From NCBI GenBank assembly GCA_937931785.1, contig CALHAX010000007.1, forward strand, positions 1-64,000: a stretch of 64,000 nt of DNA, written 5' to 3'. The notes beneath the pieces are model-generated. The model had not been told where the DNA came from, ran no database searches, and worked only from the letters and a program-made list of their open reading frames with translations. Of this stretch, positions 1-64,000 are shown one piece after another (within the stretch, counting starts at the first letter, position 1; the number at the start of each line of letters is the position of its first letter). The position numbers were made by a program, and so were the translations under genes. The DNA comes from an uncultured Hyphomicrobiaceae bacterium (lineage in GTDB: Bacteria; Pseudomonadota; Alphaproteobacteria; Rhizobiales; CALHAX01).

Positions 1-1
1 T

Positions 2-277
2 TATGGCCCGTTCGACGCGCAAACGATCTTTGATGATCTTCCGGACGACGCGCTGAAGATTGAAATCTTCAAGGCTGATCATACCGCCTATTCGAAGAAG
101 CTCGACAAGGTGGTCATGATGAATGAGGCTCCCGATCATACAAAAGAGGATTTTGTTCTTCTTTCAGGAACGGCCGTTCGCGAGATGCTCGGCAATGGCA
201 TCGCGCCACCGCCGGAATTTTCACGACCCGAGGTCGCGGACATACTCATGGCGCACTATCAGAATGAGGCAGGCTGA
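2..277 (+). CDS. sat: Sulfate adenylyltransferase, C-terminal part (5' end outside window)
   Basis: The frame is open from the window edge and encodes the last 91 residues of an ATP sulfurylase, which makes adenylyl sulfate from ATP and sulfate in assimilation. The conserved C-terminal signature is visible (LSGTAVREML, then APPPEFSRPEVADILM), typical of the single-domain bacterial Sat/MET3-type enzyme. It ends at a TGA only 20 bp from the stop of the convergent MazG-like gene. The catalytic HXXH region lies outside the window, so whether the enzyme is fused to an APS kinase cannot be judged, though the stop right after this signature suggests no C-terminal fusion. Confidence 0.9.
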   Translation, partial: YGPFDAQTIFDDLPDDALKIEIFKADHTAYSKKLDKVVMMNEAPDHTKEDFVLLSGTAVREMLGNGIAPPPEFSRPEVADILMAHYQNEAG

Positions 278-296
278 CGACCGGGACGTCACGCGG

Positions 297-665
297 TCAG
301 AGTTCGGTGTATTTCTTCGCGTTGCCACGTGCCTTTTCGACCGGATACTTACGGTCATTCGCTGAAATTTTTGCGTCAGCGGCCTCGATGAGATCCAGGC
401 CGCTGCGTTCTGCGATCAACAGAAGGTAAAGCAGGACGTCGGCGCATTCTTCTGCGAGGCGGTCACGTGTAGGTGGCTCCTGACAGTCGCTTTCAAATAC
501 AGTGTCCGGTTTCCATTGCACCAATTCAAGAAGTTCGGCGGCCTCCAGGTTCAGCGAAACGATCAGGTCTTTCAACGTGTGGAACTGGCGCCAATCGCGC
601 GCATTACGAAACGCGACCAGACGTTTGGTGAGGTCCTCGAGAGACTGAGAAGTTGTATCGATCAT
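297..665 (-). CDS. MazG-like nucleotide pyrophosphohydrolase
   Basis: The 122-residue protein has the all-alpha NTP pyrophosphatase fold signature: an ExxE motif in EAAELLELVQW and an ExxD motif in EECADVLLYLL, which bind Mg2+ in MazG, RS21-C6 and dUTPase-2 relatives. It probably hydrolyses a non-canonical or modified (d)NTP to the monophosphate and pyrophosphate as house-cleaning; the substrate cannot be read from sequence. The start at 665 is chosen because the family begins with a sequence like MIDTTSQSLEDLT and a GGAA lies 7 bp upstream. The open frame extends to 755, but that extension has no family character. Confidence 0.85.
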   Translation of the reverse strand: MIDTTSQSLEDLTKRLVAFRNARDWRQFHTLKDLIVSLNLEAAELLELVQWKPDTVFESDCQEPPTRDRLAEECADVLLYLLLIAERSGLDLIEAADAKISANDRKYPVEKARGNAKKYTEL

Positions 666-778
666 GATAAATTCCGGGGCATGTGTTGTGACGTTCATAC
701 ACGATGTGGAGCTCCTGATCGATCCGTCCGAACGCATTGCAAAATGAGCATGCACGGGATTTTCAAACCGTCCTTTCC

Positions 779-2329
779 CTATACATCGAGCAGGACCTTG
801 TATCTCTTGCGAATGTCGAGCTCGGCGGCGGTGTCAAGGTATGTGGGGTGGTGAGTCGCGAGGATCTCGCGTGCTTTTGAGCGGGCGCGTTGCCAGATAT
901 CGGGAGCACCGCTGTCTCCCCACGTGCGGGGATCGTCGCGGTTGGCGAGCTTGGGATAATAATAATCACGCTGCATGGCCGACATGGTGTGAGCCCCCCC
1001 GAGGAAATGTCCTTCTCCAAGCACGGCATCACAGATCGCGTCGTAACCCAACGTTTCGTCGGTCACCTCGATGCCGCGGATGGCGCGATAGATGTGGCTC
1101 AACATTTCGTCGTCCAGGATGAAGGCCTCGAAACTGGCGCCAAGCAGGCTCGCCATCATGCCGGAACTTTCGTAGATCATGTTGCCGCCAGCCAGTCCGG
1201 CAGCCAGAGCTGTCATCGCTTTTTCTGCGCCCATCTGCGCGTCGACGGCCTTGGCGTCCGACATGGAACATGCGACGCCCGAGGGCAGTCCCAGGCTATT
1301 GGAAATCTGCGCAGCCGCAGCGTTCATGATGGCGATTTCTCCACCGCCGCCACAGAATGCACCCGTACGCAGATCGATCACGAAGGGCCAGTTGGAGAAT
1401 ATCATCGGATGGCCTGGCTCGAACACGTTGACCATGACGAGAGCCGCTAATGTTTCGGCCGTCGACTGAGCCAGGAACCCGGCCGGGGTCGCAGGAGCTG
1501 TTGCACCCGATTGCGCCGCAATGATGCAATTCAATGGTACGCCACGGCGGATGCACGCCAATGCGACTTCGACAGCATCTTCGCCATAGCGCAACGGCGA
1601 TATGACGGGAGAAATATGTGCCTTGCAGAATGGCGCTGCGCGAAAGGCATCGCTGCCCCCAAGCGCGATGTCGTACATATCGATGATCGGATCGACGCTT
1701 TCCGCAACGGTGAATGCTGTGCCGAGCGGCTTGGTCGTGCCTTTCAGCAGAGCGAACGCCGTGTTGATATCGAGATCGACAATATCGGGCACATCGGTTG
1801 CGATGCAGCAGCGTGTGAACCAGCTGACGTTAGTCAGCGTGTCTGCGACGCGGGCAAAATCGTAGAGGTCGTTGAGGGTCGATGCGCGGTAAAGCCCGGT
1901 GTCGAGATCAAGTGTCTGCACCGCCGCTCCGCCCGTGCCATAGCGCACACGATCTCCGCCGAGTTCGAAGGAGTGCGTCGGATCTCGCCCATGGAACACA
2001 AAGGATTTGGGAGCCGTATCGATGATGCGCTGCACCATTGCCTCGGGAAATGCCAATCGTCCACGGGCATTGATGTACGCCCCCTTTGCCAGACACTGCT
2101 TCATCAGCACATCGGGAACTTCTGCCATGCCAAGATCGTCGAGCAACCGCAGTGCAGTCGCAATGACCGTATCGACGTCGGCGTCGGACAGCGGTTTGTA
2201 ACTGCCGCCACGCTGACCGGGTGGAGCAGGATTGATCTCAAGTTCTGGTGCCGTGCGTTTGTGAACGCGTGCTTGCCGCCCGCCGCCCTTGCGCCCACGC
2301 GCAGCAGTTCTGGTTGCTGATACTGTCAT
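779..2329 (-). CDS. MttB-family (non-pyrrolysine) trimethylamine/betaine methyltransferase
   Basis: This 516-residue protein belongs to the trimethylamine methyltransferase MttB superfamily, whose members move a methyl group from a quaternary or tertiary amine to a corrinoid protein. No in-frame amber codon interrupts the frame, so it falls in the large non-pyrrolysine branch, which includes glycine-betaine and proline-betaine demethylases. The start at 2329 has an ideal GGAGG 8 bp upstream; a longer open frame to 2404 is ignored. A basic N-terminal tail precedes the domain. It is divergent from a LysR gene that is followed by a dimethylglycine-dehydrogenase-like gene, which points to methylated-amine catabolism. 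No corrinoid protein gene is seen nearby, so the methyl acceptor is unknown. Confidence 0.85.
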   Translation of the reverse strand: MTVSATRTAARGRKGGGRQARVHKRTAPELEINPAPPGQRGGSYKPLSDADVDTVIATALRLLDDLGMAEVPDVLMKQCLAKGAYINARGRLAFPEAMVQRIIDTAPKSFVFHGRDPTHSFELGGDRVRYGTGGAAVQTLDLDTGLYRASTLNDLYDFARVADTLTNVSWFTRCCIATDVPDIVDLDINTAFALLKGTTKPLGTAFTVAESVDPIIDMYDIALGGSDAFRAAPFCKAHISPVISPLRYGEDAVEVALACIRRGVPLNCIIAAQSGATAPATPAGFLAQSTAETLAALVMVNVFEPGHPMIFSNWPFVIDLRTGAFCGGGGEIAIMNAAAAQISNSLGLPSGVACSMSDAKAVDAQMGAEKAMTALAAGLAGGNMIYESSGMMASLLGASFEAFILDDEMLSHIYRAIRGIEVTDETLGYDAICDAVLGEGHFLGGAHTMSAMQRDYYYPKLANRDDPRTWGDSGAPDIWQRARSKAREILATHHPTYLDTAAELDIRKRYKVLLDV

Positions 2330-2462
2330 TTGACGACCTCCGCAGGAACTGCTCGCCGTATCACTCCAGCAAGGACAGGATTCCGGCAAGCTGCAATGCG
2401 TCAATTCGCAATTACCGAAACGCTATTTCATGTTATCTGCATCGTAAACTGGAGAGAACGCC

Positions 2463-3440
2463 ATGGCTGAACGCGACGCCGGACGTCTGTCCCTGCGTGC
2501 AATCGAGATTTTTGTTGCCGCTGTCGAGGAGAAGTCCCTCGGTGGCGCTGCACGCAGGCTGGGCACCAGCGCGTCGTCAGTCAGCCAGCATGTTGCGAAC
2601 CTGGAGGAGGCGCTTGGGGCGCGTCTTGTCGATCGGGCAGCCCGGCCATTTGCCGTGACCCAGGCAGGCAAGCTGTTCCATCGACGTGCCCTTGCCGTAC
2701 TTGACGAAATCGATCGTGCGCGCGCCGACCTTGCACGTCTTGACGCAAATGCGTTTCGGGAATTGTCGCTTGCAGTCATAGAGGAACTGGAACCGGACAT
2801 CCTTCCAACCATCGTGACACAACTCGCTGCCAACTACCCAAATTGCAACTTTATTGTCCGTGCGGGACACAGCCATGACAACATCGCAGCACTGGAAAGC
2901 CGAAGCGTCGATCTCATAGTGACGGCTGATGCTGACAATCTTCCGGACTGGATCGAGCGGCATGCACTCCTGCGTGATCCTCTCGTCCTTGTCTCTGCGC
3001 GAACGTTGCGTTTTGGAGAGAAACCTGAGCACGATCGCCTACTGGCAGCCCCCATGATCCGCTTCACGCGCGAGCAGATGCTGGCCCGACAGGTTGAGGC
3101 GCACCTTCGCCGTGTACGCCTCGCAGCACCGCGTCGTTTCGAAGTGGAGACAAATCGATCGATGATGGCCACCGTCATCCGTGAAGGTGGCTGGGCCATC
3201 ACAACTGCGCTTGGATACATGAGTGCGGCACGGTTTCATGATCAGATTGATGTGACGCGCCTCGTTGCGGCTGAACATGCGCGTGACCTGACACTGTGCG
3301 CACGTCATGATGTGCTCGGCGCACTTCCGAACGAAGTCGCTGATGCGTTACGTGCAGCGCTGCACGACCATGTTGCGCCGTCTGCCGCGCAGCGTATGCC
3401 ATGGCTTGGAAACACGTTTCGCGTTCTCGATCGATCGTGA
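2463..3440 (+). CDS. LysR-family transcriptional regulator
   Basis: The 325-residue protein has an N-terminal winged helix-turn-helix (residues ~10-70, with the typical SLGGAARRLGTSASSVSQHV pattern) and a periplasmic-binding-protein-like effector domain. It is divergent from the MttB-like gene across a 133-bp gap and upstream of the FAD/GcvT protein gene on its own strand. By the usual LysR arrangement it probably controls one or both in response to a methylated amine. The start has GAGAG about 8 bp upstream. The effector is unknown. Confidence 0.9.
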   Translation: MAERDAGRLSLRAIEIFVAAVEEKSLGGAARRLGTSASSVSQHVANLEEALGARLVDRAARPFAVTQAGKLFHRRALAVLDEIDRARADLARLDANAFRELSLAVIEELEPDILPTIVTQLAANYPNCNFIVRAGHSHDNIAALESRSVDLIVTADADNLPDWIERHALLRDPLVLVSARTLRFGEKPEHDRLLAAPMIRFTREQMLARQVEAHLRRVRLAAPRRFEVETNRSMMATVIREGGWAITTALGYMSAARFHDQIDVTRLVAAEHARDLTLCARHDVLGALPNEVADALRAALHDHVAPSAAQRMPWLGNTFRVLDRS

Positions 3441-3574
3441 AGTTTTTCTGAATTCATTATTCGTATTTCCTGAAAGCATTGTGTGTCTCTTGACCCTGAC
3501 CTGAGACGCTGGCGTGAGTGAACCACGAAGCACGGGGCGAAGGCCTCGATCCGATACAGACGAGGTCAATTCAG

Positions 3575-5992
3575 ATGAAGACGGATGCCAGGGTTGTGGT
3601 GATCGGGGGGGGCATCGGTGGGTGCAGTGCGCTGTATCACTTGACGCAGGAAGGGTGGAACGACGTTGTTCTGCTGGAGCGTGACGAACTGACATCGGGC
3701 ACGACGTGGCATTCTGCGGCGCAAGTTACGAACTTCGGCGCGGTGCAGTTGATGGTCGGGCTCAAGACGCACTCCATCAAACTTTACAAGGAACTGGCCG
3801 CTGATCCGGAGTATCCTGTTGGCTATCATCACGGCGATGGCGGGTTGCGACTGGCATCGAAGGACTGGCACCTCGACGGATACAAACATTTCATTTCCAT
3901 GGCGAAGGGAATGGGGGTCGACTTCGAACTCCTCGATCCGGAAGAATGCAAGCGCCGCCACCCCCTGATCTCGACCGATGGGCTGAAGGGTGCACTCTGG
4001 GACAGTGAAGACGGGGATATCGATCCGGCACAATTGTGCCAGGCCCTTGCCCGTCGCGCCCGCAACGCCGGTGCCGAGGTTTATCGCAAAACTTCCGTAA
4101 CCGGCCTGACAGAAACGTCTGACGGCTGGTTGGTTCACACGAACAACGGTGACATTCGATGCGAGCACGTTGTGAATGCCGGCGGTTATCGATGCAACGA
4201 AGTGGCCGCGATGATGGGCGTTCAGTTGCCCGTCGCGTCGATGGAACATCAGTATTTTGTAACAGAGGAAATACCCGAGCTGCGCGATCTCGACCATCGC
4301 GTTCCGCTGCTGCGCTGCCCGACGGATGATTTCTATCAGAGACAGGAAAAGAACGGGCTGCTGATCGGGTTCTACGAACAGAATTGCAAGACGTGGGGGC
4401 TCGACGGGATCGATCCTGCATTCACGATGGACTTGTGCCCGAACGATCTCGATCGGGTGACGGACGTTCTGGATGGCGCGTTCGGACGTCTGCCGTGTCT
4501 TACGGAAGCTGGTATCCACACCATCGTCAATGGACCGATCACCTACACACCGGACGGCATGCCACTGGTTGGGCGTATTCCCGGCAAACGGAACGCCTGG
4601 TGCATCACGGGCCTGCGGGCAGGCCTTGGCGAGGGCGGTGGGCACGGATGGCTGCTCGCGCAAGACATGGTGCATGGGGAAGCGTGTTATGACACATGGG
4701 CACTTGATCCAAGGCGTTTTACAGCACACGCAACGATCGAATACACCGCGCTGAAAGCCATCGAAGACTACCAGAACGAGTTCCGCTTCCACCGTCCACA
4801 CGAGCATCGCCCGGCGGGACGCCCGGCCAAGACAACACCGTTGACGGAGGTTTTAAATGCAGAGGGAGCCGAATTTGGAGTCGTCAACGGTTGGGAACGC
4901 GCCACGTTCTTCAAACCCTCTCCAGATTTCGTGGAAGATCACACGTTCGGCCTCCCCAATACGCACGACATCATCGCAGAGGAAGTCAAATGCGTGCAGG
5001 AGCGCGTTGGTCTAATGGAGGTCAACGGGTTCAACCGCTTCGAAATTCGCGGTGAAGGCGCTCGTGACTGGTTGGACACGATCATGTGCGGGCGCATTCC
5101 TCGCTCTGTTGGAAGGCTGGGGCTGAACTATCTTCTCACACACAAAGGCAACGTCCGAGGAGAAGCTACTCTGGCCAACCTTGCGGAGAACCGAGTGTGG
5201 TACGGTTCCGCGGCGGCTGCAGAATATCATGATATGGACTGGCTCCTGATGCACAATCCGCCAGTCGGAGTGACGGTCGAGAGCCTGACCAACACACATA
5301 CGATCCTTGTGCTGGCCGGGCCGAAGTCGCGGGATGTGCTTTCGGCGGCAGCACCAAGGACGGACTGGTCGGCACAAGCGTTCCCATGGTTGCACGTGCG
5401 GGAGGTTTTCATTGGTCACGTGGCAGCCATTGCCATGTCGGTTAGTTTTTCCGGAGAACTTGCGTGGGAACTGCATGTTTCGAACGCACAGCTTTTGGCT
5501 GCTTATCAGACACTCATGGCAGCGGGGGCGGCGCACGGGATTGGACACTTCGGTCTCCATGCAACGGAGTCCATGAGGCTGGAAAAAGGATATCGCCACT
5601 GGAAGGGCGATCTTCTGACAGAATTCAATCCATTTGAATCCCGGCTCGACCGATTCGTGAAAATGGGCAAAGATGATTTCATCGGAAAATCCGCTTTGGC
5701 GACTGCGATGGAAAAACCGCATCGCCGTACGTTCGTATCAATGGTGCTCGACGGTGATCCAGCCCCCGCTCATGCCGGCGACTCGATCTTGTCTGGTGAC
5801 AGTGTTGTGGGAACCGTTACGTCAGCTGGATATGGTCACCGGGTTGGTGAAAATCTGGCGATGGGATTTGTTGAACCGGAGTTCACGCAAGAAGGCGAAA
5901 ATCTGGACATTCTAATTCTTGGAGAAAAAAGACACGCGCGTGTCGTTCCCGAATGTCGCTATGATCCGCACTACGCCCGCGTGCGAAGTTGA
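3575..5992 (+). CDS. Dimethylglycine/sarcosine dehydrogenase-like flavoprotein with GcvT domain
   Basis: The 805-residue protein has an N-terminal FAD-binding Rossmann motif GGGIGG (residues 11-16), a SGTTWHSA motif with His46 at the place of the covalent FAD-His bond of dimethylglycine and sarcosine dehydrogenases, and a C-terminal half (~430-805) resembling the aminomethyltransferase GcvT folate domain. Length and order match dimethylglycine dehydrogenase. The family oxidatively demethylates N-methyl glycines and passes the C1 unit to tetrahydrofolate. The start at 3575 is preceded by GAGG and by the glycine motif at the usual distance; the open frame reaches back to 3518. With the MttB-like gene it suggests stepwise betaine demethylation; the exact substrate is inferred. 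Confidence 0.85.
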   Translation: MKTDARVVVIGGGIGGCSALYHLTQEGWNDVVLLERDELTSGTTWHSAAQVTNFGAVQLMVGLKTHSIKLYKELAADPEYPVGYHHGDGGLRLASKDWHLDGYKHFISMAKGMGVDFELLDPEECKRRHPLISTDGLKGALWDSEDGDIDPAQLCQALARRARNAGAEVYRKTSVTGLTETSDGWLVHTNNGDIRCEHVVNAGGYRCNEVAAMMGVQLPVASMEHQYFVTEEIPELRDLDHRVPLLRCPTDDFYQRQEKNGLLIGFYEQNCKTWGLDGIDPAFTMDLCPNDLDRVTDVLDGAFGRLPCLTEAGIHTIVNGPITYTPDGMPLVGRIPGKRNAWCITGLRAGLGEGGGHGWLLAQDMVHGEACYDTWALDPRRFTAHATIEYTALKAIEDYQNEFRFHRPHEHRPAGRPAKTTPLTEVLNAEGAEFGVVNGWERATFFKPSPDFVEDHTFGLPNTHDIIAEEVKCVQERVGLMEVNGFNRFEIRGEGARDWLDTIMCGRIPRSVGRLGLNYLLTHKGNVRGEATLANLAENRVWYGSAAAAEYHDMDWLLMHNPPVGVTVESLTNTHTILVLAGPKSRDVLSAAAPRTDWSAQAFPWLHVREVFIGHVAAIAMSVSFSGELAWELHVSNAQLLAAYQTLMAAGAAHGIGHFGLHATESMRLEKGYRHWKGDLLTEFNPFESRLDRFVKMGKDDFIGKSALATAMEKPHRRTFVSMVLDGDPAPAHAGDSILSGDSVVGTVTSAGYGHRVGENLAMGFVEPEFTQEGENLDILILGEKRHARVVPECRYDPHYARVRS

Positions 5993-6000
5993 GAACAACA

Positions 6001-7419
6001 TCAAACGTCTTCCATGCCTTTCAGGCGTTGCAGCAACGTGCCGGATTTTACGGGCGATGGGACAGGTGCTTGCAGTGGCATTTTTTCTCTCACATAGTCT
6101 GATGTGATCGTGTCTTGAGCGTCTTGACGGATATCCTGCTTCTTGATCCGTTCTGTCAGGCTGCTGCCACGCTTCTCTTCGGATACATTTGTTGCACCGG
6201 GTTTTACATCGACCGTTTCCGAAGTATCCGATGTCTCATTTTCATCAAACGGAGATCGACCAAGGCGCGACACCTTCCCGTTTCCACTTGCCGTGGCTGC
6301 GCCTCCGTTCACCAAGCCTTTTTCGTCTTTTATGTGCGCAATATCCGATGTATCGGACACCGCCGATTTGGCACGATCAAGCACTGTCATTTCGCTGGTC
6401 GCGGCATAAGACGTACGCTTTTCCGGGTTCGGATCTACACTGTCCGGGAGCGCAACCTGAATACCGCCATTTTGTGAAAGGTTTCCCAGTTCCTGGCGAT
6501 AATGCGCTGACAGTTTGGCCGCACGATCGTAAGCATTCGCCAATTCGACGCGCAATCGCGACGTCGTTTCCTTTTCACGCTGCAGTGCAACACGCCAGCG
6601 ATTGAACCGGGCGCCAAACCCTTTTGGGGCGTCATCGTTGATCGTATCAGCTGATCCGTTTGCGGATTTCGCAGCCTGGACCTCTCCCTGAAGCGATCGC
6701 GCAACAGCTGCAGCATCCTTGTCTTCCAACTGCGTGCGTTCGGCCTCCTGGATACGCTCGATCAAACGCGATTGGGTCGCTGTGCGTTCACGCAATTCGC
6801 GTACCTCGGACTGGAGCGCGATGGTTTGCTCCAAGGCTTCGGTCGGCACGCGCTGACGCCCCGCGTACTGCCGCGCTGTCATGGCCGCCTGGAGCCGTTT
6901 CAGCTCCTCGTCCTGCTGTTTAATCTGGGATGATGCCTCAGCAAGGGCCGCGTGTTGCGACGTTGCAGCCTTCACGAACTTGGCAATCTGTGAATCCCGC
7001 GCTTTCAGCAATTCCCGCGTTTCACGCAGACGATCCTCGGCGCGCGGCAGGCGCTCGTTCAGGGTCTGGGCCAGCACATGGCGCGCATTTCGGTTCTCGT
7101 CGCGTTGCGCGGTGATCTTCACGCTCTCGTCTTCCAGCTCGGCGATGCGGGCCTCGCGCCGGTTCAACTCGACGCGTTGGCGCGCCGCGCTCATCTCGGC
7201 GCGTTCAATCTTCTTTTCAAGCTGGTGCACAACGACTGCATGGGTTGCGCGAAGCTGATCTTTCTCAGCGCGGATTTCAGTCTCGTTGATCGGCAACGAT
7301 GCCCGGATACGGTGCGAGGTCAGGCGGACCGCACGCGCCCATGCAGCCGGAGCAATAAGCAGCGCCAGCAATGTCGCTGCAAAAAAACCGAGCGAAACAA
7401 GCATCAATGCCTGGATCAT
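6001..7419 (-). CDS. Membrane-anchored coiled-coil protein of unknown function
   Basis: The 472-residue protein starts with one hydrophobic segment (residues ~4-30) and continues as a long, highly charged alpha-helical region (~45-260) rich in Glu, Arg, Lys and Gln with heptad-like spacing, as in a coiled coil. The C-terminal 200 residues look disordered. This is a single-pass inner-membrane protein with a cytoplasmic or periplasmic coil. I do not recognise a characterised family. It converges with the flavoprotein gene (8-bp gap) and lies downstream of eipA on the same strand with a 60-bp gap. An envelope-structural role is only a guess from context. Confidence 0.7.
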   Translation of the reverse strand: MIQALMLVSLGFFAATLLALLIAPAAWARAVRLTSHRIRASLPINETEIRAEKDQLRATHAVVVHQLEKKIERAEMSAARQRVELNRREARIAELEDESVKITAQRDENRNARHVLAQTLNERLPRAEDRLRETRELLKARDSQIAKFVKAATSQHAALAEASSQIKQQDEELKRLQAAMTARQYAGRQRVPTEALEQTIALQSEVRELRERTATQSRLIERIQEAERTQLEDKDAAAVARSLQGEVQAAKSANGSADTINDDAPKGFGARFNRWRVALQREKETTSRLRVELANAYDRAAKLSAHYRQELGNLSQNGGIQVALPDSVDPNPEKRTSYAATSEMTVLDRAKSAVSDTSDIAHIKDEKGLVNGGAATASGNGKVSRLGRSPFDENETSDTSETVDVKPGATNVSEEKRGSSLTERIKKQDIRQDAQDTITSDYVREKMPLQAPVPSPVKSGTLLQRLKGMEDV

Positions 7420-7479
7420 GAGCGCACACCACGCGAGATCACTTCACGTACGCACCGGTGCCACATAGCTGCGCAGGTC

Positions 7480-8397
7480 TCAGAATGGGTTCCAAGTCGG
7501 GACACGGGAATATTTCAGATATCCTATGTTGGCTCCAAGCCGCAGTCCGACACCGGAGCGAATCGGAGCCATGGTGACATGGTCCCTTTGCTGAAATGTT
7601 ATGCCGACGCCTCCGATCAGATAGGCCGAACCGTCAACACCACCGAAACGACCGTAAACATCGCCAGGATCTCTCATGTCATACACCAAGATCATCGTTT
7701 TGGAACCTTCCGCGCCGAAGTCATACCCGACCGAAGGTCCTTGCCAATATACAGTATGTCGCCCGGCATTCTTGGTGTGTAATATGCCTTCGCCATACCT
7801 CAAGCCAGCGACAATTGCACCTCCCGCTTCCTGCCCGATGATGTAGCCGTTCGGGCGACCTTGTTTTTGAAACGCGTACTCAACCACGCCTGCAAAACCA
7901 CGTGCCACCTGCCCGAAGGCGTTGTTTCCGGCCTCTACAATCTCGTTGACCGTAAAAGTGCTCTCAAACCGGCTCGGACGCGGAGACTCAGCTGATACCG
8001 GCGGAAGATTGCGGCGGTTGGCGTTGCGCCGCGCAGGGCGTTGCTGGCTGTCATACAGTCCATCGTCTTCATCAGCCCATTCCTCATCCGGGTCGGCTGG
8101 GCGATAGGTCGAATAGTCCGGATCGTTCTGATATCGATCGTTTGAGCGCCTGCGATACGTCCGTTCATCGTTAGACGGCGCGTCATCATTGTACGTGCCG
8201 GAACTCGTATCGTAATCTTGCGAGGGCTCTACAGGTCCTGGATCATATGTCGTGGATGGTGTGACGACCTGTGGTTGCGTCGCCGTTTTGCCCCACGGCA
8301 GTTGCTCTGACGCCGCTTGCGTCGCGGTTGCGCCAAGAGGCCAGCAGACAGCCAATGCCAGAAGTGTCGACAGGTTGTATGTCGCTCGAAGAGTCAT
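7480..8397 (-). CDS. eipA: EipA-like periplasmic protein (DUF1134)
   Basis: The 305-residue protein has an N-terminal signal peptide (~residues 1-29), a long Asp/Tyr/Arg-rich disordered linker (~35-140) and a C-terminal DUF1134 domain. The domain shows family landmarks such as VNEIVEAGNNAFG, EAGGAIVAGLRYGEG, the YWQGPSVGYDFGAEG stretch and VGLRLGANIGYLKYS. In Brucella, EipA is a periplasmic beta-barrel-like protein needed for envelope integrity and is under CtrA control. The start has AGGA 7 bp upstream. I found no full TTAA-N7-TTAA CtrA site directly upstream, so CtrA control here is not shown. The linker is unusually long. Confidence 0.85.
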   Translation of the reverse strand: MTLRATYNLSTLLALAVCWPLGATATQAASEQLPWGKTATQPQVVTPSTTYDPGPVEPSQDYDTSSGTYNDDAPSNDERTYRRRSNDRYQNDPDYSTYRPADPDEEWADEDDGLYDSQQRPARRNANRRNLPPVSAESPRPSRFESTFTVNEIVEAGNNAFGQVARGFAGVVEYAFQKQGRPNGYIIGQEAGGAIVAGLRYGEGILHTKNAGRHTVYWQGPSVGYDFGAEGSKTMILVYDMRDPGDVYGRFGGVDGSAYLIGGVGITFQQRDHVTMAPIRSGVGLRLGANIGYLKYSRVPTWNPF

Positions 8398-8812
8398 CTG
8401 ATTGATCCTGCGTCTGATCGCGGCACCTCAAGAGCATGGGTGCAGAAGCGAATTGAGCGGCAAATTCGCGGGGAAGTGTTGCGAAACTAAGGCTCTGCCG
8501 CGGCGGGGCTATGTCACAAGGTGGTTTTCACCTGCAAAACAGCATGCATCAGGACAATCCCAGCCCGGAGTGTTGCTGAAAAGCAACCGCGCAGATGTCT
8601 CGTACATGAGACATCTGCTGGCCTCAACATTGGCAAAACCTCGGGATGGTGCCACGTGCCCTTCGATGTTAGGTCATGACGTGATTTGTTCCTGCGTTCC
8701 CGTCGCCCTGCGACGCTACTCGTTTTACCGAGGTGCCGTCGTTTTGTGGTCCAGCCGCTGGTGATCGATATCGCTTTCGATCAGCCTTGAACACTCGAAG
8801 GAGCATAAGCCC
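8398..8812. other. Divergent intergenic region between eipA and chpT
   Basis: This 415-bp stretch must carry the promoters of both flanking genes. The only strong structure I see is the inverted repeat at 8591-8618. No TTAA-N7-TTAA CtrA site and no credible small ORF was found. Confidence 0.6.
8591..8618. promoter_or_regulatory. 11-bp perfect inverted repeat (possible operator or hairpin)
   Basis: GCAGATGTCTC at 8591-8601 is matched by its exact reverse complement at 8608-8618, with a 6-nt spacer GTACAT. It lies about 195 bp upstream of chpT and 195 bp from the eipA start, with no T-run on either side, so an operator is as likely as an RNA hairpin. Confidence 0.5.
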
Positions 8813-9451
8813 GTGAGCGCCTCAGATCCCGTTTCCAATCTCGAATTGTCCGCCCTCATATCAAGCAAGATCTGCCATGACATCATTGGACCGGTCGGTG
8901 CGATCTTCAACGGACTTGAAGTGCTTGCCGAAGACGATGATCCGGAAAGCCGCGATTATGCACTCAATATCATCAAGGATTTCACGACACAGGCCTCTGC
9001 GAAGCTTCAGTTCGCACGTTTCGCGTTCGGAGCTGCGGGAACTGCTGGTGCGGTGATCGACCTGCGTAACGCGCATGACATCACACAAGCTTACCTTGCG
9101 GGTGAAAAGCAGACGCTCGACTGGCAGGTTCCCCCCGGACATATGGAAAAGGACCGTGTGAAGCTGCTGCTCAACATGATCTCAGCCGCGATCACGGCGC
9201 TGCCGCGGGGCGGCACGCTGCAGGTTGCCGTGATGGATCCGGAAGGGGCGCCATCTTTCATGATTCGCTGCTCGGGACAGGCTGCCCGCCCGCCGCAAAA
9301 TCTGACGGAGTTTATCGCTGGCAACCACGCGGGCACACTCGATGCGCTGACAATCCAACCGTATTACACATGTCTGCTGGCACAATCGGCTGGTATGACG
9401 CTCAACGTCGCTCAGGACGGAGCTGATATTGTTCTGACGGCGCGGAGCTGA
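8813..9451 (+). CDS. chpT: Histidine phosphotransferase ChpT
   Basis: The 212-residue protein matches ChpT, the phosphotransferase that relays phosphate from the CckA hybrid kinase to CtrA and CpdR in alphaproteobacteria. The dimerising helix carries SKICHDIIGPVGAIFNG with the predicted phospho-His at residue 22, followed by a degenerate HATPase-like domain lacking ATP-binding G boxes, as expected. It uses a GTG start with AAGGAG 9 bp upstream. A single-domain receiver gene follows 122 bp downstream. ctrA and sciP are also in this window, about 20 kb away. Confidence 0.93.
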   Translation: MSASDPVSNLELSALISSKICHDIIGPVGAIFNGLEVLAEDDDPESRDYALNIIKDFTTQASAKLQFARFAFGAAGTAGAVIDLRNAHDITQAYLAGEKQTLDWQVPPGHMEKDRVKLLLNMISAAITALPRGGTLQVAVMDPEGAPSFMIRCSGQAARPPQNLTEFIAGNHAGTLDALTIQPYYTCLLAQSAGMTLNVAQDGADIVLTARS

Positions 9452-9573
9452 CCCGGATTTCGGGACATACATTTTCAACTTGTTAAGGCTTCTGCGGCAG
9501 ACTTCTCAGCAACGATGAGAGAAGCACCGGGTCCAAACTCTGTGCTGACGCGCGCGCAGAGGTGACTTGCTCC

Positions 9574-9939
9574 ATGAAAATGTGCCTTGTGGTCGATGAT
9601 TCCGACGTGGTGCGCCGCGTTGCCCGCTGCATTGCAGAAAAGTTGAACTTTGTTCCACTTGAAGCAGCGAACGGAATCGAAGCGCTCGAACAGTGCCGCA
9701 ATGATATGCCCGACGCCATTCTTGTCGATTGGCAGATGCCCCACATGGACGGGGTGGAATTCATTGAAGCACTGCGCACGGAAGAAAATGGTGACCTACC
9801 AGCCGTATTCTACTGCGCAACCGAGCATGATGCGCCGCAGATCAACCGTGCGCTCAATGGTGGCGCCGTGGACTTCATGCTGAAACCATACGACTTCAAT
9901 CTGGTTCGCGAAAAATTCCAGTTAGCTGGCCTCGTCTAA
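9574..9939 (+). CDS. CheY-like single-domain response regulator
   Basis: This 121-residue protein is a bare receiver domain with the acidic pair Asp8-Asp9, the phosphoacceptor Asp52 (VDWQMPHMDG) and the conserved Lys104 (MLKPYD). It has no output domain. It sits directly downstream of chpT, a conserved neighbourhood for a receiver of this type, but its sequence is not CpdR or DivK by the motifs I can see. The start at 9574 is preferred over an upstream GTG (9562) because GAGG lies 11 bp before it and the beta-1 strand starts correctly. It may take part in the ChpT phosphorelay; partner unknown. Confidence 0.85.
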   Translation: MKMCLVVDDSDVVRRVARCIAEKLNFVPLEAANGIEALEQCRNDMPDAILVDWQMPHMDGVEFIEALRTEENGDLPAVFYCATEHDAPQINRALNGGAVDFMLKPYDFNLVREKFQLAGLV

Positions 9940-9960
9940 GCGCCTTTTTCGGGTGTGTGG

Positions 9961-11937
9961 TCAAGCAGCCCGGTCGACACTCTCCACGAGCCGCACGATA
10001 TCCAGCATGATGTCGTTGAGCTGGAAGTCCTTCGGTGTATAAACTGCGGCGACACCGGCTGCCTTCAGTAATTGTGCGTCGTCTGGAGGAATAATTCCTC
10101 CAACGATAACAGGCACGTCGGTCAAACTCACGCTGTGCATCCGTTTCATCACGTCCTGCACCAGAGGCAAATGAGAACCTGACAGAATGGAAAGTCCAAC
10201 CACATGGACTCCTTCTTCAAGGGCAGCGTTGACGATTTGTGCCGGTGTCAGACGTATCCCTTCGTAAACAACCTCCATACCGCTATCGCGTGCACGTACA
10301 GCAATCTGTTCCGCACCGTTCGAGTGGCCATCAAGCCCCGGCTTTCCAACCAGAAATTTCATACGTCTACCGATGGTTGCCGACGCCTTCGAGACAGCCG
10401 CCTGAACATCTGAAAGACCTTCCGCATCCCCTGGTGCAGCCTTACCCACTCCGGTGGGGGCGCGGTATTCGCCAAACACTTCGCGCAACAGGGTGCCCCA
10501 TTCGCCGGTTGTCACACCGGCCTTAGCGGCAGCAATAGACGGCTCCATGATATTGCGTCCTTCGACGGCAGCAGACTTGAGGTCTGCGATGGCCGCTTCA
10601 ACAGCCACGCTGTCGCGCGTCCCGCGCCAGGCCTCCAACGCCGCGATTTGATCCGCTTCCACACCTTGCGCTACCGTCAGTATCCCACCATCTTCGCCTG
10701 ACGCCAGCGGGGACGGTTCAGTTTCTGTCCACTTGTTGACGCCCACCACAACTTGTTCGCCACTCTCGATCCGCGACAAGCGTAACGTATTGGATTCAAC
10801 CAGGCGCTGCTTCATGTAGTCGATACTCGCGACTGCACCGCCCATCTGCTCGATTCGGATCAGTTCATCCCGTGCTTCAGCTTTCAGAGCCTCTACCTTG
10901 TCGGCAACTTCCTTTGATCCGTCAAAAATATCACCGTACTCAAGCAGATCCGTTTCGTACGCGAGGATTTGCTGCATGCGGATCGACCATTGCTGATCCC
11001 ATGGGCGCGGCAAGCCAAGCGCTTCGTTCCATGCCGGCAACTGCACCGCCCTGGCTCGTGCGCCTTTCGAAAGGGTTACCGCAAGCATTTCGAGCAGGAT
11101 GCGATACACATTGTTTTCAGGCTGCGGTTCCGTCAGACCAAGCGAGTTGACCTGGACACCATAACGGAAGCGACGCAGTTTCGGGTCCTCAACGCCGTAA
11201 CGTTCCGCACAAATTTCATCCCAGAGTTCAGTGAATGCCCGCATCTTGCAGATTTCAGTGACAAAGCGCAGGCCGGCATTCACGAAGAAGGAAATCCGCC
11301 CGACAACGGTTGGAAAATCTTTTTCATCCACTTCACCCGAAGCTCGCACCGTGTCCAAAACTGATTGCGCCGTTGCAAGGGCGAAGCTGAGTTCCTGAAC
11401 TGGCGTCGCCCCCGCTTCCTGAAGATGATAGGAGCACACATTGGTTGGGTTCCATTTGGGGATTTCCGTCCATGTGTAGCAAATGACATCCTTGATAAGA
11501 CGCATGGAGGGTTCGGGTGGAAATATGTAAGTGCCGCGCGAGAGGTATTCTTTCATGATGTCGTTCTGCACCGTGCCGGAGAGCGCCTTGCGATCTGCCC
11601 CTTGCGCGTCCGCTGCCGCCACATAGAGCGCCAGCAACCACGGTGCCGTCGCATTGATCGTCATTGACGTATTCATCTTGTCCAGCGGAATGCCATCGAA
11701 GAGCGCCTTCATGTCTCCGAGATGCGAGATCGGCACGCCAACCTTGCCCACTTCGCCGCGCGCCAGCGGATGATCGCTGTCGTAACCAGTTTGTGTTGGC
11801 AAATCGAAGGCGACCGACAAGCCTGTCTGCCCCTTCGACAGGTTGGAGCGATAGAGCGCGTTGGACGCCGCCGCGGTTGAATGCCCGGAGTATGTACGAA
11901 TGAGCCAGGGACGGTCGGGTTGCTTGGAGTCTGTCAT
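9961..11937 (-). CDS. ecm: Ethylmalonyl-CoA mutase (coenzyme B12-dependent)
   Basis: The 658-residue protein has the methylmalonyl-CoA mutase large-subunit barrel (N-terminal RTYSGHS and FDLPTQTGYDSDHP motifs) and a C-terminal B12-binding domain with GLDGHSNG, where His ~538 is the lower cobalt ligand. Length and the MeaA-type sequence favour ethylmalonyl-CoA mutase, which converts (2R)-ethylmalonyl-CoA to methylsuccinyl-CoA, over methylmalonyl-CoA mutase. The pathway partners Ccr and Mcd lie within 12 kb. It is monocistronic and divergent from cydA. The start is ATG at 11937. Confidence 0.93.
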   Translation of the reverse strand: MTDSKQPDRPWLIRTYSGHSTAAASNALYRSNLSKGQTGLSVAFDLPTQTGYDSDHPLARGEVGKVGVPISHLGDMKALFDGIPLDKMNTSMTINATAPWLLALYVAAADAQGADRKALSGTVQNDIMKEYLSRGTYIFPPEPSMRLIKDVICYTWTEIPKWNPTNVCSYHLQEAGATPVQELSFALATAQSVLDTVRASGEVDEKDFPTVVGRISFFVNAGLRFVTEICKMRAFTELWDEICAERYGVEDPKLRRFRYGVQVNSLGLTEPQPENNVYRILLEMLAVTLSKGARARAVQLPAWNEALGLPRPWDQQWSIRMQQILAYETDLLEYGDIFDGSKEVADKVEALKAEARDELIRIEQMGGAVASIDYMKQRLVESNTLRLSRIESGEQVVVGVNKWTETEPSPLASGEDGGILTVAQGVEADQIAALEAWRGTRDSVAVEAAIADLKSAAVEGRNIMEPSIAAAKAGVTTGEWGTLLREVFGEYRAPTGVGKAAPGDAEGLSDVQAAVSKASATIGRRMKFLVGKPGLDGHSNGAEQIAVRARDSGMEVVYEGIRLTPAQIVNAALEEGVHVVGLSILSGSHLPLVQDVMKRMHSVSLTDVPVIVGGIIPPDDAQLLKAAGVAAVYTPKDFQLNDIMLDIVRLVESVDRAA

Positions 11938-12080
11938 GACATTCGGCCTGTCGAGTTAGCGTGTGCGACAATTGTGCAGGTTTTCTCAACATGCTGCAAC
12001 GCAGCATTTCCGGGGGCTTTGTCGCATGGCGCTCACCACCAATCTGCCGCGTTGCCGCAGCGACATTACTGACACCCTGC

Positions 12081-12097
12081 GCTTATTTCGAATAAGC
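12081..12097. promoter_or_regulatory. 17-bp palindrome upstream of cydA
   Basis: GCTTATT-TCG-AATAAGC is a perfect 7+3+7 palindrome ending 40 bp before the cydA start. Its size and place fit an operator overlapping the promoter; the regulator is unknown. Confidence 0.5.
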
Positions 12098-12137
12098 TAG
12101 TCTTCAACCATCAGCCTTGTCGCCAGGAGCCCCTCCC

Positions 12138-13565
12138 ATGCTGGCTATGCTTGAAACTCTTGACGCCGTTTTGCTGGCGCGCGTCCAGTTTGCCTTCACC
12201 ATTGCATTCCATTTTATCTTCCCGGCTTTCACGATCGGGCTTGCAAGTTATCTGGCTGTGCTCGAGGGACTTTGGTTGTGGACGAAGCGTGATGTTTATC
12301 TCGACCTGTTCCGCTTCTGGTTGAGAATCTTTGCTGTCACATTTGCCATGGGCGTCGTGTCCGGACTGGTGATGAGCTATCAGTTCGGTACGAACTGGAG
12401 CGTGTTTTCTGACAAAACAGGGGCAGTGCTCGGGCCGTTGCTCGGATACGAAGTTCTAAGCGCGTTTTTCCTTGAAGCCGGGTTTCTTGGCATCATGTTG
12501 TTCGGACTTAACCGTGTCGGCAAAGGATTACACTTCTCGGCAACCTGTCTTGTGGCGTTCGGAACATTGCTCTCCGCGTTCTGGATCCTTTCTGCGAATA
12601 GCTGGATGCAGACACCGACAGGTCATATCATCGAGCCGGAAACGGGGCGTTTTCTCGCGGACGACTGGTGGGCGATCGTTTTCAATCCCTCGTTCCCGTA
12701 CCGTTTCGTGCACACGGTAATCTCGGCATACCTCACAACGGCCTTCATTGTCGGAGCTGTCGGCGCGTGGCATCTGCTCCGCCACCGCGGGGATCAGGCG
12801 GCGCGCACCATGTTCTCAATGGCCCTGTGGATGGCGGCACTCGTCGCGCCCCTCCAGCTTGTTGCCGGGCACGAGCATGGCGCAAATACGCTGAAGCATC
12901 AGCCTGCGAAAATCTCCGCCATGGAAGGTCATTTCAAGTCGTATCCAAATGGTGCGCCACTGATCTTGTTCGGTTTTCCGGACATGGAGAGCGGTGAGGT
13001 CACATCAAAAATCGAAATTCCGCGCCTTGGAAGTCTGGTGCTGAAAGGGGATCTCGATGCGCCGATCGATGGTCTCGACAAGGTCGACCGCAAGGATTGG
13101 CCCAATGTTCCGATTGTCTTCTGGAGCTTCCGGATCATGGTCGGGATCGGATTTGCGATGATCGGGATGGGCCTTCTCAGTCTGGTGTTGCGCATGACGG
13201 GCGGTTTGTATCACGCTGGCTGGTTTCATCGCCTTGCGGTGTTGATGGGGCCTTCTGGAATTGTTGCGGTGCTTGCCGGATGGTTCACAACAGAGGTTGG
13301 GCGGCAACCGTATACAGTTTACGGGCTGCTGCGCACATCAGAAAGCGTTGCACCGATCGGAGCGCCAGCGGTTGCCATGTCACTTCTTGCATTCATCATC
13401 GTCTACACGCTCGTGTTTGGTGCCGGAATTATTTACATCCTCCGCCTTATGCACACACCGCCAGGACGCGCGGACCTCGAACCGGTTGTTGACGGTCCTC
13501 TTCGCTCTGCGGGAGCCACATCTGGCCCGGCAATGAGCGCTGCAACCATCCATCCAGCCGAATAG
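12138..13565 (+). CDS. cydA: Cytochrome bd-type quinol oxidase subunit I
   Basis: The 475-residue membrane protein carries the subunit I signature: an N-terminal helix ARVQFAFTIAFHFIFPAFTIG with the high-spin haem His, ANSWMQTPTG in helix III-IV, and a GRQPYTVYGLLRT stretch where classic CydA has GRQPW. The Q-loop is short, as in cyanide-insensitive (CIO-type) oxidases. It oxidises quinol and reduces O2 to water. The start at 12138 has AGGAG about 9 bp upstream; an upstream TTG at 12117 is ignored. cydB follows after 11 bp and a DUF2474 subunit after that. Confidence 0.93.
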   Translation: MLAMLETLDAVLLARVQFAFTIAFHFIFPAFTIGLASYLAVLEGLWLWTKRDVYLDLFRFWLRIFAVTFAMGVVSGLVMSYQFGTNWSVFSDKTGAVLGPLLGYEVLSAFFLEAGFLGIMLFGLNRVGKGLHFSATCLVAFGTLLSAFWILSANSWMQTPTGHIIEPETGRFLADDWWAIVFNPSFPYRFVHTVISAYLTTAFIVGAVGAWHLLRHRGDQAARTMFSMALWMAALVAPLQLVAGHEHGANTLKHQPAKISAMEGHFKSYPNGAPLILFGFPDMESGEVTSKIEIPRLGSLVLKGDLDAPIDGLDKVDRKDWPNVPIVFWSFRIMVGIGFAMIGMGLLSLVLRMTGGLYHAGWFHRLAVLMGPSGIVAVLAGWFTTEVGRQPYTVYGLLRTSESVAPIGAPAVAMSLLAFIIVYTLVFGAGIIYILRLMHTPPGRADLEPVVDGPLRSAGATSGPAMSAATIHPAE

Positions 13566-13576
13566 GAAAGAAACCC

Positions 13577-14581
13577 ATGGAACTTGATCTTCCGTTCATC
13601 TGGGCCGGACTGATTGCAACCGCGATCTATATCTATGTGGTGCTTGATGGATTTGATCTAGGTATCGGCATTTTATTCCCGTGGATCAGAGACGCGCAAG
13701 ACCGTGATGTTGCGGTGAACTCTGTTGCGCCAGTTTGGGATGGTAACGAGACCTGGCTCATCCTCGGCGGAGGAGGTTTGTTCGCAGCTTTTCCTTTGGC
13801 TTACGCCGTTCTGATGCCAGCGCTCTACGGTCCGATCATTGCCATGCTGCTCGCGCTTGTGTTCCGGGGCGTAGCGTTCGAGTTCCGGTTTCGCTCCATC
13901 AACAACAAGCACTGGTGGGACCGCGGATTCTGGCTCGGCTCAACCGTGGCGGCGTTCGCACAGGGCGTCTGCCTCGGCACGGTGATACAAGGCATCGAAG
14001 TCTCAGGGCGTGCCTATGCAGGAGGGTGGTGGGATTGGTTGACGCCGTTCAGCATCATGACCGGCATCGCACTTGTTTGCGGATATGCCCTGCTCGGGAT
14101 CGGATGGCTGATCCTCAAGACTGACGGGCCGCTTCGTGAACGGCTCTACAAGATGGCAAACCCAGCAGGCCTGCTGGTCCTCGGTCTGATCGGCATTGTC
14201 AGTCTCTGGACGCCGTTGCTGGACATCGACATTCAGACACGCTGGTTCTCCTGGCCGAACATCATTTTTGTGGCGCCGGTGCCTATCGCGGTTGCGCTGC
14301 TCGCCATGGTTTTTCACTCAGGCGTGAAGGCGCAACGCGATGCAGTGCCGTTCCTTGCGACCCTCGGACTTTTTCTGGTGTCCTACATCGGCCTTGCAAT
14401 TAGCCTCTACCCTTACATGGTCCCGCGGGCGATCACGATCTGGGAAGCCGCCGCGCCTGCCAACAGCCAGATGTTCCTCCTGGTTGGCACGCTCGTACTA
14501 CTCCCCATTATTCTCGGTTACACGGCGTATGCCTATTGGGTTTTCCGCGGCAAGATCGATCCGAATGAGGGGTATCATTGA
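13577..14581 (+). CDS. cydB: Cytochrome bd-type quinol oxidase subunit II
   Basis: The 334-residue polytopic protein contains the subunit II hallmarks YVVLDGFDLGIGIL and the VWDGNETWLILGGGGLFAAFP loop. It pairs with CydA to form the oxidase core in the inner membrane. It starts 11 bp after the cydA stop with GGAAAG upstream and ends two bases before the start of the small third subunit, so the three genes are co-transcribed. Confidence 0.93.
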   Translation: MELDLPFIWAGLIATAIYIYVVLDGFDLGIGILFPWIRDAQDRDVAVNSVAPVWDGNETWLILGGGGLFAAFPLAYAVLMPALYGPIIAMLLALVFRGVAFEFRFRSINNKHWWDRGFWLGSTVAAFAQGVCLGTVIQGIEVSGRAYAGGWWDWLTPFSIMTGIALVCGYALLGIGWLILKTDGPLRERLYKMANPAGLLVLGLIGIVSLWTPLLDIDIQTRWFSWPNIIFVAPVPIAVALLAMVFHSGVKAQRDAVPFLATLGLFLVSYIGLAISLYPYMVPRAITIWEAAAPANSQMFLLVGTLVLLPIILGYTAYAYWVFRGKIDPNEGYH

Positions 14582-14583
14582 GG

Positions 14584-14703
14584 ATGCAAAGTCGCCTTTA
14601 CCAGTTTGCATGGTTTATCGGACTCTGGCTTGCGGGCGTGGCGACCCTCGGGGTTGTGGCCTATGCGATCCGCTGGGTGATTGAGAGCCAGTTTCCAGGT
14701 TGA
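14584..14703 (+). CDS. DUF2474 small single-pass subunit of the bd oxidase (CydX-like)
   Basis: A 39-residue ORF starts at an ATG two bases after the cydB stop and encodes one transmembrane helix (residues ~8-31: FIGLWLAGVATLGVVAYAIR) preceded by a short basic N-terminus. Sequence and position match DUF2474 proteins, which follow cioAB/cydAB and play the role of CydX/CydS. The AGG of the cydB end lies immediately upstream, so translational coupling is likely. Confidence 0.85.
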   Translation: MQSRLYQFAWFIGLWLAGVATLGVVAYAIRWVIESQFPG

Positions 14704-14716
14704 ACACGCAGACCAA

Positions 14717-15070
14717 TCACCCCGCATGGCCCCACATGCGGTAGAGGCCGAGAATGCCGCCAAGACCAATTAACATACCGGCGAACGTCACCATCATTGC
14801 GGAGATGAAATCTCGCGTTGAGATGTGTTGAATTAACCCAAGATCTTCATACGGCACGACGAACGGATCGCTGACCCCCAGTGCCAGGGCGATGAAATTT
14901 GCAAATGCGGCTGCGACTGCCAGGATCGGGAAAAACAGGATCGCCAGCAACAGGCTGTCGACCATGATGCGCAGAATGCGGGCTCCGATCAACGCCATCA
15001 CGAACACCATGCCGAACGTAAGGGCATCAAGGCCCAGTGTGGTGCCGAGCTCTGACAGCAGATAATACAC
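14717..15070 (-). CDS. Small inner-membrane protein of unknown function
   Basis: The 117-residue protein is hydrophobic with about three predicted transmembrane helices (~13-32, 36-62 and 85-112) and a short loop (VVPYEDLGLIQHIST). It begins with GTG; GGAGG lies about 10 bp upstream. It converges with the cyd operon (13-bp gap) and is divergent from ccr. I do not recognise a characterised family, so no function is assigned. Confidence 0.65.
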   Translation of the reverse strand: MYYLLSELGTTLGLDALTFGMVFVMALIGARILRIMVDSLLLAILFFPILAVAAAFANFIALALGVSDPFVVPYEDLGLIQHISTRDFISAMMVTFAGMLIGLGGILGLYRMWGHAG

Positions 15071-15268
15071 GCCGCAAGCAACCTCCGGACAAGCGTTTCC
15101 AATTCATCGAAATACGTTCATTCGGTAAAGTTTTCGCAAATCCTAATGCCTGCACCGACCGACAAAGTACCGCCTGCGACGTTTCCCCCGGAATGATCCA
15201 TTAATGCTGCATTGCAATATATTTCGCCTCGGGTGTAGACACAGTGAGACGCAATGGGGAGAGCATGC

Positions 15269-16561
15269 ATGAGCACCGCGACAAACGAGCAAACCGGGGC
15301 CCAGGTCCCTGAAGGCAAGGATCTTTACGAAATCGGCGAGATCCCGCCGCTCGGTCACGTGCCGAAGAACATGTACGCGTGGGCCATTCGCAAAGATCGC
15401 CACGGCGAACCCGAAGACGCGATGCAGGTCGAGGTTGTCCCGACGTGGGAGCTCGACAGCCACGAAGTGCTCGTTCTCGTTATGGCTGCGGGCGTCAACT
15501 ATAATGGCGTGTGGGCTTCGCTCGGCCAACCGATTTCACCCTTCGACGGCCACAAGGCACCGTTCCACGTTGCTGGATCTGATGCTTCAGGCATCGTCTG
15601 GGCTGTTGGCCGCAAAGTGAACAACTGGAAGGTGGGCGACGAGGTTGTCATCCACTGCAACCAGGACGACGGCGACGACGAGGAATGCAACGGTGGCGAT
15701 CCCATGTTCTCGCCAACCCAACGAATCTGGGGATATGAGACACCGGATGGTTCGTTTTCTCAGTTTTGCCGGGCGCAAGCGCAGCAACTCATGCCGCGCC
15801 CAAAACATCTGACCTGGGAAGAAAGCGCCTGCTACACACTGACCCTCGCTACGGCCTACCGCATGCTGTTCGGGCACCGGCCACACGTCCTGCGCCCAGG
15901 TCACAATGTTCTCATCTGGGGGGCATCTGGTGGTCTTGGCTCGTTTGCGGTGCAGCTTTGTGCAACGGCCGGTGCGAACGCGATTGGCGTGATCTCCGAC
16001 GAGGACAAGCGCGACTTCGTCATGCAGCTCGGCGCCAAGGGTGTGATCAACCGAAAGGACTTTAATTGTTGGGGTGAGATCCCGGATATTGGCACTGATG
16101 AATATGGTGCGTGGTTTGCGGAGGCCCGCAAGTTCGGCAAGGCGATCTGGGATATCACCGGCAAGGGCGTGAACGTGGATTGCGTTTTTGAGCATCCCGG
16201 GCAAGCAACCTTCCCGGTCTCGACGTTCGTGTGCAAGCGCGGCGGGATGGTTGTGATTTGTGCCGGCACCACGGGTTACAAGCTGACCATGGATGCTCGC
16301 TACGTCTGGATGCACCAGAAGCGTGTGCAAGGCTCACACTTCGCACACCTCAAGCAAGCAAGCCAGGCGAACAAACTCGTGATTGAACGCCGTATCGATC
16401 CTGTAATGTCTGAAGTTTTCCCGTGGGAGCAGATTCCGAAGGCACACACGCGCATGCGCAAGAACGAGCATTTGCCCGGCAACATGGCCGTTCTGGTGTG
16501 CGCCCCGACCACGGGCCTGCGAACCTATGAAGACGTTCTGGAGATGGCGGAGAAGGCTTGA
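15269..16561 (+). CDS. ccr: Crotonyl-CoA carboxylase/reductase
   Basis: The 430-residue protein is a medium-chain dehydrogenase/reductase of the Ccr type. It has a GroES-like N-terminus (LVLVMAAGVNYNGVWASLG), an acidic DDGDDEECNGGDPM insertion, and the NADPH Rossmann motif GASGGLGSFAVQL (~residue 218). It reductively carboxylates crotonyl-CoA to (2S)-ethylmalonyl-CoA, the committed step of the ethylmalonyl-CoA pathway. The start at 15269 is preceded by GGGGAG 7 bp upstream and fits the usual MST-like N-terminus. ecm is 3.3 kb upstream on the other strand and mcd about 5 kb downstream. Confidence 0.95.
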   Translation: MSTATNEQTGAQVPEGKDLYEIGEIPPLGHVPKNMYAWAIRKDRHGEPEDAMQVEVVPTWELDSHEVLVLVMAAGVNYNGVWASLGQPISPFDGHKAPFHVAGSDASGIVWAVGRKVNNWKVGDEVVIHCNQDDGDDEECNGGDPMFSPTQRIWGYETPDGSFSQFCRAQAQQLMPRPKHLTWEESACYTLTLATAYRMLFGHRPHVLRPGHNVLIWGASGGLGSFAVQLCATAGANAIGVISDEDKRDFVMQLGAKGVINRKDFNCWGEIPDIGTDEYGAWFAEARKFGKAIWDITGKGVNVDCVFEHPGQATFPVSTFVCKRGGMVVICAGTTGYKLTMDARYVWMHQKRVQGSHFAHLKQASQANKLVIERRIDPVMSEVFPWEQIPKAHTRMRKNEHLPGNMAVLVCAPTTGLRTYEDVLEMAEKA

Positions 16562-16621
16562 GAGCATGTTCGAGACTGGAACGTTTGGCACGTGAGACAC
16601 GCCGCAAATGGCAGATCCTGG

Positions 16622-16701
16622 TTCATCATCCACCTGGTCAGTCTGTTGGGCCGACATATTGGGGATAGTCGGCTCGTGCGACCAACCTGGTGGATGATGA
16701 A
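16622..16701. repeat. 80-nt multi-stem imperfect palindrome
   Basis: TTCATCATCCACC (16622-16634) is exactly complementary to 16689-16701. Nested inside are GTTGG (16645-16649) with CCAAC (16682-16686) and CCGAC (16651-16655) with GTCGG (16668-16672). All three pairs are collinear, so the stretch can fold as one long hairpin. There is no T-run for a classical terminator. Confidence 0.6.
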
Positions 16702-16894
16702 TACGGTGGACGCATGCACGCCCGGCAGGGGCGTACGCGTCTTGACTGGTGGCATGCTTTCTACATCTGGTTCCTGCTGAAATTCCGGATTCAAAGATAA
16801 ACCAAACCTAAAAAACCGTTCTTTATCAAAGCCCTACGCTGTGATGTGATTTCTACGTATCTTAGTGATTCGCGAGCCGATCGACGGTCGCAAA

Positions 16895-16927
16895 ATCGCA
16901 ACCTATCTGCGCAATATCGCAACCTAT
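16895..16927. promoter_or_regulatory. Two 12-bp direct repeats with 21-bp period
   Basis: ATCGCAACCTAT occurs at 16895-16906 and again at 16916-16927. The 21-bp period is two turns of B-DNA, so both copies would face the same side of the helix, as in tandem activator sites. The nearest downstream intact gene is the two-winged-helix regulator at 17554. Confidence 0.45.
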
Positions 16928-16982
16928 TTTTCGTTTTCGGCGTGCAAACATCTTTGTCAACAACTTGAAAGTGACTGCAGCC

Positions 16983-16998
16983 TGTAATTTTTATTACA
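16983..16998. promoter_or_regulatory. TGTAAT-N4-ATTACA palindrome
   Basis: A perfect 6+4+6 inverted repeat about 70 bp downstream of the direct repeats and 220 bp upstream of the truncated outer-membrane protein gene. It has the size of a dimer operator. Confidence 0.35.
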
Positions 16999-17205
16999 AG
17001 GACGTTCTATCGAGAAGGCTGCCACGTGTTTTCCACATTGCTACACTTTTGATCTCGAATGTTTTTTCCATAAATAAATAATCTGTGTCTCTCTTGAAAC
17101 AGAAACGATGCGTATGTCCGTTTAGTGATGTTTTGTAAGATTTTCGGGTGACGCAATGTCGTCGTCTTGGCGTCGCGACGCTTGGTTCATCAGGGAACGA
17201 AACGA

Positions 17206-17535
17206 ATGCGGACCTTAGTGTTTTCGATTCTTACGCTTGCGCTGGCTCTCGTTCCTGACCGTGCCGTCGCCATAGAGGGGGGCACGATTGCGGGTGTTGC
17301 AGGTGGAAGCGATATTCGATCCGCCCTTCCGGCTCCCCCGGGACTCTATGTTGCCGGAGCGCTCGCTCTCAGCCAGACTGAGAGCTTTTATGATGGCGGT
17401 GGTCGCGCAGTTCCTGCGTTGGCCGATCTGTGGTTTGAAGAATACATTGGCGCGGTCGGGGCATTGTATGTGCCATGAAGCTTTACTGAATATGGCGTTG
17501 CAGTGTTCCTCACCGCAGGAACATTGTTCTGATAC
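17206..17535 (+). pseudogene. Truncated COG4313-type outer-membrane protein (MetA-pathway/SphA-like)
   Basis: A start at 17206 gives a signal peptide and about 70 further residues that align with the N-terminus of the gene at 63170: both have a SDIR motif, then PAPPGLY or LPPPGLY, and end this block with ALYVP or LLYVP. Here a TGA (17476-17478) follows at once. Reading through it gives 18 more residues ending at a second stop at 17535 that still loosely fit the family before similarity is lost. Full-length relatives have roughly 300 residues, so this is a decayed copy. A short secreted protein ending at 17478 is the alternative. Confidence 0.65.
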
Positions 17536-17553
17536 GAAAGGGCGATCAGAACG

Positions 17554-18429
17554 ATGGGGGTTATCATGCAACGCGCTCAAACGCTTGAGCATGATCCGCT
17601 CGTACGGATCACGGATGAAATTCTGAAACACGACCGTTTCAATTTCGCTATGCTGCGGTACGTTGAGAAAGTCATTGCCTGGCGTCGGCAACTCGGGGTC
17701 TTCAACCGCGTCGGCACAAGCCTCGGTCTGCATGTTTCGCACTATGTCATTTACTTTCATTTTGCGAACCGGGCAGGTCTTGTGGAACACGGCGCCACAT
17801 TTTCGCGGATCCTGGAGATATGCGAGCAGCGTCAACAGTGCGGTGCACGAGCTGTACGTACGGTTCTCTCTGTGTTGCGGGTGATGGGGTACTTGCGTCA
17901 GGAGCGATCGCCAAGCGACGGCCGTGTGCAGGTGTACGCACCGACAGACAAGCTGACGCGTGAAGTGGTTGAGGGATTTGCCCTCAGTTTGTCAGTACTT
18001 GACGATCTGGAACCAGGAGGAAATTACGAAGACCGCGTTCGAAAAGACGCGGCGTTCCTGACTGACATTGTTACACATTCTGGTGGCGCTGTGGTGGTCG
18101 ATGGCATCGAAATTGTCGAACCGTTTCCGGACATAAATGCCATTATTACAAAAGCCGGTGGTTTTCCGACCAGCATTTCTATTGCGGCCGCGCAAATCCG
18201 TAATATCGATTGTCCATCAGCGCGATCAATCGCAAAGGAGTTCAGAATTTCCCAGTCGCAGGTCCGAAGCGTGATCGACGAACTCGAAAAACGTGCACTA
18301 GTCGTTCGCTCTGAAAATGGTGCCATCGTTGATGCTTCACCCTTGGTATACCTGCACAGGATGCTGGTCGCACGAGAGTTGGCGCTGCACGTCAAACATA
18401 CCTTGAAGCTTGAAACTTTTCCCGTCTGA
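17554..18429 (+). CDS. Putative transcriptional regulator with two winged-helix segments
   Basis: The 291-residue protein is soluble. Two stretches look like winged helix-turn-helix units: residues ~95-135 (GARAVRTVLSVLRVMGYLRQE followed by a wing) and ~220-262 (SARSIAKEFRISQSQVRSVIDEL then KRALVVRSENG). The middle part has no recognisable ligand domain. A start at 17566 is equally possible; neither has a strong ribosome site. It follows the decayed outer-membrane gene and precedes an EamA transporter by 86 bp. No characterised homologue comes to mind, so the target is unknown. Confidence 0.65.
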   Translation: MGVIMQRAQTLEHDPLVRITDEILKHDRFNFAMLRYVEKVIAWRRQLGVFNRVGTSLGLHVSHYVIYFHFANRAGLVEHGATFSRILEICEQRQQCGARAVRTVLSVLRVMGYLRQERSPSDGRVQVYAPTDKLTREVVEGFALSLSVLDDLEPGGNYEDRVRKDAAFLTDIVTHSGGAVVVDGIEIVEPFPDINAIITKAGGFPTSISIAAAQIRNIDCPSARSIAKEFRISQSQVRSVIDELEKRALVVRSENGAIVDASPLVYLHRMLVARELALHVKHTLKLETFPV

Positions 18430-18515
18430 CGCAACGAAGAATAGTCCGTGACGGCGCAGGCGCGGACAAGGCATAGTGCATATCTTGCCTGCCTCCAGCC
18501 CTGTCCGGTCACATC

Positions 18516-19391
18516 ATGCTTCTTCGCCTCGCGCCGTTGATCTTTGTCCTGCTCTGGGCAACGGGCTTCATTGGAGCAAAACTGGGCGCTCCGCACGCAG
18601 AGCCGTTCACGTTCCTTTCGATCCGGTTCCTGATTGTGGTGCCGATCATGGTGGTGATTGCGCTGATCTGGCGATCGAAATGGCCGTCGTCAACAGGATC
18701 TCTACATTCGCTCGTTACCGGTGCTTTGATCCACGGTTGTTATCTTGGCGGCGTGTTCTGGGCCATCGATAACGGAATATCTGCAGGTGCGTCCGCATTG
18801 ATTGTCGGATTGCAACCGATCACCACTGCGCTGCTGGCGGCTCCTTTTCTAAACGAACGGCTAACCGTGCGCCATTGGTCAGGACTGCTGATCGGGCTTG
18901 CCGGCGTCGCACTGGTGCTTTTCCCGAAAGCTGATTTCTCCAGCTCAGGAACATCGCCCGAGACGGTCGGGGCCTGTATCGTCGCACTTTTTGCGATCAC
19001 GTTCGGGACGATCTACCAGAAACGGTATGCAACCGGGACAAGCTTGCTCACTGGTGCCGTGTGGCAGTACACCGGCGCGCTGCTTGTCGTGGGCCTTGCC
19101 TCATTGTTGTTCGAAACCCGGGCCATAACGTGGGATATGGACTTCATCATCGCGCTGGTGTGGCTCGTCCTGGTCCTGTCTATTGGGGCGGTGACACTTC
19201 TCATGGTGCTCTTGCGTCAAAGCGAGGTGTCTCGTGTTGCCGCTCTGTTCTACCTCGTACCGGCGGTGGTTGCCGTTATGGCGTGGGGATTGTTCGGGGA
19301 AACGCTCGGGATTTCGCAGTTGATGGGGATTGTTCTGGTTGCAATCGCAGTCATTCTTGCGTCGCAACCCACTGCCAGTAATAAGTCTTGA
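18516..19391 (+). CDS. DMT-superfamily transporter (EamA family)
   Basis: The 291-residue protein has ten predicted transmembrane helices in two EamA repeats, with the typical starts PLIFVLLWATGFIGAKLG and (second repeat) TVGACIVALFAITFGTIYQKRY. EamA proteins export metabolites or amino acids across the inner membrane; the substrate cannot be deduced. It lies between a putative regulator and the acidic HhH protein, all on the same strand but with separate gaps of 86 and 98 bp. Confidence 0.88.
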   Translation: MLLRLAPLIFVLLWATGFIGAKLGAPHAEPFTFLSIRFLIVVPIMVVIALIWRSKWPSSTGSLHSLVTGALIHGCYLGGVFWAIDNGISAGASALIVGLQPITTALLAAPFLNERLTVRHWSGLLIGLAGVALVLFPKADFSSSGTSPETVGACIVALFAITFGTIYQKRYATGTSLLTGAVWQYTGALLVVGLASLLFETRAITWDMDFIIALVWLVLVLSIGAVTLLMVLLRQSEVSRVAALFYLVPAVVAVMAWGLFGETLGISQLMGIVLVAIAVILASQPTASNKS

Positions 19392-19489
19392 AGAAACCGG
19401 CATTTGCCTGTCGCTACACGACGAGAGCACAGCAGATTCCGGCGGGTTAACGCGGATGAGGCCGAGCGCCGCGTGGGGAGAACCGGCTG

Positions 19490-21475
19490 ATGACGCAGAC
19501 ACTATCGCAACTGATGGCAGACATGCAGGCGTTGCGTGAGCGACTGGCTGACGGCACCGCGCGCGCGCATACAGGCGAGGTTGCGACCGGTGACGTGGAC
19601 GCTGCGATTGCCGCACTCGACAACGCCATCTTTGCTCTCAGTGGACAGACCATCTCCACGCAGCAATCGTCTGAGCCCGTCGTCGCCCATGCCCCGGCGA
19701 ATCCGCCGTACGCCATTGTTGACGTCGAACAAGGCGCGCCAAACAATCTCACCCTCATTCGCGGCATCAGTTCTGCTACAGCATATGCCTTGACCAACGT
19801 CGGCATCACGCGATTTGCGCATATCGCAGGCCTGACTGCCCTGGATATCGATCAACTCAAGACCGACCTCGGTTACCGATGCACGATCAGTCGGGACAAC
19901 TGGATCGAGCAAGCCGCCATTCTGGCAAAGGGCGACACAACAAGTTTTTCTCGCCGGGGTGGACCGCTTGGTGCATCGAGCATCGAGACACCAAGTGCTC
20001 AAGAGACAGTGAACAATAGCGACGCGGCATTACGGGAACCTGAGCGGGACGTTGTGACAGACAACGATTCAGACGCGCTTGTGGGTTCCGAAATCAAGAC
20101 CGACGTTCCAGCAGGACCCATCGCAGCTGAGGTGCCGGGAGAGCTGGCCCAACCGGCTGCGCAGGCACGTACAAATAGCGAGACAATCGAGGGAGCCGTT
20201 GCGCATCCTTTGCCAATGCCAGAGTGCTCCATTTCGACAGATCATGCGTCCTCAAACCAATCAAAGATCGATCCCTACGCTGCGGGACCGTTTGAAGAAC
20301 TTCTTCCCGCGCCAGAACCGAACGCATCCAACGTGGTGTTATCAGAACACGAGAGCTCAAGCAGCACTGAAGCTCTACCTATCGACGTGCCGACGTTCGA
20401 GGATATCACGCGTGGCGAGGACGAACACACGATAACAGAAGCCCTGGTTGCCACGCGTGCCAAAGCGGATGAATCGTTTGCTCCAGTCCCTGTGTCGGTT
20501 GATGATACAGACTATCCATTGATCGTGGAGAAGAAACCGGACGCCCTGATCGATGACGATATTTTTGCGGTTCTGCCGGAGCCCGTGGCCGTGCTCGCAG
20601 CGGAAAACAACGACCTCGTGACAGAACCAAGTGAGTTACCAACAACGGTTCGTGTTGCCCCTGTCGTTGAACCCGTCTTTGCGGACACGTCCGCTACAGA
20701 GATGACTGAACAGGCAGACCGTTCCAGCGAAACTCATGAAAAGCCTGCAACCGATGCTGCGCTGGCACGTGACGATGTTCCGTGGCCACAAGACATCACC
20801 GCCCCGACGGAGGTGAAAATTACCCCACCACCGATCGACACTTCGGATGGACGCATATCTCCGACCAATTCAGATCCTGAGTTGAGCGATATGCCGGTTA
20901 ACGGCATCATTCAGGAAGACGAGTCTGAAACAGGTCTCGAGGCGACAGGGCTCGGAGCGATGCTTGCATCGTCAGAGCAAGAGACAGAAGACACTCCGTT
21001 GTCGCCGTTTGCAAGCGTCGCCGCGCCCAGTTTCACGCCCAGTGTGACGTCGCAACCGTCCGTACAGGCGGACATTGCGGACGCACCATTTGCGCCGATT
21101 ATTCAGGACGAATACGCACCGCTTGGCGCAACCAACGAGGCAGCAAGCGTGGTCAGTATCAACGTGTCTGAAGAGGATTTCTCCGAGTCGGAAAACCTAC
21201 GCTCTGAACTCGACGAGCAATTCGCACCAGTATTGCAAACAGCTCCACCACCACATGTTCCAGTGGGGGATCGCCTCTCGCCGTCACCTGCGACGATCGA
21301 CCCATTGCCAGAACCGTTTTCTCCCCACAAAACAGCCGTTGATGAAGCTGAAATTGTGATCGTGCGCGACGGGGAAACCCAGGCCGCAGAGTTGAATATT
21401 CCGAAACTTGCAGGCCGCAACAACAGCTCCGGACTCGTCGGCAGGATCTCGCGAATGTTCGGCCGCAAGGACTAA
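19490..21475 (+). CDS. Large acidic, mostly disordered protein with a helix-hairpin-helix domain
   Basis: Of 661 residues only a small part is ordered: an N-terminal helix (~1-50) and a helix-hairpin-helix domain (~83-145, NLTLIRGISSATAYALTNVG, then FAHIAGLT and RDNWIEQAAILAKG). The same domain appears as an extension of alphaproteobacterial ribosomal protein L21 and NuoE. Residues ~150-635 are Asp/Glu/Pro/Ser/Thr/Val-rich and lack structure. The C-terminus is a short basic helix (GRISRMFGRKD). A GGGGAG lies about 10 bp upstream of the ATG. It is 81 bp upstream of mcd on the same strand. Function unknown; the basic tail could bind membrane or nucleic acid. Confidence 0.75.
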   Translation: MTQTLSQLMADMQALRERLADGTARAHTGEVATGDVDAAIAALDNAIFALSGQTISTQQSSEPVVAHAPANPPYAIVDVEQGAPNNLTLIRGISSATAYALTNVGITRFAHIAGLTALDIDQLKTDLGYRCTISRDNWIEQAAILAKGDTTSFSRRGGPLGASSIETPSAQETVNNSDAALREPERDVVTDNDSDALVGSEIKTDVPAGPIAAEVPGELAQPAAQARTNSETIEGAVAHPLPMPECSISTDHASSNQSKIDPYAAGPFEELLPAPEPNASNVVLSEHESSSSTEALPIDVPTFEDITRGEDEHTITEALVATRAKADESFAPVPVSVDDTDYPLIVEKKPDALIDDDIFAVLPEPVAVLAAENNDLVTEPSELPTTVRVAPVVEPVFADTSATEMTEQADRSSETHEKPATDAALARDDVPWPQDITAPTEVKITPPPIDTSDGRISPTNSDPELSDMPVNGIIQEDESETGLEATGLGAMLASSEQETEDTPLSPFASVAAPSFTPSVTSQPSVQADIADAPFAPIIQDEYAPLGATNEAASVVSINVSEEDFSESENLRSELDEQFAPVLQTAPPPHVPVGDRLSPSPATIDPLPEPFSPHKTAVDEAEIVIVRDGETQAAELNIPKLAGRNNSSGLVGRISRMFGRKD

Positions 21476-21556
21476 CCGATCGCCCACGCAAGCAGCGTCA
21501 AATGCGTCACGCTTCGATATTATTCGCAGACGCCTGACCAGACAGGATAATAAACC

Positions 21557-23245
21557 ATGGTGGCAGTTCTCGCAGACGGCGTTGGTTCAACGCAGTCCGT
21601 TACGCTTGATCAACTCGCAGCAACACTCAAGGCTGCAGCAGTGGCAGCCACATCTGTCTATGATCAGGCACTTGCCACGCAACGTGAGGTTTTTGCTCCG
21701 AACGGCAAAGTCGACGCGACAACTATCGATGCTGGTCAACATGCGGCACATGGCCTTGCGTGGCTCGCAACCTACGCGACGGCTATTTCACAGATGGCTG
21801 ACTATGTTGCGCGCCTTGGCACTGACGGACGACTGGGTGAATTGGAAGGCCTTCTTGCTCAAGCTGGTTGCGCTGAGTACTGCGAGCAAATTTCCGGTGG
21901 CATCATGATGAGCCAAGGCGAAATTATCCGTCTTGCGGATTTGGGCGTGACAGCGGCGGCGCTTGACACACCGCAGGTCCAGACGTTGCGAGACAATGGA
22001 AATACGCCTGCTGTCCGCTCTCGCATTATCGAACTGATCCGCGAACAGGCGGGTGCAGGTGTTTATGGCGATGCCGGACTGGATGAGACTTACGACGCCA
22101 TCGGTTCGGAGATGCGACGGTTCGCAGAGACGGAAGTGCTCCCGCATGCACACGCGTGGCATCTTGCAAATGATTATATTCCCATGTCCATCATCGAGCA
22201 GATGTCGGAACTGGGTGTTTTTGGCCTGACGATCCCCGAAGATTTTGGCGGCCTTGGCCTTGGCAAGGAAAGCATGTGTATCGTGTCGGAAGAGCTTTCG
22301 CGCGGTTACATCGGTGTTGGCTCGCTGGGCACACGTTCAGAGATTGCCGCAGAGCTGATCTTGTGCGGCGGCACAGATGAGCAGAAGGCACACTGGTTGC
22401 CGAAAATAGCGTCTGGAGAAATTCTCCCAACTGCCGTTTTCACAGAACCCAACACAGGGTCGGATCTCGCCTCGCTCAAAACGCGCGCTGTACGTGACGG
22501 TGACGTCTATCGCATCACAGGACAGAAAACCTGGATCACGCATCCGGTCCGCGCCGATCTGATGACACTTCTGGCCCGTACTGATCCAGATGAAAAAGGT
22601 TATCGCGGGCTGTCCATGTTCCTGGTCGAAAAGCCGCGCGGAACAGACGATGATCCGTTCCCGGTCGAGGGCATGACAGGTGGCGAGATAGAAGTTCTAG
22701 GGTATCGCGGGATGAAAGAGTACGACATCTCTTTCGACAATTTCGAAGTTCCCGCATCAGCTTTGCTCGGCGGTGAGGAAGGCAACGGTTTCAAGCAACT
22801 GATGGAGACCTTCGAGGCCGCGCGCATTCAGACCGCAGCGCGCGCCGTTGGTGTTGCGCAATCAGCAATGGACCTTGCGCTCAAGTATGGTGAAGATCGC
22901 AACCAGTTCGGCAAGCCCATCATCAACTTCCCTCGCGTCGCCAACAAGATCGTCAACATGGCGGTTGAAACCATGATTGCGCGGCAACTGACGCTTTTCG
23001 CTGCGCGCGAAAAAGATCAGGGCCGACGTTGCGATGTGGAAGCGGGCATGGCCAAGTTGCACGGCGCACGCACCGCATGGTCTGCGGCAGATAACGCACT
23101 CCAGATCCACGGCGGGAATGGTTTTGCACTTGAGTACCCTATCAGCCGGGTGCTCTGCGATGCGCGAATCCTTAACATTTTCGAGGGCGCTGCCGAAATT
23201 CAGGCGCATGTCATTGCGCGCCGCCTGCTGGCCCAGGCGAACTGA
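21557..23245 (+). CDS. mcd: (2S)-Methylsuccinyl-CoA dehydrogenase
   Basis: The 562-residue protein has an acyl-CoA dehydrogenase core (from ~185, with EPNTGSDLASLKT, QKTWITH and the C-terminal QIHGGNGFALEYPISR) preceded by an N-terminal extension of ~160 residues. That extension distinguishes Mcd from ordinary ~400-residue acyl-CoA dehydrogenases. It oxidises methylsuccinyl-CoA to mesaconyl-CoA in the ethylmalonyl-CoA pathway. AGGA precedes the start by about 9 bp. It ends 7 bp from the convergent CoA-transferase gene. Confidence 0.93.
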   Translation: MVAVLADGVGSTQSVTLDQLAATLKAAAVAATSVYDQALATQREVFAPNGKVDATTIDAGQHAAHGLAWLATYATAISQMADYVARLGTDGRLGELEGLLAQAGCAEYCEQISGGIMMSQGEIIRLADLGVTAAALDTPQVQTLRDNGNTPAVRSRIIELIREQAGAGVYGDAGLDETYDAIGSEMRRFAETEVLPHAHAWHLANDYIPMSIIEQMSELGVFGLTIPEDFGGLGLGKESMCIVSEELSRGYIGVGSLGTRSEIAAELILCGGTDEQKAHWLPKIASGEILPTAVFTEPNTGSDLASLKTRAVRDGDVYRITGQKTWITHPVRADLMTLLARTDPDEKGYRGLSMFLVEKPRGTDDDPFPVEGMTGGEIEVLGYRGMKEYDISFDNFEVPASALLGGEEGNGFKQLMETFEAARIQTAARAVGVAQSAMDLALKYGEDRNQFGKPIINFPRVANKIVNMAVETMIARQLTLFAAREKDQGRRCDVEAGMAKLHGARTAWSAADNALQIHGGNGFALEYPISRVLCDARILNIFEGAAEIQAHVIARRLLAQAN

Positions 23246-23252
23246 TCAATGA

Positions 23253-25163
23253 TCAGGTGTCTGTGGTCTCTCGCAACGCCCAGAGCAGAGCATAACGGGT
23301 GATCTTGTTCTGGATGTCATCCGGTGCTGTGAGGTTCATGCGCTCAAGCGCTTCAGATTCGCCGAATGTCGGAGGTGCTCCACGCCATGTTCGCGCGGCG
23401 TGCCAGATCAGCCTGGGCTTATCGTGGGCATGGCCCTTGAGGTGTGTGAGGGCGTGAACCAGGCGCTGCTCCGTCTCCGTCATTTCCGTGCCGATCGGGA
23501 AGTGTGGCAAGTGACCGGCGTCGCACCTTGGGGACAAATCTGCCGCTATGCGCTCCGGTGTGTTGCCGCGATGGGCATCAGGAACCACATATCCCTTTTC
23601 GATTTTCCCTGCCTTTTTTGCCGTTGCGAGAAGGCGGTCCTGAAACCGGCTGTCGACGATGTTCAGCATAGCAGCGATACAGTCACGATCGGATTTTCCG
23701 CGCAGGTCAGCGATGCCGTACTCCGTCACCACGATATCGCGGAGGTGACGAGGAATGGTGGTGTGCCCGTAGCTCCAGACAATGTTGGATGTCGCACGCC
23801 CCCTGCTTTCCCGCACGGCTTTCACGGTGATGATGGAACGTGCGCCTTCCAGTTCGTGTGCCTGCGCAACAAAGTTGTACTGCCCGCCAACGCCGGATAC
23901 GACCCGACCATCTTCCAACGCGTCTGACGTGACCGCGCCCATCAGGGTTGCCATGAGCGCGTTGTTCACAAAGCGTGCATCGCGGCGCTGCGCCCGTTTC
24001 AGGTGTTCGTCTCCGAAGAGATCGTTCACGAAAGAGATTGGCATCATCTGGATTTGTGCCAGGTCCTCGTCTGACATCTCGCGGAGTTCTCGATAGAACG
24101 ACCTGGATCCAAGGAAAAATCCTCCGTGGATCAACGGACCAGGATCGTCTGCATTTGGCAGATAGGCGTTGGCTGCCCGCTTGATGATCCCGGCCTTCCT
24201 GAGTTCAAGCAGCCCTTCGACCAGCATTTCCGAGGATCCGTAGAGACCAACCTCGAAAGGGGCTCGCTCGCTTTGTAGCACTGCCTCACCATCGATCAGA
24301 GCAGAAATCATCTCATTGAACAGATCTGGTGTTCCATGTCGCAGCTTCAGTGCATGGGTGAGTGCGTCAGCGAATGAACCAATGCCGATTTGCAGCGTTC
24401 CACCGTCCTTGATCAAGGCCGCGACATGGAGGGCGGTCGCATAGTCATTCAGGGTGACCGGTTGCTTGGGCAGTGAAAAAAGATCGAATTGCGTTTCGGG
24501 CGTATTAAGTATCCCGGAAAATGCGCTCGTCGGCAGATCACCCAAGCCCGGCATGAAGGGCAATTGATCGTTCACCTGACCGACCAGCATGAACGGTGTT
24601 TCACCCGCGCGCCGGTCCATGCGTTCCAGAAAGTCGAGCGTAAGATCTGTATTACAGCTCAAGCTGTATCGCGCGTTCACGCCTTGCCCGCGCGCCGCCA
24701 CGAGTTGAGCCAGTACATTGACCCCGGCGTCCAGCAAGTGCGCTGTGATATGTGTATAGTTTGCACTCAAATACGATTGCTGAACGTGAGGCGCGTTCAA
24801 ACGTCGACCCGCGGGGAGGAAAAATTCATGAACATGGATGTTGTCAGGTAACATTCCACGCGCTTGTGCGCCCGCGTATGAGAGAGCCGGATAGTTGCCG
24901 CATAACCTTTGCAACAGAGGGGTGACGAACCGGGCTTCGAGACTGTTGCCTTCTTTCGGCACTTCCAGGGTCAACGCGGAATAGATCGTCAGCTCGATCG
25001 ACGGGTCTTGTGCCGCCCTGTCATAGAGTGCGTTTGCAATATGGTTTGCCTTGCCGAGTCCCAACGGGAGGCCGAGGATCACATGTTTCCCGACGCGAGT
25101 CAGAATATCCTCTGCTGCCTCTTGCGGGGTGGCATATGCGGACGTGCTGTTTGCATCAGTCAT
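23253..25163 (-). CDS. Acetyl-CoA hydrolase/transferase family protein
   Basis: The 636-residue protein belongs to the class I CoA-transferase family of acetyl-CoA hydrolases and 4-hydroxybutyrate/succinate CoA-transferases. The C-terminal signature VVTEYGIADLRGKSDRD and NIVDSRFQ are plain. It carries a longer C-terminus (~100 residues past the signature) than the ~500-residue canonical enzymes, which marks a distinct subgroup. It is the last gene of an operon with DUF3095 and an acyl-CoA dehydrogenase and overlaps the DUF3095 stop by 8 bp. The ATG at 25163 is preferred over a TTG one codon upstream. Acyl specificity is unknown. Confidence 0.85.
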   Translation of the reverse strand: MTDANSTSAYATPQEAAEDILTRVGKHVILGLPLGLGKANHIANALYDRAAQDPSIELTIYSALTLEVPKEGNSLEARFVTPLLQRLCGNYPALSYAGAQARGMLPDNIHVHEFFLPAGRRLNAPHVQQSYLSANYTHITAHLLDAGVNVLAQLVAARGQGVNARYSLSCNTDLTLDFLERMDRRAGETPFMLVGQVNDQLPFMPGLGDLPTSAFSGILNTPETQFDLFSLPKQPVTLNDYATALHVAALIKDGGTLQIGIGSFADALTHALKLRHGTPDLFNEMISALIDGEAVLQSERAPFEVGLYGSSEMLVEGLLELRKAGIIKRAANAYLPNADDPGPLIHGGFFLGSRSFYRELREMSDEDLAQIQMMPISFVNDLFGDEHLKRAQRRDARFVNNALMATLMGAVTSDALEDGRVVSGVGGQYNFVAQAHELEGARSIITVKAVRESRGRATSNIVWSYGHTTIPRHLRDIVVTEYGIADLRGKSDRDCIAAMLNIVDSRFQDRLLATAKKAGKIEKGYVVPDAHRGNTPERIAADLSPRCDAGHLPHFPIGTEMTETEQRLVHALTHLKGHAHDKPRLIWHAARTWRGAPPTFGESEALERMNLTAPDDIQNKITRYALLWALRETTDT

Positions 25164-26397
25164 CAAACAACCTGCGATCTTGGGCTTGTGGTCTACCCGA
25201 TTGTGTGTCCTGCAGTTGCTTCTTCAACATTTCCGCAGCCTTGGCATAACCGCCGTCCGCGCCATCAACAAAGTGGATGTGATCCCGCGTTACGTTTGAT
25301 GGAACGATGCATGTCATCAAGGCACGTTGCTGGCGATGCAGGCCGTAGGCGGCAATACCTTGCTTCACCGCGTCATCGAGCAAGGCTTCCAGTTGCTCAA
25401 TTACAGGCAATGCACAATCAACAGTCAATTTCATACCGTCATCAAATTTTCGAAAATCCGAGTTGGCGCGGAGATCATCGCGATAAAGTGTCGGGTCAAA
25501 GCCTCCGGTCCGAATATTGAATTTAAAGAGTGTCCAGGCGAACAAAGCAAACGCACGCAATCCAACACGCCTGGCAAAGCGTGCGCCTGGTGGTGTGCTG
25601 GCACGGAGTTCCAGGTCAAGCCCAGCAGGAAAGGCAGAAAACCGTGCATTATCCGGTGTTATTGGATGGCCTTCATTCTCTCCGGCCGTGTGAATGATAT
25701 CTAGCACACTTGTTTCAAGCGTCTGATACGCAACCGTTGAGGCATCTGGATGCGGTTGAACAATCAATGAGATAATTTCTCCTCGCTGTGCGTCCGCCGG
25801 ACGCCAACGGCACGACAACCCTTCCAGATCCGGACGCACGCCCACCGACGCCCGTGCCACTTCGTAGCGTCCTGCCTTCATTTCGCGTTCAGCCCAGGCC
25901 AGACCACCACCAGCGAACATGGCGTAGCTGACGTTATCGTTCGGGGCAAAGCGGGCAAGGAGGACATCCAGCCCCTCGCGACGGATATTCGCAACAGGCA
26001 CCAGAGCCGCCCGCAAGCGCAAGTCCGTCTCATCCGTCGTCCATCGTCGCATTGCCGAGAGTGCACTCCGTGCAGAGTCCTCGAAGTCCGGGGGCACGAC
26101 AAAGGTTGCCCCGTCACCGCCAAAGACAAACGGAAATGTGCGTGTTCCTGTTGCGTTCATCGTTGCAGCAATTACGCCTGCGCCGATCATGTTGACAGTC
26201 TTGTATGCTCCGTTTGCGATCGCCTCGGTTGAACCGATTACATCTGCCGAACCGACAAGCCAGCCGTCCGGTACTGGCATATAGCGATTGGAATTCACCC
26301 CGTCGCGAAAGCGGTGGAGTACCGGCACACCTTCGAGAAAACGTTCGAGTGCAGCAAGACCGACCTTGTTTTCCTCGCCCTCAGAACCGTCATGCAT
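25156..26397 (-). CDS. DUF3095 protein (nucleotide-cyclase-like fold)
   Basis: The 413-residue protein matches DUF3095. Two segments, VGSADVIGSTEAIANG and FPFVFGGDGATFVVP, resemble the metal-binding strand and the glycine-rich GGDxA-type turn of class III nucleotidyl cyclases, so the N-terminal half may be a cyclase-like domain; activity has not been shown for the family as far as I know. It sits three bases after the acyl-CoA dehydrogenase stop and overlaps the CoA-transferase gene, so it is translationally coupled to both. Its presence between two CoA-metabolism enzymes is unexplained. Confidence 0.82.
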   Translation of the reverse strand: MHDGSEGEENKVGLAALERFLEGVPVLHRFRDGVNSNRYMPVPDGWLVGSADVIGSTEAIANGAYKTVNMIGAGVIAATMNATGTRTFPFVFGGDGATFVVPPDFEDSARSALSAMRRWTTDETDLRLRAALVPVANIRREGLDVLLARFAPNDNVSYAMFAGGGLAWAEREMKAGRYEVARASVGVRPDLEGLSCRWRPADAQRGEIISLIVQPHPDASTVAYQTLETSVLDIIHTAGENEGHPITPDNARFSAFPAGLDLELRASTPPGARFARRVGLRAFALFAWTLFKFNIRTGGFDPTLYRDDLRANSDFRKFDDGMKLTVDCALPVIEQLEALLDDAVKQGIAAYGLHRQQRALMTCIVPSNVTRDHIHFVDGADGGYAKAAEMLKKQLQDTQSGRPQAQDRRLFDD

Positions 26398-26400
26398 CCC

Positions 26401-27606
26401 TCAACCCCAGTTCCAGAAGTCTTGCCCCTCGCGGCGGAAGGCACCGGCGGCAATCATCTTGTGAACCTCGTCTGCACCGTCGAGAATGCGCGCCTGCCGA
26501 GCGTAGCGGTAGATCCATTCAAGAATTGTGTCCTTCGAATATCCGCGGGCACCATTCAGCTGAATGGCGGTGTCCGCCGCGCGATGCAACAGGCCCGCGC
26601 AGAACAGTTTTGCCATGGAAACATTCTTCATGGCAGCGCGTCCGCCATGCCGGTCGATCAACCACGCGGCGTGCATGGTCATCAACCGACCAATCTGAAT
26701 ATCGCGTGCGACCTCACCCATCATCATTTGCACGCTCTCACGATCGGCCAACTTGATGCCGAACCCTTCGCGCTCCTCAATGTAAGCCTGCGCGATTTCC
26801 ATGCAGCGCCGAGCGAGACCGAGCCAGCGCATACAGTGGGTCAAGCGAGCTGGAACCAGGCGGGTCTGTGCGACACGCATACCCTGCCCAACATTGAGCA
26901 AACGATTTTCATCCGGCACGACCACATCTTTGAAGGAAATCTCACAGTGGCCACCGTGTTCTTCCGGTCCCATAATCGGCACCTTGCGGACAATTTCAAA
27001 ACCTTCCGCATCACGCGGAACAATAATCGCGGTCAGTTGACGACGTGGCTCGTCCGACGTGCGCACCAGTGTGATGAAGAAATCTGCCCACATCGCCCCC
27101 GTGATGAACCACTTGCTGCCGTTGATTTTCCAATGATCGTTTCCTTGCGGAATGGCACTGGTCTGGATCATTGTCGGGTCGGATCCTCCTCCCGGATGCT
27201 GTTCTGTCATGGCAATGGCGCCACGCTTGCCGTCGACAATCATCGGCTTCAGCCACTTTTCCTTCTGCTCCGGCGTACCGATTTCATTGAGAACGCGCAT
27301 GTTGCCGTCGTCAGGGGCCGCGCAGTTGAACACCGCCGGTCCAAAGATCGAGAAGTTGGCTTCGTCATACATCACGGCTTGCCCAACCATTGGCAGCCCC
27401 ATACCGCCAATTTCCTTTGGCACCTGAGGGCACCACAAACCCTCCGCACGCGCCCTCTCCCGCAATACTTCGAGGTTTGCGTGATTCAGGTTCTCGTGTT
27501 CATCGTAGTTGGCCTGATTCATCTCAAGGGGGATGATGTGATCGGCGACGAATGCACGGGTGCGCGCCTGCACGTCTTGAATTTCGGGCGTGAGCGTAAA
27601 ATCCAT
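26401..27606 (-). CDS. Acyl-CoA dehydrogenase family protein
   Basis: The 401-residue flavoenzyme has the acyl-CoA dehydrogenase three-domain layout with TEQHPGGGSDPTMIQT in the mid beta-domain (FAD and substrate contacts) and QLNGARGYSKDTILEWIYRYAR near the C-terminus. The sequence is closer to the ACAD10/ACAD11 branch than to short-chain enzymes, but the substrate is not deducible. It is the first gene of a minus-strand operon with DUF3095 and a CoA-transferase. The upstream 228-bp gap to the divergent PPOX gene should hold its promoter. Confidence 0.88.
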   Translation of the reverse strand: MDFTLTPEIQDVQARTRAFVADHIIPLEMNQANYDEHENLNHANLEVLRERARAEGLWCPQVPKEIGGMGLPMVGQAVMYDEANFSIFGPAVFNCAAPDDGNMRVLNEIGTPEQKEKWLKPMIVDGKRGAIAMTEQHPGGGSDPTMIQTSAIPQGNDHWKINGSKWFITGAMWADFFITLVRTSDEPRRQLTAIIVPRDAEGFEIVRKVPIMGPEEHGGHCEISFKDVVVPDENRLLNVGQGMRVAQTRLVPARLTHCMRWLGLARRCMEIAQAYIEEREGFGIKLADRESVQMMMGEVARDIQIGRLMTMHAAWLIDRHGGRAAMKNVSMAKLFCAGLLHRAADTAIQLNGARGYSKDTILEWIYRYARQARILDGADEVHKMIAAGAFRREGQDFWNWG

Positions 27607-27834
27607 GGTCTTTCGATCCGATCGCTGTTGTCATGGTCGCGCGAGCGTTAACACACCACAACAATATCGGTAACGATAGACGCTCAATGGGGGCATGCGT
27701 CGTCTATTTCGCGACTGGGCTTCCCTGCCCGGGTTGCAATATGGTGCAGCGATCCAAATGTCATGTCACATAAATTTGGTTCGACTTGTGGTTGGCGCGA
27801 GCCTAGTGCATTCGCAAACAAGGGATCAGACGTC

Positions 27835-28452
27835 ATGGGGTACAAGTACGCAGAGATTGCTTTTACCGATACTGTGAAGGCCCTGCAGGAACAATTGGGC
27901 AGCCGTGCCATGTATGCGCGTCAGGAAGCTGACGGCGATCGGGACTGGATGATCGGCACGCGCGAAACCGCGTTCATCGCAGCGCGCGACAGTTTCTATA
28001 TGGCAAGCGTAAGCGAAACGGGCTGGCCCTATCTGCAGCACCGAGGAGGCCCAACAGGTTTTCTGAAGGTGCTTGATGAGCAAACACTCGGTTTTGCGGA
28101 CTACACGGGCAACCGCCAGTATATCAGTACGGGGAATCTGATGACGGATGACCGGGTTTCGCTGATCCTTATGGATTATCCAAACAAGGCACGGATGAAA
28201 CTCCTTGGTCGTGTGGAGATTATCTCGATGGCTGATACCGAAACATTGCAAAAACTCGTCGTTCCGGACTATCGCGCCAGGATCGAACGGGGGTTCAGGA
28301 TCAGACTGGAAGCCATCGACTGGAACTGCCCGCAGCACATTACACCGCGCTTCACCGTCGCAGAAACCGAAGCGATCACTCTCACACTTGCACAACGCAT
28401 CGCTGAGCTGGAAGCAGAGGTCGTGCGGTTGGGGGGTAGTGGCTCCAATTGA
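27835..28452 (+). CDS. Pyridoxamine 5'-phosphate oxidase-family flavin protein
   Basis: The 205-residue protein has the FMN-binding split barrel of the PNPOx-like superfamily (DSFYMASVSETGWPYLQHRGGP, then a DDRVSLILMDYP strand). A C-terminal helix follows. Members of this subgroup are oxidoreductases or haem/F420-type binders, and PLP synthesis is unlikely because the true PdxH C-terminal domain is absent. The start at 27835 is chosen from the AGGG 10 bp upstream and the family's MGYKYAEIAF-like N-terminus. A terminator lies directly after the stop and is shared with ctrA on the other strand. Confidence 0.8.
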   Translation: MGYKYAEIAFTDTVKALQEQLGSRAMYARQEADGDRDWMIGTRETAFIAARDSFYMASVSETGWPYLQHRGGPTGFLKVLDEQTLGFADYTGNRQYISTGNLMTDDRVSLILMDYPNKARMKLLGRVEIISMADTETLQKLVVPDYRARIERGFRIRLEAIDWNCPQHITPRFTVAETEAITLTLAQRIAELEAEVVRLGGSGSN

Positions 28453-28470
28453 GTTACTCAAATCTGGAAT

Positions 28471-28500
28471 CAAAAAAGGGGAGCCAGATTAGCTCCCCTT
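28471..28500 (-). terminator. Rho-independent terminator of ctrA
   Basis: A perfect 9-bp stem (AAGGGGAGC at 28476-28484 with GCTCCCCTT at 28492-28500, 7-nt loop) is followed on the minus strand by six T residues. It lies 58 bp past the ctrA stop. Read on the plus strand the same hairpin lacks a T-run and would be a weak stop for the PPOX-family gene. Confidence 0.88.
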
Positions 28501-28557
28501 CAGATCTCACACGAACAGCGCCCTAAAGCGCCATTCGAATTCTTGTCACGCTGCGAT

Positions 28558-29286
28558 TCAGGCTGCAGCTTCTGCGGCAGCTGGCGCTTCCACGACAGGT
28601 TGCGCTGCACCGTCCGGATCGCGCAGCACGTAACCACGTCCCCAAACCGTTTCGATATAGTGTTCTCCACCTGTGGCTGCAGCGAGTTTCTTGCGCAGCT
28701 TGCAGATGAAGACATCAATGATCTTGAGTTCTGGTTCGTCCATGCCGCCATAGAGGTGGTTCAGGAACATTTCCTTCGTGAGCGTCGTGCCCTTGCGCAG
28801 CGAGAGAAGCTCCAACATCTGGTATTCCTTGCCAGTGAGGTGAACGCGCTGGGCATTCACTTCGACTGTCTTGGCATCCAGGTTCACTTTCAGATCACCC
28901 GTCGAAATCACCGACTGGGCATGGCCCTTGGAACGGCGGACAATAGCGTGGATTCGTGCAACCAGCTCATCCTTGTGGAAGGGCTTGGTCATATAGTCAT
29001 CAGCACCAACGCCAAGTCCCTTTACCTTGTCATCTATGCCGGCAAGACCAGACAGGATCAGGATTGGTGTTTGCACCTTGGAGACACGAAGCGTCTTCAA
29101 AACCTCGTAACCGCTCACATCAGGCAAATTCAGATCCAGCAGAATGATGTCGTAATCATAGAGCTTGCCAAGATCGACACCCTCTTCGCCAAGATCGGTC
29201 GTGTAACAATTGAACCCTTCGGATTCCAGCATCAGTTCGATGCTCTGCGCTGTCGCGCGATCGTCTTCAATTAAAAGGACTCGCAT
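28558..29286 (-). CDS. ctrA: Cell-cycle master regulator CtrA
   Basis: The 242-residue OmpR-type response regulator is unmistakable Ctr[21 protein letters not shown], the phospho-acceptor Asp in [25 protein letters not shown], and the DNA-binding [15 protein letters not shown] and [16 protein letters not shown]. It binds TTAA-N7-TTAA sites and controls division, motility and envelope genes in alphaproteobacteria, fed by CckA-ChpT. The Ala-rich C-terminal tail ends in alanines, which in Caulobacter promotes ClpXP degradation. Its promoter region is the 520-bp gap to the FliJ-like gene. Confidence 0.97.
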
Positions 29287-29806
29287 CTATCCCTCGTTCC
29301 CCGAACTGTTTCTGGCAGCCGCCCCTGCCAACCGACACTTCGCAACTGGCTTCTGGTTAACTCATCTTCAGAAAGGTAAAGCCCAGAAGTTAACAAAACC
29401 TGATTGGCCGTCCGATAATCATACCTATTGGGCGAACTGATCCGACCAACGAGTCTGCATACGCAATATGAGATGCGATAATTCGGATCCACCGAACGAA
29501 ACGCGCACGCAATGCTGCGCGAATCACCTGCCCCGCCTAAACGAATCACTTACCCACAATTTTCTATCAGATTTGCACAGTGTGCCAAACAACGATTCGG
29601 ACACACTTGCAGCGAAAATATAGTTGCAGAGTCAAGCCTTCAGGCCCGCTCTAGTTTACTGGAGCTTAATTGAGGTGTGCAATACTCCCCTTTGTCGTGC
29701 AGGCGATGGAGAGGGCAAAGCACCCGATGTGAAGACATATCGGATTTCTGGCACACCTTTTGTATCCGCAGGTCATCGGTTCGAATTTGTAAAGGGTATC
29801 GAACTC
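29287..29806. other. ctrA/fliJ-like divergent control region
   Basis: The 520-bp gap between the divergent ctrA and FliJ-like genes has no supported ORF. Two GTTAAC sites (29356-29361 and 29389-29394) lie 70-108 bp upstream of ctrA. These resemble CtrA half-sites, but no complete TTAA-N7-TTAA was found. Confidence 0.55.
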
Positions 29807-30196
29807 ATGAAGTCTCGTGAGACCGTAGTCCAGCTGCGGAGATTTGACGTCGAGGAAAAGCAGCGCAAAGTTGCGGACCTTGAGAATATGATTGCGGAGT
29901 TCGGTCGCATGGCCAGCGACCTGGAGCAGCAGATTGCTGCCGAAGAAACCCGGGCCGGCGTCACGGATCCGAGTCACTTCTCATATCCGCCTTTTGCCAA
30001 GGCTGCAGCGCAGCGTCGCGACAACCTGGCTACATCGATTCAAGACCTAATGGTCAAGTTCGATTTGGCTCAAGGTGAGCTTGAGCAAGCTCGTGAGGTG
30101 TATCGCAAGGCCCAGCAGCGTGAAGAACGGCGCCAGGACAGTTCGTCCGGGCCAAAAGACGAGATCACGGTTGCGGCGGCATCTCGCAGCTTCTAA
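29807..30196 (+). CDS. fliJ: FliJ-like flagellar export chaperone
   Basis: The 129-residue protein is almost entirely helical and charged, with a two-helix coiled-coil pattern (LRRFDVEEKQRKVADLENMI and IQDLMVKFDLAQGELEQARE), length and composition like FliJ. FliJ helps deliver substrates to the flagellar type III ATPase. In Hyphomicrobiales a FliJ-annotated gene is often found beside ctrA. The start at 29807 is chosen because AAAGGG lies 11 bp upstream and the coil begins there; the open frame extends to 29624 without family sequence. No other flagellar gene is in the window. Confidence 0.7.
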   Translation: MKSRETVVQLRRFDVEEKQRKVADLENMIAEFGRMASDLEQQIAAEETRAGVTDPSHFSYPPFAKAAAQRRDNLATSIQDLMVKFDLAQGELEQAREVYRKAQQREERRQDSSSGPKDEITVAAASRSF

Positions 30197-30230
30197 GCCA
30201 CTCGCTGCACAAACTGTGACACGATCCACA

Positions 30231-30266
30231 ACGTCGCGCATAATCTGCGCGGCGTTTTACTTTTTG
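30231..30266 (+). terminator. Rho-independent terminator after the FliJ-like gene
   Basis: ACGTCGCGCA (30231-30240) pairs with TGCGCGGCGT (30246-30255), a 10-bp stem with one G-U pair and a TAATC loop. It is followed by TTTACTTTTTG. It begins 35 bp after the stop codon. Confidence 0.8.
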
Positions 30267-30465
30267 ATATGACGATTTAACAGTTGCAACAGCCACCGTT
30301 GCGCCACTACGCCGTATACTCATCATGAAATACGGCCAGGTGCCATTGTGCTGCCGTGAATGCCGTTTCTAGCTTGGCCATCTGCTGATATTGTGCACGT
30401 GATTCCTATCTTGGACGCCACAGGCTCTGAGATATCCCGTCAGTCGCTGGTGAGCTGAGAGACGC

Positions 30466-31053
30466 ATGTTTTCACGGTCAAACCAAGCTAGGGTCATTAT
30501 CACGTGTCTTGTGTCGATGGCTGTATCAGCATGTGCCGGGGGGCCAACTCTGCCGCCACCCGGCGTCACAACCGCTCCCATAACGACCGCAGCGAGCACC
30601 GCGCTCACACTTGTGGATCCCCTTGGCGATGAGGCGGCCAAAGGATTGACAGGGTCTTCGCTCGTACCGAGCAAGCTGCCGAGCGTTTACACCCGCCTTG
30701 CACGCGGATTGAACAGGTGCTGGCTGAAAGATGGCCGTCCGCTTGGACGTGAGTATGTTCTCTACGCGAAGGTTGATCCTGCGCCGGCTTCAAACGGCAC
30801 GATATCGATCCATTTTCGCTCACCGACGGGACGCAAAGCGCTTAAAGCCTATCAGATTGATCTGATTGGTGCGGGCGAGCAGACGCGTGTCACAACAACC
30901 AATCTCAAACTCTTGCCACGCGAATCCAAAGCCATTTCACGAGATGTTGAGAGATGGGCTCTGAGCGGTGCGGATTGCAGCACGCGCAAAGCCCATGTTC
31001 CACCGCCAGGGCGCCGCCCCGGTCGGGCGAAGCCACGCGGGCAGGCTTTTTAA
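30466..31053 (+). CDS. Putative lipoprotein of unknown function
   Basis: The 195-residue protein starts with a lipoprotein signal (hydrophobic ~9-22 and lipobox AVSAC, acylated Cys at residue 23) and continues through a Pro/Thr-rich linker. A compact region follows (~70-170) with two Cys (CWLKDG and GADCS) that could form a disulfide. The C-terminus is basic and Pro-rich. No family is recognised. It is a monocistronic gene with a terminator-like hairpin 40 bp after the stop. Confidence 0.7.
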   Translation: MFSRSNQARVIITCLVSMAVSACAGGPTLPPPGVTTAPITTAASTALTLVDPLGDEAAKGLTGSSLVPSKLPSVYTRLARGLNRCWLKDGRPLGREYVLYAKVDPAPASNGTISIHFRSPTGRKALKAYQIDLIGAGEQTRVTTTNLKLLPRESKAISRDVERWALSGADCSTRKAHVPPPGRRPGRAKPRGQAF

Positions 31054-31091
31054 ACCTGACGCGCCGCGAATTTTCGGGGCCAGAACCAACA

Positions 31092-31118
31092 AGCGCCACA
31101 TGCGGAGCATGTGGCGCT
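31092..31118. terminator. 12-bp perfect hairpin after the lipoprotein gene
   Basis: AGCGCCACATGC (31092-31103) and GCATGTGGCGCT (31107-31118) form a perfect 12-bp stem with a three-base loop. There is no T-run on either strand, so it is either a Rho-assisted stop or an mRNA-stabilising 3' structure for the lipoprotein gene and for sciP opposite. Confidence 0.5.
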
Positions 31119-31239
31119 CATACAATGCACAGCACAGGCGAACCCGTTGCTGACATTATTCGAATTTATCAGGACAGATCATGACACAGTGATGACGCTT
31201 TGGTTCGCGCAACCGGCAAAGTGATCTGATTTCCGAGGC

Positions 31240-31518
31240 TCAGCCCCGGTAGTCCTGAACGCGTGTGGCGCGCAATCCGGCAAGACCATGCTTGTCGATC
31301 GAGCGCTGCCAGCTCAGAAATTCGTCAACGGTCAGCCGGTAGCGATCGCACGCTTCATCGAGGCTCAGCAGCCCACCGCGAACGGCAGCCACAACCTCGG
31401 CCTTGCGCCGGATAACCCAACGCTTGGTTTCCGGAGACGGAAGATCGGCAATTGTCAAAGGACTTCCATCCGGTCCGATAACGTAGCGCGCACGCGCCCT
31501 ATATGGTTGCTCGGTCAT
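31240..31518 (-). CDS. sciP: SciP, small CtrA inhibitory protein (DUF1153)
   Basis: The 92-residue protein matches SciP: RARYVIGPDGSPLTIADLPSP at the start and a helix-turn-helix core (RWVIRRKAEVVAAVRGG, LSLDEACDRYRLTVDEFLSWQ). In Caulobacter SciP binds CtrA at promoters and blocks transcription outside the late predivisional stage. The start at 31518 gives the usual length; the frame is open to 31569. A near-consensus CtrA site lies 52-66 bp upstream, consistent with the CtrA-SciP feedback known from Caulobacter. Confidence 0.93.
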   Translation of the reverse strand: MTEQPYRARARYVIGPDGSPLTIADLPSPETKRWVIRRKAEVVAAVRGGLLSLDEACDRYRLTVDEFLSWQRSIDKHGLAGLRATRVQDYRG

Positions 31519-31827
31519 ATTACTCAACACCTGACCTTTGTAATTGTAGGTAACGATAACGGATTGCATTTAAAATCCCCTTACCGTCTATGGTGAACGT
31601 TCTTGAAAGAACCGTGCCAAAATCGGTTAACATGCGACTGAAGAGGGCACTTCGTTCCAAAAGTATGGTCAATCGTGCGAAATCGGTGCACGATCCGCGC
31701 CAGAGATGATGTGTACGATAACAATAACGCCGGTTGCCATATGCCCGTGCAGATGATTTGACCCAACGAGCCAACCAGCGCAAAACACACCTGAATTGGC
31801 TTTTACGCCGCCAGGAATGACAATCGA
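31519..31827. other. Divergent region between sciP and mnmA
   Basis: This 309-bp gap holds the near-consensus CtrA box at 31570-31584 and a palindrome GTTCTT-GA-AAGAAC at 31599-31612. No ORF is supported. Confidence 0.6.
31570..31584. promoter_or_regulatory. Near-consensus CtrA-binding site upstream of sciP
   Basis: TTAA-AATCCCC-TTAC differs from the full CtrA site TTAA-N7-TTAA at one base. Its centre is about 60 bp upstream of the sciP start, a position compatible with activation. Confidence 0.55.
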
Positions 31828-33054
31828 ATGACACACACTGACACACTGCAAGACTACACATGGCTCCACGAACATATGGGCCTGCACGGCGCACCAGCCG
31901 ACAACCGTGTGGTTGTTGCGATGTCTGGGGGCGTGGATTCGTCCGTTGTGGCCGGACTTTTGAAACATGCGGGATATGATGTCGTTGGCGTTACGCTGCA
32001 ACTTTACGACCACGGAGAAGCGGTGCAACGTAAAGGAGCCTGCTGTGCCGGGCAGGACATCCACGATGCGCGACGGGTGGCCGCCAAACTCAATATTCCA
32101 CATTATGTTCTGAACTACGAAGATCGCTTCTCACAAAGCGTGATGGAGAAATTTGCAGATTCCTATCTTGCCGGGGAAACACCGATTCCGTGCGTAACAT
32201 GCAATCAGACGGTCAAGTTCAAGGATCTGCTCGGAACCGCGCGTGATCTTGGCGCGGTTGCGCTTGCGACTGGGCATTATATCTCCAGCCGGTCCTCGGG
32301 AAATCGCCGCACGCTTTACCGCGCGCTCGATGGCGATCGCGACCAGAGTTATTTCCTCTTTGCGACAACACAGGAGCAGCTCGATTATCTTCGCTTCCCG
32401 CTTGGCGATTTGCCCAAACCGGATGTGCGTGCACTGGCCGATCAGTTCGGACTCGACATTGCTGCCAAACCCGACAGTCAGGACATCTGCTTCGTGCCAA
32501 CGGGGCGTTACACCTCCGTGATTGAAAAACTTCGCCCTGGAGCTGCCGAGGCGGGAGATATCGTGCATATCGATGGCCGCATTCTCGGGCAACACGACGG
32601 CATTATCAACTACACGATTGGTCAACGGCGCGGTATCGGGGTCTCTTCAAGCGATCCGCTTTATGTTGTTCGCCTCGATCCGGATGAAAAACGTGTTGTG
32701 GTTGGCCCGCGCGAGGCACTCCTGGTCCGCACGGTGCAATTGCGCGAGATGAACTGGGTCGGCGATCCGGCTCTGTCAGAAATCCCGGCTGATGGCCTTC
32801 CAGTCTGGGCGCGCATCCGTTCGACCCAGCCACCGGAATCCGGGCGCCTGCACGTCGAAGGCGGTGTGGTCCGTGTAACGCTTGAGGATGGTGAGCTTGG
32901 CGTGGCAGCTGGACAGGCCTGCGTGTTGTATGAAAGTGGCGACGACCGTGCACGCGTCCTTGGCGGCGGCTGGATCGCATCTGCGAAACCGGAGCTGACC
33001 TTCTCGCTTGATGCTGGAACAGCATCGACCGGTCGCATCGCGGCTGAGGCCTGA
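31828..33054 (+). CDS. mnmA: tRNA-uridine 2-sulfurtransferase MnmA
   Basis: The 408-residue enzyme thiolates U34 of Lys, Glu and Gln tRNAs. It has the PP-loop motif [10 protein letters not shown] (~residues 31-40), the catalytic Cys in [11 protein letters not shown] and the second catalytic Cys in DSQDICFVP, and the ATGHY stretch. A short N-terminal extension (~25 residues) precedes the PP-loop, as in related alphaproteobacterial MnmA. The stop is followed after 6 bp by the aminotransferase gene on the same strand, so they may be co-transcribed. Confidence 0.95.
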
Positions 33055-33060
33055 CCGCAC

Positions 33061-34056
33061 GTGGTGTCGCATGACCAGAGCGGAGACGTCGGCCTCAAGG
33101 GCCTTGGATCACATGCCCATGGTGCCGATCCGCGTAACGAAATCATTCTGATATCGGTGAATGGCACAATCGTTCCACGCGCAGAGGCCGTCGTTTCCGT
33201 TTTCGATTCCGGTTTCATTCTCGGCGATGGCGTCTGGGAAGGTCTACGCGTCGTGGACGGCGGCATCACCTTTCTCAAGGCACACCTGAAACGCCTGTAC
33301 GAAGGCGCGCGTGCCATCGACATGGATATTGGTATTCCTCCCTCGGAACTTGCCGAACGAATCTTCGATTGCCTTGATGCAAACGAGATGACCGACGGAG
33401 CGCACATTCGTCTCATGGTGACACGCGGGGTGAAATCCACACCGTATCAGGATCCGCGTATGACGGTTACACCTGCTACCATCGTTATTATCCCCGAATA
33501 CAAGCTGCCCGCCGTGGACAACGCAACGCGAGGGCTTTCGCTTTTCACCTCTGCAATACGCCGCACTGGCCCGGACCAACAGGATCAGAAGCTCAACAGC
33601 CATTCGAAACTGAATTGTATCCAGGCCTGCATCCAGGCGACGAAAGCCGGTGCAGACGAAGCCTTGATGCTCGACCCACGCGGGTTCGTCGCTACGTGCA
33701 ATTCCACACACTTCTTCATTGTGCGCGATGGCGAGGTCTGGACATCTCCTGGCATGTACTGCCTCGGCGGGATCACACGGAAAAATATTATACGCGTCTG
33801 CCGCGAGAACGATATTCCAGTTTTCGAGAAGGATTTTTCTCTCGTTGACGTTTATGGCGCTGATGAAGCTTTCGTTACAGGGACCTTTGCCGGTGTGACA
33901 CCGGTGCGTGAGGTTGACGGACGTCGACTTGGCAATCCACTAGAGAGCTACGGCGTACAAGACATCACGTTGCCCGGCCCCACCACAGACGCAATCCGTA
34001 CCGCATACAAGAGCATGGCCCGACGAGACGTCGTGCGCCGCGGAGATATCTCGTGA
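33061..34056 (+). CDS. Class IV PLP aminotransferase (branched-chain/D-amino-acid type)
   Basis: The 331-residue protein has the fold type IV signatures: ISVNGTIVPRAEAVVSVFDSGFILGDGVWEGLRV, a Lys in the QKLNSHSKLNCIQA region that should hold PLP, the FVATCNSTHFFIV stretch, and a C-terminal GTFAGVTPVREVDGR. It may act on branched-chain or D-amino acids or on aminodeoxychorismate; the motifs do not decide. It starts at a GTG. It overlaps the next gene by four bases (GTGA), which couples it to a sulfotransferase-like protein. Confidence 0.85.
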   Translation: MVSHDQSGDVGLKGLGSHAHGADPRNEIILISVNGTIVPRAEAVVSVFDSGFILGDGVWEGLRVVDGGITFLKAHLKRLYEGARAIDMDIGIPPSELAERIFDCLDANEMTDGAHIRLMVTRGVKSTPYQDPRMTVTPATIVIIPEYKLPAVDNATRGLSLFTSAIRRTGPDQQDQKLNSHSKLNCIQACIQATKAGADEALMLDPRGFVATCNSTHFFIVRDGEVWTSPGMYCLGGITRKNIIRVCRENDIPVFEKDFSLVDVYGADEAFVTGTFAGVTPVREVDGRRLGNPLESYGVQDITLPGPTTDAIRTAYKSMARRDVVRRGDIS

Positions 34057-34799
34057 CGACCAATGACATCAGGCGCATCGTCATGTGGTCCGGACCACGC
34101 AATCTTTCGACAGCAATGATGCGATCTTTCGGCAACCGCCCTGATACAACGGCGATCGACGAACCATTTTATGCCGCTTACCTTGCCGCAACAGGCATCG
34201 ACCATCCGATGCGGGACGACATTCTGGCGTCGCAACCGAATACCCCGGCTGATGTTGCGCTTGACCTCGCCTCCCGCACCGTTACGCGTGAAGCTGGCAC
34301 CTCCGTCCAGTATGAAAAGCACATGACCCATCACATGGTGCCGTCCATGCCACGCGACTGGTTCAATGACGCTACCCATGTCTTCCTGATCCGCCACCCA
34401 GAGCGCGTCACTGCCAGTTACGCCGCCAAACGTGATACCGTGTCCCTGGCGGATCTCGGATTCGGGCAACAGGTGGAGTTGTTCGATCAGGTGTGCCAGC
34501 AGACAGGGCAAGTCCCGGCAGTTATAGACAGCGATGACGTTCTGGCTGCGCCGCACACAATCCTCTCAGCGCTCTGCGCACTCATTGATCTGCCGTTTGA
34601 TGACTCGATGCTCACATGGCCCGCTGGTCGCTGGCCATGTGATGGTGTTTGGGGGAAGCATTGGTATGGAGCAGTGGAAAAATCGACAGCATTCGCACCC
34701 GCCTCCCTCTCGCCAGAGCTTCCCACCGACGACTTGCGCAACATTTCGGAAGCGGCGATGCCACACTACAAACGACTCGCGACCTATCGCATTGGCTGA
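34053..34799 (+). CDS. Sulfotransferase-like protein coupled to the aminotransferase
   Basis: The 248-residue protein has a PAPS-sulfotransferase-type P-loop (MWSGPRNLSTAMMRSF, ~residues 11-26) and a VFLIRHPERVTASY segment like the 3'-phosphate-binding motif. It begins with GTG, overlapping the stop of the aminotransferase gene. Fusions and operons of such domains with class IV aminotransferases are known in databases, but the substrate is not established, so I do not assign a reaction. The stop is followed by a 418-bp non-coding stretch. Confidence 0.78.
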   Translation: MTTNDIRRIVMWSGPRNLSTAMMRSFGNRPDTTAIDEPFYAAYLAATGIDHPMRDDILASQPNTPADVALDLASRTVTREAGTSVQYEKHMTHHMVPSMPRDWFNDATHVFLIRHPERVTASYAAKRDTVSLADLGFGQQVELFDQVCQQTGQVPAVIDSDDVLAAPHTILSALCALIDLPFDDSMLTWPAGRWPCDGVWGKHWYGAVEKSTAFAPASLSPELPTDDLRNISEAAMPHYKRLATYRIG

Positions 34800-35217
34800 G
34801 TACGCTTGCGATTGAAGCCCAGTGATCCAGAGCCCCATGGATCCATGCCTCCGATCGACATGCCGATAACAACTTTTTTATATCCAGCATTTGCATTCTA
34901 CCATGCCGTATCCACGCAATACGCTCCACTTCGGTTTCATCTCGTCCTGTCAATTGTCCGACCGCAGCAGCAATCGGACAAATTGAGTATTTGAACCCAG
35001 AGACAGTTCTGCTCATCGAGGCTTGCATTAGGCCGCTTGCTTTTCAGCCTATTAACATTTCCCCTCCTTGGTTGACCTGAACGTCACTTCAAAAGTTACT
35101 CAGTTCAATCAATTTTCAGGGAGGTTTTTTCTATAAATTTACATTTTGGATCTAGCGTGAGCAGGCTTTACATGGCTTGGCCATGCGAAAGTTAAGCATT
35201 CCTGGAGGGTTGGTGCA
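34800..35217. other. Non-coding region before the tadG-like gene
   Basis: The 418-bp stretch has no supported ORF. A hairpin lies at 34951-34985: CAATTGTCCGA pairs with TCGGACAAATTG, with one bulged base and a 12-nt loop. The last 120 bp are AT-richer and probably contain the promoter of the tadG-like gene. Confidence 0.55.
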
Positions 35218-36492
35218 TTGCGACTTACTTATAAATTTCTTCGTGACAAACGAGGTTCCGTTGCAACAATCTTTGGCCTCCTTCTCCTTCCGATGGTTCT
35301 CTTTACGGGGGTCATTGTAGATGTTGGTCGCGCGTACAATATGCAAAACAAGATCCAGCGTTCCCTTGATGCAGCTGTTCTTGCTGCTGTGATTGCCATC
35401 AATCGCGGAGAAGACAAGCAGAAGGCCCAAGACCAAGCCAAACGTGTTTTTTCCGAATACAGTAGTGCAGACAAGGTCGCGAGCACATTCACCCCTGATT
35501 TCAGCGTGGCGATCAAATCCGATACCATTGAGGTGTCTGCCAAGGCAGATGGTAAAGTTGACACTCACTTTGCCAAAATTGCCGGGTTTGATACCTTCGA
35601 TGTCGGTGTATCCGCATCGAGCAGTTACGCACGTCCCACCGACGAGATCACGCTCGTTCTGGATGTGTCCTGGTCAATGCGGTATGGATCGAAAATTCAG
35701 AACATGAAAAAGGCTGCCGAAGCCTTCGTAACCCAAATGCAACCGTTTGACGATGGTGAAGCATATCGCATCTTCAATATTGTCCCTTTTGCCATGCGTG
35801 TGAACATGGGGTCTGACTTTAGAGATTGGGTCGGCAGCCGCAAGGACGATTTCGTTGGTTGCCTCGAACCTGAAGGTGACATTGTCCCGGCGACGGATAG
35901 AATTTCAAACCCCGCTCCGGGATACTACTATCCATTCAATCACGTCGTCCATGGAGACTCCGGTGCATCAATGTGCCCACCGGATGATTCGAGGATCGAG
36001 TTATTTTCGTCGGCTGAGCGCGAGTTGACGACGCGCATTCGCAACATGGAGCTTGGGTTCGGCACCGCCACTGATATCGGTGTGCTGTGGGGGTGGCGCA
36101 CGCTGTCTCCAAATTGGAGGTCGGAATTTGGCAGAAATGCACGCTTTCCGAAGAACTACGGCAAAACAAACCGAAAAATCATGGTCGTTCTGACGGACGG
36201 ACGCCTCGTCAGATCTGACTGGAAACCTTACGAGAGCGCCAATGGCAAAAAAACCGGAAACAAAACAGTTGAAGAGAGCTTCAATGGTGTCTGTAGCGGG
36301 ATCAGGCAGCAGGGCGAAATTACAGTTTACACGATTGGCTTCAACCTTGACAGCGCAGATGCCAGCATGGTCACTGCACTAAAAAATTGCACCTCGAAAG
36401 GTGGTCGGTATTTTGACGCGAACAGCAGCGAACTCGAAGACGTGTTCAAGGAAATCGCCGAGGAACTATCCGTTGTGAGGATTACTGGTTAA
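35218..36492 (+). CDS. TadG-like pilus-assembly protein with von Willebrand A domain
   Basis: The 424-residue protein starts with a TadE/G-type N-terminus: a short basic stretch, then a transmembrane helix (~13-33), RDKRGSVATIFGLLLLPMVL, and AYNMQNKIQRSLDAAVLAA. A von Willebrand factor A domain follows with a MIDAS-like DVSWSM motif and the later VVLTDG strand. It uses a TTG start with GGAGGG 8 bp upstream. Family members are surface or periplasmic adhesion-related pseudopilins. No other tad/cpa gene is nearby, so it is an orphan copy. Confidence 0.85.
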   Translation: MRLTYKFLRDKRGSVATIFGLLLLPMVLFTGVIVDVGRAYNMQNKIQRSLDAAVLAAVIAINRGEDKQKAQDQAKRVFSEYSSADKVASTFTPDFSVAIKSDTIEVSAKADGKVDTHFAKIAGFDTFDVGVSASSSYARPTDEITLVLDVSWSMRYGSKIQNMKKAAEAFVTQMQPFDDGEAYRIFNIVPFAMRVNMGSDFRDWVGSRKDDFVGCLEPEGDIVPATDRISNPAPGYYYPFNHVVHGDSGASMCPPDDSRIELFSSAERELTTRIRNMELGFGTATDIGVLWGWRTLSPNWRSEFGRNARFPKNYGKTNRKIMVVLTDGRLVRSDWKPYESANGKKTGNKTVEESFNGVCSGIRQQGEITVYTIGFNLDSADASMVTALKNCTSKGGRYFDANSSELEDVFKEIAEELSVVRITG

Positions 36493-36526
36493 GTCGAACA
36501 CACTATTGAAAAGCGTCAGATTTGAT

Positions 36527-36961
36527 TTACCGCACCAAGAATCCCAGGCTGGCGATATCCTTTGGGGAGAGCGCTATGTCTGCCAGTGTGTACTGCCTTA
36601 ATACCGATTGAAAGGCGTCGAGTGCAGCGCTGAGGACGCCCGGCAACTTGCAGGCCTTGGTCAGGACGCACCGATTGTTGTCTCGCATGCATTCAACCAT
36701 CGCAAAATCAGGTTCGGTCGCAATGATAACGTCAGCCAGATTGATATCTTCAGGAGGGTTCGCCAGAGTGTATCCTCCTGATCGGCCTCGAAATGCTTTC
36801 AGAAAACCCGCTCGTGTGAGCGTGTTGACCACTTTCATCAGGTGCGCGCGCGAAACGTCCAGCAGTTCCGCTGTATGATCAATTGTCATGAGATGGTCCG
36901 GATTGGCGGCAGCCACCAACAGAACCCTGATAGATAGATCGGAAAAACCGGTCAGACGCAT
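36527..36961 (-). CDS. nsrR: Rrf2-family regulator, NsrR-type (NO sensor)
   Basis: The 144-residue protein has the Rrf2 winged helix (MTIDHTAELLDVSRAHLMKVVNTL, FRGRSGGYTLA) and three Cys at positions 91, 98 and 104, in the place of the Fe-S ligands of NsrR. NsrR represses NO-detoxifying genes and is released when NO attacks its cluster. It is followed upstream by a truncated haemoglobin gene and fdxA, typical NsrR targets. The Cys spacing is C-X6-C-X5-C, slightly longer than in E. coli NsrR. Confidence 0.88.
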   Translation of the reverse strand: MRLTGFSDLSIRVLLVAAANPDHLMTIDHTAELLDVSRAHLMKVVNTLTRAGFLKAFRGRSGGYTLANPPEDINLADVIIATEPDFAMVECMRDNNRCVLTKACKLPGVLSAALDAFQSVLRQYTLADIALSPKDIASLGFLVR

Positions 36962-37036
36962 GGCAAGTATCTCGTGAGCAAGTGGATATCGAGACAGTTA
37001 GCACAAGTCGCCCGCTTGTTCCTTTTCGATGCGACA

Positions 37037-37444
37037 TCAATCGAAGATCGGTGCGTCACCTTTTTTCAAGCGTCCATTCGCAATGCCAAGCGACAGCCCG
37101 CGACCGATCCGATTTGCTAGCTCGCCGATGTGTTGCGCCTGATCCGACGTCAAGGTTTGCCCCGCGACGTCATGAAACACCTCAAGCCATTCAGCGAAGT
37201 GCTCCGGTTGAATGTCATGGTTCGCCATATGAACCTGCATCGGGGTTCCAGAGTAACTGTTGTCCATACCGATGGCATTTCGCCAGAACGACGCGATCTT
37301 GGCTTCATGATGACGCCACGCAGCATCGTCTGCACCGACGGCCTTGATAAATATCGGACCAAGAACATCGTGTTCACGGATACGTGCATAAAAACATGCG
37401 ACTAGTTGCTCAATTTCCTCGGCCGTGATTTCAAACCGCTGCAT
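37037..37444 (-). CDS. Group III truncated haemoglobin
   Basis: The 135-residue protein matches trHbP (group III) globins: ITAEEIEQLVACFYARIREHDVLGPIF, WRHHEAKIASFWRNAI (distal/CD region) and a proximal His in HMANHDIQ or PEHFAEWL. It probably binds NO or O2 and supports NO detoxification. The start at 37444 gives the family length; the frame stays open to 37675, but that part overlaps fdxA on the other strand and has no globin character. It lies 75 bp upstream of nsrR on the same strand. Confidence 0.9.
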   Translation of the reverse strand: MQRFEITAEEIEQLVACFYARIREHDVLGPIFIKAVGADDAAWRHHEAKIASFWRNAIGMDNSYSGTPMQVHMANHDIQPEHFAEWLEVFHDVAGQTLTSDQAQHIGELANRIGRGLSLGIANGRLKKGDAPIFD

Positions 37445-37567
37445 GGGAAACAATCCTGCGAAAGCTTGTGAGACGTGACCTCGGAAGCAGGCGTTACTAT
37501 CTTGACATGCAGCCCGATGCAACTGCAAAAGGTGTATAACATATAGATCTTTTAACTGTGAGCTATC

Positions 37568-37909
37568 ATGACCTTTGTCGTCACAGACAATTGTATCAAA
37601 TGCAAACACACGGATTGTGTTGAAGTGTGCCCGGTCGATTGTTTTTACGAGGGCGCCAACATGCTCGTCATTCATCCTGACGAGTGTATCGATTGTGGTG
37701 TCTGCGTTCCTGAATGTCCGGTCGAAGCCATTGTTTCTGACACAGACCCAACCGGCACACCGGACTGGGTCGCATTGAATGGCAAATACTCCGAGATCTG
37801 GCCCAACATCACGATGAAGAAAGAGCCGTTCGAGGATGCCGAGAAATTCGACGGCGAGCCTGATAAGCTCGAAAAATATTTTCTCCCGGATCCGGGAACC
37901 GGAGATTGA
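37568..37909 (+). CDS. fdxA: 7Fe ferredoxin FdxA
   Basis: The 113-residue protein has the FdxA-type arrangement: [18 protein letters not shown] at the N-terminus, then [12 protein letters not shown], for a [3Fe-4S] and a [4Fe-4S] cluster, and the ~50-residue C-terminal tail common to this family. It carries electrons in the cytoplasm, partner unknown. It is divergent from the truncated haemoglobin gene across 123 bp, an arrangement consistent with joint NO or redox control. Confidence 0.93.
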
Positions 37910-37944
37910 TACCTCGCCTGATACAGTCCCGGCTCAAATCGGAT

Positions 37945-38310
37945 TTACCGGCGCTTGAGATGACATGCGTCAATGGCACTTTTCAAAACCACAGCATGGT
38001 TTTCTGTTTCGCTACGGGCACCATAGATCAGCGTCACAACGCCACCGGCTGCCAGGTCAGCCAGACGACTGACTTCGGCGGCTTGTTCCGGGCGTTGCAG
38101 TTCGGCCCGATAGGACGCGGAAAATTCCAGCCAGCGGTCACTCCTGTGATCAAACCACTTCCGTAATTCTGTACTTGGTGCGACGTCCTTCAACCATTCG
38201 TCGATGTTCAGATCCGTCCGCTTCACTCCGCGTGGCCAGAGGCGATCCACAAGGACCCTGTGTCCATCGACCTCTTCAGCCGGCAAATAAGCGCGTTTGA
38301 TTGACAACAT
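37945..38310 (-). CDS. DUF488 family protein
   Basis: The 121-residue protein has DUF488 landmarks: VLVDRLWPRGVKR near the N-terminus, LRKWFDHRSDRWLEFSASYRAEL in the middle and VTLIYGARSETENHAVVL near the end. Members are small cytoplasmic proteins of unknown function often found near NO-response or redox genes. The start at 38310 has GGTGGA 8 bp upstream; a GTG at 38322 is the alternative. Repeat copy A begins 28 bp upstream of the start. Confidence 0.85.
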   Translation of the reverse strand: MLSIKRAYLPAEEVDGHRVLVDRLWPRGVKRTDLNIDEWLKDVAPSTELRKWFDHRSDRWLEFSASYRAELQRPEQAAEVSRLADLAAGGVVTLIYGARSETENHAVVLKSAIDACHLKRR

Positions 38311-38338
38311 CTGGCGATCCACCCTGTCATGGGTCGGT

Positions 38339-38431
38339 TATAGCGCGTCTGAGCCAAATGGACTCATGACGCGACGATCCAAGTCGCTCCACTGACATCC
38401 CGGTGTTTCCATTCAAATTGGACACACCTAC
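38339..38431. repeat. Two-hairpin intergenic repeat, copy A
   Basis: A 93-bp unit nearly identical to 48157-48250 (about 11 substitutions and one indel). The left half folds as CGCGTCTGAG with CTCATGACGCG (one bulge); the right half as GGTGT-TCCA with TGGA-ACACC. The last bases supply the TAG stop of the small gene at 38428-38658. Confidence 0.85.
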
Positions 38432-38658
38432 GAGACATCCAACCAAAACTTGTTGGCCTGCGCAATCGTCTGAAAATTTATGGCCACGACCTGCGACGCC
38501 ATCGTGAGGCTATCAGCGTCGTTGGCATACACACCGCGAAGCCGCGAACGAACGTCGTCGTCTGGCTGCATTTTCTTGACAGCCATGCGCGACAACAAAA
38601 TCGCCAGTTCATATCCCTCCTCGGGCGTATCCGTCTTCAAGCTTTCCAACCAACTCAT
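38428..38658 (-). CDS. Small hypothetical protein
   Basis: The 76-residue protein (start MSWLESLKTD) has no recognised family. The start is well supported by GGAGG 8 bp upstream. It is moderately charged with no signal or membrane segment. The stop codon lies inside repeat copy A, so the present C-terminus may have been set by insertion of that repeat. It is divergent from the DUF2189 gene. Confidence 0.55.
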   Translation of the reverse strand: MSWLESLKTDTPEEGYELAILLSRMAVKKMQPDDDVRSRLRGVYANDADSLTMASQVVAINFQTIAQANKFWLDVS

Positions 38659-38912
38659 TCGCCTGTCCTCCACCAATCGACGCATTTATTCCGACCTGAC
38701 AATGACCACTTATATGGCCGTTACCAGCAAAGATACATAAAGCCGCATATAAATTACATCTTTTGCAATGGGCTACAAAGCGTACTATGGTAATGCAAAA
38801 GTACGGATGCCTGCCATCGCACTGTTCATTACCTCCGAAGGCCAGATGACCAATCGGATTATGGCCCAGAACATTGCCACCTGTATCAAACTTGAAGTTT
38901 CGAGATCACGTC

Positions 38913-39683
38913 ATGTCAGCAACTCAAGCAATCCCACAATCCCGAATGAAAAAGATTTCTCATGGCGACGCGACCGCTGAGATCCTGGGCTGGTTGAGGG
39001 CCGGTAGAGCCGACTTTCGTGCCAGTCCCCTTCGGTCGACAGCATATGGCGTAGCTTTTTTCGTACTGAGCTGGGGGGTGATCGGCGCGCTCTGGCTGAC
39101 CGGTCTTGAATGGATGTTGCTGCCAGCCGTTGCCGGAGCACTTTTGGTTGGTCCGGTTGTCGCTGTTGGACTCTACCAGATCAGCCGCGAGATTGAAGAG
39201 GGCGAAGGCTCACAAATCGCAGCGCCTGGACAGATCGCCCTTGTCGGTGGGGTTCTCATGATCTTGTTTTTGACCTGGATCAGGTCCGCTACAATTATTT
39301 TCGCGCTGTTCTTCGGGCTCAAGCCGTTTCCGGGATTTCTGGAGACGCTCAGCACGTTATTCCTCACAGTGGAGGGCATTGGTCTCATCACTGTCGGCAG
39401 TCTTGTGGGGGGATTATTTGCCGGACTGACGTTCGCGATCACCGCCTATTCAATTCCAATGTTGGTGCGGGAAGATATTGATGCCTTCACGGCCATGGGC
39501 CGAAGTTTCGCAGCTTCAGTGAACAACATAGGATTGACGATCAGATGGGGAGCGGTGATCACGGCGCTTACTCTTATCGGATTTGCGACCGGTCTTGTGG
39601 GCATGATCGTTATATTCCCACTACTCGGGTTTGCGACATGGCATGGGTATCGATCCGTATTTGGAGAAGACGGCAGTGTCTGA
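38913..39683 (+). CDS. DUF2189 inner-membrane protein
   Basis: The 256-residue protein has about six transmembrane helices and matches DUF2189, with the family's N-terminal motif WLRAGRADFRASPLRSTAYG followed by the first membrane pair, and REDIDAFTAMGRSFAASVNN before the last pair. Members often lie beside cbb3 oxidase and NO-response genes; function unknown. The start at 38913 is the most likely of several, but no strong ribosome site decides. It may be co-transcribed with the DUF1971 gene 91 bp downstream. Confidence 0.82.
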   Translation: MSATQAIPQSRMKKISHGDATAEILGWLRAGRADFRASPLRSTAYGVAFFVLSWGVIGALWLTGLEWMLLPAVAGALLVGPVVAVGLYQISREIEEGEGSQIAAPGQIALVGGVLMILFLTWIRSATIIFALFFGLKPFPGFLETLSTLFLTVEGIGLITVGSLVGGLFAGLTFAITAYSIPMLVREDIDAFTAMGRSFAASVNNIGLTIRWGAVITALTLIGFATGLVGMIVIFPLLGFATWHGYRSVFGEDGSV

Positions 39684-39774
39684 ACAGCTGTAAACGCGCA
39701 CCAGATCCGAGGAGCGTTCCTTTCCGGGAAAGATCATGAACAATCGCTCATGCGGTTTGTAAAGGAGATAGTAA

Positions 39775-40068
39775 ATGATACCCGAAAAAATTCCAGACGG
39801 GTTCGTCAAGTACAGTGAGTCCCCGGTTTTCACTCAGGATACTGTCCCCGCAAAGCTACAAAAGGACCACGATACAAAAGCCGGTGTGTGGGGAAAATTG
39901 ATTGTGTCGGAAGGGGCACTAGACTACGTGCTTGCTGAATTTCCGAACGAGATGAACCGTGTTGCCAAGGGCGAGCATATCATCATCGAACCAACCGTTC
40001 TTCATCACGTAAAGCTTGCCGGTGACGTGAAATTTCAACTGGAGTTCTATCGTGCACCGAAGCAATAG
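39775..40068 (+). CDS. DUF1971 (cupin-like) protein
   Basis: The 97-residue protein matches DUF1971, a small cupin-like domain also found fused to TehB-type proteins, with KAGVWGKLIVSEGALDYVL, the IIIEPTVLHHVKL strand and VKFQLEFYR at the end. A GGAG lies 7 bp before the ATG. The gene ends 57 bp before ccoN on the same strand, so it may share the cbb3 transcript. No enzymatic role is known to me. Confidence 0.82.
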   Translation: MIPEKIPDGFVKYSESPVFTQDTVPAKLQKDHDTKAGVWGKLIVSEGALDYVLAEFPNEMNRVAKGEHIIIEPTVLHHVKLAGDVKFQLEFYRAPKQ

Positions 40069-40125
40069 ACATCGTTGCGGTTGCGATCTCCACACGACTG
40101 TCAGCAAGACACGGATCGTCACATC

Positions 40126-41742
40126 ATGAACTTGAGTCTCGAAAACATCGTTGGATTTTTTGGTACCTTGCTCGTGGCTTTCGCGGGCGTTGTGTTTGTA
40201 ACATCCGGCGACAGCAACGGCATCGTAACGCACGGCTGGATGATGCTGCTTGTTGCAGGGTTCGGCGTCAAATTCCTCCTCGAAAGCATCCAGGATGGCG
40301 AACCGGAAGCCGTGCTCGAATATGATGACCGCATCGTTCGACTGGGCATTCTGTTTTGTTTTGCATGGGGTATCGTCGGTTTCTTTGTCGGAGACTGGCT
40401 CGCATGGCAGCTGGCCTACCCAGCCCTGAACGGCGACATGCCATGGACGAATTTTGGTCGCTTACGCCCCGTACATACGACAGCTGTCATATTCGGCTTC
40501 GGTGGCAACGCACTCATCGCAACATCGTTTTATGTCGTCCAGAGGACCTGCAGGGCGCGCCTGGTTGGGCACACACTGCCATGGCTTGTTTTTGGCGGAT
40601 ACAATCTCTTCGTTCTTCTTGCAGCCACGGGGTATCCGCTTGGCATTACGCAAAGCCGCGAATACGCAGAGCCTGAATGGTATGCAGACCTGCTCCTGAC
40701 ACTTGTCTGGGTCGGATATTTCGTCACATTCATGCGCACACTTGCTCGCCGGGCGGAGCCGCATATCTATGTGGCAAACTGGTACTATCTGTCCTTCATC
40801 GTGGTCATTGCGATGCTGCACATCGTGAACAACCTGGCGATCCCGCTCTCTTGGAGCGGTGACAAGAGTTACGCGCTATTCGCCGGTGTTCAGGATGCCA
40901 TGACGCAATGGTGGTATGGACACAACGCCGTTGGCTTTTTCCTCACCACCGGTTTTCTCGGCATGCTCTATTATTTTCTTCCCAAGGCAATCAATCGCCC
41001 GATTTACTCATACCGCATGTCGATCGTGAGTTTCTGGGGGATCACGTTTCTCTACCTCTGGGCCGGCTCGCATCACCTTCACTATACGGCCTTGCCTGAC
41101 TGGGTACAGATGCTGGGCATGACCATGTCGATCATCCTGCTTGTGCCAAGCTGGGCGTCTGTCTTCAATGGCATCCTGACCTTGAATGGCGCGTGGGACA
41201 AGGTGCGCACGGACCCGGCCGTGCGGTTCATGATGGTCGCGATCCTGTTCTATGGGCTGTCGACATTCGAAGGCTCTTTCATGGCCATCCGTCCAGTCAA
41301 CGCGCTCAGTCACTACACGGACTGGACAGTGGGGCACGTTCACGCAGGTGCGCTGGGCTGGATCGCCTTCATCACTTTTGGTGCCATGTACAAACTGGTG
41401 CCGTGGGTGTGGAACCGCGAGGGCATTTATTCTCTCAGGCTTGAGGCGTGGCATTTCTGGCTCGCACTGAGTGGCGCGTTGATCTATGTCGGCGCCATGT
41501 GGAACAGCGGAATTACGCAGTCGCTCATGTGGCAAACCTACGATGGTGACGGAAATTTCCTCTATTCCTTCATGGACACGGTGGATGCCATGCATGGCTA
41601 TTATGTTGCGCGTGCCATTGGTGGTTTGCTCTACTTCATCGGAGCCTGCATCGGTGCTTACAATATCTACATGACTGTGAGCGGTCCGGCGATGCAAACG
41701 GCCTCTGTCGATCCTGCTCCACTTGCGGTTCCGGGTGAATAG
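40126..41742 (+). CDS. ccoN: cbb3-type cytochrome c oxidase subunit I
   Basis: The 538-residue polytopic protein is the catalytic haem-copper subunit. Visible landmarks are the low-spin haem His in [35 protein letters not shown], the two-His [11 protein letters not shown] site and [11 protein letters not shown]. It reduces O2 to water with high affinity in the inner membrane. The start at 40126 is preferred on length; an upstream start at 40075 is open. It begins a tight operon ccoN-O-Q-P-(small ORF)-I-S. Confidence 0.95.
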
Positions 41743-41745
41743 ATC

Positions 41746-42477
41746 ATGCTGGAAAAACATCAAAAACTTGAACGTAATTCACTCGCTTTCACAGTCATGA
41801 TTCTGATTGTTGCTTCAATCGGTGGTCTTGTTGAAATCGCACCACTCTTCACGATCGAAAACACAGTTGAGAAAGTGGAGGGCATGCGGCCGTACACGCC
41901 GCTCGAACAGGTTGGTCGCGATATTTACATCCGCGAAGGCTGTTACGCCTGCCACAGCCAGATGATCCGCACCTTGCGATCCGACGTGGAACGGTATGGT
42001 CATTTCAGCCTGGCTGCCGAAAGCATGTACGATCATCCATTCCAGTGGGGGTCGAAACGGACAGGCCCGGATCTCGCGCGGATTGGGGGCAAATACTCGG
42101 ATGCCTGGCATGTGGCCCATCTGAAGGCACCGCGTGAGGTTGTCGAAGGGTCTGTTATGCCGGGTTACGCATTTCTTGCAGAGACGACTGTCGATACACA
42201 AAAACTACCATATGTCCTGCGTGCACTGTCTCGTGTCGGCGTGCCTTATACAGAAACGCAGATCAAGGATGCGGCTCGTGATCTTGCCCGTCAGGCCGAT
42301 GCCGAGGCAGAAGACGAGGACGTGCTGACGGAACGTTATGGAGACAAGGTGAATATCAGGGATTTTGACGGCGATCCGAAGCGTGTGACCGAGATGGACG
42401 CACTCGTGGCCTATTTGCAGGTTCTCGGCACGCTGGTGGACACAAAGACCTTGAAATCGGGAGATCTTGTGCGATGA
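41746..42477 (+). CDS. ccoO: cbb3 oxidase subunit II, monohaem cytochrome c
   Basis: The 243-residue protein has one N-terminal membrane anchor (~15-34) and a single haem c motif CYACH (residues 66-70), with [32 protein letters not shown] following, as in CcoO/FixO. It accepts electrons from CcoP and passes them to CcoN. Start is 3 bp after ccoN; stop overlaps the ccoQ start in an ATGA. Confidence 0.95.
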
Positions 42478-42638
42478 CCCACGACGCTGTCCTCATATTT
42501 TCCAAAACCTGGGGCGCACTGTACCTGCTTGTCTTCTTCCTGGCGGCCGTCGTGTGGACCTATTGGCCGTCAAGGCGAAAACAATACGAAGACGCATCCC
42601 GTCGACCACTGGACAAGGACGACAAACCATGGAGGTAG
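42474..42638 (+). CDS. ccoQ: cbb3 oxidase small subunit
   Basis: A 54-residue ORF overlaps the ccoO stop (ATGA) and ends inside the start of ccoP. It encodes one transmembrane helix (~12-30: [19 protein letters not shown]) followed by a polar tail, the size and pattern of CcoQ/FixQ. CcoQ stabilises the assembled oxidase. Confidence 0.85.
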
Positions 42639-43498
42639 AATACGATCCCGTAACCGGCCGCCACACAACCGGGCACGAATGGAACGGCATCAAGGAACTC
42701 GACACTCCCATTCCTGCCATCGTGAAATGGTGTTATGGACTAACGATACTCTTTTCGATCATATGGTGGATTTTATATCCATCATGGCCATACGTTTCGG
42801 ACTTCATGCGCGGAATTGCTGGTTATTCCTCTCGACACGTCGTCACCACACAATTGCAGGATGCGACTGCTCAACGCGCAGTATTCGACAGTGATCTGCT
42901 GAAGGGCAGCCTGGTCACCCTGGCGGCGGACCCCGACGCGCGCAAGAAATATGAAGCCAGCGCGAAGATCCTTTATCGCGATAACTGCGCCGCCTGCCAT
43001 GGTCGCGATTTGAGGGGGCAGAACGGCTTTCCGAATTTGACGGATCCACACTGGTTGTGGTCGGGAGACGTTGAAGATATTGCAACAACATTACGTGTCG
43101 GCATCAACTCAGGGCACGACGACGAACGTAGTGCGGAAATGCCAGCCTTTGGTCGCGATGACGTTATCGAGAAGGCCGACATTGATGCCGTGATTGCGTA
43201 TGTCCTGTTTATTTCAGGTCAGAACCATGATGCAACACTGAGAACTAAAGGTGAGGCAGTGTTTGCGGAGAACTGCGCAAGCTGCCACGGAGAAAAAGGT
43301 GTTGGAGGCCTTGGTGCCGGTGCGCCAAGCCTTGTCGACCAGGCCTGGATCTACGGCAAATCGCGCGCCATGATACATCAGGCCATCTGGCAAGGACGCA
43401 AAGGTGTCATGCCCGGCTGGACAGGGCGATTAACCGAAACCGAAATCCGAAAACTGGCGCTCTATGTTACCTGGCAAAACGATGCAGGAAACAAGTGA
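42629..43498 (+). CDS. ccoP: cbb3 oxidase subunit III, dihaem cytochrome c
   Basis: The 289-residue protein has the CcoP N-terminus (TGHEWNGIKELDTPIPAI), one membrane helix (~33-53) and two haem c motifs, CAACH at 120-124 and CASCH at 216-220. It overlaps ccoQ by 10 bases and has AAGGA 11 bp upstream. It passes electrons from soluble cytochromes to CcoO. Both haem sites are intact. Confidence 0.95.
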   Translation: MEVEYDPVTGRHTTGHEWNGIKELDTPIPAIVKWCYGLTILFSIIWWILYPSWPYVSDFMRGIAGYSSRHVVTTQLQDATAQRAVFDSDLLKGSLVTLAADPDARKKYEASAKILYRDNCAACHGRDLRGQNGFPNLTDPHWLWSGDVEDIATTLRVGINSGHDDERSAEMPAFGRDDVIEKADIDAVIAYVLFISGQNHDATLRTKGEAVFAENCASCHGEKGVGGLGAGAPSLVDQAWIYGKSRAMIHQAIWQGRKGVMPGWTGRLTETEIRKLALYVTWQNDAGNK

Positions 43499-43649
43499 GC
43501 GCGAGCGACGGTTTCGCAACAGGATGCTGACATTCCTTGTCGTGCTGCTGTTTGCCTACCTGTCATTCAAGGCCTGGCATATTTCGTTGGCTCTGGAGGT
43601 GTGGCCGGCACAGCACCTCGATGGTGACACAACGGGAGCGGCAAAATGA
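43482..43649 (+). CDS. Small single-pass membrane protein in the cco operon
   Basis: A 55-residue ORF overlaps the end of ccoP by 17 bases and overlaps the ccoI start. It has a basic N-terminus and one transmembrane helix (~15-34). Normally ccoG and ccoH occupy this place; this ORF is far too short for either, though it could be the membrane helix remnant of a CcoH/FixH-like protein. A start at 43524 is possible. Confidence 0.5.
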   Translation: MQETSERERRFRNRMLTFLVVLLFAYLSFKAWHISLALEVWPAQHLDGDTTGAAK

Positions 43650-45781
43650 CGACGCGGGATGCCACCGTCCTTGACGCTTTTGTCCGCACGAACCCCGATG
43701 GCTCCGCCAGTCTGAATTGCACCGTCGACGGCATGCGATGCGGCGCCTGCGCACTTTCTATCGAGCACGCCATCTCGAACATCAACGGCGTCCTCCAGGC
43801 ACGGGTGAATGCGACCACTCACCGCCTCCGGCTGGTATGGAATCCCGAAACTGTTCACCCTAAACGCTTGCTAGATGCCGTCACGGAACTCGGGTTCGAA
43901 GCGCACCCCTTTGCCATGGAGGGAAAACAAACCACAGAACAGAACCTTCTCGTACCGCTTGCCGTCGCAGGGTTTGGTACCATGAACATCATGGCCATCT
44001 CGTTTGCCGTGTGGAGCGGCCTTGTCACTGACATGGGTGTCGGAACGCGTACATTTCTTCATGCGTTATCGGCGGTTATTGCCCTGCCTGTGACCCTGTA
44101 CGCCGGGGCAGTGTTCTACGTCCCCGCTGCACGCGCACTACGTGCCGGTCGCATGACCATGGATGTAGCCATTTCATTTGCGGTTCTGACCACGCTCGCA
44201 GCGAGTCTGTACGAAACCATTCGGCATGGCGCACACATCTATTTCGATGCTGCCGTTTCACTTGTTTTCTTCCTTCTCATTGGACGCGTGCTCGATCAGG
44301 CATTACGGCGGCGGGCCTCCAACGCATCAGAGAACCTGCGAGCGCTCGGGCAAACCTCCGCGATACGACTAACCGACGATGGCAAAAGCGAACACGTGAC
44401 GGTCGATGCTCTGGTGTCAGGAGAGACGATCCTGACACCTCCGGGAACACGCATCGCTGCCGACGGAGTATTGAGATCAGAGTCTACACTTGTCGACGAG
44501 AGCTTTCTGACCGGCGAAACACTTCCACGCCTCGTTGAAACCGGTGCGCGTGTCACTGCGGGAAGTCTTGTTGTCGACATCGCTGCGCGGATCGAGGTGA
44601 CGACTGCCGGTACTGCAACACGCCTGCAGGACATCGCAGACATGTTGAGCGCTGCTGAAGCGGCCAAAGGCGAGGATCAGCGTCTTGCTGATCGCTTTAC
44701 ACGTGCCTATGGCCCGTTTGTCATCGGCGCCGCCTTGGCCGGCTTCATGTTCTGGTACACAATCGCGGGAGTATCCCTATCCGAAGCGATCATGATTGCT
44801 GTTGCCGTCATGATTGTCACATGCCCATGTGCGGCTGGTCTTGCCACACCAGCTGTTCTCAGTCGTGCCATCAACATGCTGATGGCACGCGGCGTAATCG
44901 TGAAAAACGGCGATGCACTGGAGCGATTGGGCGCGATTTCTATCGCGGCTATCGACAAGACAGGAACACTTTCAAACGCACGATTGAGCCCGGATTCCCG
45001 GATTGAACCAACCGTTCTGAGAGCCGCATCCGAACTCGCAGCGAACAGCACACATCCCCTCGCAAAAGCCCTGGTTCATGCCTATCCGGCAGGTGTGCGA
45101 CCGGATGTCAAAGAGCAGGTTGGGCGTGGTCTTGCTGCATCTGATGAAAGTCGCCTCGGGTCGGCAAAGTTCGTCGGTGTGGAAACTGACGATACCCCGT
45201 CAGGCCCACATTTGTGGTACCGCTCAGCTGAAGGTGTGGCGACGCAGATCACCTTCCGCGACGAGGCGCACCCGGATGCGCATCAAGTTGTTGCCGGTCT
45301 CGTCGCGCGGCAGATCAAGCCCGTTCTGATCTCAGGTGATCATCCCGAAGTTGTTGAAGGTTTTGCCCGAGATCTTGGAATTCCGGATTGGTTCGGTGCT
45401 TTGTCTCCCGAGGCCAAGATCTCATTCGTCAAATCCTGCCCGCACAAGACACTGATGGTTGGTGACGGACTGAACGATGCACCGGCGCTCGGCGCTGCAC
45501 ACGCCTCCGTATCTCCTGGATCATCGACGGATGTGGCACAGAATGCGGCAGATATTCTCATGACGGGCCGCTCCCTGCTTCCACTTCTTGGTGCGATCGA
45601 CATCGCGCGGCAATCAAGACAATTGATTAAACAGAACTTATATTTTGCTGCATTCTACAATGTGGTGACAATACCGGTTGCACTTGCTGGTGGTCTGACC
45701 CCCCTGGTTGCCGCTCTTCTCATGTCGTCCTCTTCGATACTGGTCATGCTCAATGCACGCAGGTTGGGAACTTCGTCATGA
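43646..45781 (+). CDS. ccoI: cbb3-type copper-exporting P1B ATPase
   Basis: The 711-residue P-type ATPase has an N-terminal metal domain with MRCGAC (Cys32, Cys35), eight predicted membrane helices, the ion-binding CPC in VTCPCAAGLATP, the phosphorylation site DKTGT and the hinge GDGLNDAPAL. CcoI delivers copper for the haem-copper centre of cbb3 oxidase. GGAG lies 7 bp upstream; the start overlaps the preceding small ORF and the stop overlaps ccoS. Confidence 0.93.
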   Translation: MTTRDATVLDAFVRTNPDGSASLNCTVDGMRCGACALSIEHAISNINGVLQARVNATTHRLRLVWNPETVHPKRLLDAVTELGFEAHPFAMEGKQTTEQNLLVPLAVAGFGTMNIMAISFAVWSGLVTDMGVGTRTFLHALSAVIALPVTLYAGAVFYVPAARALRAGRMTMDVAISFAVLTTLAASLYETIRHGAHIYFDAAVSLVFFLLIGRVLDQALRRRASNASENLRALGQTSAIRLTDDGKSEHVTVDALVSGETILTPPGTRIAADGVLRSESTLVDESFLTGETLPRLVETGARVTAGSLVVDIAARIEVTTAGTATRLQDIADMLSAAEAAKGEDQRLADRFTRAYGPFVIGAALAGFMFWYTIAGVSLSEAIMIAVAVMIVTCPCAAGLATPAVLSRAINMLMARGVIVKNGDALERLGAISIAAIDKTGTLSNARLSPDSRIEPTVLRAASELAANSTHPLAKALVHAYPAGVRPDVKEQVGRGLAASDESRLGSAKFVGVETDDTPSGPHLWYRSAEGVATQITFRDEAHPDAHQVVAGLVARQIKPVLISGDHPEVVEGFARDLGIPDWFGALSPEAKISFVKSCPHKTLMVGDGLNDAPALGAAHASVSPGSSTDVAQNAADILMTGRSLLPLLGAIDIARQSRQLIKQNLYFAAFYNVVTIPVALAGGLTPLVAALLMSSSSILVMLNARRLGTSS

Positions 45782-45984
45782 CAGCAATCCTGTACCTCTT
45801 GCCAATTTCGCTCGTGTTAGGAGGACTGGCGCTTATCGCGTTCATCTGGAGTGTCAGAACGCATCAGTATGATGATCTGGAGCGGGAAAAATACCGCGTT
45901 CTGAATGATGCACCACCACTGAACAGCAACCGAACGTGGACTACGGATGGTGCATCTGATCGCGATGGAGTGGAAGAGGAATGA
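45778..45984 (+). CDS. ccoS: cbb3 oxidase maturation protein
   Basis: The 68-residue protein has a single N-terminal membrane helix and the CcoS pattern (GLALIAFIWSVRTHQYDDLEREKYRVLND). CcoS is needed for cofactor insertion into CcoN. It overlaps ccoI by four bases (ATGA) and the next gene likewise. Confidence 0.9.
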   Translation: MTAILYLLPISLVLGGLALIAFIWSVRTHQYDDLEREKYRVLNDAPPLNSNRTWTTDGASDRDGVEEE

Positions 45985-46217
45985 CCACAAACGACAGCAG
46001 GATATATCTGTCGCAATTTGGCATCAGAACGCCGGTTGGCCCTTCTGATTTCGAAGAACGCGCTCGCCTTGAAGACCTGGTTCGCAAGGAATTCGAGCGG
46101 TTGCACCCTGACGATACGTTTGAAGATCTGAAACGGCGGGCTGCATTTTCGACGGAAGATAAATATCTGTTGCGAGACTGGATGGAAATTGCATCGCGCA
46201 TTGCGCATCAATCGTGA
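45981..46217 (+). CDS. Hypothetical protein at the end of the cco operon
   Basis: The 78-residue soluble, charged protein overlaps ccoS by four bases with GAGGA just upstream, so it is translated as part of the oxidase operon. Its body is helical (DFEERARLEDLVRKEFERLHP). I do not recognise a family; a link to oxidase assembly is only inferred from position. Confidence 0.6.
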   Translation: MTTNDSRIYLSQFGIRTPVGPSDFEERARLEDLVRKEFERLHPDDTFEDLKRRAAFSTEDKYLLRDWMEIASRIAHQS

Positions 46218-46330
46218 CACACCGACCGCTTGGGAAACGCAGCGAGGTGAAGGTCGTTATCCATGCCTGCACAGCGTCGAAACGGAAGCGCCGAATATGG
46301 ATCGATTTACGGATGATGCTATAGTAAAAT

Positions 46331-46396
46331 AAAAAAAACCGACCTCATCCCGAAGCGCGTCAGTGGGGGGGACGCTTCAACAAGGACAAGGTCGGT
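46331..46396 (-). terminator. Rho-independent terminator of the candidate small RNA
   Basis: The 8-bp stem ACCGACCT/AGGTCGGT with an inner hairpin is followed on the minus strand by TTTTTTTT (46331-46338). No minus-strand protein gene precedes it, so its transcript is probably non-coding. Confidence 0.75.
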
Positions 46397-46463
46397 CAAA
46401 CGGAACCAACGTGTTCCAACGCATCTCGGTGCAACAAGGGGGAGGGGGGAATGCGCACCGATC
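46331..46463 (-). ncRNA. Candidate trans-acting small RNA with C-rich (anti-Shine-Dalgarno) loops
   Basis: Read on the minus strand the region folds in three consecutive stems. Stem 1 pairs TCGGTGC with GCACCGA (46455-46461 and 46426-46432) and exposes CCCCCCTCCCCC in its loop. Stem 2 pairs GGAAC with GTTCC (46413-46417, 46402-46406). Stem 3 pairs ACCGACCT with AGGTCGGT (46389-46396, 46338-46345), encloses an inner GAAGCG/CGCTTC hairpin with a second C6-7 loop, and ends in eight T residues. A TATGAT -10-like box sits just upstream. Exposed C-rich loops plus a strong terminator are the design of alphaproteobacterial anti-SD sRNAs. Confidence 0.65.
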
Positions 46464-46726
46464 ATATGTATTCAGTCAAACTCCTTCCACAATCGATCCA
46501 AAAAAGAGTTCTCTGCCTTGCAACATCTCGCTATCCATACTCTAGGGAGGGAAAGTATTGGACTTGCCTCAATGCCGCTCTGGCACAATCATATTGCAAC
46601 TACAAACATCAAAGGTATTCACTATCCGTGCGATTTGATTCCTGAAACCTGCTTGATGTTCCAATGTTCATGTAATCTTAGAAAATGAGTGAAGTGCAGT
46701 CTCGGGAGAGGTCCGCTCGTATCAGA

Positions 46727-46744
46727 GTTTCCACGGGTGGAAAC
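46727..46744. repeat. 18-bp perfect hairpin/palindrome
   Basis: GTTTCCAC and GTGGAAAC are exact complements separated by GG. It stands alone in non-coding DNA; it may be an operator or RNA hairpin. Confidence 0.4.
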
Positions 46745-47343
46745 ACGCACTGCGATCGCCTCTTCGTTCTCAGAGATAACTTTTGATTGATCAGTTTGCC
46801 AGTTGCTGACTAGCTTATTGGATGAGATTAATTGCACCTTACTTGGCATAGGAACGTAGGATGTTGAAGGACACATTGTACGTTTGACTTGCCTCATCAG
46901 GCCGTAGACTCATAAACCTCACGAGGTTGCATGGTCCAAAGCGTCCAAAGACCAAGGAAACAGCGATGCAGTTGAGCAAATCTCAAGAAATCGGTGGCGA
47001 CGCCGGAATTTGGGATGATTTGGAGCGTCCTGCGGATCGGCGTGCCGTCCACCGGCAAAGGCGTCGGAAAGTCTCGTCGCTGCCCCGCATCGCCTGTGTG
47101 TCTCCTTGCTGACGGCGTTCGCACGCCGACGCAAACCGCGCAGGTTTATGAGTTTGCGGCCCAGGGTGTGCTTGATCCCAATGGAACCGCGACGCGCCAC
47201 CCCAGCTGCTCCATTGGGTTCCGAGTGTTTCCCTTTAAATCCACACACTCCGGGTGAAATTGAAATTTGCCAACGTAGCGCCTCAGGATCCAACCCCTTG
47301 GTACTGAGAAATACGATACAAGACGGCCTAAAGAGAGGTACAA

Positions 47344-48132
47344 ATGCCCGAAGAGACTCATGACAATGGCTCTGCGAGTTCAGAGCAGGAGCTGCACGAG
47401 CAGCTGGCAGCTGCGGACGAACACAAGATCAGCATATCCTCCGAAGAACTCTCCCAAGGTTTGGGAGATCGAATCAAATCAATCGACGCAAGCTTTCATC
47501 AACAGCACCTCCAAGGCCTTGCAATTTCTCTGGGTAACCTCTGGCTCAGTTTCGCAATGATGGCGGGTGCTGCTGGTGTTCTTTCATTGGCGATGGCTAA
47601 TCCGATTGTGGGCGTCGTCATTGGGGCTATTCTAGGTACAGTGCTCTACGCAACCGTTTCTTATGTGCTCGGTCTAAGGATTGATCTAGCGCTTGAGCGT
47701 AAAGTCATGGGAATTCGTCGCGCTGCAGCTCTCGGCGCCGAACGTGTCAAAATAGATGACCCCCAATTGGTGCGCAGCGCTCTCGGCGAAGTTTTATGCG
47801 AATGGATGCACGGAGCAATTCTTTTGCGTCGTTTGAAGGAAACCAGCTTTTGGTACCGTTGGATTGTGGCCGCACAAATGATCATCTCCCTCGCAGCAAT
47901 CGCTGCATTCGCCAGTCTTTCGACATTTTCTGTAGACACCACCTCAGTGATCGTCGGGGTGGCAGTGTTGCTGACAATTGCGCATGGGTGGCGAGAAATT
48001 CAAGCGAGTCACTTGAGAGGTCATACCTGCGCTATCAGTGATGGACTGGATCCAACAGAAGCTCTCACCGACCGCTTGGTGAGTCTCCTTGAGGAGGTAC
48101 GTGCACTTCGGCGGCAACGACACATCGACTGA
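47344..48132 (+). CDS. Hypothetical multi-pass membrane protein
   Basis: The 262-residue protein has a hydrophilic N-terminus (~1-50, Glu/Ser/His-rich), a pair of membrane helices (~61-112), a basic cytoplasmic segment, and a second pair (~170-215), then a helical C-terminus. GAGAGG lies 6 bp upstream of the ATG. I do not recognise a family. It stands alone between the gene-poor region and repeat copy B, which starts 24 bp after its stop. The topology (helical pairs with flanking charged regions) resembles small SLATT-like or stress membrane proteins, but that is only a resemblance. Confidence 0.65.
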   Translation: MPEETHDNGSASSEQELHEQLAAADEHKISISSEELSQGLGDRIKSIDASFHQQHLQGLAISLGNLWLSFAMMAGAAGVLSLAMANPIVGVVIGAILGTVLYATVSYVLGLRIDLALERKVMGIRRAAALGAERVKIDDPQLVRSALGEVLCEWMHGAILLRRLKETSFWYRWIVAAQMIISLAAIAAFASLSTFSVDTTSVIVGVAVLLTIAHGWREIQASHLRGHTCAISDGLDPTEALTDRLVSLLEEVRALRRQRHID

Positions 48133-48470
48133 AACTTATTGCAATCTATTGCTTGCTATAGCGCGTCTGATTCAAATGGACTCATGACGCGACGCCCCAG
48201 GTAGCTCCACAGACATCCCGGTGTCTCCATTTAAGTCGGACACACCCTACACGTTCAGGTCAGACACGGTAAAGTGGTGCGGCTGGTTGCGGTTTGGAAC
48301 AAAAAGATTGAACTCAGATCGGGCAACACCGCGTTACCAATAGTTTATTGTCCACAATGCACGCCGCCTTGCCGCAAGCCGCTTAACGTCTTTGCGCGCG
48401 TCTGATCCAAATGAAATTACGATGCACTAATTCAAGCTGTGCCATTTGGCACTACTGGCATCACGGTATC
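48133..48470. other. Repeat-bearing intergenic region
   Basis: The 338-bp gap between the membrane protein gene and nirV contains repeat copy B (48157-48250) and most of the divergent copy C (48396-48492). No ORF is supported. Confidence 0.75.
48157..48250. repeat. Two-hairpin intergenic repeat, copy B
   Basis: A 94-bp unit matching copy A at 38339-38431 in the same orientation, both beginning TATAGCGCGTCTGA and ending GGACACACC(C)TAC. Differences cluster in loops and the spacer between the two hairpins, as expected if the stems are kept. It begins 24 bp after the stop of the membrane protein gene. Confidence 0.85.
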
Positions 48471-48492
48471 TCAGTTTACGCTGGACACGCCC
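48396..48492. repeat. Degenerate copy C of the two-hairpin repeat, entering nirV
   Basis: Only the ends are kept: GCGCGTCTGATCCAAATG (48396-48413) and ACTGGCATCACGGTATCTCAG...GGACACGCCCT (48454-48492). The right end runs into the nirV-like gene and supplies its last seven codons and stop. Confidence 0.6.
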
Positions 48493-49199
48493 TGATGCAC
48501 CAGACGGAAACCGAGGTTGGCGGGTGGAAGCCCGGCGCCACAACTGGCATTGCCTGGATCACGAACAAGATCGCTCAAAACAGCCACATGTTCCCCCATC
48601 ACAATGCGACCGGAGCGGCAGCTTCGCAATGAGGCTGTCGCTGGCGTGCCGCATACTGTCGAGGTCCACTCCCAGACATTGCCTTTGATATCAGATAATC
48701 CGACATTGTTTGCACCAAAGCTGCCAGCGACCACCGTACGCTTTTGTATCGGTTCAGCTGTCAGGTCATAGTCCGCCGCCCAGGCCAGGCGCGGATCGTC
48801 AAACAACTTCTTTTTTGGAGCTGGCTTGTGGTCAGACGCCAAAGTCAACCATTCCTCGTACGACGGTAACCGCACAGACAGTCCGGTTTTAGCGTTCAGC
48901 CACGTGATGTAGGATTGAACGTCAAACATATTGACCTTCGTCACCGGATGGGATGGCGTCTTGATTGAAGCTTTGCCTGCTTGCCGACACGCACCATCAA
49001 CCACACAATTCTGCCATTGCCTGAGTGTTGTTTCGTGACGCGCAACATGCAGGGTTCTGCCATCGTCCATGTGCAATGCGACGAATTCGGGGGCCAAGTC
49101 TGCGTTGCGAATACGTGATTGTTCGCCTGTCTGGAGGAAGAGCACGCCGATTGCACCAACGACGCTCGAACAGACCGCAATTACAGATATCCGCAACAC
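48471..49199 (-). CDS. nirV: NirV-like protein of the formylglycine-generating-enzyme fold
   Basis: The 242-residue protein has a signal or anchor helix (~1-25) and an FGE-sulfatase domain: TLRQWQNCVVDGACRQ, HPVTKVNMFDVQSYITWLNAKTG and GLSDIKGNVWEWTS. Directly downstream of nirK (13-bp gap), this is the place of NirV, a family of unknown function linked to copper nitrite reductase. It starts with GTG. The active-site Cys pair of true FGE is not evident, so protein Cys-to-formylglycine conversion is unlikely. The C-terminus lies in a repeat. Confidence 0.82.
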   Translation of the reverse strand: MLRISVIAVCSSVVGAIGVLFLQTGEQSRIRNADLAPEFVALHMDDGRTLHVARHETTLRQWQNCVVDGACRQAGKASIKTPSHPVTKVNMFDVQSYITWLNAKTGLSVRLPSYEEWLTLASDHKPAPKKKLFDDPRLAWAADYDLTAEPIQKRTVVAGSFGANNVGLSDIKGNVWEWTSTVCGTPATASLRSCRSGRIVMGEHVAVLSDLVRDPGNASCGAGLPPANLGFRLVHQGVSSVN

Positions 49200-49212
49200 A
49201 GGTTTTTAGCCC

Positions 49213-50730
49213 CTACTTGATTGGACCAATGTACACTTGCTTCATGAGATCGTCGTCCCATTTACCTTCCACAACAACATGAGCCGCTGCTCCGAGTTCA
49301 ACGGCCTCAATCAAGTTGTGATTGAGGTAGGCGTAGACCCCGGGTTGTCGGAATGTGTACAACGCCGCACCTGCGGAACCACCGCGAACGAACCATGTTT
49401 CCTGGTCTCTCAATGGAGGGGACGAAAATGAACCGGTTTCCCAAACAAAATCACCATGCCCACCAATCAGATGGGGCCGCGTGTCCCGGTTTCCCTGCAC
49501 GTGCAGGAATAGTACAGTTTCGCCAACCTTGGCTTTCATCGCACCCTTGCCCGTAAGGGCACCAACGCGTCCGTTAAACACCACGTGCGTCGGCAACAGC
49601 GTTCTCATGGATTGTATCCAGTCGGCAAGATCCTCACCGGCCGCGCTGTACGTCTTGAAATTACCATCCGCATCGCGTGGCACGTAGAAATCGTTTTCGC
49701 CGACGAAATACAATCGATCATAGGTGAGCGACTTGCCTTTATCGTCTTTCAAGCCATCACGTGGAAGCACCATGATCGCCCCGGTCATTCCGTGAGTCAC
49801 GTGGTATGGCGTCATCGAGCCCTCAGGCGCACAATGGTAGAGAAAAACACCGGTTTTCGTGGCCTTGAAACGAAGCGTGGTCTCTTCTCCGGGTGAAATT
49901 GTGGTGATGCCCGCGCCGCCTAACGCGCCGGTTGCGGCATGCAGGTCGATATTGTGTTCCATCAAATTGGTTGACGGGTTCTTGAGCGTCAGTTCGACGT
50001 AATCCCCTTCGTGCGCAATGATGAGAGGGGCGGGAATGGAACCGTTGAACGTGAGTGCAACAATTTCAGTGCCGTCGCCATCAAGCACCCATTTTTTTTC
50101 TTCAACAACGAGTTCGACCTCTATGACTCGCGCCTTACCCTTGGCCACCTGTTCGTGTTTGGGAGCAAACGGTGGCAGCACGAGTTCCTGGCGTACGCGT
50201 TCCAGCCCTTCGAGGGAGTCGCTCGCTATCGTGCCAGAGGCCATGCCCATACCGGCCGGAACATCGCCGTGCGTCAACTTCTCGGCACCTGCCGCAGCAG
50301 CTTTCTTGGGCCCGAGTGTTTCGAGGTAGGCTATGACATCGCGACGTTTCTTTTCATCACGCAGGCGAAACGACATCTTTGCCCTTGCACTGTCATCACC
50401 CAGGTAGCCTTGCACAAACTTTGTCGGATCCGCGAGCCAGTTAAACATCTGCTCCTTCGACCAGACCAATCCTTTTCCATTGGCGGCCTTGAGCCCCGAG
50501 CCGTATTTATATCCATCATATGATCCAGCCAGGCGCCCAACAACACCATTCAAGACAGGGCCAACCGCATTTTTTGCGTTGTCACCAACCTGATGGCAGG
50601 CGCGGCAGGAACGGAAAACCTTCTTCCCGGCTTTCGCATTGCCTTCTTGCGCAATCGCAACGGTGTTGAAACTGCCCGCGAGCAGTGTGGTTCCAACAAC
50701 CCCGATAAGAATATTCGCAAATTTGAACAC
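49213..50730 (-). CDS. nirK: Copper nitrite reductase with N-terminal cytochrome c domain
   Basis: The 505-residue periplasmic protein has a signal peptide (~1-28), a haem c domain with CRACH at 42-46 (~30-135), then a two-cupredoxin NirK core. Copper ligands are all visible: HNIDLH (type 1 and type 2 His), [10 protein letters not shown] (type 2 His, type 1 Cys), PYHVTHGM (type 1 His and Met) and LNHNLIE (type 2 His). Catalytic Asp (NIDLH) and His (LIGGHGD) are kept. It reduces nitrite to NO. The GTG start at 50730 is decided by AAGGAG 6 bp upstream; longer frames lose the signal peptide. nirV follows. Confidence 0.93.
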
Positions 50731-50877
50731 GGATAGCTCCTTCAGATGAATTCGGTGAACCGGATGGCTGCCACGGAGATGAGCAAGGTGGAGCAGCATG
50801 AAATCAAGACGTTCAGATACCGCTGCGCACTTCAACAACCGTTAAACTGCAAATGTTCCAATGTGCCGGTATTCGAA

Positions 50878-50904
50878 CGTTTCACATCGTCAAAATGTGA
50901 CACG
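50878..50904. promoter_or_regulatory. Palindromic operator candidate upstream of nirK
   Basis: CGT-n-TCACAT, seven bases, ATGTGA-n-ACG is symmetric over 27 bp with one mismatch in each arm. It lies about 150 bp upstream of the nirK GTG. Confidence 0.5.
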
Positions 50905-50924
50905 GCAGACGCGCAGTATCATTA

Positions 50925-50961
50925 CCAATACATGCTCGATTTTTCCCAATACATGCTGGAT
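50925..50961. promoter_or_regulatory. Tandem 16-bp repeats at 21-bp period
   Basis: CCAATACATGCTCGAT (50925-50940) and CCAATACATGCTGGAT (50946-50961) match at 15 of 16 positions with a 21-bp period, so they face the same helix side. They lie ~195-230 bp upstream of nirK. Confidence 0.45.
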
Positions 50962-51133
50962 CAGCTTGCAAGTCAGAGCGGCAGTTATTCCATTTCGCAC
51001 CGCGTCAGTGACCGTGAACAGCAAGCACTGTGCGATTGACGCGACATCACACGACGATAGAGCGGTGATATTTTCGACTTTCCGATCCGCATCCATCAGC
51101 GCCTCGCATTTCACGGTGTCGCGTTTTGCCCGA

Positions 51134-52345
51134 TCAGGCGACGGCGCGTGCAAGTGCACACTGAGACCAGAGTGCCCCAAGCGCTGACACGAGGCGGTCC
51201 ATATCCTCAACGGAATGAAGCGGAGATGGTGTGATGCGTAATCGTTCAGTGCCAACAGGAACTGTAGGATAATTAATCGGTTGGATGTAGATGCCATAAT
51301 CGTCCAATAGAAGATCAGACAACATCTTGCACTTTTTCGCATTCCCAACCATCACGGGAACGATGTGGCTGTCATTGCGCATATATGGAATGCCGATCGC
51401 ATCCAGTTTTGCCCGCAGGAGACGCACATTACGCCGCTGTTGATGGCGTTCAAATTCGCAAGTCTTGAGATGTTTTATGGATGCAATGGCACCAGCAGCA
51501 AGCATCGGCGGAAGCGCGGTCGTAAAGATGAACCCTGATGCGAAGCTCCGTACGAAATCGCATACCTCCTCGGAAGAACTCAGGTATCCGCCCATCACTC
51601 CAAAGGCCTTTCCCAAGGTCCCCTGGATGATCGTGATGCGATCCATCAACCCTTCTTGCTCTGCGACGCCGCCGCCGCGTGGGCCGTAGAGACCAACAGC
51701 GTGAACCTCGTCGAGGTAGGTGATCGCATTGTGTTTGTCGGCAACATCGCAAATTTCGGCTATCGGCGCGATATCACCATCCATCGAGTAAACGGATTCG
51801 AAGGCTACGAGCTTGGTGGCGTCAGGGTCGACGGAGCTCAAGCAGCGGTCGAGGGATTCGGGATCATTGTGCTTCCAGATGTGCTTCGGCGCGCGGCTGT
51901 GGCGAATGCCTTCGATCATGGATGCATGGTTGTCGGCGTCGGAAAACACATGGCAGTTGGGAAGGCGCGAAGCGAGTGTCGACAGTGCCGTCCAATTGGA
52001 AACGTAGCCGGACGTGAAAATCAAAGCCGCAGGTTTGCCATGAAGATCCGCCAGCTCACGCTCTAATTCAACATGATAGTTGCAGGTTCCGGAAATATTT
52101 CGCGTTCCACCAGCGCCAGCACCGCAAAGGTCAATTGCCTCTTTCATTGCGTTGCGTGTTGCAGGATGTTGCCCCATGCCGAGGTAATCGTTCGAACACC
52201 AGACGGTTACCTCTCGCTTGCCGCTGTCGCAGCGATAAGTGGCCTTGGGGAAATTTCCATTCGAACGTTCAAGGTTGGCAAATGTACGATAATTGCCGTC
52301 CTTCCGAAGGAGATCAATTTCGGATCTTAGAAATTCCTGCAGCAT
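51134..52345 (-). CDS. hemA: 5-Aminolevulinate synthase
   Basis: The 403-residue PLP enzyme condenses glycine and succinyl-CoA to 5-aminolevulinate, the first step of haem synthesis in alphaproteobacteria. Landmarks are [13 protein letters not shown], the [13 protein letters not shown] stretch, [14 protein letters not shown] and the PLP-Lys in [12 protein letters not shown]. The ATG at 52345 with AAGGAG 6 bp upstream is chosen over a GTG five codons earlier. Its place among nirK and P460 genes suggests an extra, regulated source of haem for these cytochromes; whether the genome has a second hemA is unknown. Confidence 0.93.
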
Positions 52346-52464
52346 CGCATTCTCCTTCACATACTGTTTTGATCGTTCTTGTCAAAGTCATGACCGCAGC
52401 CTGGCAGACAAACTTATGGAATGCACCAGGACTTGCATTCGGAAAGTTCAGGCAACTCAAGAAA

Positions 52465-52500
52465 CGCCCGGGCAAACAATCAGGATGGCATGCCCGGGCG
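52465..52500 (-). terminator. Hairpin downstream of the P460 genes
   Basis: CGCCCGGGCA (52465-52474) and TGCCCGGGCG (52491-52500) form a perfect 10-bp stem with a 16-nt loop, 16 bp after the P460 stop on the minus strand. The T-run is weak. Confidence 0.6.
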
Positions 52501-52515
52501 CATTCGTGAGCTCAG

Positions 52516-53079
52516 TTACTTTTCAAGGACTTTATAACCATCGGTATAAATCCAGTCCTTGTCCTGCACGGGCACATGGCAGCTTTTGCAATCTGCAACG
52601 TAGTCCGTGCTGGTTGTTTTCAGGCGGTCGTCTCCCTTGAAGAAAGCCCAACCCCATCCATCGCCCCATAGCTTGTTTTCGGGAAAACGGGATTTTGTAT
52701 CCTTGACCATCACGAACCAGCCTTCGATATTGTCGGCTCGGCTGATTGTTCCTGTGGTCATCTCTTCGGTTTTGGTTCCGAATAATTCCTTCACCAAGAC
52801 CGCACCATCCGGGAACTTTCCGGTTTTACGATAGGCTTCCACCGTTGATTTCTGGGTATAGACCTGGTGAACACCTTTTGCGGTCTTGCCTTCGTCGTTG
52901 ACGATCCAGGACCCAAGCAGCGCCCAGTCCTTGCGAAAATCGACATCAGGAACGCTAATCGTGCCATCACTTGTGACGCCGGGCGCGTAGCCCTGGCCAC
53001 CTACTGCGATGGAGCCCAGCCCAAAGGCAGCTAGACCGGTCAGGGCGATTGCCCCCAGTGTCAGATGAAGTTTGTTCAT
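52516..53079 (-). CDS. Cytochrome P460-family protein (copy 1)
   Basis: The 187-residue exported protein has a signal peptide (~1-25) and a cytochrome P460 domain: FRKDWALLGSW near the N-terminus, HQVYTQKSTVEAYRKTGKFPDGAVLVKE in the middle and one haem c motif CKSCH at 164-168 near the C-terminus. Characterised P460s oxidise hydroxylamine, with NO, to N2O or nitrite. It lies 27 bp downstream of a second P460 gene. The cross-linking Lys cannot be assigned from sequence alone, so it might be a c'-beta type NO binder instead. Confidence 0.85.
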   Translation of the reverse strand: MNKLHLTLGAIALTGLAAFGLGSIAVGGQGYAPGVTSDGTISVPDVDFRKDWALLGSWIVNDEGKTAKGVHQVYTQKSTVEAYRKTGKFPDGAVLVKELFGTKTEEMTTGTISRADNIEGWFVMVKDTKSRFPENKLWGDGWGWAFFKGDDRLKTTSTDYVADCKSCHVPVQDKDWIYTDGYKVLEK

Positions 53080-53106
53080 GTGATTTGCCTTCCTGAATGA
53101 CTGGCA

Positions 53107-53718
53107 CTACTTCGTGTTGAGGATCGCATAAAACCTCTTGAAAACCATGTCCTCATCGGCGCTGTCGATGTGGCATTGGGCACAGTTTTCAGTTGGTGCA
53201 GCGGCTGCAGTTTTCGCATATGGCGGAGCATGATGACCGAAGTTGAAGTAACCCCAGTTCTGACTGCTGGCAAAGCGTTTGGAGTCTTTCACGGAAATAT
53301 CGATCCCGTTATAGGCGCCAGGAAAATATCCCCGTCCCGAAACTTCCGAACGTGAACCGTCTTTTTCCTGTGCTTCCATGGTGAGTTGCAGCTCTTTCAA
53401 CAAGATCGTGCCTTCAGGCCACTTGCCTGTAGACTTGTAGATCTTGAAAACTGCAGGATGCACGTAGACATTGTGATACTCGGGGAAGCCAGCCTTGCCA
53501 CCATTGAGGGCATTCGGCGTAAGGGGCGATCCAAGATATACCCATTCACGATACCCCGTAGGCAATTCCAATTTACCATCCGCGGCCCACTTCGGTTTCC
53601 AATCTGGATTCACCGCAGCCGTGGCAGAGCTGTAGAGGTGCCCTGCAGTGAAAACGGCAGCAATCAGAGCACTGCCAAGAATGGTTGCTCCCAGTCTTGA
53701 TAATCCACGCTGTCTCAT
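53107..53718 (-). CDS. Cytochrome P460-family protein (copy 2)
   Basis: The 203-residue paralogue of the next gene has a signal peptide (~5-35), YREWVYLGSPLTP, VYVHPAVFKIYKSTGKWPEGTILLKE and a haem motif CAQCH at 179-183. The start at 53718 is decided by GAGG 6 bp upstream. It follows the histidine kinase gene by 38 bp, so kinase and both P460 genes form an operon. The two P460 proteins differ strongly outside the fold, so they are an old duplication. Confidence 0.85.
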   Translation of the reverse strand: MRQRGLSRLGATILGSALIAAVFTAGHLYSSATAAVNPDWKPKWAADGKLELPTGYREWVYLGSPLTPNALNGGKAGFPEYHNVYVHPAVFKIYKSTGKWPEGTILLKELQLTMEAQEKDGSRSEVSGRGYFPGAYNGIDISVKDSKRFASSQNWGYFNFGHHAPPYAKTAAAAPTENCAQCHIDSADEDMVFKRFYAILNTK

Positions 53719-53756
53719 TTTATACCTCATTTGGTTTCTTTCGGTGTGATAAGAAC

Positions 53757-54617
53757 TCATATATTCATGGTGAGCTTTTCTTTGAGCGGCAATTTCAAGT
53801 CACTCATCTTTCGGGAGGCACCACGCGCTCTCTTTGACGATTGATATTGAACCCCGGCAACCCGATCACGTGTAGCGCAATTTTTATCGCACGTTTTGCG
53901 ACAGGGATCCTGGCCTTCGCACGTTTTCAAAGAGACCTTTCCAGGCAAAGCGAGCTGGAAAGCGGTACCGTCGTCAGACGTCTGCAAGAGGGTGAGTTTT
54001 CCACCCATCTCAATAGTCAAACCCTGCGCAATGCCCAGGCCACGACCTATCCGACCTGTCCGAACAGGTCGAATTCCAAAATGCGGAAAAAAACGATGCA
54101 GGATATGTGGTGGAAGTCCGGGACCATCGTCTGTGATCGTGATGACCACATCGTCTTCGGCACGAGTCACACTAACATCAACACGCGTCCCTCCGTGGGC
54201 ACGGATCGCCTTGACTGCGTTTTCGACCAGATTGAAGAGAACGCGAAAAAGACTGAGTGTGCTACATTCCAGCTCAATCCCGGATTCGACAGACCAGTTA
54301 AACGAAAAATTCACGTCTTTTGGAATGATAGGGCTACTGATAACGCTGGAGACATGATCTAGAATCCGACCGACACATTGTGAACTGTGAACGTGCAACA
54401 TACGGGCACGGTTGGTGTCTTTTGTCAGTTCTGACTCACACACATCGACAGTCCGTTCTATCGCCTTTTCAATGCGGTCTGCCAAACGAGCAACATGCTC
54501 GTCCTTGTGTTGGCCAAGTTGTTCAGCCGCCAGAAGCGCAACGGCCATCAAACCACGAATGTCATGCGCAGCTCCAATGAATGGGGTGTCACGTATTGCA
54601 AGTTCGCTGATGCTCAC
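53757..54617 (-). CDS. Soluble sensor histidine kinase with Cys-rich C-terminal tail
   Basis: The 286-residue kinase lacks a membrane or PAS domain. It has a phospho-His helix (GAAHDIRGLMAVALLAAEQL) and an HATPase domain with the N box NLVENAVKAI, DDGPGLP and GRGLGIAQGL. After the domain comes an unusual tail with C-X5-C-X3-C-X3-C (KTCEGQDPCRKTCDKNC), which could bind a metal or Fe-S cluster. The GTG start at 54617 has GGAG 8 bp upstream; an ATG at 54641 lacks a ribosome site. No response regulator is adjacent. Confidence 0.85.
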   Translation of the reverse strand: MSISELAIRDTPFIGAAHDIRGLMAVALLAAEQLGQHKDEHVARLADRIEKAIERTVDVCESELTKDTNRARMLHVHSSQCVGRILDHVSSVISSPIIPKDVNFSFNWSVESGIELECSTLSLFRVLFNLVENAVKAIRAHGGTRVDVSVTRAEDDVVITITDDGPGLPPHILHRFFPHFGIRPVRTGRIGRGLGIAQGLTIEMGGKLTLLQTSDDGTAFQLALPGKVSLKTCEGQDPCRKTCDKNCATRDRVAGVQYQSSKRARGASRKMSDLKLPLKEKLTMNI

Positions 54618-55062
54618 GTGGATTACTCCTGCTCGATCCATTATGTTGTCAGGATCGGTTGAATGAAATTAGCCTACACAGAACTGTTCGGTTTCCAGAG
54701 ATGCGGTGCGGTCTCGCGATACCGAGTTTCTATCTTTCTACATGTTAGGCAGAGTACGACGTGACGTGAACTTTTCTTACGCTTCACTGCGTTAATCTTG
54801 TCAAAAGCTGCGGAGTTATCGAAGGCTTTTCTGATAGGTATTTTGGACGCGATTCCAGGTCGCGTGAGCCGGGTGATATCACCATTCTCACGCGACCTGT
54901 TGGGGAGGGGAGGTAAAAATTACCAGGAAGATTATCGCCCTGTAGTGCGAAGCCCCGATGACCGGCGCTTAGATCCATCTCTATCGATGATCAATCTGAT
55001 ATGCTGAAATGAGCATTATCTATATCGGACGCGTGTTTGAACTGAGTTCAAGTCAACGCCTG
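54618..55062. other. Kinase-P460 operon upstream region
   Basis: The 445-bp gap should hold the promoter of the kinase-P460 operon and the 3' end of the hydrolase transcript. It contains the nested palindrome at 54856-54899 and a small palindrome GGTAA-AAA-TTACC (54912-54924). No ORF is supported. Confidence 0.6.
54856..54899. promoter_or_regulatory. 13-bp inverted repeat with a nested 12-bp palindrome
   Basis: CAGGTCGCGTGAG (54856-54868) is exactly complementary to 54887-54899. Between the arms lies a perfect palindrome GGTGATATCACC (54872-54883). The stretch could extrude a cruciform, fold as a branched RNA, or be a composite operator for two dimers. There is no T-run. Confidence 0.6.
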
Positions 55063-56031
55063 TCACTTGGCAACGTGCACCTTCATGAAGCCATCAATTT
55101 TTCTGGCGATCGACGGTCCATTTTCTTCAAGTGCAAAGTGCCCCGTATCGAAAACATGGAATTCAATTGACTTCGCGTCTCGTTTGAAAGCTTCAGCACC
55201 TGCAACGGAGAAAAATGCATCATTCTTGGCCCACACAATCAGTACGGGCGGTTGGTGCTTGCGGATATAAGCTTGCCACTCGGGATAACGCTTCACGTTA
55301 TTCCTGTAATCGTAGAACAGATCCAGTTGAACGGCGTGCTGACCTGCTCGTGAAAGGCTCTGAAAGTCAAGAAGCCAATTGTCTGGCAAAATGCGTTCAG
55401 GTTGACGGGTTCCATGTGTGTACTGCCATTTCAATCCACCAAGGCCGAAGACATTCTTCGCGATGGTCTTCTCGAGTTCAGGCGTCCGCTTTTCCCAAAG
55501 CTTCATGATTGGCGCCCAGGCCTTCTTGTTCAATCCCTCTTCATAGATATTGCCGTTTTGAACGATCAGGGATTGCACACGTTCGGGGTGCTTTTGAGCA
55601 ATACGCATTCCGACCGGCGCACCGTAATCATGAATCACAAGTGAGTAACGGTCGAAATTCCTCTGCTGTAGAAACAGATCTATCGTTTCTGCAAAATTGT
55701 CGAATGTGTAGGTGTAGGTGTCCTGTGATGGGAAATCACTTGCGCCAAATCCCGGGTAGTCTGGAGCAATGACATGATAATTATCCGCAAGTTCGCGAAT
55801 CAGGTTCCGGTATTGATGCGAGGAACTTGGGAAGCCGTGCAACATCACGATCTTGGGTTTTGTTGCATCTCCAGCTTCGCGGAAAAAAATATTCACCCCG
55901 CCGACGTTTTCGTATCCATACCGAACCTGAGTTGAACCACCGTCAGCGGTTGCGCTCGATATCGACCCTAGAAGAAATGCTGCGACAACCAGAGTCGTCC
56001 AAAGCGCATTTCGTTCGAATGATTTGTACAT
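55063..56031 (-). CDS. Exported alpha/beta hydrolase (epoxide hydrolase/dehalogenase-like)
   Basis: The 322-residue protein has a signal peptide (~9-30) and an alpha/beta-hydrolase fold with the oxyanion HGFPSSSH, nucleophile Asp in VIHDYGAPVG, the acid in WAKNDAFF and the catalytic His in DTGHFALEE. An Asp nucleophile in HD-x-G places it with epoxide hydrolases and haloalkane dehalogenases rather than esterases. The start at 56031 is chosen for the signal peptide. It follows the degenerate dps gene by 35 bp on the same strand. Substrate unknown. Confidence 0.85.
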   Translation of the reverse strand: MYKSFERNALWTTLVVAAFLLGSISSATADGGSTQVRYGYENVGGVNIFFREAGDATKPKIVMLHGFPSSSHQYRNLIRELADNYHVIAPDYPGFGASDFPSQDTYTYTFDNFAETIDLFLQQRNFDRYSLVIHDYGAPVGMRIAQKHPERVQSLIVQNGNIYEEGLNKKAWAPIMKLWEKRTPELEKTIAKNVFGLGGLKWQYTHGTRQPERILPDNWLLDFQSLSRAGQHAVQLDLFYDYRNNVKRYPEWQAYIRKHQPPVLIVWAKNDAFFSVAGAEAFKRDAKSIEFHVFDTGHFALEENGPSIARKIDGFMKVHVAK

Positions 56032-56066
56032 GATATGTCTTTCGTGAGCGTTTAGGTTTTTGAAAA

Positions 56067-56606
56067 TCACCTTTGAACGCCATTTTGGATCTGAACGATT
56101 TGGTTCGAGTTGAGTGCATCCGAGTTCGCGGGGTATTCCATAACTGTTCTCCAGAGATGGCCACGATGTGCTGACAGGCGAGCACTGAGGAGATGCACGG
56201 TTGCATCTTCCTGGCATTCGCGTGCCACATCGGTTGCAGCCTCTATGGAAAGGCAGGCTTGTTCGTGACCGACACGCAAATGCTCCAGCATCGTTGCAAC
56301 ATCTGGAATCTCGTTTGCGCCCGGTGGCTGAAGTGAGAGGATTTTGTCGGAGTAATCAAACACGGCGTACATTCCAAGGCCGCGAATGTGTTTGGCAATA
56401 TCATGTACCGCTTCAAAGAGCTCTACGGATTGCTCTTCGAAGCATGCAGAAGCGCCTCGAGCGCCAGCACCGGTCACATTCCATGCGTAGCTGATCGCCG
56501 TGCGCCCTATCCGGCATGTATTTCCTAGCACGTGGCGCAAACCGTCAACGACATACGGCGCCACGCTCCTGTTATTTTGTTGGGAGGTCTGGGGTATCTC
56601 GGACAT
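56067..56606 (-). CDS. Dps-like protein lacking ferroxidase ligands
   Basis: The 179-residue protein has the Dps four-helix pattern (SYAWNVTGAGARGASACFEEQSVELFEAVHDIAKHIRGLG). All four ferroxidase positions differ from Dps: the two His become Ala (AWNVTG) and Ser, the Asp becomes His, and the Glu becomes Lys. It therefore probably cannot oxidise Fe2+ at the dimer interface. The canonical Dps at 58154 keeps all four. The start at 56606 is the likeliest; no strong ribosome site is seen. It may form a shell for DNA binding, or be a decaying copy. Confidence 0.75.
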   Translation of the reverse strand: MSEIPQTSQQNNRSVAPYVVDGLRHVLGNTCRIGRTAISYAWNVTGAGARGASACFEEQSVELFEAVHDIAKHIRGLGMYAVFDYSDKILSLQPPGANEIPDVATMLEHLRVGHEQACLSIEAATDVARECQEDATVHLLSARLSAHRGHLWRTVMEYPANSDALNSNQIVQIQNGVQR

Positions 56607-57098
56607 TGCACCACTTTCAAAAAGACGATTTCGATACTTTTCGATCTTGCACGTCCACCCGCATCCGGGCTCGATCTTGCACGACTCAACGATGACAGAT
56701 CTGTTTGGCATTCTCGCATCACTGATGGACGGGTTCGTCCATTCCGCGCTGCCGCGTCTGTCAAAGTCTCTCAAACGCTCGCTGATTTTAGCTGGCTGTG
56801 CACAAGTGTCTTGCTTAGCGATGCGGGTATTTTGTAGGAAACTGCCATTAATTTTACTGACAAGCATCACTGTGCCTGGTGCGGAAACGTGATGTGAAAG
56901 TTGCTTTTCAACAGCGACAGCAATATTTCGAAATAAATTAAATCATTAAAAAACAATGCGTTAGGCGATTTTTGCAAATTCTTATGCTCATATCCGCAAC
57001 GCAAATGTCAAGATTCTGATACCGAGCAAGGTCTGACATATTTCCTGCGCCGGAACGGTCATGTTCGCATGAGCAATTATGCGAACGGAGCTCATCCC
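56607..57098. other. Divergent gap between the dps-like and AraC genes
   Basis: The 492-bp gap is AT-rich near 56930-56970. I find no strong repeat, ORF or recognisable operator. Confidence 0.5.
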
Positions 57099-57938
57099 AT
57101 GCAGAGCACTGCTGAGAACCAGGACATCGCTTATATGAGAAGCGGAGACGGTTACGAACTTACGGTTCGCAAACCTGGTGCATACCAGTTTGTTGCGCCG
57201 CAGGACCGACACTTTCTCGACATTCAGATCGGGGGGGCGAAAGGACACTATTCCATCGAGGATCTTGACGCTCTCGATGATGATTCACCGTCGAATTCGT
57301 TCGTCTTCCTTCCGGCGAACGGCGAAAGACGGATTGATGCCATTCGGTCAGGATGGAGTATTCAATTGATTGTTCAGGCCGAACGGTTTGATGCCATCGT
57401 GGATACGCTTCCCTCCGTTGACCTCCTCGGTATCCGCCTGATTTGTCATGCACATGACGACTCGCTCGTTGGAATTGCGAACGTTCTCAAGGACGTCGTG
57501 ACGACCAGCAACGACAACACGCCCAGTGAATACTACGACGCTTTGGTCACCGCTATTCTGGTGCGAACCGCGTACCATTTTTCAGGGTCCGCATTCCACG
57601 AGCCGCGGCAAGTCAGCATGCAACCGCGTATCCAGATTGTTCTGGATCATGTGGAGAACTATATGGATCGTCCGTTGCCGCTGAGTGAATTGGCAGAGCT
57701 TGCGAACACAAGCCCTTATCATTTTTCACGTATGTTTCGCCGGGCTACCTCACGAAGTGTGCACCAGTACATCATCGAACGCCGCCTCGAACGGGCCAAA
57801 ATTCTACTTGCGGACAGTGATGCAAGTATCGCGCAGATTTCCTACGACTGTGGGTTTGGCTCGCAAAGCCACATGACGAATGTGTTCACCAAGATTCTTG
57901 GAACCACACCTGGTGCGTTTCGCAAAGTAACCGGTTGA
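57099..57938 (+). CDS. AraC-family transcriptional regulator
   Basis: The 279-residue protein has an N-terminal cupin-like sensor half (~1-165) and a C-terminal double helix-turn-helix of the AraC type (RPLPLSELAELANTSPYHFSRMFRRA and ASIAQISYDCGFGSQSHMTNVF). The ATG at 57099 has GGAG 8 bp upstream; an ATG at 57069 has none. It lies between two minus-strand gene groups, the Dps-like/hydrolase pair and the isochorismatase-Sox-SDR operon, and is the obvious candidate to control either. The effector is unknown. Confidence 0.88.
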   Translation: MQSTAENQDIAYMRSGDGYELTVRKPGAYQFVAPQDRHFLDIQIGGAKGHYSIEDLDALDDDSPSNSFVFLPANGERRIDAIRSGWSIQLIVQAERFDAIVDTLPSVDLLGIRLICHAHDDSLVGIANVLKDVVTTSNDNTPSEYYDALVTAILVRTAYHFSGSAFHEPRQVSMQPRIQIVLDHVENYMDRPLPLSELAELANTSPYHFSRMFRRATSRSVHQYIIERRLERAKILLADSDASIAQISYDCGFGSQSHMTNVFTKILGTTPGAFRKVTG

Positions 57939-58153
57939 CGAAAACCGGAAAGTTGTTGAGGTCTGGTGGAATGAACGGACGGCTTCCAAGAGATCATGCG
58001 TCAAGCCCACGGGGCCATTATGATCTCAACCCGTTCCTGGATTGTCGGTGCGGGCGGGCGAATACAAAAAACCGGCGCCCCCGTCGGGGAACACCGGGCT
58101 TTCATTGCCAGTTGCCAAGGCCGATATGCGACTTGCAACTTGCGAACCGCAAC

Positions 58154-58627
58154 TCAATCCATGTGCGCTTCAAGCAACCATAAGGTCTTGTCCAGGCCGC
58201 GCGATATCTCCGTGAAGAGATCAGCTGTACCTTGATCACCAAGTTCGTCGGCACGGTCGATGTCCGCTCGAACCCGTGCGCCAGCTTTTGACAATACGTC
58301 AGAAAGCGCATCCAGGTGTTTGGATTGCCCTGAAATGTTAACCGGATACTCTGGAAGACTTGACCCCTTGGCTGTGGCCCGGGCTGTTCCGACTGCCTGA
58401 CCTCCGAGAGTCATGATGCGTTCGGCCGCCATGTCACCAAATTCAACGATTTCTCCGGTCATCTCGTCGAAGAGCTCATGCAGGGCGATGAAACTGGGGC
58501 CCGTCACCGTCCAGTGCGCCTGTTTCAACTGACTTGCAAGATCAAGGAGATCGTACAGTCTGTTCTGCAGCAGTTCGCAAATGTCCTTGCGGGTTTTCTC
58601 GGCAAGATCAATTTTTGTGGATTTCAT
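58154..58627 (-). CDS. dps: Dps-family DNA-protecting ferritin-like protein
   Basis: The 157-residue protein keeps the whole Dps ferroxidase site: QAHWTVTGPSFIALHELFDE (two His), and FGDMAAERIMTLGG (Asp and Glu). Dps oxidises Fe2+ with H2O2 and coats DNA. It lies 122 bp downstream of the exported cupin gene on the same strand, so it could be transcribed with that operon. It converges with the araC gene. Confidence 0.93.
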   Translation of the reverse strand: MKSTKIDLAEKTRKDICELLQNRLYDLLDLASQLKQAHWTVTGPSFIALHELFDEMTGEIVEFGDMAAERIMTLGGQAVGTARATAKGSSLPEYPVNISGQSKHLDALSDVLSKAGARVRADIDRADELGDQGTADLFTEISRGLDKTLWLLEAHMD

Positions 58628-58749
58628 TTTTTCTCTCTCGATGCAGATGGGTGATGCAAATAGGCCGTCTGCTTGAGTTCTTTCGAACGGTGAACGTAGA
58701 AATTTTCAGATCGAGCTACGCTGCGGTAGCGTGGTTCTGCTCGCACCTT

Positions 58750-59214
58750 TTACTTCCGAGGTTTGAAATCGAACGGCTTGGCTGAATACATGAAGAACTC
58801 GCATGGCGTGCTGGACACACAGGCGGTGGTGTGAACACTCCCACCCGACACCGACCAGAATGAACCTGGACGCAGGATAGGTGGGTTTTTGTTTCCCTTG
58901 AAGGGATTCGTCATTTCCCCCTTCAGGACAATTGCCCTGTAATCATGCGAATGCACGTGCGGTGGCGTTTCGAAATTTGCGGGAAACCGACCAAAAGTAC
59001 CGTGTTCATGTTTACTGCGATCGCCGTACGCCGTAGCAAAATTGATCTTGTCGTTACCTGGAAAGGCTGGCGCGAACGCTTTATTTTCTTCCGGAAGAGT
59101 CTTGTCCGTGACGCCGCCTGAACCGGCCAGGGCTTGCGGTATGATCATGACGATCACCATGGCAGCAATCACACTCATGAAAGGTATTCGCTCGCTACTT
59201 TTCAACTTCAACAT
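58750..59214 (-). CDS. Exported cupin protein (DUF4437-like)
   Basis: The 154-residue protein has a signal or anchor peptide (~12-30) and one cupin domain: HEHGTFGRFPANFETPPHVHSHDYRAIVLKGEMTNPF supplies the metal-binding His, and GSVHTTACVSSTPCEFFMY the second motif. Two Cys close together may form a disulfide in the periplasm. GGAG lies 8 bp upstream. It ends a tight operon (27-bp gap to the SDR gene). Function unknown; a small-molecule sensor or oxidised-metabolite binder is possible. Confidence 0.8.
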   Translation of the reverse strand: MLKLKSSERIPFMSVIAAMVIVMIIPQALAGSGGVTDKTLPEENKAFAPAFPGNDKINFATAYGDRSKHEHGTFGRFPANFETPPHVHSHDYRAIVLKGEMTNPFKGNKNPPILRPGSFWSVSGGSVHTTACVSSTPCEFFMYSAKPFDFKPRK

Positions 59215-59241
59215 GGGAGCTTCTCCGTATGGACATTTCGA

Positions 59242-60009
59242 TCAGTTCCGGCCAGCCATAACTCCGCCGTCGACGTTATGGATGGCACCGGTTGTCCAAC
59301 TTGCCTTGTCCGACAAGAGGAACGCTGCGTGATGCGCAATATCCTCGACACGTCCCACGCGACCGATCGGATGGAATGCGTCGAATCCGTCCGACAACGT
59401 ACCCTCGATCTTATCCGGATCGATGAACTCACCGTAGATTGGTGTGATCACAACGGCGGGTGCTATGGCATTGACCCGAATGCCGTGCTCACCAAGTTCC
59501 ATGGCGAGGTGCTGGGTCATCGAGTGGATCCCGGCCTTGGCAATGGAATAGGCTGTCGATGGCGTTGCCTTGATCGCCTGGTGTGCCCACATTGATCCGA
59601 TGTTCACGATAGCGCCGCCGCCATGTTTGATCATGTTACGCACGACAGCCTGAGTGACGAAAAAGGTTGAGCGGTTTAGATCCATGTACCGGTCGTAGTC
59701 GGATTTCTCGTTCTCGATAAATGGTTTAGGAGCAAACACACCGGCGGCGTTCACAAGCTGATTGATGTGCCTGCTCTCAGCGTCAATTTTCGCGATCGCC
59801 GCATCGACAGCATCAAAATCGTAGAGATCTATCGTCTGAATTTCCGTTTGCCCCGGTTTCAGAGCGTCCAGCCCGGATTTCGCGGCCTCCAGTTTCGGTG
59901 CATCGTGGGCAAAGAGCACGACAGTGTGACCATCCTCCACAAGTTGCCGCGCTGTTGCGAGGCCCATACCAGAAGAACCACCGACGATATAGCTGATCTT
60001 GTTTGACAT
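59242..60009 (-). CDS. Short-chain dehydrogenase/reductase
   Basis: The 255-residue protein is a classical SDR: glycine-rich VGGSSGMGLATA (~9-20), NAAG, the catalytic Ser in NIGSMW, Tyr-x3-Lys in YSIAKAG, and a C-terminal GAIHNVDGG. It uses NAD(P)H to reduce or oxidise an unknown carbonyl or hydroxyl. It is the only cytoplasmic-looking enzyme in an operon that otherwise encodes exported proteins. AAGG lies about 10 bp upstream. Confidence 0.9.
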   Translation of the reverse strand: MSNKISYIVGGSSGMGLATARQLVEDGHTVVLFAHDAPKLEAAKSGLDALKPGQTEIQTIDLYDFDAVDAAIAKIDAESRHINQLVNAAGVFAPKPFIENEKSDYDRYMDLNRSTFFVTQAVVRNMIKHGGGAIVNIGSMWAHQAIKATPSTAYSIAKAGIHSMTQHLAMELGEHGIRVNAIAPAVVITPIYGEFIDPDKIEGTLSDGFDAFHPIGRVGRVEDIAHHAAFLLSDKASWTTGAIHNVDGGVMAGRN

Positions 60010-60043
60010 TTAGTCTTACCTTCAATTGGGGGGAGAAAAACAC

Positions 60044-60577
60044 TCAATTCTTGAGCGGGGAAGGCCAGTACGAAACAAAGCCGTTACGATTGGGCATCTT
60101 CACGTCCTTGAGGCTCTTTGCGTTCATGACGGCGTCGTCATCAATGATTTCGTTGCGGTTGAGAATGTATGCGACAACAGCATAGAGTTCGTCATCGCTC
60201 AGGCTGCCGGGGTCCTGATACGGCATTGCTCGTCGGACGTAATCGAAGAGCGACGTCGCGTAGGGCCAATAGCTGCCGACAGTCTTGACGGGGGCTGCGC
60301 TGGTTAGAGAACCGATACCCCCCACCAGCGAACCGGCCGGCCCACCGTCAGCCTTGGCACCATGACACGCAGCACAATTTTCACTCCAGACCGATTGTCC
60401 GGTCCGTGCGGTTCCGGAACCAGGAGGGAGTCCCGTACCATTCGACTCTGTTGTCAGATCCCACAATGCGAGATCGTCCTCGGTCACCTGTTGCCCCAGG
60501 TCCTGAGCGTTGACCGGCAAAGCGATCAGGATACTTGCCACCACGGCAATGCGGATCAGTGTTCTAGGCATAAACAT
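60044..60577 (-). CDS. SoxD/SorB-like monohaem cytochrome c
   Basis: The 177-residue exported protein has a signal peptide (~1-24) and one haem c motif CAACH (68-72), with GTGLPPGSGTARTGQSVW before it and KTVGSYWPYATSLFDYVRRAMPYQDPGSL after it. These match the N-terminal half of SoxD, the cytochrome subunit of sulfur dehydrogenase; the second haem domain of full-length SoxD is missing. It overlaps the soxC-like gene by 14 bp, so it must be its electron acceptor. The start is chosen from GAGG 6 bp upstream. Confidence 0.85.
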   Translation of the reverse strand: MFMPRTLIRIAVVASILIALPVNAQDLGQQVTEDDLALWDLTTESNGTGLPPGSGTARTGQSVWSENCAACHGAKADGGPAGSLVGGIGSLTSAAPVKTVGSYWPYATSLFDYVRRAMPYQDPGSLSDDELYAVVAYILNRNEIIDDDAVMNAKSLKDVKMPNRNGFVSYWPSPLKN

Positions 60578-61853
60578 TACGCACCTCACCGTTGGCGGCT
60601 ACAGCCCACGCCTGAATGGCGTTTTGGTGGAACAACTGACCTGCAGCAAAAGGACGATACCAAGCCTCTCGCGTCGGCTGCACGGAGCCTGTTTCGTCAG
60701 TTGCACGGCTCATCAGCGTTCGCGGACTTCCGTCCCAGAGCCAGGGCAACCGGAACCGTGCCAATGCCTGCGGGCCAGAACCCGGATTGATATGCGCGTC
60801 AGCCCACGACGTTCCGCCATCAGCTGAAATCTCAACGCGTGTAATGCGCCCGCCACCTGACCAGGCCAGGCCCGAAACCTGATAGAGCCCCTTGCCGGAA
60901 GGCGTCACACCGGGTGATGGCGCGGTTATGACGGATTTGACTCCCATCTCGAATGTAAACTGACGGGCTTTTCCGTCCTTTTGCAGCAGGGTGTATTTTG
61001 ATGTCTCATCTTTTGTGTGCAGTGGTTTTGTTACCAGCTTGATGCGACGCAACCACTTGACGCACATATTTCCCTGCCAACCGGGAAGTACAAGTCGCAT
61101 CGGATACCCTTGCTCTGGACGGAGGCGTTCTCCGTTCTGATAAAGCGCAATGATGGCATCCCCGGCGAGCGCCTGTTTCAGTGGCACGCTTCGGCTCATT
61201 TTTGCGGCATCGGCACCTTCAACATGAAGCCATTTTGCTTCAACATCGACCCCGGCCTCCTCAAGCAACAGGGCCAGTGGCACACCTGTCCATTCCGCAT
61301 TGCCGATGAGGCCGTGAATCTCTCCCGCGCTGCGCTGTTGCGGCTCGGCAAGGCTGTTGAAGAGGCTGTTGCCAGCACATTCGATAAAGCATGTGCGCGT
61401 CACCATTGGATAACGCAGAAGATTTTCCACCGAGAAAACGAGGCGCCGTTTGACCAGGCCATGAATGGCAAACTTGTGCTTGGCTGGATCGATTTCAGGT
61501 ATGCCGCTGTGGTGTCGTTCGAAGAACAGACCGTTCGGTGTCATCGTACCTGCCAGCTTCTCGAGCGGCGTAAACGACACACCCGATTCATCGGCGATAC
61601 CATCCGTGAAGAGCTTCAGTGCGGGGCGAGAAACGTCGGATTCGAATGGTGAAGGTTGCCCATATCCCGACATTCCCTTTCCTGGTGTGGAACTCCATTC
61701 GGGAACCCCAATTTGCTCTGCGCGAGCGGCACCTGCTGTCAGACCGAACGTACCGATCGCCAATCCGGATTTCATCAACCAACGCCGATTGATGAGACCG
61801 CCACCGGCTTCGATGGACTCTTGCGAGGGAGGGAGGCTCTTTGAAGAGGCCAT
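60564..61853 (-). CDS. SoxC-like molybdopterin sulfite/sulfane dehydrogenase
   Basis: The 429-residue protein has a Tat signal (NRRWLMKSG, twin Arg at ~23-24), then SoxC-type sequence: PNGLFFERHHSGIPEIDPAKH, the Mo-ligand Cys in CFIECAGNSL, the WLHVEGADAAKMSRSVPL stretch, YPMRLVLPGWQGN and a C-terminal dimer domain ending in GEVRNVYA. The family oxidises sulfite or protein-bound sulfane sulfur in the periplasm. No soxXYZAB genes are nearby, so it may work on another substrate. The start at 61853 gives the Tat signal close to the N-terminus. Confidence 0.88.
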   Translation of the reverse strand: MASSKSLPPSQESIEAGGGLINRRWLMKSGLAIGTFGLTAGAARAEQIGVPEWSSTPGKGMSGYGQPSPFESDVSRPALKLFTDGIADESGVSFTPLEKLAGTMTPNGLFFERHHSGIPEIDPAKHKFAIHGLVKRRLVFSVENLLRYPMVTRTCFIECAGNSLFNSLAEPQQRSAGEIHGLIGNAEWTGVPLALLLEEAGVDVEAKWLHVEGADAAKMSRSVPLKQALAGDAIIALYQNGERLRPEQGYPMRLVLPGWQGNMCVKWLRRIKLVTKPLHTKDETSKYTLLQKDGKARQFTFEMGVKSVITAPSPGVTPSGKGLYQVSGLAWSGGGRITRVEISADGGTSWADAHINPGSGPQALARFRLPWLWDGSPRTLMSRATDETGSVQPTREAWYRPFAAGQLFHQNAIQAWAVAANGEVRNVYA

Positions 61854-61909
61854 GCTGTCCAATCCTGACTTTGGTGGGGGGTAAACGTTCGCGCAGAGCA
61901 ATGACGTAA

Positions 61910-62764
61910 TCAGGCAGAAGCCTTCATCCGGTTGACTGCGTCATCTGTCCACCAGACACCGTTGGCAACCATTCGGAAATTGACCAGGGCGGCGAGATAT
62001 CCGTCACCTTCCGGCACTTTTGCTCCTGCTGTCGCATCCCGAACCACAGCAACCTCGTATCCCAGTTCCAGCATCTCGTAGAGATGTGCCTGGACACACA
62101 AGTTCGCAGACATGCCTGCGAGAATAACCTTGTCTATGCCCTGTTTGCGCATCTGAAGATTCAAATCATTTTGCGCTGGGCCATAAACCTTGTGGGGTGA
62201 GCAAACGACGGTCTCACCATCGTTGATGTATTTCTTATACTGCGGCATCCAGTCTGCACCGGACTTGTCGAAATCCGTGACGTCGAGTGCACTTTTGCGA
62301 TCAAACATCTTGATCGAATGCATGACTCGTTCGAGGGTGCCTTCGAACTTCCACTTATGATCATGAGGATAATAATAGTGCGGTGAAACGAATACCGGCA
62401 TCTTGACGGCCTTGGCCGCCGCGAACAGTTTTTCGATATTGTCTACGGTCTCTTGTTCTTTGACGCTTTCGCCCACAACACCCCACGCAACGCCTTTCGT
62501 CGAGAGGAAATCAACTTGTGGGTCGATCACGACCAGAGCAGTGCGCCCCGCTTCGATTTCCATATCGACGTTTGGCAGAGCGGGATTTTCCGGGTCAGCA
62601 TAGGTTTTCTTTGCATCCGCTGTTGCAGCTGACGCTGTCCCGGCCGCTGCCGTCGCAGCAACAGAAGCCGTGGCAATCGCTGCACCGCTTTTGGCAAGAA
62701 ACGCTCTGCGCTTCAGGTCAACCGACGCTTGATCACAACCGCAAGAATTTTCTGATTTACTCAT
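61910..62764 (-). CDS. Tat-exported isochorismatase-family cysteine hydrolase
   Basis: The 284-residue protein has a Tat signal (KRRAFLAKSG, twin Arg 19-20) and an isochorismatase-like fold: VVIDPQVDFLS (catalytic Asp), and GMSANLCVQAHLYEML (catalytic Cys). Most members of the family are cytoplasmic; export by Tat is unusual. The N-terminus also has a CGC motif before the Tat signal. It begins the operon isochorismatase-soxC-soxD-SDR-cupin; AGGAG lies 7 bp upstream. The hydrolysed amide or ester is unknown. Confidence 0.88.
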   Translation of the reverse strand: MSKSENSCGCDQASVDLKRRAFLAKSGAAIATASVAATAAAGTASAATADAKKTYADPENPALPNVDMEIEAGRTALVVIDPQVDFLSTKGVAWGVVGESVKEQETVDNIEKLFAAAKAVKMPVFVSPHYYYPHDHKWKFEGTLERVMHSIKMFDRKSALDVTDFDKSGADWMPQYKKYINDGETVVCSPHKVYGPAQNDLNLQMRKQGIDKVILAGMSANLCVQAHLYEMLELGYEVAVVRDATAGAKVPEGDGYLAALVNFRMVANGVWWTDDAVNRMKASA

Positions 62765-63169
62765 TTTAGGCTCCTGAGTTGGCTTCGCTAACTTTCCTTC
62801 CCCAATACAAGCATCCTCTCCTCAGCATTGATTTCCGAAATTAGGGGAGTCGTTGCAGATATGTGCGTGTGTCTCGTCCTGCGCATGCCTTGTTCCATTG
62901 GTGCTTGAGCATTGGCGAGAAAATCTCCAAATTGTAAAAACAGATATATCGCATATGAGGTTTGGTGTTTCATTCTTGCCCGGTGGACCGGAATCAAGAA
63001 TCGTCGACACGGTTTCAAAAACAGCACCGCAGTCGAGAGCATCGCTTTCTGGAGGTGAAGACTGCCCAGCACAACCGTTGCGAGGTACACCAATTATTCC
63101 GGTAGATACCTTGCTGGATTGTGAGGTGTCGCGTAACGTTGCCTCCGAAGTCCATGGAGCCGCAAGTTT
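62765..63169. other. Divergent control region upstream of the isochorismatase operon
   Basis: The 405-bp gap holds promoters for the minus-strand operon and the plus-strand outer-membrane gene. A plus-strand open frame (62853-63173) has no ribosome site or family sequence and I treat it as chance. No strong repeats seen. Confidence 0.5.
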
Positions 63170-64000
63170 ATGAAACATCTGCACCTTTTTCTTGGAACAG
63201 CGCTACTCGGCCTGTCGCTCTCGCAAGGTTCACAAGCAGTTGAGCGTGGATTGACGGGTGCCATCGGGATTTCTGATATCCGCGCGGGAGATTTGCCACC
63301 GCCAGGTCTCTACGGCGCGGCGTCATTCGTTTATGTTGGAAACAAGATGTTCTTCGACCGCCAGAACGAACCGGTTGCGTTCCTGGACGGCCTTCGATCC
63401 ACCACACGGATCGGCGTGGCAACGCTTCTTTATGTCCCCAAATTGAAGGTTTTTGATGGATCGATCGGCTTGACCGCGATCCTGGGGGCTGGCGAAGTGT
63501 GCGGGAAAATTCTGACCGGAACCAAGAAGCGCTGCATCAGAGGGCTTCGCGACCCCTACATTGAGTTGGCCTGGTCGCGTTTCTGGGGGAAGATCCGATT
63601 CTCGGAGTACGCTGGCGCACCGCCCATTAAAGAAGGTCTGTCGTTGAAGCTGGGCGGCAGCGTAATTGTCCCGATCGGGCGATACGATGTTGATCTTGCC
63701 CGATCTCACGGACAAACCGTCGGCCGGAACATCTGGGCCTTTTCCCCACAGGCAGCCCTGACGTACACAACCCCGCCAATTCTTGCTGAAGGAACAGAGT
63801 TCAGCACCAAGTTCACGTTCAATACGTTTCCTGAGAATTCGGAAACGCACTATAAAACAGGCGACCTCGTGAACATTGATTTTGCAGTGACGGAGCGCAT
63901 TGGCCGTTTTCAGGTCGGGATGGCCGGAAATTACTATGCGCAAACGGAAGGTGACCGGGAATTCGGTATTCTCGTGCAGCCGGGCGGACGACCCGCGGAA
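63170..64000 (+). CDS. COG4313-type outer-membrane protein (MetA-pathway/SphA-like), 3' end outside window
   Basis: The visible 277 residues start with a signal peptide (~1-23) and continue with amphipathic beta-strand patterns of the phenol/MetA-degradation (COG4313) outer-membrane family: SDIRAGDLPPPGLYGAAS, RIGVATLLYVP, YIELAWSRFWGKIRFSEYAGAPP, SLKLGGSVIVPIG and GRFQVGMAGNYYAQT. Members are thought to be barrels that pass hydrophobic or aromatic substrates. GGAG lies about 10 bp upstream. It is divergent from the isochorismatase operon, so both may share regulation. The family is usually ~300 residues, so little is missing. Confidence 0.85.
   Translation, partial: MKHLHLFLGTALLGLSLSQGSQAVERGLTGAIGISDIRAGDLPPPGLYGAASFVYVGNKMFFDRQNEPVAFLDGLRSTTRIGVATLLYVPKLKVFDGSIGLTAILGAGEVCGKILTGTKKRCIRGLRDPYIELAWSRFWGKIRFSEYAGAPPIKEGLSLKLGGSVIVPIGRYDVDLARSHGQTVGRNIWAFSPQAALTYTTPPILAEGTEFSTKFTFNTFPENSETHYKTGDLVNIDFAVTERIGRFQVGMAGNYYAQTEGDREFGILVQPGGRPAE

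Follow-up and report, generated by a model that had tools for sequence, protein, structure and literature searches.

Does the gene-poor stretch between a cbb3 oxidase operon and a nitrite reductase gene on this contig hold a small RNA gene and, if so, of which kind? Within the window (the whole stretch of DNA that was analysed, 64,000 nucleotides), the initial annotation had described a candidate small RNA at 46331-46463 that exposes C-rich loops and ends in a strong terminator. Its strand (minus), sequence and coordinates are correct, and the description is supported by the sequence and by the predicted fold.

Genomic surroundings of the candidate RNA

The plus-strand cbb3 oxidase operon lies on one side of the candidate RNA, and genes for nitrite reduction lie on the other:

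40075-41742, plus: COX1-type subunit of the cbb3 oxidase operon
41746-42477, plus: 243-aa protein with a CXXCH haem motif, ccoO by position
42467-43498, plus: FixP
43646-45781, plus: ccoI, copper ATPase
45778-45984, plus: ccoS
45981-46217, plus: orf78, a 78-aa ORF overlapping the end of ccoS, family unassigned
46331-46463, minus: candidate small RNA, ~125-133 nt with an approximate 5′ end (fold z −4.83, open C blocks, no coding signal)
47344-48132, plus: 262-aa ORF of no known family, good coding score
48471-49199, minus: nirV-like, FGE-sulfatase-domain protein
49213-50838, minus: nirK, fused cytochrome c/copper nitrite reductase, cytochrome c domain N-terminal

The region had been called gene-poor, and the codon scores agree, since the ORFs within 46218-47343 fall in the range of out-of-frame controls. 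The four ORFs tested there (46319-46465, 46451-46645, 46622-46897 and 46919-47293) matched no Pfam family, and three of them no NCBIfam family either. The candidate RNA is convergent with orf78 and lies 114 bp past the end of that ORF. For the orf78 product no Pfam family match was found; five distant genomes of the order encode homologs (43-68% identity), and this small protein may have a part in nitrogen-oxide or low-oxygen respiration. No plasmid record spans 80% of nirK, the matches being restricted to the reductase part.

Several minor features were observed around these genes. A 20-nt inverted repeat (46900-46919 and 47142-47161, 90% complementary) encloses 262 bp without clear coding signal; the unit, 46900-47161, resembles an IS remnant or a small non-autonomous mobile element, but a second copy did not turn up in the genome. 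The 262-aa ORF is flanked by direct repeats of 30 nt (GCGCGTCTGATYCAAATG...), three related copies of which lie at 47166-47195, 48161-48190 and 48396-48425. In two of the five genomes with an orf78 homolog, the homolog apparently has a regulator of the Rrf2 type (L032) or nap-like cytochrome genes (L036) in its vicinity.

Predicted fold, terminator and promoter

Read 5′ to 3′ on the minus strand, 46463-46331 runs GATCGGTGCGCATTCCCCCCTCCCCCTTGTTGCACCGAGATGCG...GACCGACCTTGTCC...CCCCCCCACTGA...GGTCGGTTTTTTTT and contains two hairpins with loops of C6-T-C5 and C7, ending in T8. Its minimum free energy is −51.2 kcal/mol, against −35.2 ± 3.3 kcal/mol for dinucleotide shuffles (z −4.83), and none of 200 such shuffles folds equally well. 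The following elements are predicted:

46461-46489, minus: weak sigma-70-like promoter guess TGGAAG-N17-TATGAT, 8/12, below scan threshold and unreliable
46426-46461, minus: 5′ hairpin, stem UCGGUGC/GCACCGA, bearing the first C-rich loop (MFE and centroid concordant)
46438-46449, minus: loop 1, CCCCCCUCCCCC, containing CCUCC, the proposed anti-Shine-Dalgarno seed (unpaired probability 1.00)
46402-46417, minus: small middle hairpin GGAAC-ACGUUG-GUUCC (MFE)
46337-46397, minus: terminator hairpin, a 15-bp stem topped by a 7-bp inner stem with a C7 loop (−31.8 kcal/mol)
46365-46371, minus: loop 2, C7, the apical loop of the terminator hairpin (unpaired probability 0.92)
46331-46338, minus: T8 tract, transcript 3′ end as predicted from the sequence, facing the 3′ end of the plus-strand cco operon

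The exposure of the C blocks depends little on where the transcript is taken to begin. Loop 1 (CCCCCCTCCCCC as DNA, 46449-46438) is unpaired with a probability of 1.00, and both C blocks stay unpaired at 0.89 or more for alternative 5′ ends from 46453 to 46565; with the latest assumed start, the 5′ stem is largely lost and the C block is still open. In a constrained control, in which the C blocks and T8 were kept in place and the remaining sequence was shuffled (n = 1000), the median unpaired probability was 0.52 and not one shuffle had both C blocks above 0.9. Furthermore, the 11-mer CCCCCTCCCCC of loop 1 occurs a single time in the 3.66-Mb genome.

The terminator had been given as an 8-bp stem with T8; the T8 is present, whereas the stem comprises 15 bp plus the 7-bp inner stem. 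At −31.8 kcal/mol with T8, it is the strongest among the 17 hairpin/T6+ sites of the 64-kb window, and it is unidirectional, since on the plus strand no T run follows the hairpin. It is also an orphan, because for ~2 kb upstream there is no minus-strand gene that shows coding signal.

Promoter evidence for the candidate RNA is weak. A generic promoter scan found none, with 1.0 expected by chance, and a search for sigma-70, RpoH, EcfG, sigma-54, FNR/FixK and NtrC sites gave none that is convincing. The only site resembling the sigma-EcfG pattern (GGAAC-N16-17-CGTT) carries 2 mismatches and lies ~180 nt upstream.

Upstream of the candidate RNA, a short minus-strand hairpin was noted at 46538-46558 (AUACUUU/AGAGUAU, loop CCCUCCCU). 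It was considered as a third C-rich hairpin and rejected, the fold of this region (~46538-46558) being at chance level (z −1.13).

Known RNA families, homologs and competing explanations

C-rich anti-Shine-Dalgarno (anti-SD) loops on tandem hairpins characterize the cuckoo/alpha-r14 RNAs of Rhizobiales, which are proposed to act at ribosome-binding sites (PMC3927594, PMC10746234). With its two hairpins, the candidate RNA falls within the tandem-hairpin definition of cuckoo, alpha-r14 and CcsR RNAs (two or more hairpins with single-stranded C-rich loops), and it resembles SmelA075, SmelA099 and NfeR1 in its C-rich anti-SD loops, its intergenic position and its order. The cuckoo/alpha-r14 RNAs, however, have three or four loops, every one with CCUCCUCCC, whereas the candidate has two, CCCCCCUCCCCC and CCCCCCC. 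The initial annotation, which saw an RNA similar in design to cuckoo and CcsR and different in motif, was thus fair on both counts: tandem hairpins, anti-SD-like loops and CCUCC in loop 1 are present, and CCUCCUCCC, sought in each hairpin loop of the candidate, is absent. In the genome as a whole, no tandem CCTCCTCC pair with 12-42 nt spacing was found.

CcsR RNAs are short, with two stem-loops and anti-SD loops, and their array ends in an intrinsic terminator (PMC3927594, PMC10253847). The candidate shares these traits with CcsR1-4 of Rhodobacter sphaeroides (RSs0680a type), but those four RNAs are processed from a single transcript that an RpoH promoter drives and that also includes a DUF1127 gene (CIN1 locus), whereas the candidate is a single copy at a locus without a DUF1127 gene and without an RpoH-like promoter. 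DUF1127 genes occur twice in the genome, both times on other contigs (C12 and C127) and with no sign of a cuckoo-like RNA alongside. The 5′ C-rich loop of GsrN in Caulobacter pairs with G-rich mRNA leaders (PMC5869019), and the candidate likewise has a C-rich loop near its 5′ end; GsrN RNAs, however, have a sigma-EcfG promoter, of which no good example was found upstream of the candidate, and, that of C. crescentus excepted, they adjoin the ecfG-nepR-phyR locus. The Rfam search that had been suggested for the cuckoo and CcsR models returned no Rfam match in the window at gathering score, and a permissive scan returned ncS16 only (E 8.8). By analogy, the candidate may work like cuckoo/alpha-r14/CcsR and GsrN RNAs, while membership in any of these families is not supported. 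The earlier proposal of a new member or a new family is accordingly not supported in its first part, given the lack of CCUCCUCCC, of an Rfam match and of a DUF1127 neighbour; a new family is not demonstrable from one instance, because a second was not found.

The homolog search covered 398 genomes from across the order, among which the source genome is the sole member of its family. Neither blastn with the candidate RNA nor a search with the whole 1.1-kb gap gave a homolog in this set; the short blastn matches (~18-37 nt) that were examined lie mainly inside unrelated coding-like sequence. A single-sequence covariance model likewise gave none, its best match reaching 21 bits and its matches having contexts without a terminator; since such a model has little power against diverged stems, and cuckoo RNAs evolve through diverged stems (PMC3927594), this absence of matches is not proof of absence. 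Searches of plasmid and phage collections gave no homolog, and searches of the source genome no paralog. A second covariance-model match in that genome was rejected as a paralog, as it sits within an NtrY-type histidine-kinase gene. Flanking genes were also used as anchors: the relatives of CcoI, from Hyphomicrobiales and of ~50% identity at best, include none with the candidate RNA nearby, and the homologs of orf78 have different neighbours, again without the candidate.

A pattern search for the 15-mer CCCCCCTCCCCCTTG of the loop in the order found it in 22 genomes, the source genome included. Of the 29 loci from relatives that were examined, most carry the C block paired with a G block, as the left arm of a dispersed palindromic repeat (form CCCCCCTCCCCCTTGTGGGGAGGGG...), and no locus among the 29 shows six consecutive T in the 200 nt downstream. 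The candidate might accordingly be no gene at all and a decayed copy of this repeat, since the 15-mer is elsewhere in the order mostly such a left arm, and the repeat form has 16 nt in common with the candidate. We consider this distinctly unlikely: the candidate lacks the right G-rich arm and its C block is unpaired, the single occurrence of CCCCCTCCCCC means that a repeat with that core is not present in the genome, and the repeat includes no strong terminator bearing a second C loop. The terminator could also be the only functional part, ending a long minus-strand transcript such as read-through from nirK-nirV (50838-48471), with the 5′ C-rich hairpin incidental or a piece of 3′ UTR, possibly cut into a small RNA. 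Such a long-range terminator would account for the missing promoter, and no intrinsic-terminator-like site is listed on the minus strand just past nirV, but the transcript would have to run ~2 kb antisense to the well-scoring plus-strand 262-aa ORF and the open 5′ C loop would go unexplained, so that we regard this origin as unlikely.

Two further explanations involve the plus strand. Convergent with the cco genes and orf78, 114 bp beyond the latter and with no convincing plus-strand terminator seen ahead of it, the candidate might be a cis-antisense RNA to the 3′ UTR of the cco operon that sets its stability, the C loops being contacts with its own complementary strand. Complementarity to the opposite strand is, however, automatic at any locus, and a cco transcript extending to 46331 would have to be assumed, which makes this role improbable. 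The plus strand itself could be functional if AAGGGGGAGGGGGGAATG were the ribosome-binding site of a 64-aa protein (46451-46645), masked by the hairpin as a translational switch; a perfect G-rich SD and an ATG do lie within the hairpin loop. The codon score of this ORF, however, is −0.127, close to that of out-of-frame controls (median −0.141; genes 0.17), the ORF matches no protein family and has no tblastn match among plasmids, and T8 forms a terminator on the minus strand only. Given such codon usage and the strand on which the T tract follows the hairpin, we judge a small protein here to be very improbable.

Proposed function and possible targets

A stand-alone, trans-acting anti-SD small RNA is the most likely reading of these sequence features, held at about even confidence. 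The gene would be transcribed on the minus strand from near 46455-46465, and the transcript would end at the intrinsic terminator (46338-46331). Two rigid hairpins would present C-rich single-stranded loops, of which loop 1 (CCCCCCUCCCCCUUGU) would act as an extended anti-SD sequence, CCUCC being lengthened to CUCCCCCUUGU, and the loops would pair with the G-rich ribosome-binding sites of several mRNAs. The most plausible effect would be to block the start of translation, as by NfeR1, whose C-rich anti-SD loops silence mRNAs at the SD (PMC10746234); the C-rich loop of GsrN can activate as well (PMC5869019). We infer transcription, base-pairing with mRNAs and repression of targets, and, from the cco and nirK neighbours, a link to low-oxygen respiration or denitrification.

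Targets were sought in one genome pattern search, for the loop complement followed by a start codon (AAGGGGGA-N3-12-ATG). The genome holds 15 such sites versus 4 for the reversed control, an excess that the G-richness of real SD sites leads one to expect and that is therefore not evidence for the candidate RNA; the matches are also unspecific, since any C-rich loop fits SD-like sites. About 5 of the 15 precede ORFs of convincing length. The best-looking site, ACAAGGGGGA, belongs to a gene for a TAXI-type TRAP-transporter permease (L063) and can form a perfect 10-bp duplex with the loop (−19.2 kcal/mol), a match that, several sites having been inspected, is statistically not notable. Other strong sites precede genes for a TerC-like membrane protein (L055) and another membrane protein (L064), these three names being read from the sequences alone. 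For one anti-SD RNA, transporter mRNAs are established targets (PMC10746234).

The element, found in one genome, is a sound sRNA candidate whose functional type is known and whose loop sequence is unusual. We would only tentatively go further and see in it a lineage-specific family of anti-SD sRNAs apart from cuckoo and GsrN, whose homopolymeric C loops (C6UC5, and C7 on the terminator) would target extended G-rich ribosome-binding sites, with a possible tie to micro-oxic respiration from its place between the cco and nirK operons. If the RNA is real, it would suggest a repeated origin of C-rich-loop anti-SD RNAs among Alphaproteobacteria, or their divergence past the CCUCCUCCC signature; motif-based family searches would then miss members, and an anti-SD RNA would have low-oxygen respiration and nitrite reduction genes as neighbours. 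The palindromic repeat met in the pattern search, CCCCCCTCCCCCTTG(T/C/A)GGGGAGGGG, often followed by GGGGGTGGGGGT, is widespread and dispersed in other genomes of the order (L068-L097) and will give false matches in any search for C-rich sRNA loops there.
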